From Gammaproteobacteria bacterium (GTDB lineage Bacteria; Pseudomonadota; Gammaproteobacteria; Pseudomonadales; Halieaceae): 52,820 nucleotides of DNA. Of the stretch, positions 1 to 52,820 are shown one piece after another. Where the stretch lies: the NCBI GenBank assembly GCA_030426545.1, contig JAUHYL010000024.1, forward strand, positions 1-52,820, read 5' to 3'. Within the stretch, counting starts at the first letter, position 1; every line of letters begins with the position of its first letter. Made by a program: the position numbers and the translations under genes. Below the pieces are notes generated by a model. That model was not told the origin of the DNA and did not search any database. It saw only the letters and a list, made by a program, of their open reading frames with translations.

Positions 1-801
1 ATCAGTCCCTTCGGCATCGGCGCCGGCGACTTTACGCGTCGTGTGATGGTGGAGGCGCTGGGCGAAAACAAGGCGCGCAGCGTGCTCAGTAAAGTGATGC
101 AGGATGAAAAATCCAAGGGCGTCGATGCGCTGCGCTGGATGGATGCGCGCTCTGTGTGCAATATCATCAAGGCCGAGCACCCGCAGATTATCGCGCTGGT
201 GCTGGCGTCGCTGGAGCCGGATCACGCGGCAAAGGTGTTGGGCCTGCTGCCGGATGACGTGCGCACGGATGTTGTGCTGCGCATTGCCCGCCTGGAAATG
301 GTAGACCCGGTTGCGCTACAGGAACTCGATCTTGTGCTTGAAAAACAAATGGTCAATCAGCGGGAGATGCCTCCGGCGGCCGTCAACGGCATGAAGACCG
401 CCGCCGAGATTCTCAACAACCTGGACAGCGCGGAAGAAAGCCAGTTGATCGATGAGTTGAAACAGATTGACGGCGAGCTGGGCGAGAAAGTTCAGGAACA
501 GATGTTCGTGTTTGAAAATCTCATGGCGCTGGACGATCGTGGCATGCAGCGACTCATTCGGGAAATCGCTGTCGACAACCTGGTAGTTGCGTTGAAAGGT
601 GTTGATGAGGAACTGCAGAGCAAGTTTTTTGACAATATGTCATCGCGCGCCGCAGAAATGTTGAAAGAAGACCTGGAGGCGAAGGGCCCTGTGCGGCTTG
701 CCGAGGTTGAAGAGAAGCAAAAAGAAATTCTCGTTGCCGCCGCGACCCTTGCCGAAGCCGGTGAGATTTTCCTCGGCAAGGGCGGCGATGACTTCGTCTA
801 G
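1..801 (+). CDS. fliG: Flagellar motor switch protein FliG (5'-truncated by window edge)
   Basis: FliG is the rotor protein of the C-ring that meets the stator and generates torque. The reading frame is open from base 1, before the first ATG at 43, so the gene enters from the left. About 266 codons are visible against roughly 330 in the family, so about 65-75 N-terminal residues are missing. Visible signatures are the EHPQ motif in the middle domain ('IIKAEHPQIIALVLA') and the charged torque helix region ('DDRGMQRLIREI', 'NMSSRAAEMLKEDLE') near the C-terminus. It heads the fliGHIJ string; fliE and fliF would be expected just upstream, outside the window. Confidence 0.97.
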   Translation: MSPFGIGAGDFTRRVMVEALGENKARSVLSKVMQDEKSKGVDALRWMDARSVCNIIKAEHPQIIALVLASLEPDHAAKVLGLLPDDVRTDVVLRIARLEMVDPVALQELDLVLEKQMVNQREMPPAAVNGMKTAAEILNNLDSAEESQLIDELKQIDGELGEKVQEQMFVFENLMALDDRGMQRLIREIAVDNLVVALKGVDEELQSKFFDNMSSRAAEMLKEDLEAKGPVRLAEVEEKQKEILVAAATLAEAGEIFLGKGGDDFV

Positions 802-934
802 CGGGGCAGAGCGTTTTCCACTAAAGCGTAGGCTGAAGGTTTGCGCAGAAGCGTTCAGGTGGCGGTCAGAGGATGACTGGATTAAGGGGCACTGCAACCT
901 CGTATCAAAACGGAGAGCATGTGATTGATAAGCG

Positions 935-1537
935 GTGACAACAGTGTCTGACTCCGGCGGCCCGGTAGAATTGTGGAATGCGCCCTACTTCGAGCAAACC
1001 ACGCCCGCAAACGCCCAGGCGGACCCCGCCGAGCGCGAATCCGTAGCACAGGCGTTGGGCTTTAAGGCGGGTCGTGATGAGGGCTTTGCGGCGGGAAAGC
1101 AGGAAGCAGAAAAAATTGTCGCCGCTCTGACCAGCGTTGCCGATTCCATGGCGCAGCCCTATAAGGATCTCGACGAGATCGTCACCCGGGAACTGGTCAG
1201 TATGGCCATGCAACTGGCGGAGCAAATAGCACGCCGCGAACTCAGCATTGACGCGCACATCGTCGAGGGCCTCGTTGAGGAAGCGCTGGCAACGCTGTAC
1301 AAACTGGAAGGAGAGATCGTCATTTTTCTCAATCCTTCCGATGCAAAACTGGTAGAGGAGTTTTCTCCGGAGTCGCTGGAAGGCAGAAACTGGAAAGTGG
1401 TGGAAGACCCCAATCTGCAGCCGGGTGGCTGCCAGGTGAAGACGCCCACTTCATTTGTCGACGCCTCTGTCGAGAAGCGCATCGAAACGGTTTTCGCCAG
1501 CGTTATCGAAGCCTTTGAGCAGGGCACGGACGACTGA
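935..1537 (+). CDS. fliH: Flagellar assembly protein FliH
   Basis: FliH is the peripheral regulator of the FliI export ATPase. The 200-residue product has a short N-terminal 'ELWNAPYF' segment resembling the VW.LP.F motif of Pseudomonas FliH, a GxxxG-type helix around residues 42-55 ('GFKAGRDEGFAAGKQEAE') and the conserved C-terminal ATPase-binding domain. GTG 935 is the first possible start after an in-frame stop at 926-928. However, the best Shine-Dalgarno (GGAGAG, 912-917) sits 17 bases upstream, too far for this start and better placed for codons at 921 or 925 in other frames. The true N-terminus is therefore uncertain. A 133-base gap separates it from fliG; fliI follows 2 bases after the stop. 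Confidence 0.9.
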   Translation: MTTVSDSGGPVELWNAPYFEQTTPANAQADPAERESVAQALGFKAGRDEGFAAGKQEAEKIVAALTSVADSMAQPYKDLDEIVTRELVSMAMQLAEQIARRELSIDAHIVEGLVEEALATLYKLEGEIVIFLNPSDAKLVEEFSPESLEGRNWKVVEDPNLQPGGCQVKTPTSFVDASVEKRIETVFASVIEAFEQGTDD

Positions 1538-1539
1538 CG

Positions 1540-2919
1540 GTGACTGCGCTGGAACAGGTTATCGAGGCGCGGTCGGGACGACTCGGCGCACGCCTGTCCC
1601 GTCTTGCAAGCAGTATTGAGCCACTGGTTCTGCAGGAAGAGGGTTCCCTGGTGCGCATGGTGGGCATCAAGCTGGAAGCGGTGGGCTGTCAGGCGCCCAT
1701 CGGCAGTCGCTGCAGGATAATCACCGATGAAGGCGCCACGATAGAGGCGGAGGTGGTTGGTTTCTCCGATGGCAGCCTGTTCCTGATGCCGGAGGGCAAC
1801 CTGCGTGGCGTGAAACTCGGCGCACGTGTAGTGCCGCTGCAGACCGGCGGTGTGGTAGCGGTGGACGAACTGATGTTGGGCCGCGTGGTCGACGGTGCGG
1901 GCAACCCCATCGACGGGCGTGGCCCTATCGGTGCGTTGCATCATGTGCCACTGAAGGGTGATTCTATCAACCCGCTGGATCGCCGGCCGATTACCGAACC
2001 ACTGGATGTGGGTGTGCGCGCTATCAACGCATTATTGACCTTGGGCAAGGGGCAGCGCGTTGGTCTGTTTGCGGGAAGCGGCGTGGGCAAGAGTACCCTG
2101 CTCGGCATGATGACGCGTCATACCGAGGCCGACGTCATCGTGGTAGCGCTGGTGGGGGAGCGCGGCCGGGAGGTGCGCGAGTTTGTTGATGACATTCTCG
2201 GTGCTGACGGGTTGGCGCGCGCGATCGTTGTCGCCACGCCGGCGGATGATTCGCCGCTGATGCGCATCCATGGCGCCTGGCGTGCCACTGCGATAGCAGA
2301 ATTTTTCAGCAACCGCGGCAAGCGGGTGTTATTGCTCATGGATTCGCTCACCCGTGTGGCCCAGGCGCAGCGCGAGATCGGGCTGGCCGTAGGGGAACCG
2401 CCGGTGTCCAAGGGCTACCCGCCTTCAGTATTTTCCGAATTGCCGGCACTGGTAGAACGCGCGGGGAACAGCGTCAACGGGTCGATCACTGCGGTGTACA
2501 CCGTACTGGTAGAGGGCGGTGACTTTGACGACCCGGTGTCCGATGCATCGCGCGCGATCCTGGACGGCCATATCGTCCTGTCTCGGGAGGTCGCGGATTC
2601 CGGCCTCTTCCCGGCTATTGATATCGACTCCTCCGTGAGTCGCCTGATGACCAGTATCGTCGACGAGGAACAGCTGGGCAGTGCACGCGAATTGAAAGCG
2701 CTGTATGCCACCTACCAGCAAAACCGCGACCTTATCAATATTGGCGCCTACCAGCCCGGGACGGATGACAGTATCGACCGTGCCATCGCTGCGGCGCCGC
2801 GCATAAGAGAGTTCATTGCACAGCACGAAAATCGAAAAGTAGACACGGCCGAGAGCTGCGCCGCTCTGGCGACCTTGTTTGAAATGCAGCGCGCGCCACT
2901 GCCGGTAACTGATCAATGA
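1540..2919 (+). CDS. fliI: Flagellum-specific ATP synthase FliI (export ATPase)
   Basis: FliI is the F1-beta-like ATPase that energises and orders substrate delivery to the flagellar type III export gate. Its 459 residues match the family length of about 457. The Walker A motif 'AGSGVGKST' lies at residues 178-186, and the Walker B region ('RVLLLMDSLTRVAQAQREI') is followed by the 'GEPP..KGYPPSVF' segment typical of FliI. The start is GTG 1540, two bases after the fliH stop, and the end overlaps the fliJ start by four bases (ATGA). This tight packing implies translational coupling of fliH-fliI-fliJ. Confidence 0.98.
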   Translation: MTALEQVIEARSGRLGARLSRLASSIEPLVLQEEGSLVRMVGIKLEAVGCQAPIGSRCRIITDEGATIEAEVVGFSDGSLFLMPEGNLRGVKLGARVVPLQTGGVVAVDELMLGRVVDGAGNPIDGRGPIGALHHVPLKGDSINPLDRRPITEPLDVGVRAINALLTLGKGQRVGLFAGSGVGKSTLLGMMTRHTEADVIVVALVGERGREVREFVDDILGADGLARAIVVATPADDSPLMRIHGAWRATAIAEFFSNRGKRVLLLMDSLTRVAQAQREIGLAVGEPPVSKGYPPSVFSELPALVERAGNSVNGSITAVYTVLVEGGDFDDPVSDASRAILDGHIVLSREVADSGLFPAIDIDSSVSRLMTSIVDEEQLGSARELKALYATYQQNRDLINIGAYQPGTDDSIDRAIAAAPRIREFIAQHENRKVDTAESCAALATLFEMQRAPLPVTDQ

Positions 2920-3362
2920 AGGGCGATCAGATGGACAAGGTGGCCGCCGTGGCCAAGATGGAAGCGCAGAAATCTGCCCTGCAGTTCAGCGAGCGCCAGA
3001 AGTCCCACGGTGAGAAACTTGCCCAACTGGAGCAGCTGGTGCGTTTCAAGGAAGACTATGAGCAGCGCCTGAGTGCCCGCGGCGGTGAAGGGATGGACCC
3101 GCGCCAGTTACAGGACTACCGCCTGTTCCTCAGCCGGTTGAATGAAGCCATCACGCAGCAGACGCAGGAGCTGCAGGGTTCGGAGGAAAGTTTGCAGGAG
3201 GTGCGTCAGGAGTGGGCCTCGAAGCATCAGCGCAACCAGGCACTGGATCAGCTGGTGGAAGGTCGCCAGCGTGAGCGCAGCAAGGAGCGCGAGAAGCTCG
3301 AACAAAAGCGAGTGGATGACAACGTGCTAACGCGCAACAGCCAGAACAGCGACGGGGAATAG
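2916..3362 (+). CDS. fliJ: Flagellar export chaperone FliJ
   Basis: FliJ is a small coiled-coil protein that links the FliI hexamer to FlhA and helps recycle export chaperones. The 148-residue product is highly charged and almost wholly helical, with Gln/Glu/Lys/Arg heptads throughout and no membrane segment, as expected for the family. Its ATG lies inside the fliI stop region (ATGA overlap). Sequence identity in this family is low, so the call rests on length, composition and its fixed place after fliI. A sigma-54 promoter for fliK begins right at its stop codon. Confidence 0.9.
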   Translation: MKGDQMDKVAAVAKMEAQKSALQFSERQKSHGEKLAQLEQLVRFKEDYEQRLSARGGEGMDPRQLQDYRLFLSRLNEAITQQTQELQGSEESLQEVRQEWASKHQRNQALDQLVEGRQRERSKEREKLEQKRVDDNVLTRNSQNSDGE

Positions 3363-3379
3363 CTGGCACAAAAACTGCA
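3363..3379 (+). promoter_or_regulatory. Sigma-54 (RpoN) -24/-12 promoter for fliK
   Basis: The sequence CTGGCACAAAAACTGCA has a perfect -24 element (TGGCAC) and a CTGCA -12 element, with exactly ten bases between the GG (3365-3366) and the GC (3377-3378). This matches the RpoN consensus TGGCACG-N4-TTGCA. It begins directly after the fliJ stop and lies about 47 bases upstream of the fliK start, leaving a short leader. In polar-flagellated gammaproteobacteria such promoters are usually driven by FleQ or FleR; no activator site was identified here. Confidence 0.8.
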
Positions 3380-3425
3380 ATACCTCTGCACTAGCGATAG
3401 TTACATCAGCAGAAGGACGGCAGCT

Positions 3426-4904
3426 TTGATACCGGTACTTGGCAGTGGTGCACCCGCCTCAGGTGACACTGGAAGCGTGGGTACAGCCTCGCGCGGCCGC
3501 ACAGATACAGGGTCTGGCGGCGATTTCGGGAAGATTCTCGGCGTTGAGGGAACGTCCCCCGATGCGCCGCCGGCGTCTGCCGATGCCGCTGAGGGTAGCG
3601 GCAACGGCGGCAATTTCTCGCACCCCGGCGGCAAGGCTTTGCCGGGTGCCACGGCAACCCGCGTGGAGACTGAAGAGGGGCCAGGCGGCGCTGCACAGAG
3701 CCTGTTGGCCGACGCGCTGGCGGCACCATCGACGGTACCGCCTGTTGCTGCAATACCGGCACTTGCCGAGGGAACAGTCGCCTCCCCGGCGGTATTGTCT
3801 GACGGGCCTGATGCCGCTGACACCACACGGACAATACAGGCAGTCGCACCACGCGAGGCATCCCTCGCACAGCGGGCCATAGCAACAGATCTGGCGCCAG
3901 GCAACTCGATCCAGGGCGCGTCAACTCAAAATGTATCGCCCAGCCTGCCCAGTGCCGTTGCCCCGGTGACGGCGGGTGACGCACCCCTACCGGAAGTGAC
4001 GGTAACGGCGCCAACTGCCGTTAGCACCGCGCATGAGGGCGTATCATCAGCGGCGACGGGTGTGCAGGCGACGCCAGTGGCTGCACAGCTCGTGCGGGCA
4101 GTGGCAGCAATGCCCAATGCCACGCAGGCCACAGACGCAGCATCGATTGATCCCGTGTCAGATCGTGCGCCGCACAGTGACAACGCACCGGTGCGGTCAG
4201 CCGCCGACGTCGTGCAACGGGTTTTGGGTAGCGACGAACGAATGCAGGCCCTATCGCAAGCGGTCACTGGCAATGCTGCTAGAGCCGAGGTTGGCGCGGG
4301 TGACGCCGTGCTCAGTAAAGCAGTAGAGACTGCAAGCGCGAACAGTACGGGTGACGGCGCGCGCATACTCGCTGCTTCAACAGCACCTGCGGCGGGGTCG
4401 TCCGCCTCGGTAGTGGCCGCCCCGCTGACCGCGCCGATAGCCGACGCAGTGGCCCCGGGAACCGCGCGCCCAGCGGTTACCGGCATGCTCCACGCCCACC
4501 CGGGCGAGCCGGCCTGGAACAGTGACGTTGCCGGTCGGGTTTCCCTGATGATGCGCAATGGCACGCCGGAGGCCAGCCTGCAGCTCAACCCGCCAGAGCT
4601 GGGACGACTGGACATCAAGATTGCCACCGACGGCGATGCCACGCGTGTGTTGTTTACCGTGCAGGGCGCTGAAACCCGCGATCTTTTGGAACAGGCAATG
4701 CCGCGTTTACGTGAAATGCTGGAAGAAAGCGGGCTTTCCCTGTCGCGCTTCGATGTGGCGGATCAAAACGCGTCCAACCCGGGCAATGACAGTCACTTCG
4801 ATACGGGTGTCGACGGCGCTGATGCGGAAGCCGACACGCCTGGTCACTCACCGGTGCAGCGCGTAGCGGCCGACGCCCGTGGGCTGGTGGATTACTACGT
4901 CTAG
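3426..4904 (+). CDS. fliK: Flagellar hook-length control protein FliK
   Basis: FliK is the exported molecular ruler that stops hook growth and triggers the FlhB substrate switch. The 492-residue product has a long Ala/Thr/Pro/Gly-rich, low-complexity N-terminal region and a conserved C-terminal Flg_hook domain around residues 355-440, seen as 'ASLQLNPPELGRLDIKI' followed by 'LREMLEESGLSLSRFDV'. The start is TTG 3426, preceded by AGAAGGA at 3411-3417 with good spacing. It is expressed from its own sigma-54 promoter and separated from fliL by 437 bases. In Pseudomonas other genes lie between fliJ and fliK; here they are adjacent. Confidence 0.93.
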   Translation: MIPVLGSGAPASGDTGSVGTASRGRTDTGSGGDFGKILGVEGTSPDAPPASADAAEGSGNGGNFSHPGGKALPGATATRVETEEGPGGAAQSLLADALAAPSTVPPVAAIPALAEGTVASPAVLSDGPDAADTTRTIQAVAPREASLAQRAIATDLAPGNSIQGASTQNVSPSLPSAVAPVTAGDAPLPEVTVTAPTAVSTAHEGVSSAATGVQATPVAAQLVRAVAAMPNATQATDAASIDPVSDRAPHSDNAPVRSAADVVQRVLGSDERMQALSQAVTGNAARAEVGAGDAVLSKAVETASANSTGDGARILAASTAPAAGSSASVVAAPLTAPIADAVAPGTARPAVTGMLHAHPGEPAWNSDVAGRVSLMMRNGTPEASLQLNPPELGRLDIKIATDGDATRVLFTVQGAETRDLLEQAMPRLREMLEESGLSLSRFDVADQNASNPGNDSHFDTGVDGADAEADTPGHSPVQRVAADARGLVDYYV

Positions 4905-5341
4905 CACTATCGATCCTGCGGCCACCTGAGTCCGTTGCCCGGTCGAACCGGGTGATGCCTGCCCCCACTTCCAAGGCATCTATTACCGCGCGAACCCATT
5001 GCTATGCTGGTATCGGCCGGGTGGCTGGCACGCTGTACAAGCACCGTTTCCGATAAGTGCTGATGCTGGTTGTCTGCGGTGGCCCTGCCGGCCCGCCTAT
5101 CCCGTCACACCGCGGCAGAGTCTTGTCAGCCTGGCGCCGCTGCGCTCGTCTCCGGCGTCAAATCTCTGACTGTTTGTGCGCCTTCCCCACATAACTCATT
5201 GTATTTAAACAGGTTAATTAGTTGGTACAGGACTTGCAAAGCTCCCCCTGGGGGCGTTGTGTGTAACACCGTGCCTCGGAGGGCGTCATCGCAACGGCGC
5301 CAGGTGCTCACAACGAGCAGGCTTCAAGGGGACACACCACT
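4905..5341 (+). other. Intergenic region between fliK and fliL
   Basis: No convincing gene was seen in these 437 bases; a 91-codon open frame at 5070-5345 has no recognisable features and runs into fliL out of frame. The region holds a short perfect hairpin (CCCGGT/ACCGGG with a CGA loop, 4938-4952) without a following T-run, a misleading isolated TGGCACG at 5026-5032, an AT-rich tract near 5196-5220 and the sigma-54 promoter at 5222-5238. Confidence 0.6.
5222..5238 (+). promoter_or_regulatory. Sigma-54 (RpoN) -24/-12 promoter for the fliL operon
   Basis: The sequence TTGGTACAGGACTTGCA has GG at 5224-5225 and GC at 5236-5237, exactly ten bases apart, with a perfect TTGCA -12 element and TGGTAC at -24 (one mismatch to TGGCAC). 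It lies about 104 bases upstream of the fliL ATG, downstream of an AT-rich stretch. It probably drives the long fliL-fliM-fliN-fliO-fliP-fliQ-fliR-flhB-flhA run. The activator is presumably FleQ-like, by analogy with Pseudomonas and Vibrio. Confidence 0.78.
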
Positions 5342-5806
5342 ATGAAAAAAATCATCATCGCTGTTGTCGCGTTGCTGGTCATTGGCGGCGGGGGTGCTGC
5401 GGCATTTTTCCTGCTTGGTGGCGAGGAGCCGCCGCCAACGGGTGAAGCGGGTGAAGACGGCGTGGCCGAGGTGGTCGAGGAGCCATTGGGCGATCCTATC
5501 TACACCAGCCTCAGTCCGGCGTTCCTGGTTAACTTTGATCACAACGGCACGATTCGCTACCTGCAACTGGAACTGCAGGTTATGGCGTACGATCAGGAGG
5601 TGCTCGATAAGGTTGATGCCAACATGCCCGCGGTGCGCAACCAGGTGATCATGCTGCTCAGTGGACAGAACTACGATGCGGTGAGTTCAGCCGAAGGCAA
5701 GGAAGCGCTGCGCAAGGAAGTGCTCAACGCCGTCAACACAGCGCTTTCACTGGAGGGCAAGGATGCCGTGCAGGACGCGTTCTTTACTAACTTCGTGATT
5801 CAGTAA
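5342..5806 (+). CDS. fliL: Flagellar basal body-associated protein FliL
   Basis: FliL is a single-pass inner-membrane protein that surrounds or supports stator units. The 154 residues begin with a Lys-rich start and one membrane helix (about residues 4-26, Gly/Ala/Val rich), an acidic linker ('GEAGEDGVAEVVEEP') and the periplasmic stomatin-like domain. It ends with 'FTNFVIQ', typical of the family's aromatic C-terminus. Its ATG follows an AAGGGG-type ribosome site. It is the first gene after a sigma-54 promoter and lies 6 bases before fliM. Confidence 0.95.
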   Translation: MKKIIIAVVALLVIGGGGAAAFFLLGGEEPPPTGEAGEDGVAEVVEEPLGDPIYTSLSPAFLVNFDHNGTIRYLQLELQVMAYDQEVLDKVDANMPAVRNQVIMLLSGQNYDAVSSAEGKEALRKEVLNAVNTALSLEGKDAVQDAFFTNFVIQ

Positions 5807-5812
5807 CCAACG

Positions 5813-6796
5813 ATGTCGAGTAAGGATGTTCTTTCGGAGGGCGAGCTGGATGCGCTGATGGAGACCTTCTCTGAGGAAGACGCTCCAATGAACGATCCGG
5901 CGTTCCAGAAAAGCTGCGAGCCCTTCGACTTCAGCACGCGCGATCAGAACTTCGTTGCACAGTTACCCGCGCTCAAAAATCTGAACGAGAAGTTTGCGCT
6001 GGCACTGGGGCCGGCGATCCGCAAGTTGTACGGATTTACAGCGCAGACAGACAGCGCGGAAGCGCAGTCGCAAACACTGGAGGCAGTATTTGCGGAAGTA
6101 AAAGCGCCTCTGGGCATCAACATGCTGCGCATCGCGCCGCTGACCGGTACCTGCTACGTGCTGTTACCCGGCGAGCTGCTTTCTTTCGTTGTTGATCGCT
6201 ACTTTGGTGGCGGAAGTGGCAAAGCAGGAGCGAAGGCGGCCGCGCGAACCAGCCTCACACACAGTGAGCAGCGCGTTAACGACGCACTGCGGGAAACTTT
6301 CCTGGCCACCCTGACGGAAATCTGGCGTGACAAGGTTCAACTGACGCCATCACTCACCGCGTTTGAATCCAGTACTGATTTCCTGCAGCTGCCAGACCCC
6401 GGCGAACAGGTAGTCAGCTTCCCCTTCACGCTGCAGGTTGGTGAATGGTCCACCGTCATCGAATGGGTGGTGCCCTACTCCGCGCTCGAACAGCTGCGGC
6501 CGAAACTGGGCAACCCGGTTCTCGCGGAACAACCGGCGGCCAAGAATGCCGATTGGGAGCGGCACTTTCAGCGTGAACTACAGCACGTGACGTTGGAACT
6601 GAGCGGCGCATTTCAGTCGGAATCGGTAAGCATAGCCGATGTACTGGGGCTGAAAGCGGGTACGATCGTACCGTTGAAGATGCCCACGGAGGTGCTGGTT
6701 TCGATAGAGGGCGAACCAATGTCGATAGGTGAGCACGGTGTTTTGAACGGCCACAAGTCAATCAAGATCAAGCGCATGCTGGGCAGTGAAGCCTGA
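5813..6796 (+). CDS. fliM: Flagellar motor switch protein FliM
   Basis: FliM is the middle C-ring protein that binds phosphorylated CheY and passes the signal to FliG. The N-terminal CheY-binding peptide is visible as 'LSEGELDALM' (residues 7-16). It is followed by the CheC-like middle domain, with 'LTHSEQR' leading its second half, and a C-terminal SpoA domain with 'VSIADVLGLKAGTIVPL'. Its 327 residues match the family. The intact CheY-binding peptide implies that chemotaxis genes exist elsewhere, although none lies in this window. Confidence 0.97.
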   Translation: MSSKDVLSEGELDALMETFSEEDAPMNDPAFQKSCEPFDFSTRDQNFVAQLPALKNLNEKFALALGPAIRKLYGFTAQTDSAEAQSQTLEAVFAEVKAPLGINMLRIAPLTGTCYVLLPGELLSFVVDRYFGGGSGKAGAKAAARTSLTHSEQRVNDALRETFLATLTEIWRDKVQLTPSLTAFESSTDFLQLPDPGEQVVSFPFTLQVGEWSTVIEWVVPYSALEQLRPKLGNPVLAEQPAAKNADWERHFQRELQHVTLELSGAFQSESVSIADVLGLKAGTIVPLKMPTEVLVSIEGEPMSIGEHGVLNGHKSIKIKRMLGSEA

Positions 6797-6823
6797 ACAC
6801 ACAGGACAAGCAGGTAAAGTGAA

Positions 6824-7222
6824 ATGAGTGAAAACGGAGAAGGACAACTGGGTGAGGCATTGGAGAACGCGGTTGAACCGCCTCCGCCCGAGCCATCTGC
6901 CGCTGAACAGGCGGCTCAGGGTGGCGAGCAAGCGCCGGCCGCCAATGTCAGTAATGGCGCGGAGATAAAACTCGACGCACTGCTGGATGTGCCGGTGACG
7001 CTATCGGTGGAAATCGGGCGCAGTCGTGTGGCTATCAAACAACTTCTTAGCCTGAACCAGGGCTCGGTGATTGAGCTGGATCGTGAGGTCAATGACCCGC
7101 TGGACCTTCTGGTTAACGGCACACTGATGGCGCGGGGAGAAGTTGTCACAGTGGATGGCAAGTTTGGTCTGCGCCTGATCGATATTGTGAGCCCGACCGA
7201 GCGCCTGAAGAAGCTGAAGTGA
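6824..7222 (+). CDS. fliN: Flagellar motor switch protein FliN
   Basis: FliN forms the base of the C-ring and helps dock the FliH-FliI export complex. The 132-residue product has an acidic, Pro/Ala/Glu-rich N-terminal tail of about 45 residues and a C-terminal SpoA domain beginning at 'LDALLDVPVTLSVEIGRS' and closing with 'FGLRLIDIVSPTERL'. It lies 27 bases after fliM and 10 bases before fliO, within the same operon. Confidence 0.97.
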   Translation: MSENGEGQLGEALENAVEPPPPEPSAAEQAAQGGEQAPAANVSNGAEIKLDALLDVPVTLSVEIGRSRVAIKQLLSLNQGSVIELDREVNDPLDLLVNGTLMARGEVVTVDGKFGLRLIDIVSPTERLKKLK

Positions 7223-7232
7223 AACCCGGACG

Positions 7233-7718
7233 ATGAAACATTCACAGCGCTTTTTGCGCTCCAGGCAATGCGAACGGCTTACTACAGTGAGGGCGTGCTT
7301 TTCGCCCGCTAACGTGGTGTTACCCGTTGTATTGCCACTGATGCTGTTTGCCGGCGCAGCACTGGCAGCAGCGGACAATCCGGGCCTGGGTGTGCTCAGC
7401 GGAGATTCGGTGTTGCGTGTACTCGGCTCGCTGTTGCTTGTGTTCGGTTGCCTGTTCGGTGTGCTTTACCTGCTCAAGCGTCTCAATCGTCTGCCGGTGG
7501 GTGAGCAACGCCCGTTGCGTGTACTGGCGTCGCTGAAAGTAGGCACGCGCGAAAAGGTGCTGCTGCTGGAAAGCGGTAACAGCCAGCTGTTGGTCGGTGT
7601 GGCGGCAGGTAGCGTACGCACCCTGCACGTCCTGCAGGAAAAAGTTGAAACGGGCGTTGAGACACCGGGAACATTCGAGAGCTTGTTGCAGCAAACAAGC
7701 CTGGGTAGACAGCCGTGA
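7233..7718 (+). CDS. fliO: Flagellar biosynthetic protein FliO
   Basis: FliO is a membrane scaffold that promotes assembly of the FliP ring of the export gate. The 161-residue product has a basic N-terminus, a hydrophobic signal-like segment ending in 'AGAALAAAD' (about residues 28-47), a second membrane helix ('LGSLLLVFGCLFGVLYLL') and a short cytoplasmic domain with 'VGTREKVLLLESG' typical of FliO. The basic N-terminal extension is longer than usual, so an internal start cannot be excluded. It overlaps fliP by four bases (ATGA). Confidence 0.9.
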   Translation: MKHSQRFLRSRQCERLTTVRACFSPANVVLPVVLPLMLFAGAALAAADNPGLGVLSGDSVLRVLGSLLLVFGCLFGVLYLLKRLNRLPVGEQRPLRVLASLKVGTREKVLLLESGNSQLLVGVAAGSVRTLHVLQEKVETGVETPGTFESLLQQTSLGRQP

Positions 7719-8458
7719 TGTCGTTGCGCTGGATAGCGGCAGCAGGCCTGCTGTTGTTCCCCTTGCTGGCCGGTGCGCAGCCCACGATACCCTTGCTGAG
7801 CGTGGAGCCTTCTGCCGACGGTGGCAGCAACTACTCAGCAACACTGCAGGTGCTGCTCATCATGACGGTGCTGAGCTTCCTGCCTTCCCTGTTGCTGGCA
7901 ATGACATCCTTTACCCGCATCATTGTGGTGCTGGCCATTCTGCGTCAGGCGCTCGGTACCGCCCAGACGCCCTCCAACCAGGTGCTGTTGGGCCTGGCGT
8001 TGTTTCTCAGTTTATTTGTGATGGCGCCGGTAATGGAGCAAGCGTACAACGACGGCGTGAAACCCTACATGGAAGAACAACTACCTTTCGACAAGGCGAT
8101 GGCAAAAGTACAGGTGCCATTCAAGGAATTCATGCTGGGCCAGACTCGTGAATCTGATTTGATTATGTTCAGCGAGCTGGGTGGTTACAACGGTTTCAAC
8201 AACGACGACGAAATACCGATGAAGGTGTTGCTGCCTTCTTTCCTTACCAGTGAGTTAAAGACCGCTTTTCAAATCGGATTTCTCTTTTTCCTTCCCTTCC
8301 TGGTGATCGACCTCGTCGTGGCCAGTGTGCTCATGTCCATGGGCATGATGATGCTGTCCCCGATGCTGATCTCACTGCCTTTCAAGCTCATGCTGTTTGT
8401 CCTTGTCGACGGCTGGTCACTGACCGTTGGCACGCTTGCCAACAGCTTCGGTGTTTGA
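7715..8458 (+). CDS. fliP: Flagellar export gate protein FliP
   Basis: FliP is the pentameric core of the export gate. The 247 residues start with a cleavable signal peptide (hydrophobic core near residues 6-20, 'GAQP' near the expected cut), followed by the helix pair around 'LLIMTVLSFLPSLLLAMTSF' and 'RIIVVLAILRQALGTAQTPS', a periplasmic domain and the C-terminal hairpin containing 'MGMMMLSPMLISLPFK'. All are family hallmarks. It is translationally coupled to fliO and followed 15 bases later by fliQ. Confidence 0.98.
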   Translation: MMSLRWIAAAGLLLFPLLAGAQPTIPLLSVEPSADGGSNYSATLQVLLIMTVLSFLPSLLLAMTSFTRIIVVLAILRQALGTAQTPSNQVLLGLALFLSLFVMAPVMEQAYNDGVKPYMEEQLPFDKAMAKVQVPFKEFMLGQTRESDLIMFSELGGYNGFNNDDEIPMKVLLPSFLTSELKTAFQIGFLFFLPFLVIDLVVASVLMSMGMMMLSPMLISLPFKLMLFVLVDGWSLTVGTLANSFGV

Positions 8459-8473
8459 CGGAGAAATGATGCG

Positions 8474-8743
8474 ATGACCCCTGAGGCAGTCCTTGATCTT
8501 GGTAACGAAGCACTTTACCTGACCATGTCGCTGGCCGGTCCGCTGCTGTTATCAGCACTGGCTGTGGGTTTGTTGATCGGCGTGTTCCAGGCGGCAACAC
8601 AGATTCAGGAGATGACGCTGAGCTTCATCCCCAAGTTGATGGCGCTGGTGTTTGCCTTACTGCTTGCGGGGCCCTGGATGTTGGGTCTGCTGCAGGACTA
8701 CACCATCAACCTGTACACCTCCGTACCGGAATTGCTGAGGTGA
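8474..8743 (+). CDS. fliQ: Flagellar export gate protein FliQ
   Basis: FliQ is a small two-helix subunit that wraps the FliP-FliR core of the type III export gate. At 89 residues it has the exact family length. Two membrane helices are visible (about 17-40 and 52-75), joined by the characteristic 'QAATQIQEMTLSFIPK' loop. The start ATG at 8474 sits a few bases after a GGAGA ribosome site. Confidence 0.98.
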   Translation: MTPEAVLDLGNEALYLTMSLAGPLLLSALAVGLLIGVFQAATQIQEMTLSFIPKLMALVFALLLAGPWMLGLLQDYTINLYTSVPELLR

Positions 8744-8749
8744 TGCGCG

Positions 8750-9517
8750 ATGTTTGCTGCCGAGGAAGTGCTGGCCCTGATGCAACAGTACTACTGGCCA
8801 TTCATTCGCATTTCAGCGATGTTCCTCGCCGCGCCGGTATTCGGCGCCGCATCGTTCCCGGTGCGCGCGCGAATACTGATGGCGCTCTCGGTCACGGCAC
8901 TGTTGGCGCCCTCAATACCGCCGGCACCGGACGTGGACGTGCTCAGTTTTACCGGCATCCTGGTGGCGGCGCAGCAGGCAGTCATTGGTCTTGCGATGGG
9001 TTTCATCGTGCAGGTTCTGTTTGCCGCGGCGGTGATTGCCGGACAGTCACTGGCCATGACGATGGGCCTGGGTTTCGCCATGTCGGTAGACCCGCAGAAC
9101 GGCGTACAGGTGCCGGTGCTCAGCCAGTTTTACGTGATTCTGGCAACGCTGGTGTTTCTCGCCGTGGACGGCCACCTGCTGATGCTGCAGGTAATGGCGG
9201 ACAGTTTTACGTTGGTGCCGGTGGGTCCGTTTGCACTCAGCGATACCTTTCCCCGGGACATGGCACTGCTAGGCAGTGGAATGTTCGCCAGCGCGTTGTT
9301 GCTCGCACTGCCAGCACTGACCGCCGTGCTGTTGATCAATATCGCATTCGGCGTGATCACGCGGGCTGCACCGCAGCTGAATATTTTTGCGGTAGGATTT
9401 CCAGTCACCATTTTCGCCGGTTTCGTTTTTATGTTGCTGAGCATGCCGTCAGTGTTTGTACAGTTTCAGGAAATGTTCGGTGCCGGGCTCGAAGAAACGT
9501 TGAACCTGGTTCGCTAG
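8750..9517 (+). CDS. fliR: Flagellar export gate protein FliR
   Basis: FliR is the single-copy, FlhB-contacting component of the export gate. The 255-residue protein is strongly hydrophobic with about six membrane segments and typical motifs: 'FIRISAMFLAAPVFG' at the N-terminus, 'GFIVQVLFAAAVIAGQ' and 'GVITRAAPQLNIFAVGFPV'. It begins six bases after fliQ. A longer open frame overlapping it (8740-9564) is an Arg/Gly-rich shadow without family features. Confidence 0.98.
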   Translation: MFAAEEVLALMQQYYWPFIRISAMFLAAPVFGAASFPVRARILMALSVTALLAPSIPPAPDVDVLSFTGILVAAQQAVIGLAMGFIVQVLFAAAVIAGQSLAMTMGLGFAMSVDPQNGVQVPVLSQFYVILATLVFLAVDGHLLMLQVMADSFTLVPVGPFALSDTFPRDMALLGSGMFASALLLALPALTAVLLINIAFGVITRAAPQLNIFAVGFPVTIFAGFVFMLLSMPSVFVQFQEMFGAGLEETLNLVR

Positions 9518-9567
9518 TGCACGACAGGCCGTCTTCAGCCTGTGTTTGCAGGCGTCGGGAGTAACAG

Positions 9568-10749
9568 GTGGCGGAACAGAACCAAACCTCGCAGGAACGT
9601 ACCGAGCAGCCTACTGAGCGCCGCAAGCAGGAGGCGCGCAAGAAAGGCCAGGTGCCACGCTCGCGAGAGTTGAACACCATGTTGTCGCTACTGTTTGCCG
9701 CGTCAGCTTTTCTGGTTGCGGGTAGCTGGATGTCGGTGCGGTTTCCTTCACTCATCGCCTCCGGGCTCTCCTTTGACCGTACACTGGCCTTTGATCACAC
9801 ACAGATCGCGGTGCGCTTCATCGATATGGTGCTGTCTTCGCTGGTGATTCTGGGGCCGCTGTTTGCATTGGCGATGGTCGGCGCGATTGCCGGCCCCATG
9901 CTGATGGGCGGGTGGGCGTTCAGTTTCGAGGCGATGGCACCAAAGCTGGAGAAAGTGAATCCGCTGACCGGCTTGAAGCGGGTGTTTTCTGCCAAGGGGC
10001 TGATGGAACTGCTCAAGGCCCTGTTCAAGTTTATCGCGTTGACCGCAGTCGCCATCGGCCTGTTTTCGCTGATGATGGATCAGATCCTTGTTCTGGGCAC
10101 CTACGCCCCGATCAAGGCCTTTGCCGAGGCGACAGACATTCTGCGTTGGAGTTTGCTGGCATTGAGTTGCGGCATGGTGGTTATCGTTGTGTTTGATGTT
10201 CCCTTTGAACTGTGGAACCACAACCGACAACTGAAGATGACGCGCCAGGAAGTACTCGACGAGCTGAAAGAAACTGAAGGTCGGCCGGAAGTGCGCTCGC
10301 GCATTCGAACCCTGCAGCGCGAAATTTCACAGCGGCGCATGATGGAGGCCACGCGTGAAGCCGACGTCGTCATCACCAACCCGATGCACTTTGCCGTGGC
10401 GCTGAAATACGATGCCGATGCCAGTAAAGCGCCGATTGTACTGGCCAAGGGCCGTGACCTGATCGCGCAGAAGATTCGGGAAGTAGCGCTTGAAAACGAC
10501 ATAGCAATCTTCCGGGCGCCGCCGCTGGCACGGGCGCTCTACTCCTCTACAGAGATTGGCCAGCAGATACCAGAGAACCTGTACCTGGCGGTGGCCAAAG
10601 TACTGGCGTACGTCTATCAGCTACGCAGTAGCAGTCACGGCAACGACACACCGCCACCCGATGACATACCGGTACCTGAAGAGTATCGCGGTTTGTACTT
10701 TGATGAGGTTCACGATGCGGACAATGACGAGGTAGGCAGGCATGAATGA
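9568..10749 (+). CDS. flhB: Flagellar export switch protein FlhB, with NPMH cleavage motif
   Basis: FlhB forms a membrane ring around the gate and changes export specificity from hook to filament proteins after self-cleavage in its cytoplasmic domain. The 393-residue product has a charged N-terminus ('ERTEQPTERRKQEARKKGQ'), four membrane helices and the FlhB-C domain. The normally invariant NPTH site reads N271-P272-M273-H274, in 'VVITNPMHFAVALKYD'. Asn and Pro are kept; the Thr is replaced by Met. The start is GTG 9568, 50 bases after fliR; the end overlaps flhA by 8 bases. An acidic tail of about 45 residues follows the conserved domain. Confidence 0.97.
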   Translation: MAEQNQTSQERTEQPTERRKQEARKKGQVPRSRELNTMLSLLFAASAFLVAGSWMSVRFPSLIASGLSFDRTLAFDHTQIAVRFIDMVLSSLVILGPLFALAMVGAIAGPMLMGGWAFSFEAMAPKLEKVNPLTGLKRVFSAKGLMELLKALFKFIALTAVAIGLFSLMMDQILVLGTYAPIKAFAEATDILRWSLLALSCGMVVIVVFDVPFELWNHNRQLKMTRQEVLDELKETEGRPEVRSRIRTLQREISQRRMMEATREADVVITNPMHFAVALKYDADASKAPIVLAKGRDLIAQKIREVALENDIAIFRAPPLARALYSSTEIGQQIPENLYLAVAKVLAYVYQLRSSSHGNDTPPPDDIPVPEEYRGLYFDEVHDADNDEVGRHE

Positions 10750-12838
10750 AGCCGTGGCTGCCAAGCCTGTGAACTTCGGCATCCTGTCGGGCCTTGGCAC
10801 ACCGGTGCTGATGTTCCTCATGCTCATGATGATGATGCTGCCGCTGCCGCCGTTGATGCTCGACCTGGCCTTCACGTTTAATATTGCGCTGGCCATGGTG
10901 GTATTGCTGGCCGCCGTATACGCCATGCGGCCACTGGAGTTTGCGGCGTTTCCGAGCATCCTGCTGATTGCCACGCTGCTGCGCCTGTCGCTCAATGTCG
11001 CCTCTACCCGCGTTGTGTTGCTTGAGGGCCACAACGGTACGGGTGCGGCAGGTAAAGTGATTCAGGCCTTCGGTGATTTCGTGGTCGGCGGTAGTTACAC
11101 CGTGGGCATAGTGGTCTTCGCGATCCTGGTGATTATCAATTTCGTTGTTGTCACCAAGGGTGCAGGGCGTATTTCGGAGGTAACCGCGCGTTTCACCCTG
11201 GATGCCATGCCCGGCAAGCAGATGGCGATCGATGCCGACCTCAATGCCGGCCTGATCAGCCAGGAGGACGCGCTGCAGCGCCGTGAAGACGTATCGCGCG
11301 AGGCGGACTTTTACGGCGCCATGGATGGCGCCAGCAAGTTTGTGCGCGGCGACGCGATCGCCGGCATTCTCATCCTGTTTATCAATATCATTGGCGGCTT
11401 TGCCGTTGGCGTCCTGCAGCACGATCTGACCGCCGCCGAAGCGGCCAATAACTATGTGCTGCTAACCATCGGCGACGGACTGGTCGCGCAAATTCCTTCA
11501 CTGCTGCTGTCCACTGCCGCCGCGATCATAGTCACCCGGGTGTCCGATGCGCAGGACATGGGCAAGCAGGTTGTCTCGCAACTGTTCGGCGCGCCGCGCG
11601 CACTGCTGGTTGCCGCCGCCCTGATAGGCATCATGGGCCTGGTGCCGGGTATGCCCCACCTGATTTTTCTCACCTTGGCGGGCCTGATGGGCGGCTTCGG
11701 TTACATGCGCCTGATGGAAGATCATGAAGCGGTCGCGGAACCGGAGATTGTGCCCGATGAGGTGCCCGTGGAATCCCAGGAGCTGAGCTGGGATGACGTG
11801 CTACCGGTAGATGAAATCGGCCTTGAGGTGGGCTACCGCCTGATCTCGCTGGTCGATAAAAACCAGGGCGGGGAACTGCTGAGCAGGATCAAGGGAGTAC
11901 GCAAGAAACTGTCGCAGGAGCTGGGCTTCCTGGTGCACTCGGTGCACATTCGCGACAACCTGGAGCTGTCGCCGAACGAGTACCGCATCAGCATTCACGA
12001 TGTCGCGGTGGGTGATGGCGAGGTGTATCCGGGCAAGGAACTGGCAATCAACCCGGGCCAGGTCTACGGCCAGCTGGAGGGTGTCGCCACGCGCGACCCG
12101 ACCTTTGGCCTGGAGGCGGTGTGGATTGAACCGGGCCGACGCGACGATGCGCAGGCCATGGGTTACACGGTGGTTGATTGCGGCACCGTCATTGCCACCC
12201 ACCTGAGCCAGGTGTTGAAACAGCACGCCCATGAATTGCTGGGCCAGGACAGCGTGCAGCAGTTGCTCGACAAGCTGGCGCAGACATCGCCCAAGCTGGT
12301 CGAAAACCTGGTGCCGGGGCAGCTAGGGCTCGGCGAAGTGACCCGGGTAATGCAGAACCTGCTGTCGGAGGGTGTGTCCATCCGCGATATTCGCACAATC
12401 GCCGAAGCATTGGCGGAGCAGGCGAGTAAAAGTCAGGATACTGACGCTTTAACCGCCCATGTGCGGGTGGCGTTGGGGCGCACTATCTATCAGGAGGTCA
12501 ACGGCGTCGGGCGCGAGATGGCCGTGATGACCCTGGACACGCAATTGGAACAGATATTGCAGGGAGCTATACAGGGCGCGGGGGGCGGTCTGGAGCCATC
12601 GCTTATGGAAACCGTTATCAGCCAGATCAGTCAGGCGTCGGAGCGATTCGCCGCGCAGGGCGACAGCCCGGTTCTCCTGGTTGCGGGCAGCATACGACTG
12701 TTCCTGTCACGGTTGTTGCGCGGCCGGATAAATGGCCTGTATGTGCTCGCCTATGAAGAAATCCCGGCGAACAAAACCATCAAGGTGATTGAGACCGTGG
12801 GCAATACACCGCCGCAGGTCGCCGGCCTGCAGGCTTGA
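10742..12838 (+). CDS. flhA: Flagellar export protein FlhA
   Basis: FlhA forms the nonameric ring that uses the proton motive force and docks chaperone-substrate complexes. The 698 residues match the family (about 690-700). The N-terminal part has eight membrane helices and the FHIPEP-type loop ('VVVTKGAGRISEVTARFTLD', 'DAMPGKQMAIDADLNAGLI'); the C-terminal half is the soluble docking domain. The ATG lies inside the end of flhB (8-base overlap), so the two are probably translated together. flhF follows 39 bases later. Confidence 0.98.
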   Translation: MNEAVAAKPVNFGILSGLGTPVLMFLMLMMMMLPLPPLMLDLAFTFNIALAMVVLLAAVYAMRPLEFAAFPSILLIATLLRLSLNVASTRVVLLEGHNGTGAAGKVIQAFGDFVVGGSYTVGIVVFAILVIINFVVVTKGAGRISEVTARFTLDAMPGKQMAIDADLNAGLISQEDALQRREDVSREADFYGAMDGASKFVRGDAIAGILILFINIIGGFAVGVLQHDLTAAEAANNYVLLTIGDGLVAQIPSLLLSTAAAIIVTRVSDAQDMGKQVVSQLFGAPRALLVAAALIGIMGLVPGMPHLIFLTLAGLMGGFGYMRLMEDHEAVAEPEIVPDEVPVESQELSWDDVLPVDEIGLEVGYRLISLVDKNQGGELLSRIKGVRKKLSQELGFLVHSVHIRDNLELSPNEYRISIHDVAVGDGEVYPGKELAINPGQVYGQLEGVATRDPTFGLEAVWIEPGRRDDAQAMGYTVVDCGTVIATHLSQVLKQHAHELLGQDSVQQLLDKLAQTSPKLVENLVPGQLGLGEVTRVMQNLLSEGVSIRDIRTIAEALAEQASKSQDTDALTAHVRVALGRTIYQEVNGVGREMAVMTLDTQLEQILQGAIQGAGGGLEPSLMETVISQISQASERFAAQGDSPVLLVAGSIRLFLSRLLRGRINGLYVLAYEEIPANKTIKVIETVGNTPPQVAGLQA

Positions 12839-12877
12839 GGCAGAGGGAGATCAGGTGTTGAAGTCGAGGGCAGTGCT

Positions 12878-14074
12878 ATGAAGATCCGCCGGTTCCTGGA
12901 AAAGGACAGCCGCACGGCGATGGCGCGAGCGCGGACTGAACTGGGTCCCGATGCCGTCATCCTCTCCAATAAAAAAGTCGGCGGGAAAGTGGAACTGGTT
13001 GCAGCAGTGGATCTCGATGAAGCCGCATTCGAGCACAACGAAACGCTGGCGCAACATCGCCGTGAACAGGGTGTGGGCGCGGCGCCGGTGGATGCGGCCA
13101 CACTGGCAGATCTGCAACGTGAGCTGAGCAATCTGCGCACCATGATCGAAGGCAGATTGTCGCAGCTGTCGTGGCGCGATATGGCTGGCACTCCTTCCGC
13201 CAAGGCCGCTGTGCAGGCGCGCCTTGCCAGGTTGGGGCTTTCGCCGACGCAGGCGGGCAGCATGGTGGATATTCTACCGGCGCAGGGCGAGGTGGAAGAT
13301 TACTGGCAGGTGGTTCTGCAAATGCTGGTCAGCCGCCTCGCAGTGCAGGAGAGTGACGCACTGATCGAGCGCGGCGGCATCGTGGCATTGATGGGAGCCA
13401 CTGGCGTCGGCAAAACCACGGCCATTGCAAAACTGGCGGCGCGCTGTGTCCTGCGCCATGGCAAACAGAGTGTGGCGCTGGTAAGTACAGACTGCTATCG
13501 CATTGGCGGGCAGGAACAGTTACAGACTTTCGCCAGGTATCTGGGTGTGCCCTTTACCGTAGCCACTGACAGCCGTGAATTGCACGCCGCGCTGGACCAA
13601 CTGACCCCGCGGCCACTGATACTGATAGACACTGCCGGCATGAGCCAGCGCGATGCGCGCCTCTACGAGCAGTACCGCATGCTGGTTGCTTCCGGCTACG
13701 ACGTCGATACCTACCTCGTGCTCGCTGCCAGCGCACAGTTCAGTGCGCTGTCGGAAACGCTGCAGGTGTTTGGCGAAAGAGACCTCGCGGGTGCCATCCT
13801 CACCAAGGTCGACGAGGCGGCCAGCCTCGGTGGCGTGCTGGATGCCCTGATAGAGAGCGGCCTCCCGCTCGCCTATGTCAGCGAAGGGCAACAGGTGCCG
13901 GATGACCTGGCGCCGGCGCAGGCACGACAACTGGTTGCCAGGGCGGTACAGCTTGCCGCAGAGGACGTGGACGCAGGCTCAGGCGGCCAGTCACACGACC
14001 AGACACACAGTAACTCTCACCATGACGCGATCGGAAACATTCCGGGGCGTCGACACACTTCAGCGGTGGTATAG
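12878..14074 (+). CDS. flhF: Flagellar pole-placement GTPase FlhF
   Basis: FlhF is an SRP-family GTPase that sets the polar site of flagellar assembly. The 398-residue protein has the usual basic start 'MKIRRFLEKDSRTAMARAR', a middle linker, an N-domain and a G-domain with the P-loop 'GATGVGKTT' at residues 173-181, a 'STDCYRIGGQEQL' switch and 'LIDTAGMSQRD' as the G3 region. The His/Ser/Asp-rich C-terminal tail is variable. Its position before fleN is the standard polar arrangement: FlhF promotes and FleN limits flagellation. Confidence 0.97.
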   Translation: MKIRRFLEKDSRTAMARARTELGPDAVILSNKKVGGKVELVAAVDLDEAAFEHNETLAQHRREQGVGAAPVDAATLADLQRELSNLRTMIEGRLSQLSWRDMAGTPSAKAAVQARLARLGLSPTQAGSMVDILPAQGEVEDYWQVVLQMLVSRLAVQESDALIERGGIVALMGATGVGKTTAIAKLAARCVLRHGKQSVALVSTDCYRIGGQEQLQTFARYLGVPFTVATDSRELHAALDQLTPRPLILIDTAGMSQRDARLYEQYRMLVASGYDVDTYLVLAASAQFSALSETLQVFGERDLAGAILTKVDEAASLGGVLDALIESGLPLAYVSEGQQVPDDLAPAQARQLVARAVQLAAEDVDAGSGGQSHDQTHSNSHHDAIGNIPGRRHTSAVV

Positions 14075-14079
14075 AAAGT

Positions 14080-14943
14080 ATGAACAGGCGTTCCCAGGTG
14101 TGTGGACAGCCCGGCGGCGATACAGCCGTGGATGTTATTGCGGTTACCAGCGGTAAGGGCGGCGTCGGCAAGACCAGCGTGGCCGTTAACCTGGCGGTCA
14201 GTCTCGCGCGGCAGGGACGGGAAGTGGTGATATTCGATGCCGACCTGGGATTATCCAACGTGGATATCGCCCTCGGTCTGAAGCCCAAGCATGACATTAG
14301 CGATGTGTTGTCAGGCGCTCGCTCGCTGGACGAAATACTGGTCGAAGGGCCCAGCGGTATTCGCCTGGTCCCTGCCTCGTCGGGGGTTTCGAGTATGACG
14401 CGGCTTTCGGTGCAGGAGCGAGCCGGCCTCATCCGCGCCTTCGGTGAACTTAAGGTGCCTGTAGACACGCTGATCGTGGATACTGCCGCCGGCATCGATG
14501 GCAGTGTACTGACGTTTTCCAGCGCCTGTGAAATGGTCATTGTCGTGGTGTGCGACGAGCCCACTTCGATTACCGATGCGTATGCATTGATCAAGGTGCT
14601 TCACCGGGAGTGTGGGGTAAAGCAGTTCCAGGTGCTTGCGAACATGGTAGAGCACGAGTCACAGGGTCGGCAGATCTACGCCAAGCTGGATCGTGTGGCC
14701 GATCGCTTTCTCGATGTGCACCTGGGCTATCTGGGTGCGATCCCAAGGGACGGCTATTTGCGCCGCGCACTGCAGCAGCAGAGCGCGGTGGTGGAACGCT
14801 ATCCCCACAGCGATGCATCGCGAGCACTGGAACACGTCGCCTCCAGGATTGGTGTGGATGTGTTTGCCACCCAGGGTGGCGGCGGACTGGGATTTTTTGT
14901 TGAACGACTGGCGCACCCGGGTACGCGGGTGGCCGAGGCCTGA
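14080..14943 (+). CDS. fleN: Flagellar number regulator FleN/FlhG (MinD-like ATPase)
   Basis: FleN (FlhG) is a ParA/MinD-type ATPase that restricts flagellar number and, in Pseudomonas, restrains the activator FleQ. The 287 residues show the deviant Walker A motif 'KGGVGKTS' (residues 26-33), a 'DADLGLSNVDIALGL' segment and 'LIVDTAAGID' as Walker B. A C-terminal amphipathic region ('GGLGFFVERL') could act like the membrane-targeting helix of MinD-family proteins; that last point is inference. It lies 5 bases after flhF and 5 bases before fliA. Confidence 0.95.
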   Translation: MNRRSQVCGQPGGDTAVDVIAVTSGKGGVGKTSVAVNLAVSLARQGREVVIFDADLGLSNVDIALGLKPKHDISDVLSGARSLDEILVEGPSGIRLVPASSGVSSMTRLSVQERAGLIRAFGELKVPVDTLIVDTAAGIDGSVLTFSSACEMVIVVVCDEPTSITDAYALIKVLHRECGVKQFQVLANMVEHESQGRQIYAKLDRVADRFLDVHLGYLGAIPRDGYLRRALQQQSAVVERYPHSDASRALEHVASRIGVDVFATQGGGGLGFFVERLAHPGTRVAEA

Positions 14944-14948
14944 ACGTT

Positions 14949-15650
14949 ATGGGAGCCACTGTCTACGAACAGAACATGGAAAGTAACCAGGAGGAACTGG
15001 TCAAAGAGTTCCTGCCCCTGGTGAAAAAAATTGGCCTGCACCTGGTTGCTCGCCTGCCGCCATCGATCGAACTCGATGACCTGCTGCAAGTGGGTGTCAT
15101 TGGCCTTATCCAGGCCAGCGGCAGCTTCGACCCCACCCGCGGTGCCAGTTTTGCCACTTATGCAGGCATTCGCATCAAGGGTGCAATGCTGGACGAAGTG
15201 CGCCGAAACGACTGGGTGCCCCGATCTGTGCAGCAAAACATGAAGCGCGTCACAGAATCGATCACTGCACTGGAGGCCGAGCTCGGTCGTGTCGCTACAG
15301 ATAAAGAGATAGCGGGCGCACTCGATGTGTCGCTGGAGGAATACCACGACATATCGCGGGAGCTTTCCTACAGTCGGCTGGCCCCGTTGGAAGAGACGAC
15401 ACCGGGTCTGGAGTCCGCCGAGCCGGATCCCCTGGCCATGTTGCAGGATACGCGCTTGCGACAGGACATTGTCGATGCAATTGGCGAGCTACCGGAAAAA
15501 GAGGCGTTGATGATGTCGCTGTACTACGGCGAGGAACTGAACCTGAAGGAGATCGGTGCCGTGTTGGGTGTGTCCGAGTCTCGCGTATCGCAAATACATG
15601 GCCAGGCGCTGGCCAGGATACGCGCGAAACTTGACACAGAAACCGACTGA
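14949..15650 (+). CDS. fliA: Flagellar sigma factor FliA (sigma-28)
   Basis: FliA directs RNA polymerase to late flagellar genes. The 233-residue protein has regions 2, 3 and 4 of the sigma-70 family: 'LPPSIELDDLLQVGVIGL' and 'GASFATYAGIRIKGAMLDE' (region 2), and a C-terminal helix-turn-helix 'LNLKEIGAVLGVSESRVSQ' (region 4). ATG 14949 follows fleN by 5 bases; an internal ATG at 14976 is possible, but the N-terminal length fits homologues. In Pseudomonas cheY follows; here a stator gene follows 15 bases later. Confidence 0.97.
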   Translation: MGATVYEQNMESNQEELVKEFLPLVKKIGLHLVARLPPSIELDDLLQVGVIGLIQASGSFDPTRGASFATYAGIRIKGAMLDEVRRNDWVPRSVQQNMKRVTESITALEAELGRVATDKEIAGALDVSLEEYHDISRELSYSRLAPLEETTPGLESAEPDPLAMLQDTRLRQDIVDAIGELPEKEALMMSLYYGEELNLKEIGAVLGVSESRVSQIHGQALARIRAKLDTETD

Positions 15651-15665
15651 TGACTGCTGAATCCG

Positions 15666-16433
15666 ATGGCGAGTAGATCCCGGGCTCCTGACTTCCTCTC
15701 CCTTGCGGGGGTTGTATTGTGTGTTGCCGCGGTCGTCATCGGCAACCTGCTGGAGGGCGGGCACACCGATTCGCTGGTGCAGTTGACCGCGTTTGTCATC
15801 GTGGTCGGTGGCACGTTGGGCGCAACGATGGTGCAAACGCCGTTACAGATTTTTCTGCGCGGCATGAAACGCATCCGCTGGGTGTTTATGCCGCCGCAGT
15901 TTGATCGCGAGAAGATGCTCAAGCAGATCACCGGGTGGAGCCGTATTGCGCGCAGGGAAGGATTACTTGGCCTGCAGAAGGCCGCGGAGCGGGAGCGTGA
16001 CGCCTTCGCAAAAAAGGGACTCATGCTGTTGGTTGATGGCCGCGAGCCGGAAGAAATATCCAAGGTGCTGGAGATTGAAATCGACAATTACACGGCCAGC
16101 GAACTGAGTGCGGCCCGGGTGTACGAGGCAATGGGCGGCTATTCACCCACCATCGGCATTATTGGCGCCGTGCTGGGTTTGATCCACGTAATGAACAACC
16201 TCGCTGACCCGTCGGCCCTGGGGCCTGGGATTGCCGTGGCATTCGTGGCGACGATTTACGGTGTTGGCCTGGCAAACTTCTTCTTTTTGCCGATGGCGAA
16301 CAAATTGAAAACCATTTGTCAGGATTTAACGCAGTACCAGGAGATGATGGCCGAGGGCATTATCTCTATCGCGGAAGGCGAGAACCCGACATCGATAGCC
16401 AGTAAATTGGAAGGCTATCTCTCGAGGGACTGA
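15666..16433 (+). CDS. motC: Flagellar motor stator protein MotC (MotA family)
   Basis: This is the MotA-family subunit of a stator, which conducts ions and pushes on FliG. The 255 residues contain four membrane helices with the usual pattern: two near the N-terminus, a large cytoplasmic loop with charged residues ('WSRIARREGLLGLQKAAERE'), and two at 'YSPTIGIIGAVLGLIHVM' and 'GIAVAFVATIYGVGLANFFF'. It overlaps motD by one base. The fliA-proximal position and sequence character match Pseudomonas MotC rather than MotA; the coupling ion is not certain from sequence. Confidence 0.92.
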   Translation: MASRSRAPDFLSLAGVVLCVAAVVIGNLLEGGHTDSLVQLTAFVIVVGGTLGATMVQTPLQIFLRGMKRIRWVFMPPQFDREKMLKQITGWSRIARREGLLGLQKAAERERDAFAKKGLMLLVDGREPEEISKVLEIEIDNYTASELSAARVYEAMGGYSPTIGIIGAVLGLIHVMNNLADPSALGPGIAVAFVATIYGVGLANFFFLPMANKLKTICQDLTQYQEMMAEGIISIAEGENPTSIASKLEGYLSRD

Positions 16434-17323
16434 TGTCCAGGAAAATACGTTTCGAGGAGCAGAGCAATCACGATCGGTGGGTAGTGTCTTACGCTGATTT
16501 TGTCACCCTGTTGTTCGCGTTTTTTGTAGTCATGTATTCCATCTCGTCTGTGAACGAAGACAAGTACCGTGTACTTTCCAACGCCATGTTGTCAGCGTTC
16601 AATGACGTACCGCTTGATATGCGCGTGCAACAGGGCGGCGCGCTTGTTGACAAGCCACTGTTTGGAAAGACAACACTGATTGAGCTGCCCCAAAACGATG
16701 TGGTGGTTCCACTGCGAGCGCAGCCTGAAAAAAAGGCGGCCGACCCCGTAGCGCCACCAAAAAAACAGGACAAGCTTTCGGAGCAGCTGGACGCGGCGGA
16801 GCAGGAAGTGCTTGCCCTGTCCCGGCAAGTCGAAAAGCGCATGCAGCCCACGATAGAAGATGAGCTGATCAACCTGAAGCGCAACAAATTCTGGTTGGAG
16901 GTGGAAATTAAATCCAGCCTGCTGTTCGAGAGCGGCAGCAGTGCGCTAATTCCCTCTTCAGTGCCACTGCTTCTGGACCTGGCCGATATGTTTGTCGATT
17001 TGCCCAACCGCATTCATGTAGAAGGCTTCACTGATGATCAGCCGATTCGCACGCCGGTGTTCCCCTCCAACTGGGAGCTGTCGGCGGCGCGGGCAGCCGC
17101 GGTAGTGCGATTGTTCGAGCGGCACGGCATTGACCCGGGCCGCATGGCCTCGATTGGCTATGGCGAACACCAGCCGCTGACCACGAATGATACGCTGGAA
17201 TCGAGAGCCAGAAACCGGCGGGTAGTGGTAGTTGTCCTCGCTGCGCTGGGCGATGACGGCAATGAGCGCATGCGTGAATTTGAACTGCTCAAGGAACGCG
17301 CGATTGCCCAGGCGGGCGGCTAG
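16433..17323 (+). CDS. motD: Flagellar motor stator protein MotD (MotB family)
   Basis: MotD is the peptidoglycan-anchored partner of MotC. The 296-residue product has one membrane helix carrying the ion-binding aspartate (D22, in 'WVVSYADFVTLLFAFFVVMY'), a Pro/Lys-rich plug and linker region, and an OmpA-like peptidoglycan-binding domain with 'VEGFTDDQPI' and 'ELSAARAAAVVRLF'. It ends the plus-strand flagellar cluster and faces the convergent pilZ gene 57 bases away. No clear terminator hairpin was found between them. Confidence 0.93.
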   Translation: MSRKIRFEEQSNHDRWVVSYADFVTLLFAFFVVMYSISSVNEDKYRVLSNAMLSAFNDVPLDMRVQQGGALVDKPLFGKTTLIELPQNDVVVPLRAQPEKKAADPVAPPKKQDKLSEQLDAAEQEVLALSRQVEKRMQPTIEDELINLKRNKFWLEVEIKSSLLFESGSSALIPSSVPLLLDLADMFVDLPNRIHVEGFTDDQPIRTPVFPSNWELSAARAAAVVRLFERHGIDPGRMASIGYGEHQPLTTNDTLESRARNRRVVVVVLAALGDDGNERMREFELLKERAIAQAGG

Positions 17324-17380
17324 CTGCGTTTCGCTTTTGTTTTGCACTGGCAGAACAAGACTGACCAGATCTGTGTTCGG

Positions 17381-17971
17381 TTAATCGCTCGATTCAACCG
17401 CCATGTCCGACGGTTGCCTGTCATCAAACTGACGTTGTACAACGTGCTGTATTAACTGCTCGCGGGCTTCCTCGCAAGTCTCGTCAATGCTGATTCGCAT
17501 CAGGTAATTGGTCGAGGGTATCTCCGAAACGCGTTCGCAGGCGACGACCCTCGCGGTAAAACGCAACTCGATATTGGATGGCTTGAGTATTGCGGCCATG
17601 CGCAGTCGGCTCTCGACCTGCACAGGCTCCTCGCTGTGGAACGCCATACCGCAACCACTGATACTCGCGGTCATCTCGTTGTACGTTGTGGTCATATCGC
17701 CGTCCTCACGCAACAGGTGAGTGGCGATCAGGGAAATTTTACGATTGAGCAATCCGATGGCGCGGGCGGCATTGGCGCTCTCCCGCCACAGTACATTGGT
17801 CGCTTCGTTGATGTCGTTATCGATTTTACCCAGTAGGCCGAGCAGCTGAATCTGCGTACCGCTGGCGTGATCGCGCGGCAGATCCTCGTCGCCTTCGACA
17901 ACTGAATAGCTCAGGCCGATGACGTCGTTGATGCGAAAGTAGGCTCTCCTCTCTATACCTTTATGATGCAT
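17381..17971 (-). CDS. PilZ-domain protein with long internal helical insert
   Basis: This is a probable c-di-GMP effector acting with the neighbouring pomAB stator. The 196 residues start with 'ERRAYFR' (RxxxR-type arginines at 8-13), but the second PilZ signature appears only at residues 101-106 as 'TASISG', where the usual Asp/Asn is Thr. The roughly 88 residues between are mostly helical with heptad-like spacing. This layout recalls the tetrameric PilZ proteins described in Xanthomonas, an analogy from memory. It is the last gene of pomA-pomB-pilZ (44-base gap), with a CAGGAGG ribosome site. By analogy with YcgR/FlgZ it may brake or select stators. The altered signature makes ligand binding uncertain. 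Confidence 0.78.
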   Translation of the reverse strand: MHHKGIERRAYFRINDVIGLSYSVVEGDEDLPRDHASGTQIQLLGLLGKIDNDINEATNVLWRESANAARAIGLLNRKISLIATHLLREDGDMTTTYNEMTASISGCGMAFHSEEPVQVESRLRMAAILKPSNIELRFTARVVACERVSEIPSTNYLMRISIDETCEEAREQLIQHVVQRQFDDRQPSDMAVESSD

Positions 17972-18015
17972 TCTGCGCCTCCTGATCCAACTGACTGCCG
18001 GCGCTCAGGCCGGAC

Positions 18016-18981
18016 TCAGCCGGAGGCTGTTGTCGTGATAGTTTCGAGGTCGAGCCGCTCCATGATATCCGGTTCAACCTTCTGTAGTTCTTTGAGTGTA
18101 CTCGTCGTCGCGTTGTCCAGGCCCTGGCGAATGATAATTTCTACCCTGCGGTTCAGCGCCCTGTTCTGGGCCGAGTCGTTTGGCTTGAACGGTTGTGTAG
18201 CAGCCAGACCTACGACCATGAAACGGTCTTCATCCAGCTCGCCTCGTTTCACCAGTTCATGCGTAACAGACAGCGCGCGCGATGCTGACAGATCCCAGTT
18301 CGATGCAAAACGAGCGCCGGCGATGGGTACGTTGTCGGTGTGACCTTCAATAGAAATTTTCCCCTCGATGTTTTTAAGAGCACTTCGCAGATCCAGCATC
18401 ACCGGGATGAACTCCGGATTTAAAGTGGCAGAACCGGAGGGAAATGAACCGCGCTCACGGATGCGGATGACAATCGTGCGCCCGCTGGACTCGATATCGA
18501 TCTTGCCTTCATCAATATCCTTTTTCAGCACCTGGCGCAATTTCTCGGCGTCCGCGCGCGTTTGGTTCAACAGCGACCTGAGCTTTTCTTCCAGCAGGCG
18601 AGCGGTCTGTTCGTCATCCAAATCTTCGCCCGACACCTTGGGCGCTGTCGGGTTGCCTACCTGCAGTGACTGCTTCTTGTTCTCGGTGGTGAACTGGGTG
18701 ACGGTCTTAACGGCTGTGGGCTGAGGTTTGCCAGGGCTGAACTCGCGCGCAATGACGCTGGTGCCCTTGGGAATGTCCTTGACCTTGATTTCGTTCTGCA
18801 CACCGAAGGCGTCTTTCATTGAACCCGCGATCTGTTTGTACTTTTGCACGTCCATCTCTGAAAAGGAGAGTAACAGTACAAAGAAACACATCAGCAGGGA
18901 CATCAGATCAGCGAAGGTCGCCATCCATGCCGGTGAACCGCCGCCTTCTTCCTCTTCCTCGACTTCGGCTGCGACGTTCAT
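18016..18981 (-). CDS. pomB: Sodium-type stator protein PomB (MotB family)
   Basis: This is the peptidoglycan-anchoring subunit of a second stator. The 321 residues begin with an acidic tail, then a membrane helix carrying the critical aspartate D25 in 'MATFADLMSLLMCFFVLLLS', followed by 'SEMDVQKYKQIAGSM' and 'FGVQNEIKVKDIPKGTS'. These closely resemble the Vibrio PomB N-terminus as I recall it. The C-terminal OmpA domain shows 'SIEGHTDNVPI' and 'NRALNRRVEI'. The resemblance suggests Na+ coupling, which is inference. It overlaps pomA by one base; pilZ follows. Confidence 0.92.
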   Translation of the reverse strand: MNVAAEVEEEEEGGGSPAWMATFADLMSLLMCFFVLLLSFSEMDVQKYKQIAGSMKDAFGVQNEIKVKDIPKGTSVIAREFSPGKPQPTAVKTVTQFTTENKKQSLQVGNPTAPKVSGEDLDDEQTARLLEEKLRSLLNQTRADAEKLRQVLKKDIDEGKIDIESSGRTIVIRIRERGSFPSGSATLNPEFIPVMLDLRSALKNIEGKISIEGHTDNVPIAGARFASNWDLSASRALSVTHELVKRGELDEDRFMVVGLAATQPFKPNDSAQNRALNRRVEIIIRQGLDNATTSTLKELQKVEPDIMERLDLETITTTASG

Positions 18982-19766
18982 CAGGCTGCGTCTTCCATCG
19001 CTTCGCCGCTGTCGCTGGATTCAGCGCGTTTTTTCGGATCGAGGTAGGTCTTCAGCATGGATTCGATGATTCTCGGGTTCTGCCCGGCCTGGATCGCCAG
19101 CACGCCATCGATACACATGGCCTTGATGCGCCCCTCGTCGGCCTTGCGCAGCGTCAGCTTGTCGGCAATGGGCATGGCGACCATATTGGCCAGCATTGCG
19201 CCGTAGAGTGTGGTCAGCAGCGCTACCGCCATCGCCGGGCCGATCGACTTGGGATCGTCCATCGAGGAGAGCATCTGCACCAGGCCGATCAATGTACCGA
19301 TCATGCCCATGGCGGGCGCAACATCGCCCATCGCGCTGTACACCTTGGCGCCCCACTTGTGGCGGTCGATGGTTTGCTGGAGGTCTTTGCTCATCACGGC
19401 CTGGATGACTTCCTGGTTGTTACCGTCAATGAGCATCTGGATACCCTGGTTGAGGAATTCGTTTTCGATCTCCTCGTTCTCCAGCGCCAGCATGCCCTCT
19501 TTGCGCGCGATGTTGGACAGGCTGACGATCTTTTCGATCAACGCTTCCGGGCTGTCCACCTTGAACACAAAGGCGCGAGCGGCAACCTTGAACGCGCCAA
19601 AGAACTGTCCCAGTGAAAATTTGATCATCACTACCATGAACGTACCACCCAGCACGATCAGTAGTGATGGAATGTTGACGAAGACCAGCGCCGAGCCGCC
19701 CGTCAGCATGGCGGCCAGCACAATGCCGATGGCGCCGAGCATGCCCACAAGTGTTGCCAGATCCAT
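18981..19766 (-). CDS. pomA: Sodium-type stator protein PomA (MotA family)
   Basis: This is the MotA-family channel subunit paired with PomB. The 261 residues start 'MDLATLVGMLGAIGIVLAAM', like Vibrio PomA, and include four membrane helices, a charged cytoplasmic loop ('NIARKEGMLALENEEIEN') and the conserved 'GDVAPAMGMIGTLIGLVQML' and 'GPAMAVALLTTLYGAMLANM' segments. It is the first gene of the minus-strand pomA-pomB-pilZ operon. No clear sigma-28 or sigma-54 site was seen in the 92 bases upstream. Confidence 0.93.
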   Translation of the reverse strand: MDLATLVGMLGAIGIVLAAMLTGGSALVFVNIPSLLIVLGGTFMVVMIKFSLGQFFGAFKVAARAFVFKVDSPEALIEKIVSLSNIARKEGMLALENEEIENEFLNQGIQMLIDGNNQEVIQAVMSKDLQQTIDRHKWGAKVYSAMGDVAPAMGMIGTLIGLVQMLSSMDDPKSIGPAMAVALLTTLYGAMLANMVAMPIADKLTLRKADEGRIKAMCIDGVLAIQAGQNPRIIESMLKTYLDPKKRAESSDSGEAMEDAA

Positions 19767-19858
19767 AGTTATCCCCGGTTTCTATCCAGTTGTTGTTGTA
19801 GCTGCCTGCGCGGGCACAGGCTGGCTGTCTGCCGCAGCGTGCGTGGGGGTGGCGGATG

Positions 19859-20569
19859 TCACTGCCCGTCCCAAACCCACAGTCCGCTCAGGCTGGTTTG
19901 TTGCATAATTCTGTGCGCTTCGGCGTCCGCGGCCTCGCGGCTGGCAAAGCCCTTCAGCACAACGCGGTAGGTCGTCTCTCCGCCGATGACTTCCTGTTGT
20001 ACGTCGGGCGAATAGCCCTTGTCACGCACGTCGCGCAGCACGGTTCGCGCAGCGTCTGCCGTGCGAAAAGCCCCCAGGTTGATGTGCCAATCGGGCGCTG
20101 CATCGACGGTTACGACCGTTTCGCTGGCCGCAGGGGCCGCTGTCGCGCCAGCGGCGTTTAGCTGCGCCAGTTCTGCCTGCAGGGCAGCCAGTAGCCGTGC
20201 CTGCTCCTGCAGCGCCGCCTGCACTGCGCCCAGTTGCTGTTCGTTGCGGTCCGAGGCGGCGTACAGACCCGCCAGCGCGGAATCGGTGCCTGATATTTTG
20301 GTAATGCCTGGCGGCTGGCGGTCGCTAACCTGATAAGCATTGCCGCTAAGCCATAGCGCGGCGAGTACGAGGAAGGCCATGTTGAGCAGCGCGATACAGG
20401 TGACGGCGAGCCATTGCCGGGTGGGTTTGACCGTTTGCGGCCGCCGCGCTGACTTGCCCGCGCCGGGAAGCGTGGCTACCGAGGACAGGCCCGGCGGGGT
20501 TTGTGCCGCTGCGGGGGCTTCCTGCGCGAGGTTGCTGTCGAATGAAAAATGCAGATCCTTGGCGGTCAT
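19859..20569 (-). CDS. SPOR-domain membrane protein
   Basis: A 236-residue bitopic protein: a cytoplasmic N-terminus of about 50 residues, one membrane helix (about 52-73, 'WLAVTCIALLNMAFLVLAAL'), a coiled-coil Ala/Gln/Leu-rich periplasmic stretch and a C-terminal SPOR domain ('WHINLGAFRTADAARTVL', then 'TYRVVLKGFASREAADAEAH'). SPOR domains bind glycan strands lacking stem peptides, at septa and other remodelling sites. The topology resembles FtsN or DamX, but the location between stator genes and a second fliK suggests a role at the pole or motor. That link is inference. Same strand as pomA but 92 bases upstream; divergent from the fliK-like gene. Confidence 0.82.
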   Translation of the reverse strand: MTAKDLHFSFDSNLAQEAPAAAQTPPGLSSVATLPGAGKSARRPQTVKPTRQWLAVTCIALLNMAFLVLAALWLSGNAYQVSDRQPPGITKISGTDSALAGLYAASDRNEQQLGAVQAALQEQARLLAALQAELAQLNAAGATAAPAASETVVTVDAAPDWHINLGAFRTADAARTVLRDVRDKGYSPDVQQEVIGGETTYRVVLKGFASREAADAEAHRIMQQTSLSGLWVWDGQ

Positions 20570-20638
20570 TCCGGGCCCGATGTGATGTTATGCTGTCACT
20601 CGAGAGAAAGTATGCACAAAGCATGCCGGTAATGGTCC

Positions 20639-21745
20639 ATGGATGAGCTGCGGCTGGGTTTTACCCCGGCGGGACGGGGAAGCATCGACACCGGGGCGTG
20701 GCTGCGTAATTGGCAGCTTGGCCAGGTGTTACGTGCGCAGGTGGTGGATACCTCGCAAGCGGGCACGGTGTTGCTGCGCATAGCCAACCACCAAGTCTCT
20801 GCCAGTACTAATGTTTTTCTGCAAAGGGGCGCCTGGCTTAACCTCCAGGTGACCGGCCTGGCGCCTGAACCGACGGTGCGAGTACTGGAGTCGCCGCCGC
20901 GCAGCGCGGAGCTGACCAGCCCGCTGGAGCGCCAGACGCAAATGCTCTTGCCGCGGCAGGGCCCGGTACTCGGACCGCTGCTGACCCTGCTGAACCCGGC
21001 ACAGAGAGTCAATTTATTGTCGCTGCTGGGCGTCAGTGGCGGCGATGTGGATCCCGCCCTCAACGCGCTACTGTGGCAGGGCCCTCCCCGCAGCCCCGAG
21101 GCACTGCAAAAAGCCCTGCTGCAATCCGGCCTGTTCTTCGAATCCGACCTTTTCCGGCAGGGTGCGCAGGCGGCAGTGGCCACAGATCTGAAAGCCCTGT
21201 TGTTCCGCCTGCTGGCGCGGATAGCCGCGGCGCGCGGCGATTCCACGGCCGTTGCCCAACTCCCGGCGGCAGCCAGCCAGCTTGCCGGCTTGCAGGGTGA
21301 GGTGGAGGGCGCGTTGGCAGCACTGTCACTGAACCAGCTGGCTGCCAGCCAGCAGCACCAGCAGCAGGATGCCTGGATCTGGGTCTTCCACGTGCCGTTC
21401 ACACTGCGCGATGAGATGCACCGCCTGTCTATCACGCTGCGCCGCGAGGCCGGTGAGGCAGGTGAAGATGCGCCTGAGCGCGAGTGGAAAGCGCTGTTAC
21501 AGCTGGATCTTCCCCGACTGGGTGCCCTGGAAATAGAGGTGTTTTTGCGCGGGGTGCGGGTGTCGGCCGTGTTCTACTCCGGACGCATGTCGAGCGTATT
21601 ATCGCTGCAGCGAGCGCTTGGCAAACTCGAAGCGGTTCTGCGCCAACACAACTTTGAAGTGGGTGTATTGCGTGCCCACCACGGTGAGCGCGAGCGAGGG
21701 TCGCAGAGCGAGCCCGCCGGCACCGGCTTCAGGCACAGTGTGTAG
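20639..21745 (+). CDS. Second FliK-like protein (Flg_hook C-terminal domain)
   Basis: A 368-residue soluble protein related to the C-terminal switch domain of FliK. The N-terminal part ('WQLGQVLRAQVVDTSQAGTV', 'GAWLNLQVTGL') is a beta-rich module seen in FliK paralogues. The middle is helical with a Gln/His-rich run ('QQHQQQ' near residue 240). The C-terminal domain ('LQLDLPRLGALEIEVFLRGV', 'RALGKLEAVLRQHNFEVGVL') matches the Flg_hook fold. It is shorter than the operon FliK and lacks the long low-complexity ruler region. It is followed 40 bases later by a mini FlhB-C-like gene, so the pair mirrors the FliK-FlhB switch partners. Function unproven. Confidence 0.82.
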   Translation: MDELRLGFTPAGRGSIDTGAWLRNWQLGQVLRAQVVDTSQAGTVLLRIANHQVSASTNVFLQRGAWLNLQVTGLAPEPTVRVLESPPRSAELTSPLERQTQMLLPRQGPVLGPLLTLLNPAQRVNLLSLLGVSGGDVDPALNALLWQGPPRSPEALQKALLQSGLFFESDLFRQGAQAAVATDLKALLFRLLARIAAARGDSTAVAQLPAAASQLAGLQGEVEGALAALSLNQLAASQQHQQQDAWIWVFHVPFTLRDEMHRLSITLRREAGEAGEDAPEREWKALLQLDLPRLGALEIEVFLRGVRVSAVFYSGRMSSVLSLQRALGKLEAVLRQHNFEVGVLRAHHGERERGSQSEPAGTGFRHSV

Positions 21746-21785
21746 GTCGGCGTGGAGGCCAGTATGCGCGACTTGAGGAGAGGCA

Positions 21786-22010
21786 ATGACTAGGGACAAC
21801 CGGGCCATTGGCCGCTCCATACACAAACTGGCGCGACGGCAGGGCACGCCGATGTCCCAGGAATCAGAGCTGACGGGCCTGCTCAGCCAGGTGATTCCGG
21901 CCGATGAGGTGCCGGCCAGCCTGATGCAGGTGCTGGCTGATGTGCTGGGCTTTGTGGATGATCTGGAGGCGGCGCAGAGCGCGCCACCCACCGAAACGCG
22001 AAAGTCGTGA
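21786..22010 (+). CDS. Mini FlhB-C-like protein (export-switch domain, lacks cleavage motif)
   Basis: A 74-residue protein resembling the last part of the FlhB/YscU cytoplasmic domain: 'AIGRSIHKLARRQGTP' corresponds to the 'IAQKIREVALENDIA' region of this window's FlhB, and 'VIPADEVPASLMQVLADVLGFV' to its 'QQIPENLYLAVAKVLAYVY'. The NPTH site and the preceding 'AVALKYD..APIVLAKG' strand, normally present in FlhX-type homologues, are missing. The start at 21786 is firm: an in-frame TGA lies at 21774 and GAGGAG sits five bases upstream. It pairs with the FliK-like gene before it. It may bind FliK-like or export components without cleavage. Confidence 0.72.
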   Translation: MTRDNRAIGRSIHKLARRQGTPMSQESELTGLLSQVIPADEVPASLMQVLADVLGFVDDLEAAQSAPPTETRKS

Positions 22011-22035
22011 AACTGCACGCAAAAAGTGCCGATTT
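22009..22035 (+). promoter_or_regulatory. Possible sigma-28 (FliA) promoter
   Basis: GAAA at 22009-22012 and GCCGATTT at 22028-22035 are spaced by 15 bases, resembling the FliA consensus TAAA-N15-GCCGATAA (3/4 and 6/8 matches). It lies about 140 bases upstream of the J-domain/PilZ gene, so that gene may belong to the late flagellar regulon. The match is imperfect and could be chance. Confidence 0.35.
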
Positions 22036-22175
22036 TCTGTGATTCTGTTCCCAGATTGCCCCGTTTGGAACAACGCTGGTCCCACTTTTGCTGCACAGTA
22101 GACGTTCGGCCAAAACAGGCTACGCTTAACGGGTTTCGCTGTAGCCAGCGACATCTCTTTTACGTAGCAGACAAG

Positions 22176-22877
22176 ATGAAAAACCGACGCAACTACTACC
22201 GAATTCTGCATGTGCAACCGGACGCACCGCGTGAGGTGATCCGCTCCAGCTACCGCACCATCATGCACAAAATGCGCACCCATCCAGACCTGGGCGGGGA
22301 CGAGGCCAATGCCGCATTAGTCAATGAAGCCTACTCGGTGCTGTCGAACGAGACGGAGCGCGCCAGTTACGACCAGTTGCGGCAGAGTGCCGACTGGTCG
22401 CGCTCGGCGGCTAACGATCCGCCCCTGGGGGAGCTCGTGCTCGGTGCGGCGCAACAAACCGCCTGCGCTTTCTGTGCCGCGCCGGTAGCAGAGGCTCACG
22501 ACGATCAGGGCCTGACCGGTTTTTGCCCGGGCTGTGACAGCCCACTCGCGCCGGTAGCCGATATTGTGATGGAAGACAGTGACAGGCGCGCCATCGCGCG
22601 TATTCCCAAACAACTGGGCATTGCGTTTTGCACGCACTGGCCGCAGCTGTCACCGCACAGCGGCATTGCCAATGACATCTCGCTCACCGGCATGCGCTTC
22701 GGTACCGAAGTATTCATGGCCAGGGACCAGATCGTGAAAATTGATAGTGCTGCGTTGAAAGCCGTGGCGCGAGTGGTGCGCTGCCAGCCTCTGGCGTCCC
22801 GCTGGGAAGTTGGCGTTCACTTTTTGAACCTCTGTTTCGCGCGCGCCAAAGGCTCCTTTGTGCATGAGCGTGTCTAG
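22176..22877 (+). CDS. J-domain / zinc-ribbon / PilZ fusion protein
   Basis: A 233-residue soluble protein with three modules. Residues 5-70 form a J domain with an intact HPD (H36-P37-D38), implying stimulation of a DnaK-type chaperone. Residues 97-120 hold a four-cysteine zinc-ribbon pattern (C97, C100, C117, C120). Residues 135-230 form a PilZ domain with both c-di-GMP signatures intact: 'RRAIAR' (137-142) and 'DISLTG' (167-172), then 'VGVHF'. I chose ATG 22176 because the J domain starts there; an upstream GTG at 22026 adds 50 residues of no family character. It suggests c-di-GMP control of a chaperone step. I know of no characterised member of this exact architecture. Confidence 0.85.
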   Translation: MKNRRNYYRILHVQPDAPREVIRSSYRTIMHKMRTHPDLGGDEANAALVNEAYSVLSNETERASYDQLRQSADWSRSAANDPPLGELVLGAAQQTACAFCAAPVAEAHDDQGLTGFCPGCDSPLAPVADIVMEDSDRRAIARIPKQLGIAFCTHWPQLSPHSGIANDISLTGMRFGTEVFMARDQIVKIDSAALKAVARVVRCQPLASRWEVGVHFLNLCFARAKGSFVHERV

Positions 22878-22953
22878 GTCATTGTTGGGAAATGGCGCCT
22901 TTACAGAGTGCGCCCGGTCTGAGGCCCCGTAGGTTGTTACTACCCGTTGCTGC

Positions 22954-23475
22954 CTAACGCACCCTGTCCACGCGCACGGATATCGGATCTGCCGATGAAT
23001 AGGTTTGGCTACCCGCCGTGTAACGGCGTGTCGAACCCGCAGCACCGTCCTGCATCGGTTGGCCGGTGCTCATAAGCGTTATCCAACTGCCAACTTCGCC
23101 GCTCAGCGTCGAGCTGAAGCGGGTTGATGTGTCACCCCGCCGATCCCGGTAGTCAATTTCCAGCGTCACGGTGTCACCGTCCAGCGTCGGCGTCACCGCC
23201 AGGTAGCTTTCACTGGCTGGAACCTCTTCAATCTGAAACCATGTCCAGGTTTTTTCGCCGGCCTGAAGGCGGTATTCGGTGCCGTGTTCGCGTTGCAGGA
23301 CGACCGTGGCGCCGTCCGTTGTCTGCACGCTCGTCTGCGGCTTCGAGCTGTAGTGCTGCGTACCGCCCTGGCCCGGGCCAAAAGTGAGCAACAGGGGCTG
23401 TGGCCCGGCGGCAAGAACACTGGTGTGAAAGGCGCCAAGGGCAACAGCGGCTACCAGGCAAAGTACTCTGATCAT
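22954..23475 (-). CDS. Small secreted protein of unknown function
   Basis: About 173 residues from the start chosen here, or 180 if an ATG at 23496 is used. I prefer 23475 because it gives a clean signal peptide ('MIRVLCLVAAVALGAF' to 'VLAAG'); the longer form puts a glutamate in the n-region. The mature part is beta-rich and Thr/Ser/Gly-rich, with 'VTPTLDGDTVTLEIDYRDR' and 'STLSGEVGSWITL', a pattern faintly like secretin-type or beta-sandwich repeats. No family was recognised. It is probably periplasmic. It lies on the same strand just downstream of the GADEF protein (about 65 bases), so it may share its transcript. Confidence 0.65.
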   Translation of the reverse strand: MIRVLCLVAAVALGAFHTSVLAAGPQPLLLTFGPGQGGTQHYSSKPQTSVQTTDGATVVLQREHGTEYRLQAGEKTWTWFQIEEVPASESYLAVTPTLDGDTVTLEIDYRDRRGDTSTRFSSTLSGEVGSWITLMSTGQPMQDGAAGSTRRYTAGSQTYSSADPISVRVDRVR

Positions 23476-23539
23476 AAGCGTTGCAGTCTCAACCATTGTC
23501 TTCGTAAAGTCACGCCTGTTGCCCTGTACCCGCTCCGCC

Positions 23540-25270
23540 TCAGGTCGCGGAGATCGCCTTTGACGGTGTGGAGCTGTAACCCGCGCTCGCCCTGGCGCGG
23601 TACATGTCGGACTTCGCGGCCTCTACCAGGCTGTCGAGGTCTTCGCCGTCTGCCGGCAACCGGGCCACGCCGATGCTCGCACCGATGCTGACATGGCGAC
23701 CAAGAATGGAGAACGGAGTGGAAAGTGCCTCGCGCAGTTTACGGCTGACGTCATCGGCAGGATCTTCTCCACGCGCACTGCTGAGTACCACAATAAACTC
23801 GTCTGCGCCCTGACGCGCAATCAGGTCCGTTTCGCGCAGCTCTGCTGACATCCGCTGCGCGGCTTCGTACAGCAGCTCATCACCGGCCGCACGCCCCAGT
23901 GAATCGTTTACTACCTTGAATCCGTCCAGGTCCATATACAGCACGGTGAGTGTTTGCACATCGCGTTTTGCCAGGTTGCGCATCCAGTCAAATCGTTCGC
24001 GCAGCATCAGTTTTCCCGGTAGACCGGTGAGTTCATCGTGCAGCACTTCGTGTCGGGATCGCATCTCGTGGCGAATATGCGCTGCGAGGCAAATGGAAAA
24101 CAGCAGTACGTGCAGCGTAAAACCGATCTTGGAGAACTGCATGGTGGCCAGGCCCGTCATTGGCGACTGTACGGTCACCACCACCTGGGCAACCGCTGCC
24201 AGGTTGGGCACCAGCATGCACAAAAGCAAAGGCCATGCCAGGGCAACACGCTGGAGTATGGCGTGAATACAGACTACGTAAACCATGACCGTGCCGACCA
24301 GCCAGGGCAGGAATGGGGCGAGCGGCGGAAGCTCGGTGATACCGAAAAAACCGGTCCCGACGATGGCAATCAAGATCAGCGCAAGGGTAGCCTGCGATGC
24401 CCTGTGCAGCGCAGGCGCCCGTTGTGCGGTCCTGAGGAAGGCATTGACGGCCATGAGCCGGAACATGGCGGATGTCAGTGTCAGCGAGTGCAATGCGTGG
24501 TCGTTCAGAGACGGATAGTCCGGCCATAGATAGAGAAACCCGAGCCCCTCCAGCGTGATCAGCGCCAGGAAACTGAACAACAGGTAACCGCTGTAATAGA
24601 GGTAGTCCCGGCGTCTCAGGTTCAGACCCAGCAGGAGATTGAAAAACAGCAGCGCGCCTATCGCTGCCAGGCTGCAGGCGGTAAGAATAGTGTATGTGCG
24701 TAGCTGCGAGTCAAACAGCTCAGCCTCAATCAAGTCCCAGGCAAGGTTCTCGCTGCCAGCGCCGCCTGTCATTCGAACATAGACCGTCGTGGATTCGACA
24801 CCGGAGGGCAGTGCGAATGAGTAGCGCGGGGTATCCAACTCGCGGCTGTGTGCCGGGTAGTTGTTGCCTGTCACGAACTCTGAATAGTTGCCGTCTGCGT
24901 CAACCCGGTAGACACGCAGGTCCAGCATGTTTTCCATTCTGGCGGCGAGGTGGTACTGCAGGTCTCGCGTCTGCGGCGGGAAAGTCAGGTGCAACTTCAG
25001 CCAGATCGGGGCGAATACCGTTGTCGGTCGCTGTTGCATACTGGAGGTGAATGCATAGTCCTGCGGATGCGAGACCAGATCTTCAATACTGATGCTGGCG
25101 GCGGGGTCTTCAAGATAATCAAACTCGTCGTTGAGCTGATACCAGTCGGAAGCGACTTCCAGTGCGGAGACCTTGAGCGAGGCAAGTAGCAGGCTTGCAG
25201 CCAGCAATACCCACCATCGCGAGAGGGTCTGCCAGTTCAGGGGCGTCCTGATAGTCCTGATAGTTCTCAT
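23540..25270 (-). CDS. 7TMR-DISM sensor with GGDEF domain (variant GADEF)
   Basis: A 576-residue membrane sensor of the diguanylate cyclase type. A signal segment (about 1-36) precedes a periplasmic DISMED2 domain (about 40-165, 'DWYQLNDEFDYLEDP'), seven membrane helices (about 180-400) and a GGDEF domain from residue 411 ('HDELTGLPGK'). The active-site loop reads 'GADEF' at 488-492 instead of GGDEF; the inhibitory-site pattern RETD (479-482) is present five residues before it. The metal-binding 'DLDGFKVVNDSLG' is kept. Activity is therefore uncertain: reduced cyclase or c-di-GMP receptor. The start region contains a tandem ACTATCAGG repeat that encodes 'RTIRTIRT'. It is a paralogue of its upstream neighbour. 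Confidence 0.9.
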   Translation of the reverse strand: MRTIRTIRTPLNWQTLSRWWVLLAASLLLASLKVSALEVASDWYQLNDEFDYLEDPAASISIEDLVSHPQDYAFTSSMQQRPTTVFAPIWLKLHLTFPPQTRDLQYHLAARMENMLDLRVYRVDADGNYSEFVTGNNYPAHSRELDTPRYSFALPSGVESTTVYVRMTGGAGSENLAWDLIEAELFDSQLRTYTILTACSLAAIGALLFFNLLLGLNLRRRDYLYYSGYLLFSFLALITLEGLGFLYLWPDYPSLNDHALHSLTLTSAMFRLMAVNAFLRTAQRAPALHRASQATLALILIAIVGTGFFGITELPPLAPFLPWLVGTVMVYVVCIHAILQRVALAWPLLLCMLVPNLAAVAQVVVTVQSPMTGLATMQFSKIGFTLHVLLFSICLAAHIRHEMRSRHEVLHDELTGLPGKLMLRERFDWMRNLAKRDVQTLTVLYMDLDGFKVVNDSLGRAAGDELLYEAAQRMSAELRETDLIARQGADEFIVVLSSARGEDPADDVSRKLREALSTPFSILGRHVSIGASIGVARLPADGEDLDSLVEAAKSDMYRARASAGYSSTPSKAISAT

Positions 25271-25322
25271 TGTTCTTTATGTTCTTCTTTTTATAATCGA
25301 AGGCGAGCGCCACCACAACTGC

Positions 25323-27053
25323 TCATGAAAGCGCCAGGCCAGTTGCCAGTTTACGACCGTTTCTGTTGCGATTCTTCTTCTTGTACATGTCAGTATCTGC
25401 TTCTCTGAGCAGGGTATCCAGATCTGCTTCGCCGGCTGATGCTGAAGCCAAACCGATGCTGCCGCTGATAGAGGCGGTTTCTCTCGTCAGTTCAAAAGGC
25501 CTCGACAGACAGGCGCTCAGGCGCTTGTTAACGATGACGGATGCATTGATTTCAGCGTCGTTTGCAAGCACCACAATAAACTCATCGCCACCAATACGCG
25601 ACAGAAAGTCCGCATCCCGGAGCTGCTCGCGCATGCGGACAGCAGCCTGGCGTAGCAGTTCGTCGCCAGCGTCGTGCCCAAGCGAGTCATTGACGCTCTT
25701 GAACCCGTCCAGGTCGATGAATAGCACGGTTATCACCTGATTCTCTCTGAGAGCGATGCTCTTCATCCACTCGAAGCGCTCCTCTAGCAGCTGCTTGCCC
25801 GGTAACCCCGTCAAGCCATCATGTAGCGCCTGCGAGTGGGCTTGTGTCTCATGCCGGATGTGGGCCGCCAGACAAGTCGAAAACAGCAGGACGTGCACGA
25901 GAATGCCGAACTTGGCCAACTGCATTTCTGCCACGCCCAGTGTCGGGGAATGAAGTATCAGCAGTGCCTGAGTCAAGGCGGTTACCTTGGGTATCAGCAT
26001 GCAAATCAACATTGGGACCGCCAGTTTGATACGCATCATCACCGCGTAGAGACACAATAAGTACAGCGTTCCAGTTCCCACGACCCAGGGTAACCAGGGG
26101 ACAAGCGGTGGCAGCTTCGACATCCCGAACAGGTTGACCAGCAATATACCTGCCAGCATGCAACCTATTGCTGCCCGTGAGAGGCGCTGCAATAGCGGTT
26201 GTTGCTGTGTTAATCCGAAGAAAGCGTTTACAGAAAGTAATTGCAGGATGGTGGCGCACAGTACGAAGGTGTGCAGGGCCCGGTCGTTAAGCTCGGGAAA
26301 CTCTGGCCAGAGTAGTCTGAACCCCTCGCCCTCCATGGTAATCAGGGACAGTGCCACGAAGAACACCCCGCCGCTGTAGTACAGGTAATCCGCACGCCAG
26401 AGACTGACCGCAATGAGAAAGTTGAATAGACACAGCGCAAGTATTGCTGCGAGGCAGGCCACGGTGATTAGATAGTAGCGATGCTCGCCTGTTGTGAAAA
26501 ACGCTTCCTCCACCAGATCCCATGCAAGATTGGTACTGCCAGGCCCCCCGACTTTGCGGATATAGATTGTTGTCGTTTCGCTGCCCATGGGCACATGGAA
26601 GGCGTAGCGCGGCCTGTTGAGCTCGCGTGTTTCAGCGGGGTAATCATTCCCGGTTATCGTTTCAAAGTATGTACCATCAGGTGCCTGGCGATAGACGCGT
26701 AGCTCAGCGATGTTTTCGCTGCGTGCAACCAGAAGATACTCTCTGGCTCGCGCTTCCTCCGTGAAGGACAGCGTAAGCTTCAACCACACGGGGGCAAAAA
26801 CGAGATCCGGTTTGGTCTCTCTGCTGGGGTAAAAAACGAACTCGTCGGGACGCGACAACAGATCATCGATGGTAATCTCACCCGTGGGATCTTCCAGGTA
26901 ATCAAACTTGGAGTTAAGCACATACCAGTTGGAGCTGACCGAGACTGCTGCGTTAACACCCGCTGACAGGAGCACGGCAAGCGTCAGCAGTGCCAGCCGC
27001 AGCAAAGGGCGCGATGCAAGGGTTACAAGATGGATGTGATTGGCGATAGTCAT
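25323..27053 (-). CDS. 7TMR-DISM diguanylate cyclase (GGDEF)
   Basis: A 576-residue paralogue of the adjacent GADEF protein, with the same length and domain borders: signal segment, DISMED2 sensor ('NWYVLNSKFDYLEDP'), seven membrane helices and a GGDEF domain from residue 411 ('HDGLTGLPGK'). Here the active-site motif is the canonical GGDEF (488-492) and the inhibitory site is RDAD (479-482), so this copy should make c-di-GMP and be feedback-inhibited. The ligand of the periplasmic domain is unknown; DISMED2 folds are often carbohydrate-binding-like. The pair almost certainly arose by tandem duplication. The genes are 52 bases apart on the same strand. Confidence 0.92.
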   Translation of the reverse strand: MTIANHIHLVTLASRPLLRLALLTLAVLLSAGVNAAVSVSSNWYVLNSKFDYLEDPTGEITIDDLLSRPDEFVFYPSRETKPDLVFAPVWLKLTLSFTEEARAREYLLVARSENIAELRVYRQAPDGTYFETITGNDYPAETRELNRPRYAFHVPMGSETTTIYIRKVGGPGSTNLAWDLVEEAFFTTGEHRYYLITVACLAAILALCLFNFLIAVSLWRADYLYYSGGVFFVALSLITMEGEGFRLLWPEFPELNDRALHTFVLCATILQLLSVNAFFGLTQQQPLLQRLSRAAIGCMLAGILLVNLFGMSKLPPLVPWLPWVVGTGTLYLLCLYAVMMRIKLAVPMLICMLIPKVTALTQALLILHSPTLGVAEMQLAKFGILVHVLLFSTCLAAHIRHETQAHSQALHDGLTGLPGKQLLEERFEWMKSIALRENQVITVLFIDLDGFKSVNDSLGHDAGDELLRQAAVRMREQLRDADFLSRIGGDEFIVVLANDAEINASVIVNKRLSACLSRPFELTRETASISGSIGLASASAGEADLDTLLREADTDMYKKKNRNRNGRKLATGLALS

Positions 27054-27069
27054 GGGGTCAGGGGCAACG

Positions 27070-28047
27070 TCACTTCATCGATTGCAGGCGTTCTCCGCAG
27101 TGTGGGCAAAAGTTGATGCTCGCATTCGCTTCGCGATGCCCCTGGATTAACCTGTCCATGACCTCTTTTGAGACGCCCAACTTTTGCTGCAGCGTGTTCA
27201 ATGCATCCTGCTCATCGGTATCCAGAACGCCGTCGCGCATGGCATCTTGCACCTGCATCTTCAGGTACTCCCGACGAATCTGCAGCTCTTCTGAAAAACG
27301 TGCGGCGAGAATGCCTGCGGGCAACGCCATGGTGCCAATACCCAGCAGCATGATTGCGATCGCGAGGAGCTTCCCTGCAAAGGTGATGGGCGTGATGTCG
27401 CCATAGCCAACGGTGGTCAGTGTGACGACGGCCCACCAGATCGATTCGATGATGCTGTCGAAGTGCCCCGGTTTGGCTGCTGTTTCTACCGTGAACATAA
27501 GGCACGCCGATATGATTATAAGTATCAGCATGGTCAGCAGCGCACCGGAAATGGCGCTGGCTTCACGACGGATAACTTCGGTGAATATTTTCAGGCCATC
27601 AAAATAGTGCGAAAGTTTGAGCAGCCGCAGCAGTCTGAAGAATCGCAGGTAACGAAGGTCAATCGGAATGAACAGGGACAGGTAAAACGGTGCAATGGCC
27701 AGCAGGTCAATCAGCGCCATTGGTGTACACATATAGTTTAGTTGCGCCCGCCAACGAGGTAGCCCGTTGTAATCGCTGATCTCTGTTGAGGACCAGACCC
27801 TGGCGAGATACTCGAGGGTGAAGATCATTACGGAGAATATTTCAAAGGCATAGAACAGGTTTCGATAGCTGTCATGTATGGCCGCGTTGGATTCGAGGAT
27901 AACGGCGACGCCGTTCAGCAGGATGAGCGCAATGATGAACCGCTGGACAAATCTGCAGGCCTGCGAATCGAACTCTCCTTCCAGAAAACGGTACGCTGTC
28001 ACGCGTCTTGAATTGGCCGCTGTTGCCATTGCCTGCCCTGTTCGCAA
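27070..28047 (-). CDS. Voltage-gated K+ channel with C-terminal CPHC motif
   Basis: A 325-residue six-helix ion channel. The S4 voltage sensor carries a basic residue every third position (R132, R135, R138, R141, K144), and the pore has the K+ selectivity filter TVGYGD (212-217) followed by S6. After a cytoplasmic helical region ('GVLDTDEQDALNTLQQKLGV') the protein ends with 'CPHCGERLQSMK', a half zinc-ribbon (C314, C317) that could pair between subunits of the tetramer. Start 28047 is used; an internal ATG at 28029 is equally plausible. It lies 16 bases upstream of the GGDEF gene on the same strand, suggesting co-transcription. Confidence 0.9.
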   Translation of the reverse strand: MRTGQAMATAANSRRVTAYRFLEGEFDSQACRFVQRFIIALILLNGVAVILESNAAIHDSYRNLFYAFEIFSVMIFTLEYLARVWSSTEISDYNGLPRWRAQLNYMCTPMALIDLLAIAPFYLSLFIPIDLRYLRFFRLLRLLKLSHYFDGLKIFTEVIRREASAISGALLTMLILIIISACLMFTVETAAKPGHFDSIIESIWWAVVTLTTVGYGDITPITFAGKLLAIAIMLLGIGTMALPAGILAARFSEELQIRREYLKMQVQDAMRDGVLDTDEQDALNTLQQKLGVSKEVMDRLIQGHREANASINFCPHCGERLQSMK

Positions 28048-28177
28048 ATCGGAAAAACCCCTTACTACTGGGTTAGCGACGTCGGTGCCTGATGGCTTTA
28101 GAGGAAATACGGTGTTTCGGCGGGTTTCTGTGACTTGCGTTTGGTAGTATTAACGGCGCGCTGATCGCGGCACCGTC

Positions 28178-29677
28178 TCAGGACGATTTGTCGCTTTTTA
28201 TGGCCTTGATTTTTGCTTCGCCCGGCTTGCTTTTGCCTTCGACAAGTCGCGGAGCAGCGTCGGATTCGAGCAGTGGTTCCAGGCGCTCGGTTTCCACCTC
28301 GTCGTGCAGCTCATCCAGTGTTGGCATCTCTCGGTTGGCGCGATTGGATAGCTGCGCGAAGCGCTCTACCTTGCCATGCAGGCCCTGCTTGCCGGCCAGG
28401 CCACGCACCGCGTCGTTGTAATGATTGCGCGCGGCTGAAAGAGTGTTCCCAAGCTTGAGCAGCCGCTCCGCCACCAGGCAAACCGCGTTGTAGATATCGC
28501 CTGCGCGATCACTGATTTCCCGCGCCTCACGGTTGCTCTGATCTACCATCCACAGGTTGGCCACGGTGCGCAGAATCGGCATCAGCGTGGTATGTGACAC
28601 CATAACCACGCCCTTCTGGTAGCCGTAGTTGAACAGATCCTTATTGTGTTTCATGGCTTCGATGTAGGCGGGCTCTATAGGCATGAACATGAGCACGAAG
28701 TCCGGACTTTCCATGCCGGGGAGGCTGGCGTATTTTTTTGCGGACAGATCGTCGATGTGGCGGCGCACGGCAGCGGCATGAGCGCTCAGGGCTTCCGTGC
28801 GTTCTTCGTCGGAATCGGCAGCGATTGCGCGGTCGTAGTCGATCAGCGAAACCTTGCTGTCCACCACGATGCTTTTCGCGTCAGGCAGTTTGATCACGAA
28901 GTCGGGCAGTTTGCGCTTACCGTCGTCATCTTTAAACGCCGCCTGGGTCTCGTAATGCTCCCCGGCTAACAGGCCGGACAGCTCCAGTGCCCGCTCCAGT
29001 TGCACTTCGCCCCAATTGCCGGTGGCCTTCTTGTCGCCTTTTAGCGCGGTAGTGAGATTGCTGGCCTGGCTGTTCATCTCCAGGCCTATTTCCAGCACCT
29101 TTTTGATCTCGGACTCCAGCGCGGTATTGCCTTTGACGGACTCTGTGTGCACCTCGTTGATGCGCTGTTGGAAGCCGCTGATTTGCTCGCGGAAAGGTTT
29201 GAGCAGTGCCTCCAGCGAGGCGCGGCTGTTGGCGGAAAACGCCTGGCCCTTCTCCTCGAAGATACGGTTGGAGAGGTTTTCAAAATCCTTGGTGAGACTC
29301 TGGCGGGTTTCGTTGAGCAGTTTGATCTGTTCCTGGTGTTTGCTGTCGCGCTCCTGCTGCCGGCTGCTCAGTTCGGCATTGGTTTGCAGGGCTTCGCTGA
29401 GGCGCTCCTGAAGCGCGCCCATCTCGCCGCGCAGGCGCGTGATCTCGTGTTGCTTTTCCTCGAGCCGGGCGCGAGCCTGCTCCAACGCGACCGACTGCCC
29501 GCGAAAGTCCACCCGCGCGTTGTTCAGCAGTTCGTCCCGCTGTCGCACCTGCGCCTCTGCCTGGCGCAGGGAGCGGCGCGCGGCAATGCCGCGCCACAGG
29601 CTGACGAACAGGCTGAGGACAATGACCACCACCAGCGCGGCGGCAGCGAGAATAATGGTATCTGCGTTTGGATTCAT
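28178..29677 (-). CDS. rmuC: DNA recombination protein RmuC
   Basis: RmuC is a membrane-anchored, nuclease-like protein that limits inversions and rearrangements at short inverted repeats. The 499-residue product has one N-terminal membrane helix ('TIILAAAALVVVIVLSLFV'), a long coiled coil (about 35-140, rich in Arg/Gln/Glu) and the RmuC domain with a PD-(D/E)xK-like core seen in 'LPDFVIKLPDAKSIVVDSKV'. The C-terminal tail is Lys/Glu-rich. It is on the same strand as glyS but 185 bases downstream; no gene or clear terminator was seen in that gap. Confidence 0.95.
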   Translation of the reverse strand: MNPNADTIILAAAALVVVIVLSLFVSLWRGIAARRSLRQAEAQVRQRDELLNNARVDFRGQSVALEQARARLEEKQHEITRLRGEMGALQERLSEALQTNAELSSRQQERDSKHQEQIKLLNETRQSLTKDFENLSNRIFEEKGQAFSANSRASLEALLKPFREQISGFQQRINEVHTESVKGNTALESEIKKVLEIGLEMNSQASNLTTALKGDKKATGNWGEVQLERALELSGLLAGEHYETQAAFKDDDGKRKLPDFVIKLPDAKSIVVDSKVSLIDYDRAIAADSDEERTEALSAHAAAVRRHIDDLSAKKYASLPGMESPDFVLMFMPIEPAYIEAMKHNKDLFNYGYQKGVVMVSHTTLMPILRTVANLWMVDQSNREAREISDRAGDIYNAVCLVAERLLKLGNTLSAARNHYNDAVRGLAGKQGLHGKVERFAQLSNRANREMPTLDELHDEVETERLEPLLESDAAPRLVEGKSKPGEAKIKAIKSDKSS

Positions 29678-29862
29678 GGGCGCCTCACGGGCTTCCAGTG
29701 TAAATCAAAGCACACGAGAACTGGGGAAAATTCCGGGCGCGCCAGGCGCCACCTGTCGTCTTATCGAGCACGCTGGCGCTTTGCGCTGGGCCCGTGGGAC
29801 AGCGGCGGAAGAGCGCCTCAGCCCGCGCCGCGCGACGTGCAGGAACCGGCTGTGGCCGGTAT

Positions 29863-31941
29863 CTACCTGGCGACCACGAGCTGTGAAATGTCGGCGACCT
29901 GCAGGAAGGCGTCGCGCAGATTCTTCAGCAGATTCAGGCGATTATTGCGCAGTGCCTCGTCTTCGGTATTCACCATCACGCCGTCAAAAAAGGCGTCCAC
30001 CGGCTCACGCAGCCCGGCCAGAGCGGCCAGCGCCTCGCTGTATTCATCCTTCTCCAGGTGCGCCCGTGCCCTGCTGCCCATTTCAGTGAGAGCGCTTACC
30101 AGCGTTGATTCCTGGGGCTCAGAAAGTAAGTCAGCGCTCACATCACCAAAGGGGTGATTGGCGTCCAGCTTGTCCAGGATATTGGACACGCGCTTGTTCG
30201 CCGCGGCCAGGGCCTGCGCCTCGGGCAACTGCGCGAAGGCGTGAACCGCCTGCACCCGGCGGTGGATATCCAGCGGACGGCTCAGGCCCTTCGCGCTGAC
30301 AGCGCGGAACACTTCGACCGCGATGTCCTCTTCCTCGTACCAGGCGCGAAAGCGCTCGAGCATGTAGGTGAGTACCTGCTCCGGGGTGCCCTCGGCCAGC
30401 ACCCCGGCCGGGTAGCCCTCGGCTGCCAGCGTGAGGCAATCGCGAAGATCCAGGTCCAGCGTCTTTTCCACCATGATTCTCAACACCGCCAGGGAGGCGC
30501 GTCGCAGCGCGAAGGGATCTTTCGATCCGGTGGGGGGCTGGCCGATGCCAAAGATGCCGACCAGCGTGTCCAGCCGGTCGGCCAGACCGAGCGCGGCGGC
30601 GACGGGGGATTGCGGCAACCTGTCGCCGGCAAAGCGCGGCCAGTACTGTTGCGCCAGCGCGGCTGCCACATCGGCTTCTTCGCCATCGTGTCTGGCGTAG
30701 TAGGAGCCGGCGATACCCTGCATATCAGAGAACTCGAGCACCATCTCTGTCACCAGGTCGGCCTTGCTTAACAGCGCCGCGCGCTGTGCCTGATCCACGG
30801 GCGCGGCGAGGTGCGGTGCAAGCGCTCCGGCAAGTGCCACCAACCGCTGGGTTTTATCGTATAACGTGCCCAGCTTCTGCTGGAAAACGATGGTTTGCAG
30901 TCGTTGCACCTGCTCCGCCAGGGGTGTCTTCCTGTCGGTCTGGTAAAAGAAGGCGGCATCTGACAGGCGCGGCCTGATCACACGTTCGTTGCCGGCCACC
31001 ACCTGGGCGGGGTCGGCGCTCTCTATATTGCTCACGGTGATGAAATGGGGCATCAGGCTGCCCTCGGCGTCCACCACGTGAAAGTACTTCTGGTGCTCCT
31101 TCATGGATGACACCAGCGCCTCTGGCGGCACTTCGAGGAAACGCTCCTCAAACGAACCGGTGAGCGCCACGGGCCATTCCACCAGGCCGGTCACCTCGTC
31201 CAGTAGATCATCGTCGATGACGGCGACGGCGCCGAGTTTTTCTGCCTCTGCCTCCACCTGCGCGCGAATGGTCTCGCGGCGTTTATTGAAATCGGCGATG
31301 ACATGCGCCTCGGAAAGGAGGCGCTCGTAGCCGTCGGGCTCGCCTATTGCCAGCGCGCCGCTGGAGTGAAACCGATGACCGCGCGTGCTATTACCGGTTG
31401 GCAGCCCCAGCACAGTACCGTGCTCGTGGTCCTGGCCCAACATGGCGACGACCCAGTGCACTGGGCGCACAAACTCCTCGCGGCTGGCGCCCCAGCGCAT
31501 GCGTTTCGCAATGGGCAGTTCGCGCAGGCTGCTGTTGATGATCTCGTTCAGGCAATCGGCTGTGTTGGCGCCCCGCGCGCTGCTGCGCAGGCCCAGGCGC
31601 GGACCCTTGGGAGACTCGATGGTCTGCAGCTCAGACGGGTCGACGCCCTGTTTTTTGGCGAACCCTGCGGCCGCGGGTGTCCAGTTGCCGTCCTCGTCCC
31701 TGGCGCGGTCCACGGGCGGGCCCAACACCTCGATCTCCCTGGCGGGGGCTTCGAGCAGTACCTGATCAATCTGCACTGCAAGGCGGCGTGGCGATGCGAA
31801 CCACTGTACAGCGCCATGTGTCAGCTCCTTCGCAGCCAGGCCGTCAACGATGCCGTCGCGAAAGGCCTCACCCAAAGTGCGCAGGGCTTTCGGCGGTAAT
31901 TCTTCTGTGCCGATTTCTACCAGTAGTGTTTCGGTACTCAT
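29863..31941 (-). CDS. glyS: Glycine--tRNA ligase beta subunit
   Basis: GlyS is the large subunit of the bacterial alpha2-beta2 glycyl-tRNA synthetase; it recognises tRNA and carries an HD-like domain and anticodon-binding region. The 692 residues match the E. coli length (689). The N-terminal '[15 protein letters not shown]' and the '[11 protein letters not shown]' segment are family hallmarks. Its ATG overlaps the glyQ stop by four bases, the normal coupling of the two subunits. Confidence 0.98.
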
Positions 31942-32894
31942 GATGCCTTCGCCTCTTCGCTGATGCGCGCCAGCACTTCGTCGCGCAGGGCGTCGCTGGC
32001 GAGCGGGAAGCCCCGTGCAGCGCGTGCGTCAAAGTAAGCCTGTGCGACAGCGCGTGCCAGCGTCCGAACGCGGAGAATAAAGCGTTGTCGCTCAGTCACG
32101 GAAATGGCGTGGCGGGCGTCCAGCAGGTTGAAGCTGTGTGAAGCCTTCATCACCATCTCGTAGGCCGGCAGCGGCAGGTCTTGCTCTACCAACCGCAGCG
32201 CCTCTTTCTCACAGTGATCGAAGAAGCTGAATAGTTGGTCGACGTCCGCCTCCTCGAAGTTGTAGCGCGACATCTCTACTTCATTCTGGTGGAACACGTC
32301 ACCGTAAGTTACGGTGCCGGCAGGGCCCTGCGACCATACCAGGTCATAGATGCTGTCCACGCCCTGCAGGTACATCGCGATGCGCTCGATGCCGTAGGTA
32401 ATTTCACCGGTCACCGGGTAGCACTCCAGCCCGCCCGCCTGCTGGAAATAGGTGAACTGCGTTACTTCCATGCCGTTCAGCCAAACCTCCCAGCCCAGCC
32501 CCCAGGCGCCGAGGGTTGGCGACTCCCAGTTGTCTTCCACGAAGCGGATATCGTGGATGCTGGCGTCGATGCCCAGTGCTTCCAGCGATTCGAGGTACAG
32601 CGCCTGAAAATCTGCAGGCGAGGGCTTCATTACAACCTGGAACTGGTAGTAGTGCTGCAGCCGGTTGGGATTTTCCCCATAGCGGCCATCGGTGGGGCGG
32701 CGCGAGGGTTGCACGTAGGCCGCGTTCCAGTTCTCCGGGCCAATGGCGCGCAAAAACGTTGCCGGGTGAAATGTGCCCGCGCCCACTTCCATGTCCAGCG
32801 GCTGCAACACCACGCAGCCACGGGAGGCCCAGAATTGCTGCAGGCGCAGTATCAGTTCCTGAAAAGTCAGGGTGGAGTGATTGTCTGAGGCCAA
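31938..32894 (-). CDS. glyQ: Glycine--tRNA ligase alpha subunit
   Basis: GlyQ carries the class II aminoacylation core for glycine. Highly conserved blocks are visible, including '[18 protein letters not shown]', '[18 protein letters not shown]', '[20 protein letters not shown]' and '[19 protein letters not shown]'. There is no ATG near the N-terminus. I chose TTG 32894 ('[12 protein letters not shown]...'), which has a GGCGG-like site upstream; a TTG at 32918 would add eight residues but would start only a few bases after the likely transcription start. The product is about 318 residues, close to the family. It is co-translated with glyS. Confidence 0.93.
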
Positions 32895-32929
32895 GATTTT
32901 ATCCGCCGGGTGCCGCAAAAAAGGCCGGT

Positions 32930-32935
32930 ATTATA
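32930..32935 (-). promoter_or_regulatory. Perfect -10 box (TATAAT) upstream of glyQ
   Basis: Read on the minus strand, 32935-32930 is TATAAT, followed about 36 bases later by the chosen glyQ start. No good -35 hexamer is found 16-18 bases upstream, so activity may rely on the -10 region or an activator. It probably marks the glyQ-glyS promoter. Confidence 0.5.
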
Positions 32936-33235
32936 CAGTCTCTTTTGTATGCATAATACGCGCAATCCCGGGTAGGCGTCGCCGTTCTGCCCGTCTGCCT
33001 GGCAGGTTGGCGTGAACATCGTGCGGCCTTTCCAGCTTATTCGTTTCCGACCTTTTCACTGTCGGCCAGGTGTCACCAGGCGGCAGCGTACCGTGTCCGG
33101 GCGCAATCTTTAGCGTTGCCGGTGGAGGATGGGGGCCGTGTCCCAACTGCGGCATTGCACCGTTAAAGTGAAGCGGTCGTAGAGTTTGAAGGCGTTGCCC
33201 GGTATGCGATCCAGCCACGCTGAAGGAGGAAGTAC
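32936..33235. other. Divergent intergenic region between glyQ and djlA
   Basis: About 300 bases without a gene. It holds the glyQ -10 box at its left end and a strong ribosome site for djlA at its right end (AAGGAGG, about 33222-33228). No tRNA, hairpin with T-run, or clear sigma-70 promoter for djlA was recognised. Confidence 0.5.
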
Positions 33236-34033
33236 ATGGTATTTGGCAAGATCGTCGCGGGGTTGATCGGCCTGCTGACCGGCGGCTTTTTCGGGCTGGT
33301 GATCGGGCTCATTGTGGGCCATTTTTTTGATCGCGCGTTGGGGAGTGTCTTTTCGTTCGCGTCGCCGGAGAACCTGCGCCGCATTCGCGACAACTTTTTT
33401 GAAACGACTTTCCTGCTCTCAGGCTACCTGGCGAAGTCCGATGGCAGGGTCTCCGAGGCAGAGATAGCCCATACCGAGCAGATGTTCGTGCAGATGGGTC
33501 TGAGTGCGCAGCAGCGCCAGCGCGCGATCGAGCTGTTCCGCCAGGGGTCAGGGGCGGATTTCCAGCTCGAACAGGTGGTCGCGGCCTTTGTGCAGACCAG
33601 CGGCGCCCAGCGCCAGTTGCAGCAGACGCTGCTGCTCTTTCTTATCTCTCTGGCGCACGCCGACCAATCGGTAAAGCCGGCGGAGCACGCCGCGCTGGTG
33701 CGCATTGCCGGCCTGATGGGTATCGATGCACGCCAGCTCGACCTGCTGTTGCAGATGGCCGCCGCCCAGGGGCAGTTTCATTCGCAGGGAGCTACCGGCA
33801 GCGGCGCCCCGGTGGACCGCATTCAGGAGGCGTACACCGCACTGGGTGTCGACAGCGCAATCAGTGACAAAGAGCTTAAACGCGCCTACCGAAAATTGAT
33901 GAGCCAGAACCATCCGGACAAGCTGATCGCCAAAGGCGTGCCCGAGGATATGATCCGTCTGGCTACCGAGCGCTCGCAGGAGATACAGGCGGCTTACGAG
34001 GTATTGCGCAAACACCGTGGCATGAAAACCTGA
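33236..34033 (+). CDS. djlA: Co-chaperone DjlA
   Basis: DjlA is a type III membrane J protein that works with DnaK. The 265 residues (E. coli 271) have a Gly-rich N-terminal membrane helix ('GLIGLLTGGFFGLVIGLIVG'), a TerB-like helical domain ('GYLAKSDGRVSEAEI' and 'ISLAHADQSVKPAEH') and a C-terminal J domain with an intact HPD in 'MSQNHPDKLIAKG'. The start has a strong AAGGAGG. It is convergent with trkH, with the two stop codons almost touching. Confidence 0.95.
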   Translation: MVFGKIVAGLIGLLTGGFFGLVIGLIVGHFFDRALGSVFSFASPENLRRIRDNFFETTFLLSGYLAKSDGRVSEAEIAHTEQMFVQMGLSAQQRQRAIELFRQGSGADFQLEQVVAAFVQTSGAQRQLQQTLLLFLISLAHADQSVKPAEHAALVRIAGLMGIDARQLDLLLQMAAAQGQFHSQGATGSGAPVDRIQEAYTALGVDSAISDKELKRAYRKLMSQNHPDKLIAKGVPEDMIRLATERSQEIQAAYEVLRKHRGMKT

Positions 34034-34034
34034 T

Positions 34035-35507
34035 TTATACGCGCCAGAAAGCGGGCGTGAAGAGCACCAGCAGCGTAAACACTTCCAAACGTCCCAGCAG
34101 CATGGTGAAGCAGAGCAGGCCCTTGGCGACTTCGTTGATGCTGCCATAGTTGGCGGCCACATCCCCCAGGCCGGGCCCGAGGTTGTTCAGCGACGCAGCA
34201 ACCGCACTGAACGCGGTAAGAAAATCCAGCCCGGTCGCCATCAACAACAGCATGATAATAATGAAGCAGGTGGTATACACGGCGAAGAAACTCCACACGG
34301 CGCTGACCACCGAGGCCTCTACCCGCGTTCTCCCCACCTTCAGAGGTATAACCGCATTCGGATGCACGAGTTGTTTCAATTCGCGCACGCCCTGCTTGTA
34401 GATCAGCATCACGCGCATGGCTTTCATGCCGCCGCCCGTTGAGCCGACGCAGCCACCCATGAAAGAAGCCATCAACAGCATGATGGGCAGGAAGGTCGGC
34501 CAGTTGGCGAAATCCTGCGTTGCAAAACCGGTTGTGGTGGTGATGGAAACGGCCTGAAACAAACCGTGTGCAATACTTTCCTTGGCTGACAGCGTACCCG
34601 AGAGCATGAGGTAGGCGCAGCTCACCAGCACCACGATGCCGAGAATGCTGAAAAAGAATCGGGTTTCCGAGTCGCGTGTGTAAACGGCAAAGTAGGTTTT
34701 ACGACGGCCGCGGTTGGTCAATTGGCGCCAGGCAGTGAAATGTAGCCCGAAGTTAATGGCCGCGATGACCATAAACACGCTGCTCACCCAGTAAATAGCG
34801 TCGTTTTGAAAATAGCCAATGCTGGCGTCATGGGTGGAGAAGCCGCCTATCGCCACGGTGGAAAATGCGTGGGCGACCGCGTCAAAGCCCGTCATGCCTG
34901 CTATGTAATACGACAGCGCACACAGCGCGGTCAGGCTGACATAAACCGTGGCCAGTGCCTTGGCGGTTTCAGTAATGCGCGGCGTCAGTTTGGTGTCCTT
35001 GGATGGACCGGGCGTCTCTGCTTTGTACAACTGCATGCCACCGATACCCAGCATGGGCAGAATTGCCACCGCGACAACGATAATTCCGATACCGCCCAGC
35101 CACTGCAGAATCTGCCGGTAGATCAGGATGGATTGTGGCAGTTCGTCCAGCCCTGTGATCACGGTGGCGCCGGTGGTGGTGAGACCGGAGATCGATTCAA
35201 ACACGGCTTCGGTGGGTGTCAGCTGCAGCGCTTCGGTGAGTGCGAACGGCAGCGCGCCGAACAGTCCCAGCACGGTCCAGAATAGTGATGTGATCATGAA
35301 GCCGTCGCGAATACGCAGGTCGTGGCGCGCATTTTTGACCGGTAACCAGAGCACCAGGCCGGAGAAGAAAGTAATACACAGTGCCCATAAAAACGGGTCA
35401 GCCGTGTGATCTTCAGCCAGCAATGCCAGCAGCAGCGGCCCCAGCATCGCGCTGGAAAATATCATCAGCAGGATGCCCAGGATTCTGAGAGACACGGTAA
35501 AGTGCAT
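34035..35507 (-). CDS. trkH: Trk potassium uptake protein TrkH
   Basis: TrkH is the K+-translocating membrane subunit of the Trk system. The 490 residues form four pore-loop repeats ('SISGLTTTGATVITGLDELP', 'AVSITTTTGFATQDFANWP', 'MGGCVGSTGGGMKAMRV') with the conserved glycines of each filter. It requires TrkA for gating and here lies 92 bases downstream of trkA on the same strand. The arrangement trkH-trkA-rsmB-fmt-def matches the oriC-near order of Pseudomonas. Confidence 0.97.
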   Translation of the reverse strand: MHFTVSLRILGILLMIFSSAMLGPLLLALLAEDHTADPFLWALCITFFSGLVLWLPVKNARHDLRIRDGFMITSLFWTVLGLFGALPFALTEALQLTPTEAVFESISGLTTTGATVITGLDELPQSILIYRQILQWLGGIGIIVVAVAILPMLGIGGMQLYKAETPGPSKDTKLTPRITETAKALATVYVSLTALCALSYYIAGMTGFDAVAHAFSTVAIGGFSTHDASIGYFQNDAIYWVSSVFMVIAAINFGLHFTAWRQLTNRGRRKTYFAVYTRDSETRFFFSILGIVVLVSCAYLMLSGTLSAKESIAHGLFQAVSITTTTGFATQDFANWPTFLPIMLLMASFMGGCVGSTGGGMKAMRVMLIYKQGVRELKQLVHPNAVIPLKVGRTRVEASVVSAVWSFFAVYTTCFIIIMLLLMATGLDFLTAFSAVAASLNNLGPGLGDVAANYGSINEVAKGLLCFTMLLGRLEVFTLLVLFTPAFWRV

Positions 35508-35599
35508 CGCGTTGCCCTAGCCTGCCAACCGCGAGCGCAGCGCGCGTACCGCACACCAGGCAGGCGCCCCTGACTGCTGTCTGAGCGGCGTCGGTAACA

Positions 35600-36976
35600 C
35601 TAGGAGAAGAACCCGATGCCGACGGCGAACAGTTTTTCCACCGCTTTGATCTTGCTGCGATCCACGAGAAACAGAATGACGTGATCGTTTTCCTCGATCA
35701 CCACGTCGCTGTGAGCGATCAGCACATCTTTGCCGCGCACGATGGCGCCAATAGTCACCCCGTCGGGCAGCGACACCTCGTCCAGGCGGCGCCCTACAAC
35801 CTTCGATGAGTAGGTATCCCCGTGCGCGGTTACCTCTATGGCCTCCGCCGCACCCCGCCTGAGCGAGTGCACGTTGTTGATATCGCCACGCCGTACGTGG
35901 GTGAGCAGGCTGCCGATGGTGATCTGCTGCGGCGAGATGGCGATATCGATTTCTTCGCCCACCAGCTCGGCGTACGCCGGGTTGGTAATCAGCGTGATTA
36001 CCTTCTTAGCCCCCATGCGTTTTGCCAGCATGGACATCATGATGTTGGATTCATCGTTGTTGGTCAGTGCGCAGAACACATCCGTCGCCTCGATGTTCTC
36101 CGCGCTGAGCAGCTGCGGCTCGGCCGCGCTGCCGTTGAGGACGATGCAGCGTTTCAGTCGTTCCGACAGTGCGCGGCAACGCGAATAGGATTTTTCGATG
36201 AGCTTGACCTGATAACTGCTCTCAATGTTTTGCGCCAGGGTTGCCCCGATGTTGCCCCCGCCGGCGATCACCACGCGTTTGTAGGGCTTGTCCACGCGGC
36301 GCAGCTCAGAGGTAACCGCGCGGATATTTTCCTTTGCAGCGATGAAAAAAACCTCGTCGTCTGCTTCGATGACGGTGCTGCCCTCGGGGATGATGGGCCT
36401 GTCCTGCCGGAAAATGGCGGCGACGCGGGTATCTACCCGGGGCATGTGTTTGCGGATTTCGCCCAGTTCATGGCCGACCATCGGGCCGCCGTAGTAGGCG
36501 CGCACGGCAACCAGTTGTACCAGGCCGTCGGCGAAATCCAGTACCTGCAGCGCCCCTGGGTTGGAGATCAGACGTTCTATTGCCTGCGTTACCAGTTGTT
36601 CGGGGCCGATGATGACGTCGACGGGAATGTGCTCGCGGGAGAACAGCTTGTCCTGTTCCTTCAGGTAATTTGGCGAGCGTACACGGGAGATCTTCTTGGT
36701 GGTGCCGTACAGGGTGTGTGCCACCTGGCAGGCCATCATGTTGATCTCGTCACTGTTGGTGACGGCGATCAGCATGTCGGCGTCCGCCGCACCGGCTTTC
36801 TCCAGCACGTTGGGGTGGGAGGCGCCGCCGGTGACCGTGCCGATATCCAGGCGATCCTGCAGCGCGCGCAGCCGCTCGCCGTCGGTATCGACGACGGTGA
36901 TGTCGTTCTGTTCAATCGCGAGGTGCTCGGCGAGAGTGCCGCCTACCTGTCCAGCGCCGAGAATAATGATCTTCAT
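35600..36976 (-). CDS. trkA: Trk system NAD-binding regulator TrkA
   Basis: TrkA is the cytoplasmic, nucleotide-sensing ring that gates TrkH. Its 458 residues equal the E. coli length. Two RCK units are visible: each starts with a Rossmann motif ('[17 protein letters not shown]' at residue 3 and '[17 protein letters not shown]' near 233) and ends with a TrkA-C domain. It lies between rsmB and trkH; the gap to rsmB is 130 bases, so it may have its own promoter, though none was recognised. Confidence 0.97.
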
Positions 36977-37106
36977 GGCTCGGTGAGCGTGTTCCTGTTT
37001 GCGGGCTGCGGGGTGTGGCAGGCCCTGTCAACGAGCCTTCCTGTGGAACGATAGTTAAAAGCCCGAGGGATTGTAAGTATTCTTGCCGCGAAATTGTGCA
37101 CAACTC

Positions 37107-38402
37107 TCAGTGCGGTTTGTGCAGCAGCGCGTAGAACAGGCCATCGTGGGTGTCAGCGTTTGGTAACAGCTGCAGGCCGTGTTCGCAGCGCTCGCCCGCG
37201 GATAGGCTCGGCGGCAGCGCTTCGGCATCGTCGGTGGCGGCCAGAAACGCGGCCACGACATCGCTGTTCTCTTCTCTGAATACGGAACAGGTGACATAGA
37301 GCAGCTTGCCCCCTGTTTTCAACAGCGGCCAGAGGCCGTGCAGAATGGCGCGCTGCTGTGCGGCGAACTGTTCGATATCCGCGGCGCGGCGCAGCACCTT
37401 GATATCGGGGTGGCGTCGAATGACCCCGCTGGCGGAACAGGGTGCATCCACCAGGATGCGATCGAAGGACCTGGCCCGTAATTCGAGCGTTGGGTTGGCG
37501 GCATCACCGCACGACAGCTCGGCTTGCAGCTGCAGCCGCGCGAGGTTGTCGGCAACGCGCAACAGGCGCGCGTCGTCGCTGTCCATCGCGAGGAGTCCGC
37601 CGATGTCAGGCGTGCGCTCCAGAATGTGGCAGGTTTTGCCGCCCGGTGCAGCGCAGGCGTCGAGAACCTCGTTGCCCGGTTGCACGTCCAGCAACTGCGC
37701 GGCCAGTTGGGCCGCTTCGTCCTGCACGCTGACAAGGCCCTCCCGGAAACCCGGCAGCTCCTCCACGTCCACGGGTGTGCGCAGGTAGATACTCTGTGCA
37801 CATAGCTCGCCCGGGCGTGCGTCTATTCCCGCGTCGGCTAACAGCGGCAGGTACGCATCGCGGGTGGTGCTGAGCGCATTGACGCGCAGGTGCATGGGCG
37901 GCTGCTGGTTATTGGCCTGGATGATCTGGTTGGCCGCCTCGGGCCATTGCGTGTGCAACAGGCTGTACAGCCACGCCGGGTGTGCGCTGGCGGCGGCATC
38001 GTCCAGGGCCTTTTCAAGCTCGGTGCTCTCGCGCAGGTAGCGGCGCAGCACGGCATTAGTCAGCCCCCTGGCCCAGGGCTTCTTCAGGGCCGCGGCGGCG
38101 CGCACGCAGGAGTCCACTGCGGCATGATCCGGTACGCGTGTCATGTCCAGTTGGTAAAGGCCTACTAACAACAGTCCCTGCACGTCGCTGTCCTTGTCGC
38201 GCAGCGGCTTATTCAGTAATTGCGTCAGAAGAGCCTGCAGGCGCGGCGCCTGGCGCAGTGTGCCGTAACAGAGCTGCTGCAACAGGCCGCGATCGCGGGC
38301 CGCGACTTTAGGCAGGCGCGTGGGCAGTACCTGATTGAGGGACTTGCCCGACAGTACCTCGCCGACGACCAGCGCGGCGGCGGCGCGCGTGTCCAGCGTC
38401 AC
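37107..38402 (-). CDS. rsmB: 16S rRNA m5C967 methyltransferase RsmB
   Basis: RsmB (Sun/Fmu) methylates C967 of 16S rRNA. The 431 residues have an N-terminal NusB-like RNA-binding domain ('RDRGLLQQLCYGTLRQ', 'LLLVGLYQLDMTRVPDHAAV') and a C-terminal SAM methyltransferase domain with 'DACAAPGGKTCHILE', the motif IV 'DAPCSASGVIRRHPDIK' and the catalytic cysteine in 'VTCSVFREEN'. It overlaps fmt by four bases. Confidence 0.97.
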   Translation of the reverse strand: MTLDTRAAAALVVGEVLSGKSLNQVLPTRLPKVAARDRGLLQQLCYGTLRQAPRLQALLTQLLNKPLRDKDSDVQGLLLVGLYQLDMTRVPDHAAVDSCVRAAAALKKPWARGLTNAVLRRYLRESTELEKALDDAAASAHPAWLYSLLHTQWPEAANQIIQANNQQPPMHLRVNALSTTRDAYLPLLADAGIDARPGELCAQSIYLRTPVDVEELPGFREGLVSVQDEAAQLAAQLLDVQPGNEVLDACAAPGGKTCHILERTPDIGGLLAMDSDDARLLRVADNLARLQLQAELSCGDAANPTLELRARSFDRILVDAPCSASGVIRRHPDIKVLRRAADIEQFAAQQRAILHGLWPLLKTGGKLLYVTCSVFREENSDVVAAFLAATDDAEALPPSLSAGERCEHGLQLLPNADTHDGLFYALLHKPH

Positions 38403-39355
38403 TCGTCGGCCCCGAACTTCGAACCCGGGCAGAACAGGTCAGCTTTGGCGTTCATGATTTGCTGCGCCGCGAGCGCCTTGCCGCCGGGCAGTTGCAGCTC
38501 TGTAATCAGCAGGTGGCCGCTGCCGCAGCGCACCGCAATACCGTGAGCGCTGGCGTGCACGATCGTGCCCGGGGCTTCTTCACCGCCCCCGCGCTGCGCG
38601 GATGCCCGCCACAGCCGCACCCGGTCGCCGGCCAGTGTGCTGTAACTCACGGGGAAGGGATTGAACGCGCGCGTTTTACGCGCGATTACCTCGGCACTTT
38701 CCGTCCAGTCCACCAGCGCCTCTGCCTTGCTGATTTTGGCGGCGTAAGTGGCGGCGCTGTCGTCCTGTAGCTGTGCCTTCCGCTGGAATGTTTTGAGATC
38801 CCGCAGGACCTCCAGCAACAGCGGCGCACCGATCCGGGCCAGGTCGTCGTGCAGGCTGCCGGCGGTGTGGTTGTCGATATCGCAGCTGACGCTGGCCAGC
38901 ATGTCGCCGGTATCCAGCCCGGCGTCCATCTGCATGATGGTAATGCCGGTGCTCGTATCCCCCGCCTCAATGGCGCGTTGAATGGGTGCGGCGCCGCGCC
39001 ATCGTGGCAGCAGGGAAGCGTGCACGTTGAGGCAGCCCAGGGCGGGTATGTCCAGTACCGCCTGCGGCAGGATCAGGCCGTATGCGACGACGACCATCAC
39101 GTCTGCACCCAGGTCGGCCAACTGCTGTTGCACGTCGGTGGGTTTCAGGGAGGGCGGTTGGAAGACCGGAACTGCGGCGGCCTGCGCCACCTGCTTGACC
39201 GGGCTCGCGTGCAGTTTTTTGCCGCGTCCCGCGGGCCGATCGGGTTGCGTATAAACGCCCAGAAGTTGGTGCTCACTTTCAATCAACGCCCCGAGATGCG
39301 TGGCGGCAAAATCCGGCGTGCCGGCGAAGACAATGCGCAGGGGCTTGTTCTGCAT
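38399..39355 (-). CDS. fmt: Methionyl-tRNA formyltransferase
   Basis: Fmt formylates initiator methionyl-tRNA with 10-formyl-tetrahydrofolate. The 318 residues (E. coli 315) contain 'FAGTPDFAATHL', the catalytic Asn-x-His in 'LNVHASLLPRWRGAAPIQRA', 'DAGLDTGDML' and a C-terminal OB-like domain ending 'CPGSKF'. It sits five bases after def and overlaps rsmB, the standard def-fmt-rsmB order. Confidence 0.98.
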   Translation of the reverse strand: MQNKPLRIVFAGTPDFAATHLGALIESEHQLLGVYTQPDRPAGRGKKLHASPVKQVAQAAAVPVFQPPSLKPTDVQQQLADLGADVMVVVAYGLILPQAVLDIPALGCLNVHASLLPRWRGAAPIQRAIEAGDTSTGITIMQMDAGLDTGDMLASVSCDIDNHTAGSLHDDLARIGAPLLLEVLRDLKTFQRKAQLQDDSAATYAAKISKAEALVDWTESAEVIARKTRAFNPFPVSYSTLAGDRVRLWRASAQRGGGEEAPGTIVHASAHGIAVRCGSGHLLITELQLPGGKALAAQQIMNAKADLFCPGSKFGADE

Positions 39356-39360
39356 GCGCG

Positions 39361-39867
39361 TCAGGCGCGACGGCGCTGGTCTTTTTCCAGCTTCTTGCGG
39401 ATGCGTTGGCGCTTCAGGGGAGACAGGTAATCGACGAACAATTTGCCGTCGAGGTGGTCGATTTCATGCTGCAGGCAAATGGCCGCCAGGCCCTCGAGTT
39501 CGAGGGTGAAGGGTTTGCCGTCGCGGTCCAGCGCGTTGACGCTGACGCGCTGTGGTCGGCTCACGGTCTCGTAAAAGCCCGGCACTGACAGGCAGCCCTC
39601 GTCGTATTCGCCCTGCTCCGGATCAAGCACGCTGACCTCGGGATTGATAAACACCTGCGGCTCGCTTTTGTCCTCGGACACATCCATGACCAGCAGGCGC
39701 TGGTGCACATCCACCTGCGTGGCGGCCAGCCCGATACCGGGCGCTGCGTACATGGTGTCAAACATGTCGTCGATCAGGACCCGGGTGGCGTCAGTGACCG
39801 CACCCACGGGCTCCGCCAGTGTGCGCAGGCGCGGATCGGGAAATTCCAGAATGTCCAGTACTGCCAT
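39361..39867 (-). CDS. def: Peptide deformylase
   Basis: Def removes the formyl group from nascent chains, acting after Fmt. With the start at ATG 39867 ('[20 protein letters not shown]') it is 168 residues, the normal length; a longer frame to 39978 adds 37 residues of no family character. The three metal-site motifs are intact: 'GIGLAATQ', 'EGCLSVPG' and 'QHEIDHLDG'. It is the first gene of def-fmt-rsmB-trkA-trkH on the minus strand. Confidence 0.98.
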
Positions 39868-40199
39868 GGTGTCGAGGGTGCAAAAAGGGGTTAGCGGTGG
39901 CCAAAATTGGCTGCGTGAATTAGTCACAATTGGCTTGCCAGCGATACTATGCGGCAGCAAACTGTAGTTAGTATACAACTTGTGATTATGGGGTGCCTAG
40001 CGCACAGCCCCTCTGGGTTTTTGCGTGTTTGGTGAATCACAGTGGTTGCAGGCTGTACCCTGCCGCGTCTGGTCGCGGTGTTTGATGAGAGTGTTCGGGT
40101 GTCTACGGGTGCCTGGCAGAGCCTCGTCGGGTTAGCAGCCGGGCTTCGTCGGCAACATTGACCGGCAGAAGCGATTCGGGTCATACAGGGACGCAAAAA
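39868..40199. other. Divergent intergenic region between def and the LysM gene
   Basis: About 330 bases without a convincing gene. It must contain the promoters of both the def operon and the LysM gene. AT-rich patches lie near 39940-39990 (TATAC-like and TAGTAT-like -10 candidates on the minus strand), but no paired -35 was clear. A ribosome site (CAGGGA, about 40185-40190) precedes the LysM gene. Confidence 0.45.
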
Positions 40200-41231
40200 A
40201 TGAAAACAAGGTCACTTTCTGTCTGGCTGCTGCTGGTGTCGCTGCTGTTCAGCGGTTTTCTCCAGGCGGCGGTAGAGCTCAATGAAGACGTGCCGGAAAC
40301 GTATATCGTTAAAAAGGGCGATACCCTCTGGGATATTTCAGGCATGTATCTGCGCGAGCCCTGGCTCTGGCCCGAGCTGTGGGATGTAAACCCCCATATT
40401 GATAACCCACACCTGATTTACCCCGGCGACGAACTTTACCTTGTCTGGGTGGATGGCAAGCCACGGTTGCGCGTGCGCCGCGGCCGCGATGTGAAACTGC
40501 ACCCGAACATGCGCGTCACGCCGCTGGATCTCGCCATCCCCGTGATTCCGCTGGACGAAATCGGACCCTGGCTGATGAATCACCGCATTCTGGGCGCCAC
40601 CGATCTGAACAACTCCGCCTACGTCGTTGCAGGCGATCAGCAGCATCTGCTGAGCGCGCCCGGCGACAGGGTCTTTGGTCGCGGGCCCTTCCCTGATGAT
40701 GAACGCAGCTATGAGATCTTCCGTGCTGGCGATACCTATGTTGATCCTATTACCGAGGAGTTGCTGGGCTACCAGGCCAAGGATATCGGCAGTGCCCGCC
40801 TGTTGAGCTCGAACCGGCAGAATGTGACTGAGCTTGAAGTCACCCGGATTACCGAAGAGGTACGCATTGCCGACCGTCTGTTGCCGCTGGAAGAGCGCAT
40901 TATCGACGCGACTTTCCACCCGCGCGCACCCGAGGAAGCGATCGAGGATGGGTACATGATTGCCGTCGACGGTGGCGTGACTCAGATCGGCGAGATGAGC
41001 ATTGTTGTCCTCAACAAGGGCAAGCGCGACGGTATAGAGGTTGGCCACGTACTGGCGGTATATCAGGCCGGCGGCATGGTGTTTGACAAGGTCGCGCAGG
41101 AAAACGTCCGCCTGCCAGACACCCGTGCGGGACTGGCGATGGTGTTCGAGTCATTCGAAAAAGCCAGCTACGCTCTGATTCTCAAGGCCAGCCGGCCGCT
41201 CAAGGTGATGGACAGGGTAAAGAACCCCTGA
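40200..41231 (+). CDS. LysM-domain secreted protein
   Basis: A 343-residue exported protein. The signal peptide is 'MKTRSLSVWLLLVSLLFSGF' ending near 'LQAA', and a LysM peptidoglycan-binding domain follows at about residues 34-81 ('TYIVKKGDTLWDISGMYL', 'NPHLIYPGDELYL'). The remaining 260 residues form a conserved but uncharacterised region. The same gene precedes dprA in many gammaproteobacteria (as in the Pseudomonas PA0020 region, from memory). A longer start at 40158 is rejected because it precedes the signal peptide. Confidence 0.93.
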   Translation: MKTRSLSVWLLLVSLLFSGFLQAAVELNEDVPETYIVKKGDTLWDISGMYLREPWLWPELWDVNPHIDNPHLIYPGDELYLVWVDGKPRLRVRRGRDVKLHPNMRVTPLDLAIPVIPLDEIGPWLMNHRILGATDLNNSAYVVAGDQQHLLSAPGDRVFGRGPFPDDERSYEIFRAGDTYVDPITEELLGYQAKDIGSARLLSSNRQNVTELEVTRITEEVRIADRLLPLEERIIDATFHPRAPEEAIEDGYMIAVDGGVTQIGEMSIVVLNKGKRDGIEVGHVLAVYQAGGMVFDKVAQENVRLPDTRAGLAMVFESFEKASYALILKASRPLKVMDRVKNP

Positions 41232-41245
41232 CCGCGGTTTCCTAT

Positions 41246-41270
41246 AGGGCGCCTCACCACGAGGCGTCCT
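41246..41270 (+). terminator. Hairpin after the LysM gene, weak terminator candidate
   Basis: A 10-bp stem with one G-U pair, AGGGCGCCTC (41246-41255) against GAGGCGTCCT (41261-41270), with a five-base ACCAC loop, starts 15 bases after the LysM stop. It is strong as a hairpin but is followed by a mixed sequence rather than a T-run, so intrinsic termination is doubtful. Confidence 0.4.
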
Positions 41271-41405
41271 GTCCTGCCTGCACTTGATGTGTATCGGCAT
41301 ATAAGCAACTTGTAGAATCGGCTTTCCATCAGCCTGGGCGAGTGTGCCATTGCCGCTCCCCCGGGCACTCCCCTGAAGTAACAGGCATGACGTCAAGGAC
41401 GATGT

Positions 41406-42296
41406 ATGCGTGTGATCGAACTGGGCCCGGAACTGGGCACTGCCCACGTTATCGCCATTGGCGACGAGCTCTACCCGCCGCTGCTGCGCGAGATTCACGA
41501 CCCACCCGAAGCGCTGTATGTGCGCGGTGACCCTGAGGCGCTGTCTCGTCCCATGCTGGCGATGGTTGGCAGCCGGCGGGCAAGCGCCGCCGGACTGCGA
41601 CTGGCGCGCGAGCTGGCGCGATCACTCAGCGACGCCGGTTTGCAGGTGTGCTCCGGGCTTGCCCTGGGCATTGATGCCGCTGCGCACCGCGGTGCACTCG
41701 AAGGATTTGCGGGCACACTCGCGGTGATGGCTACTGGCATCGATGACGTTTACCCACGCCGCCACGCGGCATTGGCGACCGATATCATCGACAATGGCTG
41801 CCTGGTCACCGAGTTCACCCCGGGTATGCCGCCGTTGCGGGAGAACTTTCCGCGTCGCAATCGTATCGTCAGCGGACTCTCTGTGGGCGTTGTTGTGGTG
41901 GAGGCGGCATTGCCCAGTGGTTCACTGATCACTGCGCGCACCGCGATGGAACAGAACCGTGAAGTATTTGCGCTGCCCTGGTCACCCCTGCATGACCGCG
42001 GCGCCGGTTGTCTGCATTTGCTGCGTGACGGCGCAAAGATGGTACAGACTGTGGACGATATCCTTGAGGAAGTGGGCTCACTGTTCAGCCTTGCTCGCCA
42101 CGGTGCGCCGGAAACCGCCACCGCCGGGCCGAGCGACGAAAGCCCGGTTCTCGGCCGTTTGGGCTTTGAGGCGGTAGCGCTGGACGAACTGCTGCAAGAC
42201 AGCGGCCTGACGACAGAACAATTGTTGCGCGAGCTGTCGCGCCTGGAGATCGAGGGTCACGTAAGCCGGGTGCCTGGCGGCTACATTCGCTGTTGA
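41406..42296 (+). CDS. dprA: DNA processing protein DprA, short form
   Basis: DprA (Smf) loads RecA onto incoming single-stranded DNA. The 296 residues contain the full Rossmann-like core ('AMVGSRRASAAGLRLARELA', 'GLALGIDAAAHRGALEG', 'REVFALPWSP') and a C-terminal winged helix ('SGLTTEQLLRELSRLEIEG'). The usual N-terminal SAM-like region of about 70-80 residues is missing: homologues are often 360-375 residues. No in-frame coding continues upstream with family features. ATG 41406 opens shortly before the conserved 'YPPLLREIHDPPEALYVRG'. The core should still bind DNA; partner contacts made through the missing domain may differ. Confidence 0.93.
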   Translation: MRVIELGPELGTAHVIAIGDELYPPLLREIHDPPEALYVRGDPEALSRPMLAMVGSRRASAAGLRLARELARSLSDAGLQVCSGLALGIDAAAHRGALEGFAGTLAVMATGIDDVYPRRHAALATDIIDNGCLVTEFTPGMPPLRENFPRRNRIVSGLSVGVVVVEAALPSGSLITARTAMEQNREVFALPWSPLHDRGAGCLHLLRDGAKMVQTVDDILEEVGSLFSLARHGAPETATAGPSDESPVLGRLGFEAVALDELLQDSGLTTEQLLRELSRLEIEGHVSRVPGGYIRC

Positions 42297-42415
42297 ATCA
42301 GGGGTAATAGCATGGCGATTCAACCACGTTCGCAGGCACCCCCGGTTGTTGCGGGCCCGATGACTCCCTGCCCGGTTGTTCCTCTACACCACCGCTGACA
42401 ATCGCCACTCACCCC

Positions 42416-42443
42416 TTGCCAAGCCGGTGGCAGGGCGTTAAAT
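42416..42443 (+). promoter_or_regulatory. Candidate sigma-70 promoter for purE
   Basis: TTGCCA (42416-42421, five of six to TTGACA) and TTAAAT (42438-42443) are spaced by 16 bases, in the 205-base gap between dprA and purE. A GGAGG ribosome site follows just before the purE ATG. The match is moderate. Confidence 0.4.
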
Positions 42444-42501
42444 TTCGCGCTCTTTCCCCTGGCGCCCCGGCGGCGTTTTCACACACTTCTGGAGGTGTTC
42501 A

Positions 42502-43005
42502 ATGAGTAAGCCGTTTGTGGCTATTGTGATGGGTTCCGATTCCGATCTTCCCGTGATGGAAGCCTGTTTTGATGTATTGCGGTCTTTCGATGTCCCCTTC
42601 GAGGCCCGGATTACCTCCGCTCACCGCACGCCCGAAGTGACCAAGGAATTCGTCAAGGACGCGGAGCAGCGTGGTTGCGCCGTGTTTATCGCCGCCGCGG
42701 GCATGGCAGCGCATCTCGCCGGTGCTGTGTCAGCCACGACTGTGCGCCCGGTCATCGGCGTGCCGATGAATGCGTCCCTGGATGGGTTGGACGCCCTGCT
42801 ATCCACCGTACAGATGCCGGCTGGCATTCCCGTGGCGTCTGTCGCGATTGGTAAAGCCGGCGCCAAGAACGCCGCCTACCTGGCAACGCAGATTCTCTCG
42901 GTCTCCGACTCGGCCCTGGCCGAAAAACTGGTCGCCGAACGCGCTTCCAACGCCGAGGCAATCTACGCCAAAGACGCCGCCCTGCAGGAACAGCTCAAGG
43001 CCTGA
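42502..43005 (+). CDS. purE: N5-carboxyaminoimidazole ribonucleotide mutase (PurE)
   Basis: PurE converts N5-CAIR to CAIR in purine synthesis. The 167 residues are of class I type, with 'VIMGSDSDLPVMEACFDVL', 'SAHRTPE' (the catalytic histidine) and 'AAAGMAAHLAGAVSATT'. A class I enzyme needs the PurK product, yet purK is not adjacent; tsaC follows 2 bases after the stop. A strong GGAGG precedes the ATG. Confidence 0.97.
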   Translation: MSKPFVAIVMGSDSDLPVMEACFDVLRSFDVPFEARITSAHRTPEVTKEFVKDAEQRGCAVFIAAAGMAAHLAGAVSATTVRPVIGVPMNASLDGLDALLSTVQMPAGIPVASVAIGKAGAKNAAYLATQILSVSDSALAEKLVAERASNAEAIYAKDAALQEQLKA

Positions 43006-43007
43006 CC

Positions 43008-43574
43008 TTGTTTCCCCCCCCTGGCCCGCTTCATCTAAAAAGCGCCGTTGCAGCCGTGCAGGCCGGGGGTGTGATCGCCTGCCCCACGGAGGCCGTGTGG
43101 GGCCTCAGTTGCGACCCTTTTGACCACCACGCGGTGGCGCGCCTGCTGCACCTGAAGGACAGGCCCGTTGAGAAAGGCCTGATCCTGGTGGCCGCCCACG
43201 AGGATCAGCTCGATTTCCTGCTGCGGCCGCTGGGCGATGAGCAGCGACAGGTCATGGCCGATACCTGGCCAGGCCCGGTGTCCTGGCTGGTACCTCACGG
43301 CGGGCGCGTGCCGGCCTGGGTATGTGGTGAGCACGCGACGGTTGCCGTGCGTGTGAGCGCGCACCCGGTTGTGCGTGCACTTTGCGCCGCCTGTGACGGG
43401 CCGCTGGTTTCTACCTCTGCCAATCCCGGTGGCGCGCTGCCGGCACGCCACCTGTTCCAGGTGCGGCGCTATTTCGGCCGCGAGCTCGACTACATTCTAC
43501 CGGGCGCACTGGGCGGTACCGGCCGCCCCAGTACGATTCGCGACCTGGCCAGTGGCAGCATTATTCGCGCCTAG
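43008..43574 (+). CDS. tsaC: Threonylcarbamoyl-AMP synthase TsaC (YrdC/RimN)
   Basis: TsaC makes threonylcarbamoyl-AMP for the t6A37 modification of ANN-decoding tRNAs. The 188 residues (E. coli 190) contain 'GGVIACPTEAVWGLSCDP', 'RLLHLKDRPVEKGLILV' and 'PLVSTSANPGG'. The start is TTG 43008, two bases after purE, because no ATG exists before the conserved core. It lacks the long C-terminal domain of Sua5, consistent with TsaC. Confidence 0.95.
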   Translation: MFPPPGPLHLKSAVAAVQAGGVIACPTEAVWGLSCDPFDHHAVARLLHLKDRPVEKGLILVAAHEDQLDFLLRPLGDEQRQVMADTWPGPVSWLVPHGGRVPAWVCGEHATVAVRVSAHPVVRALCAACDGPLVSTSANPGGALPARHLFQVRRYFGRELDYILPGALGGTGRPSTIRDLASGSIIRA

Positions 43575-44561
<987 letters not shown>

Positions 44562-44571
44562 AGGCGCTGCA

Positions 44572-45408
44572 ATGAACAACTGCGACCGATACGCCGTTTT
44601 TGGCAATCCCATCAAGCAGAGTAAGTCGCCGGCCATCCATTCCCTGTTCGCCGAGCAGACTGGACAATCCATGCAATATCGCGCCGTGCGCGTGAAGCTG
44701 GATGATTTTGAACGCGCCGCCCGTGATTTTTTTGCTGGCGGTGGCCGCGGACTCAACGTCACCGTACCTTTTAAATCCGAGGCGCATCGGCTGGCGGATG
44801 CGTTGAGCGAGCGCGCCGATCGAGCCGGTGCTGTGAACACGCTGACGCGGGGCGCAGATGGCAGCGTGGCCGGTGATAACACCGACGGCGTGGGCATTGT
44901 GCGCGACATGATTGTCAATCTTGGCTGGACGATAGCGGGTCGCAAAGTACTGGTGCTGGGCGCCGGGGGCGCGGTGCGCGGCGTGCTTGAATTGCTGTTG
45001 CGCGAACAGCCGCAACAACTGTTGGTGGTGAACCGCACGGCGCAGAAGGCGCAGCAACTGGCGCGCGAGTTTAGCCAGCTGGGGTCTATCGAGGGCGGTG
45101 GCCTGGAGCTAATTGGCCAGCGCGATTTCGATCTCATCATCAACGCCACCAGTGCGGGACTGTCCGGAGAAATGCCGGAGCTACCCAGCTCGCTGCTGAA
45201 CGAGCGCAGCTGTTGTTACGATATGGTTTACGGCGCAGAGCCAACAGTGTTTATGCGCTGGGCAGCGCATCACGCCGCATGGGCGGTGGCGGACGGACTC
45301 GGTATGCTGGTGGAACAGGCTGCAGAGTCGTTTTATATCTGGCGCGGAGTACGCCCGGAAACGCGCCCGGTTATTTATCGGCTGCGCGAGGCGATGGAAG
45401 CCGCGTAA
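44572..45408 (+). CDS. aroE: Shikimate dehydrogenase (NADP+)
   Basis: AroE reduces 3-dehydroshikimate in aromatic amino-acid synthesis. The 278 residues contain the substrate motif 'GNPIKQSKSPAIHSLF', the catalytic Lys in 'LNVTVPFKSEA', 'GDNTDGVGIVRDM' and the NADP-binding 'VLGAGGAVRGVLELLL' followed by 'VNRTAQKAQQL'. The Asn-Arg-Thr after the second strand supports NADP preference. It is convergent with the gamma-carbonic-anhydrase gene, stops 7 bases apart. Confidence 0.98.
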   Translation: MNNCDRYAVFGNPIKQSKSPAIHSLFAEQTGQSMQYRAVRVKLDDFERAARDFFAGGGRGLNVTVPFKSEAHRLADALSERADRAGAVNTLTRGADGSVAGDNTDGVGIVRDMIVNLGWTIAGRKVLVLGAGGAVRGVLELLLREQPQQLLVVNRTAQKAQQLAREFSQLGSIEGGGLELIGQRDFDLIINATSAGLSGEMPELPSSLLNERSCCYDMVYGAEPTVFMRWAAHHAAWAVADGLGMLVEQAAESFYIWRGVRPETRPVIYRLREAMEAA

Positions 45409-45415
45409 AACCCCA

Positions 45416-45979
45416 TCAGTGCGCGGACTCTAGCTCCGCAATATGCCGGTCTTTCAGCTTCACGTAGTGCGCCGCCAGGTAAGTAAAGTACGCTATTTCC
45501 TCTGCTGATAGTTCTCGCATCTGTCGTGCGGGGCTGCCTGCATACAGGTGCCCGCTGAGCAGACGTTTGCCGGGTGTCACCAGCGCACCGGCGGCGATGA
45601 CCACGTTGTCTTCCACCACGGCCCCGTCCATCACGATGGCGCCCATGCCCACCAGTACGCGATCGCCGATGCTACAACCATGTAGCGTTGCGCTGTGACC
45701 GATGGTGACATCGTCACCGATGTGCAGGGGCCAGCCGCCGTCGTTGTGCGGCCCGGCGTGTGAAACGTGCAACACGCAACAATCCTGCACACTGGTGCGC
45801 GCACCCACGCGGATCGCGTGCACATCGCCGCGTACAGCGGCCTGTGGCCAAACAGAACTGTCGTCCCCCAAATGTACATCGCCCAGTACCACCGCACTCG
45901 GGTCGATGAGTACCCTGTCGCCCAGGACAGGGTTGCTGTCGCCAAAACTGCGCAGGCTGATGGGAGTGTGGTGTCGCAT
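45416..45979 (-). CDS. Gamma-carbonic-anhydrase-like hexapeptide protein
   Basis: A 187-residue left-handed beta-helix protein of the gamma-CA/YrdA/PaaY type. Hexapeptide repeats run through 'VLIDPSAVVLGDVHLGDD' and 'IGDRVLVGMGAIVMDG'; the candidate zinc ligands appear in 'HVSHAGPH' and 'IGHSATLHGC', and 'AVRGDVHAIRVG' is the usual active-site strand. ATG 45979 is chosen; the open frame to 46132 adds 51 atypical residues. Catalysis is plausible but unproven, as many members are inactive. Confidence 0.93.
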   Translation of the reverse strand: MRHHTPISLRSFGDSNPVLGDRVLIDPSAVVLGDVHLGDDSSVWPQAAVRGDVHAIRVGARTSVQDCCVLHVSHAGPHNDGGWPLHIGDDVTIGHSATLHGCSIGDRVLVGMGAIVMDGAVVEDNVVIAAGALVTPGKRLLSGHLYAGSPARQMRELSAEEIAYFTYLAAHYVKLKDRHIAELESAH

Positions 45980-46119
45980 GCGTTGCGCCCCGGCTAACAA
46001 GTCGCTGCTACAATAGCCGCAGCGGCCCGCCCTGGCCAGTCTGTTAATGGTGACAGACGCTACCCACCAGGTGCGGGGCTGTTTACCTTGCAGCCCAGAC
46101 GATTCGAGCAGGAGAAAAC

Positions 46120-46380
46120 GTGTCAACACCACCCCGCCGCAGATTCATCGCCGGAGCCGTGTGCCCGCTGTGCAAAGCGATAGACAAGATTGCCGTCGAT
46201 CTCGATGAGGACGTGCGCTTCTGCGTGGCCTGTGACTTCCGCGAAGCCCGGCCCGAAGCCGCTGCGGCCGGGCAGCGCGAGCTACCCACCCGTGTGAGCC
46301 GCGCGGCAGCGCGGCGCGTTGAGACGGAATCGGAGCCGGTCAAGCTGATAGATCCGGCGCGCGAAGAGCCCCCGGCCTAG
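46120..46380 (+). CDS. YheV-like small zinc-binding protein
   Basis: An 86-residue protein related to E. coli YheV (TIGR02443, a putative metal-binding family). It starts 'RRRFIAGAVCPLCKAIDKI', has a second pair in 'FCVACDFRE' (so a CxxC...CxxC zinc-ribbon) and a polar, disordered C-terminal tail. The start is GTG 46120 with AGGAG at 46110-46114. It is divergent from the gamma-CA gene and convergent with the unknown gene that follows. Its function is not known. Confidence 0.88.
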   Translation: MSTPPRRRFIAGAVCPLCKAIDKIAVDLDEDVRFCVACDFREARPEAAAAGQRELPTRVSRAAARRVETESEPVKLIDPAREEPPA

Positions 46381-46386
46381 ACGATC

Positions 46387-47019
46387 TCAGGAGGCCAGTC
46401 GCAGCCGCACGCTGGGCTCTGCGCCCGATATTCGCCGCGAGGATAGCAGCGCGGTGGTGCCGGTGGTTGAGGCTTCACGCACCCTGTCCCAGATATGCTC
46501 TTTACTCAACAACCGGTTGGCGGTGAGCTGCACTTTCACTTCGAGCTCGGTGGCGAATGCATCGCCCAGCAGGTGGTGCACGATGATATTGGCCTCGGTC
46601 ATGTCTACCGGCAGCAGCGCCCGCTGTAACTGGCGTACGTGGTGATCGTTCACTTCTTCCAGCAGGCGGTGGGCCAGAAAGGCGTCATCGAGCAGCGACT
46701 CTAGAGGGCTTGCCGACGGCACCGCCACCGAGGGTTGCAGAAAGTAGTCCTGTGCAAGCTGCAAAAAAGGCGCCGCATATTCGTAAAAGCCCTGGCGTTT
46801 GCTGACTGCCGCAACCAGCCGCAGCCCGGCGGGCACGCTGCGAATATAGCTGGTAATGAACGACATCAGCGCCGCCACGGCATTTTGCTCTGGCAGCACC
46901 AGTTGGCGGCGTAATTCGGGTATCCGCGCCTGCAGCGCCTGCGCAAGTTCACCATTGCGCGCCTCTTGTTCCAGCGCAGAGGCGATAATTTCCCGGATAG
47001 TTGCAAGCGCCATGGTCAC
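46387..47019 (-). CDS. Conserved-looking protein of unknown function (210 aa)
   Basis: A 210-residue soluble protein, mainly alpha-helical, without signal peptide, membrane segment or cysteine motif. Blocks such as 'FITSYIRSVPAGLRLVAAV', 'FLQLAQDYFLQPS' and 'LLEEVNDHHVRQLQRALLP' look like a folded, regular protein, and the codon pattern matches its neighbours. I do not recognise a family. It ends six bases from the YheV-like gene (convergent) and is divergent from coxB, sharing the 480-base regulatory gap. Confidence 0.75.
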   Translation of the reverse strand: MTMALATIREIIASALEQEARNGELAQALQARIPELRRQLVLPEQNAVAALMSFITSYIRSVPAGLRLVAAVSKRQGFYEYAAPFLQLAQDYFLQPSVAVPSASPLESLLDDAFLAHRLLEEVNDHHVRQLQRALLPVDMTEANIIVHHLLGDAFATELEVKVQLTANRLLSKEHIWDRVREASTTGTTALLSSRRISGAEPSVRLRLAS

Positions 47020-47501
47020 CGTGAGTCGTCCTCCTGCTTCTACTGGGCTGGTTCCATACAGGCTAGTACATTACCGGCAGCGCGCTAGCGCCCGCGAGTT
47101 AAAGAATTGTAAGCTGATGAAAATATCCTCTTGAAACAATGTATTGCGCTCATGTCAAGACGGCGATGCAGCGCAAAGACCTGCAGCTGTGCTGGATCAA
47201 CAGAAATGATCGACACAAGCGTTACCGGATATGCTTTTGGTATAGAGTTCCGCTATAATTCGCGCGCTCTGCGCTGCGGCGGATTGTCGCAGCGTACAAA
47301 AAATCGCCACAAGCTGGTAAGTCCACGTAATCTGGCAGCCCTGATAAGCCTTCTTATTTGGGTCGGTACTCGTCTTTTTTGGAGTACCCCGCGGTACCCG
47401 CACGCCCGATGGTTAAGGGGGCGCGTTCCAACCATGCGGCTTTGGCACAATGGGATCACAACAGTTACTGCAACTGTTTTTATGAGACGGAGACACGGGA
47501 A
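47020..47501. other. Regulatory gap and long leader before coxB
   Basis: About 480 bases without a recognised gene. It holds a perfect TATAAT at 47254-47259 (no clear -35), an inverted repeat CGCTGCG/CGCAGCG (47272-47278 and 47288-47294), and a second inverted repeat GGTACTC/GAGTACC (47365-47371 and 47382-47388) with a T-rich loop. GTACC (47384-47388) can instead pair with GGTAC (47393-47397). If transcription starts near 47266 the coxB leader is about 235 bases, long enough for post-transcriptional control. A 132-codon open frame here lacks protein-like character. Confidence 0.55.
47254..47259 (+). promoter_or_regulatory. -10 box (TATAAT) of probable coxB promoter
   Basis: TATAAT followed by a GC-rich discriminator (TCGCGCGC). 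No hexamer close to TTGACA lies 16-18 bases upstream, so an activator may be needed. It lies about 243 bases before the coxB ATG. Confidence 0.45.
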
Positions 47502-48650
47502 ATGTGGTTTGAAGCGAAGCGGCTATTAAAGCTCGCGCTTGGTCCTGTGCTGATGCTGACGAGTGCTGCGGCCATGGCTGCGGGCACAGAGGTAAGCCAG
47601 GTGAATATGTCCCCTGGTGTTACCGAGGTTGGCCAGCAGATTTACGACCTGCACATGATCATCCTAGGTATTTGCACCATTATTGGTATCGGGGTGTTTG
47701 GAGTCATGTTCTACTCCATCATCTACCACCGCAAATCCAGGGGCTTTACCCCCGCCACCTTCCACGAGAGCACCAAGGTCGAAATTCTGTGGACCGTCGT
47801 GCCTTTCATTATCCTTATCGGGATGGCTGTGCCGGCTACCAGCACGCTGGTTGCCCTGTACGATGTTGAGGACGCCGAGCTGGACGTTCTCATCACTGGC
47901 TACCAGTGGAAATGGAAGTACGAATATCTCGACGAAAGCGGTGAAAATGTAAGTTTTTTCAGTAACTTACGCACACCTCAGAGCGAAATATACAACGCTG
48001 AGGAGAAAGGCGAACACTATCTCCTCGAAGTGGACGAGCCGCTTGTACTGCCGGTGGACACCAAGGTCCGCCTGCTGGTTACCGCTAACGATGTGCTGCA
48101 CTCCTGGTGGGTGCCGCAACTGGCAGTGAAGAAAGACGCCATCCCCGGCTTTATCAACGAAACATGGACGAAGGCCACCGAGCCGGGCATCTACCGCGGC
48201 CAGTGCGCGGAGCTGTGTGGTAAAGATCACGGCTTCATGCCGATTGTGGTCAATGTGGTCAGTAAAGAAGAGTACGCCCAGTGGCTGGACACCAAGCAGG
48301 CCGAGGCCGCGGAGATCAAGGAGCTGATGGCCAAGACCTTCACCCTGGACGAGCAGATGGAGCGCGGCAAAGCGGTTTACACCCAGTCTTGCCTGGCCTG
48401 TCACGGCGCCAACGGTGAGGGCGGCGTCGGAACCGCGATCGCCGGCAGCCCCATCGCCACGGGTGAGCTTGCCGGTCATCTGGATGTAGGCATTAACGGC
48501 GTGCCAGGCACTGCGATGCAGGCCTTCGGTGGCCAGCTGAACGATGTGGACATGGCCGCCGTAATTACTTATCAGCGCAACGCCTTCAACAACAATATGG
48601 GCGACCTCGTGCAACCCATTGACGTTTACAACCACAAGAAAGGCCAATAG
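47502..48650 (+). CDS. coxB: Cytochrome c oxidase subunit II with fused cytochrome c domain
   Basis: Subunit II accepts electrons at the CuA centre. The 382 residues start with a signal peptide ('LLKLALGPVLMLTSAAAMAA'), followed by two membrane helices and the cupredoxin domain. The CuA ligands appear in 'CAELCGKDHGFM' (C235, C239, His and Met) with a further His in 'DVLHSWWVPQL'. A C-terminal cytochrome c domain carries 'CLACH' (297-301) and a later Met ligand region. ATG 47502 is chosen; an upstream start at 47358 lies before the signal peptide. The fused heme makes it a caa3-like subunit II. Confidence 0.97.
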   Translation: MWFEAKRLLKLALGPVLMLTSAAAMAAGTEVSQVNMSPGVTEVGQQIYDLHMIILGICTIIGIGVFGVMFYSIIYHRKSRGFTPATFHESTKVEILWTVVPFIILIGMAVPATSTLVALYDVEDAELDVLITGYQWKWKYEYLDESGENVSFFSNLRTPQSEIYNAEEKGEHYLLEVDEPLVLPVDTKVRLLVTANDVLHSWWVPQLAVKKDAIPGFINETWTKATEPGIYRGQCAELCGKDHGFMPIVVNVVSKEEYAQWLDTKQAEAAEIKELMAKTFTLDEQMERGKAVYTQSCLACHGANGEGGVGTAIAGSPIATGELAGHLDVGINGVPGTAMQAFGGQLNDVDMAAVITYQRNAFNNNMGDLVQPIDVYNHKKGQ

Positions 48651-48662
48651 GAGGATATAAGG

Positions 48663-50243
48663 ATGGGAGATCATCATCACGGTCCTGCCCAGGGCCTTTC
48701 ACGGTGGCTTTTCACCACCAACCATAAAGACATCGGAACCATGTACCTGTGGTTCTCCTTCGCCATGTTCCTGCTCGGCGGCTTCTTCGCCATGATCATC
48801 CGCGCGGAACTGTTTCAGCCGGGTATGCAACTGGTTGATCCTGCGTTCTTTAACCAGATGACCACCCTGCACGGGTTGATCATGGTGTTCGGCGCGATCA
48901 TGCCCTCTTTCGTGGGCCTTGCTAACTGGCTGATTCCGATGATGATCGGGGCCCCGGACATGGCATTGCCGCGCATGAACAACTGGAGCTTCTGGATTCT
49001 GCCACCCACGTTTTTGCTGCTGGCCTCCACGCTCTTCATGGAGGGCGGTGCTCCTGCCTTCGGCTGGACCTTCTACGCGCCGCTGTCTACGACTTACGCG
49101 CCGCCGTCGGTCACGTTCTTCATTTTCTCGGTACACGTGTTGGGTCTGTCCTCAATCATGGGCTCGATCAACATCATTGCTACCGTCATGAACATGCGTG
49201 CCCCGGGCATGACATACATGAAAATGCCGCTGTTCGTCTGGACCTGGCTGATCACTGCCTTCCTGCTGGTAGCGGTAATGCCCGTTCTGGCCGGTGCGGT
49301 GACCATGATGCTGATGGATATTCACTTCGGCACCAGCTTCTTCTCCGCCGCTGGTGGCGGTGACCCGGTCCTGTTCCAGCACGTGTTCTGGTTCTTTGGT
49401 CACCCCGAGGTGTATATCATTATCCTGCCCGCCTTTGGCGTGGTGTCACAGATCATCCCGGCGTTCTCGCGCAAGCCGTTGTTTGGCTATGACTCTATGG
49501 TGTACGCCACAGCGTCTATCGCGTTCCTGTCGTTCATCGTCTGGGCACACCACATGTACACGGTGGGTATGCCGATCGCCGGTGAACTGTTCTTCATGTA
49601 CGCCACCATGCTGATTGCCGTACCGACCGGTGTGAAAGTATTCAACTGGATCACCACCATGTGGCGCGGCGCACTGACGTTCGAAACGCCAATGCTGTTC
49701 TGTATCGGATTCCTGGTGTTGTTCACTATCGGCGGGTTCACCGGACTGATGTTGTCCATCGCCCCGGCCGATTTCCAGTACCACGATTCCTACTTTGTTG
49801 TAGCGCACTTTCACTATGTGATGGTGGCAGGTGCGGTGTTCTCCATGACGGCGGCGATTTACTACTGGCTGCCTAAATGGTGCGGCCGCATGTACAACGA
49901 AGCCATGGGCAAAACCCACTTCTGGATTTCCTTCATTGGCTTTAACGTGACGTTCTTCCCGCAACACTTCGTCGGGCTGGCAGGTATGCCGCGTCGTATC
50001 CCCGACTACGCGTTGCAGTTCACGGACTTCAACATGATGTCATCCATCGGTGCGTTCATTTACGGCGCATCGCAGATCCTGTTCCTGTACAACGTGATCG
50101 CGACGATTGTATCGGGCAAGCCGATCTCGGATGAGAAAGTCTGGGAAGGTGCTGAAGGTCTTGAGTGGACGGTGGCGACACCTGCGCCGTACCACACCTT
50201 TGAGACACCGCCGAAGATCGACCCGGCGCACGCGCACTCCTGA
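48663..50243 (+). CDS. coxA: Cytochrome c oxidase subunit I
   Basis: Subunit I carries heme a and the heme a3-CuB oxygen site. The 526 residues form 12 membrane helices. The CuB His and the His-Tyr pair lie in 'WFFGHPEVYIIILPAFG', the K-channel region follows, and the heme ligands are in 'VVAHFHYVMVAGAVFSM'. The N-terminal 'WLFTTNHKDIGTMYLWF' is a family mark. It starts 12 bases after coxB with an AGGAGG-type ribosome site. Confidence 0.99.
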   Translation: MGDHHHGPAQGLSRWLFTTNHKDIGTMYLWFSFAMFLLGGFFAMIIRAELFQPGMQLVDPAFFNQMTTLHGLIMVFGAIMPSFVGLANWLIPMMIGAPDMALPRMNNWSFWILPPTFLLLASTLFMEGGAPAFGWTFYAPLSTTYAPPSVTFFIFSVHVLGLSSIMGSINIIATVMNMRAPGMTYMKMPLFVWTWLITAFLLVAVMPVLAGAVTMMLMDIHFGTSFFSAAGGGDPVLFQHVFWFFGHPEVYIIILPAFGVVSQIIPAFSRKPLFGYDSMVYATASIAFLSFIVWAHHMYTVGMPIAGELFFMYATMLIAVPTGVKVFNWITTMWRGALTFETPMLFCIGFLVLFTIGGFTGLMLSIAPADFQYHDSYFVVAHFHYVMVAGAVFSMTAAIYYWLPKWCGRMYNEAMGKTHFWISFIGFNVTFFPQHFVGLAGMPRRIPDYALQFTDFNMMSSIGAFIYGASQILFLYNVIATIVSGKPISDEKVWEGAEGLEWTVATPAPYHTFETPPKIDPAHAHS

Positions 50244-50257
50244 GGTAGGCCCTGGCA

Positions 50258-50818
50258 ATGATCCGTGTAAATGCCAACCCCGCCATCGACACGACCATCA
50301 AGTTGGTGGGCGTGGCGGTGGTGATGTTTGCATTTGTGTTTGTTGTCATGGTGCCCCTATACGACGTGCTGTGCGATGCCCTTGGCATTAATGGCAAGAC
50401 GTCGGGCGAGGCCTACACCGCTGTGCAGGCCGGGGTGGATGAAAGCCGCGAGATCACCATACAATTTGTTGCCACCAACAATGAGGGTATGCCCTGGGAG
50501 TTTCGGCCCCAGAGCACAATGATCAACGTGCATCCCGGTGCCGTTAATGACACGGTTTTTTATGCGCGCAACCCGTTGCCGGAGGCAATGGTGGCGCAGG
50601 CGATACCCAGTGTCAGCCCGTCCCGCGCGGCGGAGTACTTCCATAAAACCGAGTGCTTCTGTTTCAACCAGCAGCCACTGGAAGGGCTCAGCGATGTGCA
50701 GATGCCGCTGCAGTTTATTGTTGACCAGGATCTGCCCAGTGACATAAAGACGATTACACTGTCCTACACAATATTCGATGTAACCGAAATGGTGAACGGC
50801 GCCGTCGCTGTTCGCTGA
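50258..50818 (+). CDS. ctaG: Cytochrome c oxidase assembly protein CtaG (Cox11)
   Basis: Cox11/CtaG delivers copper to the CuB site of subunit I. The 186 residues have one N-terminal membrane helix (about 12-35, 'LVGVAVVMFAFVFVVMVPLY') and a periplasmic immunoglobulin-like domain with the copper-binding 'CFCFNQQPLEG' motif. It follows coxA by 14 bases, the usual proteobacterial order. Confidence 0.97.
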   Translation: MIRVNANPAIDTTIKLVGVAVVMFAFVFVVMVPLYDVLCDALGINGKTSGEAYTAVQAGVDESREITIQFVATNNEGMPWEFRPQSTMINVHPGAVNDTVFYARNPLPEAMVAQAIPSVSPSRAAEYFHKTECFCFNQQPLEGLSDVQMPLQFIVDQDLPSDIKTITLSYTIFDVTEMVNGAVAVR

Positions 50819-50878
50819 GACGCACTCTCGCTAGTAGTTGGAGCGGCTTGATCGAGTGCCAATAACGGAGTAGAAAAA

Positions 50879-51850
50879 ATGAGTAGTTCGACTTCCACAG
50901 ACTACGAAAAGTATTACGTACCGGAAAAGAGCAGGCTGGCTATTTGCGCTACCATCGGCCTGATCCTGAGCATCTACGGCGCCGCCAGCATCATGAACGA
51001 CATGACGTTTGGCGATCCGAGCGAGCCCAGCAGTTCCTGGACGATTTTCCTCTGTGGGCTGTTTTTCTTTGTGGCCACCCTGTTTGGCTGGTTCCGTACC
51101 ACCATCCGGGAAAATATCGCCGGCATGAACAGCGCGCAGCTGAAGAAGTCCTACGTGCTGGGCATGTTCTGGTTCATCTTCTCCGAGGTCATGTTCTTCT
51201 TCGCCTTTTTTGGCGCACTCTTTTACGTGCGCAACCTCGTTGGCCCCTGGCTGGCGGGCGAGGGCGCCGGGCGCATGAATTTCCTGTTATGGGAAGGCTT
51301 TCAGTACTCCTGGCCAATGATGGAAACACCGCAGGAAGCGGTGGGCGGTGCTGCGGCTCAGCCGATTGCCAACAACGGTTCCTTCACCAGCGCTGAAACC
51401 AGCATGGCCTTCGCCGAGGCACATCACTGGTATGCCTGGCTGCCGATGTGGAACACCATCATCCTGCTTACATCCAGCGTCACCTGTCACATCGCGCACC
51501 TGGGAATACTCGACGGTAACCGCAAGAAGTTTAATATCTGGTTAGGGCTGACTGTGCTGCTCGGGATAATCTTCCTGTGCCTGCAGGTAGCGGAGTATTA
51601 CGAGGCTTACGTCCATTTCGGCCTGACCCTGAACTCCGGTATTTACGGTTCTACCTTCTTCATGCTGACCGGTTTCCACGGTTTCCACGTGTTGATGGGT
51701 ATGACCATGCTCCTGATCCAGTGGCTGCGCAGTGTCAAAGGCGGACATTTTACCGCCGACGATCACTTCGGGTTTGAAGCCTCATCCTGGTATTGGCACT
51801 TTGTGGATGTGGTCTGGGTCTTCCTGTTCCTGTTCATTTACATCTTGTAA
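50879..51850 (+). CDS. coxC: Cytochrome c oxidase subunit III
   Basis: Subunit III is a heme-free membrane subunit that stabilises the oxidase and proton uptake. The 323 residues form seven membrane helices, with 'SEVMFFFAFFGALFYV', 'VAEYYEAYVHFGLTLNSGIY' and 'TGFHGFHVLMGMTMLLI' typical of the family, ending 'YWHFVDVVWVFLFLFIYIL'. A hydrophilic insert of about 60 residues between helices 3 and 4 makes it longer than the common 260-295. A strong terminator follows. Confidence 0.98.
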   Translation: MSSSTSTDYEKYYVPEKSRLAICATIGLILSIYGAASIMNDMTFGDPSEPSSSWTIFLCGLFFFVATLFGWFRTTIRENIAGMNSAQLKKSYVLGMFWFIFSEVMFFFAFFGALFYVRNLVGPWLAGEGAGRMNFLLWEGFQYSWPMMETPQEAVGGAAAQPIANNGSFTSAETSMAFAEAHHWYAWLPMWNTIILLTSSVTCHIAHLGILDGNRKKFNIWLGLTVLLGIIFLCLQVAEYYEAYVHFGLTLNSGIYGSTFFMLTGFHGFHVLMGMTMLLIQWLRSVKGGHFTADDHFGFEASSWYWHFVDVVWVFLFLFIYIL

Positions 51851-51879
51851 AGAACAGCACGCACCCACGACCCGAGCTA

Positions 51880-51936
51880 TAAAAAGGCGGCTTCACGCCG
51901 GGCAGCTAGACTACCCGGCCCTGAGTCGCCTTTTTA
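51880..51936. terminator. Bidirectional terminator after coxC
   Basis: A nested hairpin: an outer 10-bp stem TAAAAAGGCG (51880-51889) with CGCCTTTTTA (51927-51936), and an inner stem GCCGGG (51897-51902) with CCCGGC (51914-51919). The A-run and T-run flanks give a U-tract on both strands, so it can end coxC transcription and that of the convergent DUF2909 gene. Confidence 0.85.
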
Positions 51937-51987
51937 GTTTTAACAGTTAGCGGCGCCGGGCGGAGTCACGCCCGGGCAGGCGCAGTG

Positions 51988-52236
51988 TCAGGGTTGTTCC
52001 GTTGCCGGAGTCGGCAGTGGTCCGGCGTCCCAGGGGTTGCGATGTCCGAGCTGCCCGGTGGAAACACCATAGACAATGAGGGCCGCAAGGGTCAGGGCTA
52101 ACGTCAGGCGGGCGCCCAGCGAGTTGTACAGGCGACGCTTGGTTTTGTCGCCTTGATCTATCATCAAGAAGTACAGTCCCGTACCCAGGCTGGCAACCAG
52201 TGCAACCATCAACAGAATTATCGCGGCCTTAAGCAA
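51988..52236 (-). CDS. DUF2909 twin-transmembrane protein
   Basis: An 82-residue membrane protein with two helices (about 3-25, 'AAIILLMVALVASLGTGLYF', and 43-60, 'LTLALTLAALIVYG') joined by a basic loop ('DQGDKTKRRLYNSLGARL'), and a short Pro-rich tail. This is the small DUF2909 family often found beside the cytochrome oxidase and SURF1 genes in Pseudomonas-like genomes. Function unknown; a role in oxidase assembly is inferred from context only. It is convergent with coxC and divergent from SURF1. Confidence 0.88.
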   Translation of the reverse strand: MLKAAIILLMVALVASLGTGLYFLMIDQGDKTKRRLYNSLGARLTLALTLAALIVYGVSTGQLGHRNPWDAGPLPTPATEQP

Positions 52237-52318
52237 TGCAGCTCTCCCCTCTATTCAGACTGCAGTATAAACTACGGCACCCGTTCTTGGGGTGGCCTAT
52301 GACAATGAGCGCGAACCA

Positions 52319-52820
52319 GTGAGCGGCCTGCGTTTCACGGGCGACTGGCGTACCACGGTGTTTGCTGTCCTGATGGTGCCCCTGTTGGCGAGCCTGGGTT
52401 TCTGGCAGCTTTCGCGAGCCGAGGAAAAGCAGGCGATTACGCGGGAGTTTGAGGGCAAGCAGTCCCGGCCCCCTGCCCTGCTGGGCGAGCTAGATGTGTC
52501 GGACGCCAGTGCACTTGCCTATCAGCCGGTGCAAATGTCCGGACGTTTCATGGACGAGTATTTTCTTCTCGACAACCGCATGGTGCAGGGCCGCTATGGC
52601 AATGACGTCATAGGGATCTTCGAGGACACGGCAAGCGGAGTGCTGGTGTTGGTTAATCGGGGTTGGATCGTTGCTGATGCAGCGCGGCGCTCGTTACCCC
52701 AGGCGCCCGCTGTTGAGGGCGAAGTCCGTCTGACCGGGCAGGTCTATGTCGCGCCGGGTAAGCCCTACCTGCTGCAGGACGAGGCCTTGTCCGACGGTTG
52801 GCCAAAGCGCATTCAGGCGG
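52319..52820 (+). CDS. SURF1 family oxidase assembly protein (3'-truncated by window edge)
   Basis: SURF1 (Shy1) helps heme a insertion into subunit I. The frame is open from GTG 52319 to the window end, giving 167 residues of an expected 240-260. Visible features are an N-terminal membrane helix ('VFAVLMVPLLASLGFWQL' followed by the typical 'SRAEEKQ'), 'YQPVQMSGRFMDEYFLLDNR' and 'GVLVLVNRGWI', all conserved in SURF1. The GTG overlaps the stop of a seven-codon frame (ATG 52299 to TGA 52322) that has the better ribosome site, so the exact start is uncertain. Confidence 0.9.
   Translation, partial: MSGLRFTGDWRTTVFAVLMVPLLASLGFWQLSRAEEKQAITREFEGKQSRPPALLGELDVSDASALAYQPVQMSGRFMDEYFLLDNRMVQGRYGNDVIGIFEDTASGVLVLVNRGWIVADAARRSLPQAPAVEGEVRLTGQVYVAPGKPYLLQDEALSDGWPKRIQA

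Follow-up and report, generated by a model that had tools for sequence, protein, structure and literature searches.

Positions 22176..22877 (+) of the window, the whole 52,820-nucleotide stretch of Halieaceae DNA that was analysed, encode a 233-residue protein in which a J domain, a four-cysteine ribbon and a PilZ domain follow one another. The question raised by this locus is whether such a protein could let the second messenger c-di-GMP steer DnaK to or from a client, as an earlier note on this DNA proposed, and whether that client belongs to the flagellum.

Architecture of the window protein

Translation, Pfam matches and an alignment of 79 members define the three parts of the protein. The J domain (residues 6-66, 22191..22373, +) matches Pfam DnaJ with an E value of 1.6e-11 (44.6 bits against a cut-off of 27.8), and its HPD motif lies at residues 36-38 (22281-22289), which confirms the intact J domain described in the earlier note. 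The ribbon is likewise present where it had been placed, at residues 97-120 (22464..22535, +), as CAFC (97-100) and CPGC (117-120), a putative metal-binding site. The PilZ domain (residues 137-231, 22584..22868, +) contains RxxxR at 138-142 and D/NxSxxG at 167-172, read in the translation within the strings RRAIAR (137-142) and DISLTG (167-172). Both PilZ signatures that had been claimed are found, although the first arginine of RRAIAR (137) is conserved in only 31/79 members. The Pfam PilZ match (residues 161-219, E 1.1e-5, 26.2 bits against a cut-off of 22.5) begins downstream of RxxxR, and the assignment of that motif therefore rests on the family alignment. The Pfam check proposed in the earlier note thus puts both domains over their curated cut-offs.

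At E values up to 1, Pfam finds DnaJ and PilZ alone, with no Hsp70 match, and the J domain occupies the position of the YcgR-type N-terminal domain. No NCBIfam model reaches its cut-off on the protein, and the matches are to the J-domain parts of DnaJ-type models; the full-length DnaJ model TIGR02349 aligns to residues 6-72 only (41.4 bits against a cut-off of 377.2). A canonical (class A) DnaJ is ruled out, since the full-length model covers the J part only, and matches to the full-length DnaJ and CbpA models are confined to this part. The J-domain score and the intact HPD agree instead with a J-domain protein of the class C type. On the opposite strand of 22176-22877, the frame that was read is broken by two stops. 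A GTG at 22026 would allow a longer ORF, but the relatives begin at the methionine at 22176.

The spacing between Tyr26 and His36 is 10 in the window J domain and 8 in other J domains of related genomes, which puts HPD two residues farther away from the tyrosine of helix II than in 21/21 of these domains. This longer stretch ahead of HPD could lower DnaK activation. In a structure model of the window protein, the PilZ domain was aligned to c-di-GMP-bound VCA0042, and the J domain aligns closely to a DnaK-bound J domain. The three-part architecture is more than chance, because the same three-part protein recurs in several phyla.

Conservation of the family and its tandem-J branch

The first search, through 37 genomes that share genus, family or order with the window's own genome and include it, found a J and PilZ relative in three others (G014, 59%; G015, 47%; G026, in two pieces). 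The four-protein alignment yielded patterns with which genome contigs were scanned: 126 stretches match a pattern, 93 encode a relative and 80 were kept, and the architecture survey suggested in the earlier note thereby extends to several phyla. Because the patterns represent the N-terminal end of the J domain, the conservation of that part is partly a product of the search; the ribbon, HPD and the PilZ domain lie outside the patterns. The alignment comprises 78 relatives and the window protein (79 rows, median pairwise identity 36%), with L048 and L087 left out as short ORFs. In L048, the J-PilZ ORF (6001 onwards) ends after 50 residues through a frameshift or an assembly error.

All five c-di-GMP ligand residues are present in 76/79 rows (the exceptions being L046, L059 and L092): R138 in 78/79 and R142 in 79/79, with D167 as D or N in 78/79. 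Four of the five top the conservation ranking of the C-terminal half, and the four cysteines of the ribbon are found in 73/79 members. Additionally, ten of 18 further loci from the genome search add proteins that duplicate none of the previous members, and among these the PilZ motifs are both detected by pattern in 10/10 and the cysteines in 9/10. This conservation strongly supports c-di-GMP binding as a predicted property of the J-PilZ family. The ribbon cysteines are absent in L070, L074, L077, L079, L085 and L091.

Among the 65 rows scanned with Pfam at E 0.01, DnaJ is matched in 65/65 (two rows are copies of others) and PilZ in 56/65. Zinc-ribbon, Trm112, Lar and FtsH-ternary names were returned for protein parts in one or two of the 65 rows and were disregarded. 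An NCBIfam tally of 27 diverse relatives names J-domain-type models alone.

The submitters' titles together with a maximum-likelihood tree place members in Pseudomonadota, Acidobacteriota, Nitrospirota, Gemmatimonadota, Thermodesulfobacteriota, Planctomycetota and other phyla, a spread to be read with the caveat that MAG contigs may be misbinned. The window protein pairs with that of a Halioglobus MAG (support 100/98) within a group holding other Halieaceae. Shuffled phylum labels need 20.6 changes on the tree and the real ones 11, a clustering that suggests much vertical descent and some transfers.

HPD is retained in 61/63 single-J members across phyla, which supports a probable partnership with DnaK. 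The exceptions are L061 and L089; the latter has no start codon as read, clusters with one of the tandem members and is perhaps a truncated tandem protein. Sixteen members, 15 of Nitrosomonas type (between L075 and L100) together with L084, have two J domains ahead of the ribbon and PilZ, and here the earlier proposal of DnaK-served motility clients fares less well: HPD is kept in the first J domain (J1) in 7/16 and lost in 9/16, and in the second (J2) it is absent in 16/16, with a shortened loop. DnaK activation looks dispensable in this branch because of these losses. The PilZ residues R245, R249, D273, S275 and G278 (L080 numbering) are invariant in 16/16, so the ligand site is more tightly constrained than HPD in the tandem branch. 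A model of a tandem protein, of low confidence (pLDDT 58.9, pTM 0.31), has four helices per J copy and a short loop between helices II and III in J2. In the class sample described below, L111 and perhaps L110 also look tandem.

The tighter constraint on the ligand site is the main evidence for an alternative in which the J fold serves for docking and does not activate DnaK, and the PilZ domain does the work, binding the motor or export gate under c-di-GMP control as YcgR does. The helix I stretch, which stays highly conserved in both tandem J copies, also fits a docking role, as does the displaced HPD of the window protein. However, the HPD that single-J members keep across phyla would be superfluous in a pure scaffold, and the modelled J domain is close to a DnaK-bound one. 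We regard the docking alternative as rather unlikely, although it survives better than the others.

Evidence for a flagellar connection

In the window, upstream of the J-PilZ gene, lie a FliK-like hook-length protein (20639..21745, +; Pfam Flg_hook 5.1e-9) and a 74-residue protein that weakly resembles the FlhB C-terminus (21786..22010, +; TIGR00789 flhB_rel, E 2.2e-4, 21.4 bits, well short of the cut-off of 117). The window also contains matches to FlhA (10802-12799) and FliG (16-792), and Pfam identifies MotA, MotB and a sigma-70-family factor, which we take to be FliA-like. Two motA/motB-like pairs (15666-17323, +, and 18016-19766, -), of which one MotA and one MotB are assigned by Pfam and the rest by reading and position, flank a second PilZ protein (17381-17971, -; Pfam 3.2e-6). 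The D/NxSxxG of this protein is SISGCG, and its ligand site therefore looks degenerate. On the other side, convergent with the J-PilZ gene, is an exported-looking orphan of 180 residues (22954-23496, -), a look-alike of which, by reading, adjoins the J-PilZ gene in L002 and L003. It is followed by tandem paralogues of 576 residues with 7TMR-DISM and GGDEF domains by Pfam (23540-25270 and 25323-27053, both -), the first of which reads GADEF and the second GGDEF, and by an ion-channel protein (27070-28047, -; Ion_trans 3e-34) with a C-terminal CxxC motif.

In L021, L022 and L024, FliK-like relatives are found close to the J-PilZ gene. At the loci other than 13 of Nitrosomonas type, the closest gene call to either side was surveyed, giving 126 neighbours, of which 110 were scanned with Pfam. 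No conserved operon emerges: every Pfam family is limited to 3/110 neighbours or fewer, those in at least two include none that is flagellar (families occurring once are mostly unlisted), and no recurrent flagellar neighbour family was found outside Halieaceae. Clustering of 829 crude gene calls, which are longest-ORF calls with antisense ORFs included, gave a largest non-family cluster of 26 ORFs from 18 loci, represented by an HDOD-GGDEF protein; it was rejected as a conserved neighbour and is a mixture, because it includes several ORFs that lie antisense to the family gene. Pfam names none of the eight cluster representatives as flagellar (HDOD/GGDEF, DUF2325, ArsR-type, ferritin, phosphatase/oxidoreductase, RND transporter, P-type ATPase and MatE).

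FliA-type promoters have the consensus TAAA-N15-GCCGATAA, which was sought in the 200 bases upstream of the 79 family genes. As a control, 580 other called genes from the same loci were used, from which ORFs overlapping the family gene were excluded and among which other spurious ORFs are possible. Sites with at most one mismatch precede 5/79 family genes against 2/580 others (p 3.8e-4), and sites with at most two mismatches precede 9/79 against 11/580 (p 1.8e-4); the corresponding dinucleotide shuffles give 0.02 and 0.74. The match is perfect in L028 and L078, which are sister rows, and has one mismatch in L039, L046 and L049 and two in four genes. The signal is strongest for the N15 spacer, and N16 forms a shoulder: with at most two mismatches, other spacers give 2/79 for N12 (p 0.25), 1/79 for N13, 4/79 for N14 (p 0.06), 5/79 for N16 (p 0.009), none for N17 and 1/79 for N18. 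The reverse strand has one site with two mismatches and none with fewer, and neither the sigma54 (4/79, p 0.18) nor the sigma70 consensus (0/79) is enriched upstream of the family genes. At the ten extra non-copy loci, L105 has a one-mismatch site at -78, and the other nine have at least three mismatches.

Seventy of the 79 members, the window included, have no FliA-type site within two mismatches. Upstream of the window gene is a weak FliA-like site, GAAA-N15-GCCGATTT (22009..22035, +), which has three mismatches, is not significant alone and is not conserved in position in a five-sequence upstream alignment; no sigma70-type promoter was found in 21700-23100. Across the whole window, 36 FliA-type sites are counted against a mean of 20.3, and 0/100 shuffles reach 36, in a count that allows three mismatches and in which single sites carry little meaning. 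The promoter evidence for the window gene itself is weak.

Co-occurrence with FlhA was examined in three samples. In 276 genomes of the class, 13 matches were obtained at 1e-15, of which 11 have J and PilZ and two J only; FlhA is present in 155/276 genomes and in 11/11 fusion holders. In the phylum of L044 (149 genomes), the fusion occurs in 4 genomes and FlhA in 48, including 4/4 holders, and in the phylum of L056 (197 genomes), 7 matches comprise 3 full fusions, with FlhA in 124 genomes and 3/3 holders. The corresponding proportions with FlhA among non-holders are 54%, 30% and 62%. Fisher p values for fusion and FlhA are 0.0015 and 0.0099, and with seed genomes removed they are 0.0027, 0.031 and 0.39 (product 3.2e-5), for genomes that are not phylogenetically independent and are in many cases incomplete MAGs. 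Absences are perhaps overcounted, because only the best candidates per genome are scored. Three families of the class sample contain a fusion holder with FlhA and another genome with neither (G270/G172, G076/G203, G138/G244), and five others contain an FlhA genome without the fusion (such as G202, G263, G264, G083 and G173). The fusion thus seems to need FlhA, and FlhA does not seem to need the fusion. Among the 80 genomes from which the loci came, 50 were checked; FlhA is present in 47 and FliG in one more (G352), so that 48/50 have at least one of the two, and G314 and G344 have neither.

A link to type IV pili was also considered and set aside. PilT is over its cut-off in 48/50 holders (the exceptions being the genomes of L070 and L091) and in 11/11 and 4/4 holders of two samples, but it is so common (234/276 and 133/149 of all genomes) that its presence says little. 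In the class, PilT shows no association with the fusion (Fisher 0.16), and since every holder in two samples has PilT, this control fails to separate flagella from pili.

These data bear on a second alternative, that the protein is a c-di-GMP co-chaperone of general proteostasis or biofilm life whose flagellar link reflects no more than the association of c-di-GMP with motility. The absence of recurrent flagellar neighbours outside Halieaceae agrees with it, and also tells against the motility clients that the earlier note drew from the location of the gene; PilT in the holders is compatible with other surface behaviours, though it is too widespread to be telling. Additionally, passages of PMC10313047 describe Myxococcus xanthus CsdK1/2 as acting on CdbS in heat stress while being dispensable for motility. 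Against this, FlhA is found in every holder of the three samples although it is far from universal, and FliA-type sites are enriched and best at the 15-base spacer, which are also the grounds on which motility clients stay plausible. We consider the proteostasis alternative improbable. Finally, a PilZ domain that has lost c-di-GMP binding and serves as a structural or binding domain would fit a Pfam score barely over the cut-off and the 9/65 rows without a PilZ match at E 0.01, but is very improbable given that four ligand residues are among the most conserved C-terminal positions and D167 is D or N in 78/79.

Proposed function and comparison with known systems

In our preferred reading, to which we give a probability slightly below one half, the protein belongs to the flagellar regulon, acts as a c-di-GMP receptor linked to the flagellum and brings DnaK to a client there. 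What we observe is the architecture, the conservation of ligand and HPD residues, the flagellar co-occurrence and the enrichment of FliA-type sites; what we infer from them is that the protein binds c-di-GMP, that it stimulates DnaK and that FliA controls the gene, as well as the direction of the control and the client. By analogy, the simplest mechanism would be that c-di-GMP governs the delivery of DnaK to such a client. The gene would be expressed alongside late flagellar genes, as the FliA-type sites of several relatives suggest. The PilZ domain would bind c-di-GMP and, with the ribbon, shift conformation or dock on a flagellar client; the J domain would then deliver DnaK-ATP to the client and trigger ATP hydrolysis, and DnaK may hold or remodel the client during the transition from swimming to the settled state.

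A more far-reaching version is unlikely: c-di-GMP-gated recruitment of Hsp70 at the flagellum would be conserved, with a tandem J/pseudo-J regulator in the Nitrosomonas branch, and rising c-di-GMP would have the PilZ domain steer DnaK to the motor, the export gate or a flagellar regulator. To our knowledge, and in the passages cited here, c-di-GMP effectors of motility brake the motor or change transcription. If the proposal is true, motility would be ended by chaperone work besides mechanical braking. Because the relatives, in several phyla, are mostly in flagellated species, the gene may couple chaperone action to the choice between swimming and settling. If a receptor for c-di-GMP with such wide conservation recruits DnaK, it would connect second-messenger signalling with protein folding and make the service of DnaK to flagella testable.

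The mechanism is modelled on ycgR/flgZ, which are described in passages of PMC9303241, PMC5300878 and PMC3913639 as FliA-controlled PilZ receptor genes of the flagellar regulon. According to the same passages, the PilZ domain of YcgR contacts MotA, and its N-terminal domain is thought to contact FliG. YcgR/FlgZ shares with the window protein a C-terminal PilZ domain and the c-di-GMP receptor type but has its own N-terminal domain and no chaperone part, whereas the window protein has a J domain in its N-terminal part, followed by the ribbon. DnaJ and CbpA differ in that the window protein has the ribbon and PilZ after the J domain and two extra residues before HPD. DnaK-FliC interactions are reported in part of PMC11816700 to be needed for flagellum assembly in Pseudomonas aeruginosa; that text stresses an extracellular role of DnaK independent of ATP and DnaJ, and it therefore backs DnaK at flagella without a J protein there.

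The fusion of PilZ to DnaK or DnaJ is a type already known from M. xanthus, where proteins joining PilZ to one or the other are mentioned in passages of PMC8316039, and the idea that PilZ-J fusions were unknown was dropped on that account. Like the window protein, the DnaJ-type member has PilZ and a J domain in one chain. In the passages seen on M. xanthus, all 24 PilZ genes were deleted, with defects for plpA, pixA, pixB and pkn1. CsdK1 and CsdK2, in the parts of PMC10313047 consulted, resemble the window protein in fusing PilZ to a component of the Hsp70 system; CsdK2 carries the full c-di-GMP motif, and the two raise CdbS levels under heat stress and are not required for motility. They differ in that PilZ is N-terminal on Hsp70 itself, whereas in the window protein it is C-terminal on a J protein with a ribbon, and the nucleotide- and substrate-binding domains of the CsdK type are absent from its 233 residues (Pfam, E up to 1).

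The J-PilZ family and its flagellar link were not met in the parts of the open-access PMC literature consulted, outside which subscription journals and preprints largely fall. The fusion is not described in the passages seen of PMC10490939, PMC10781756 and PMC2797640, and the c-di-GMP effector reviews PMC12564702 and PMC10519070 have DnaK only in their reference lists. For the arrangement of a J domain with an HPD-less J domain, the open-access texts seen in part likewise gave no description, and we liken it to the J and J-like pair Tim14-Tim16 (Pam18-Pam16). That pair works in the mitochondrial import motor as two chains without PilZ, whereas the tandem branch joins both J copies to a PilZ domain in a single protein.
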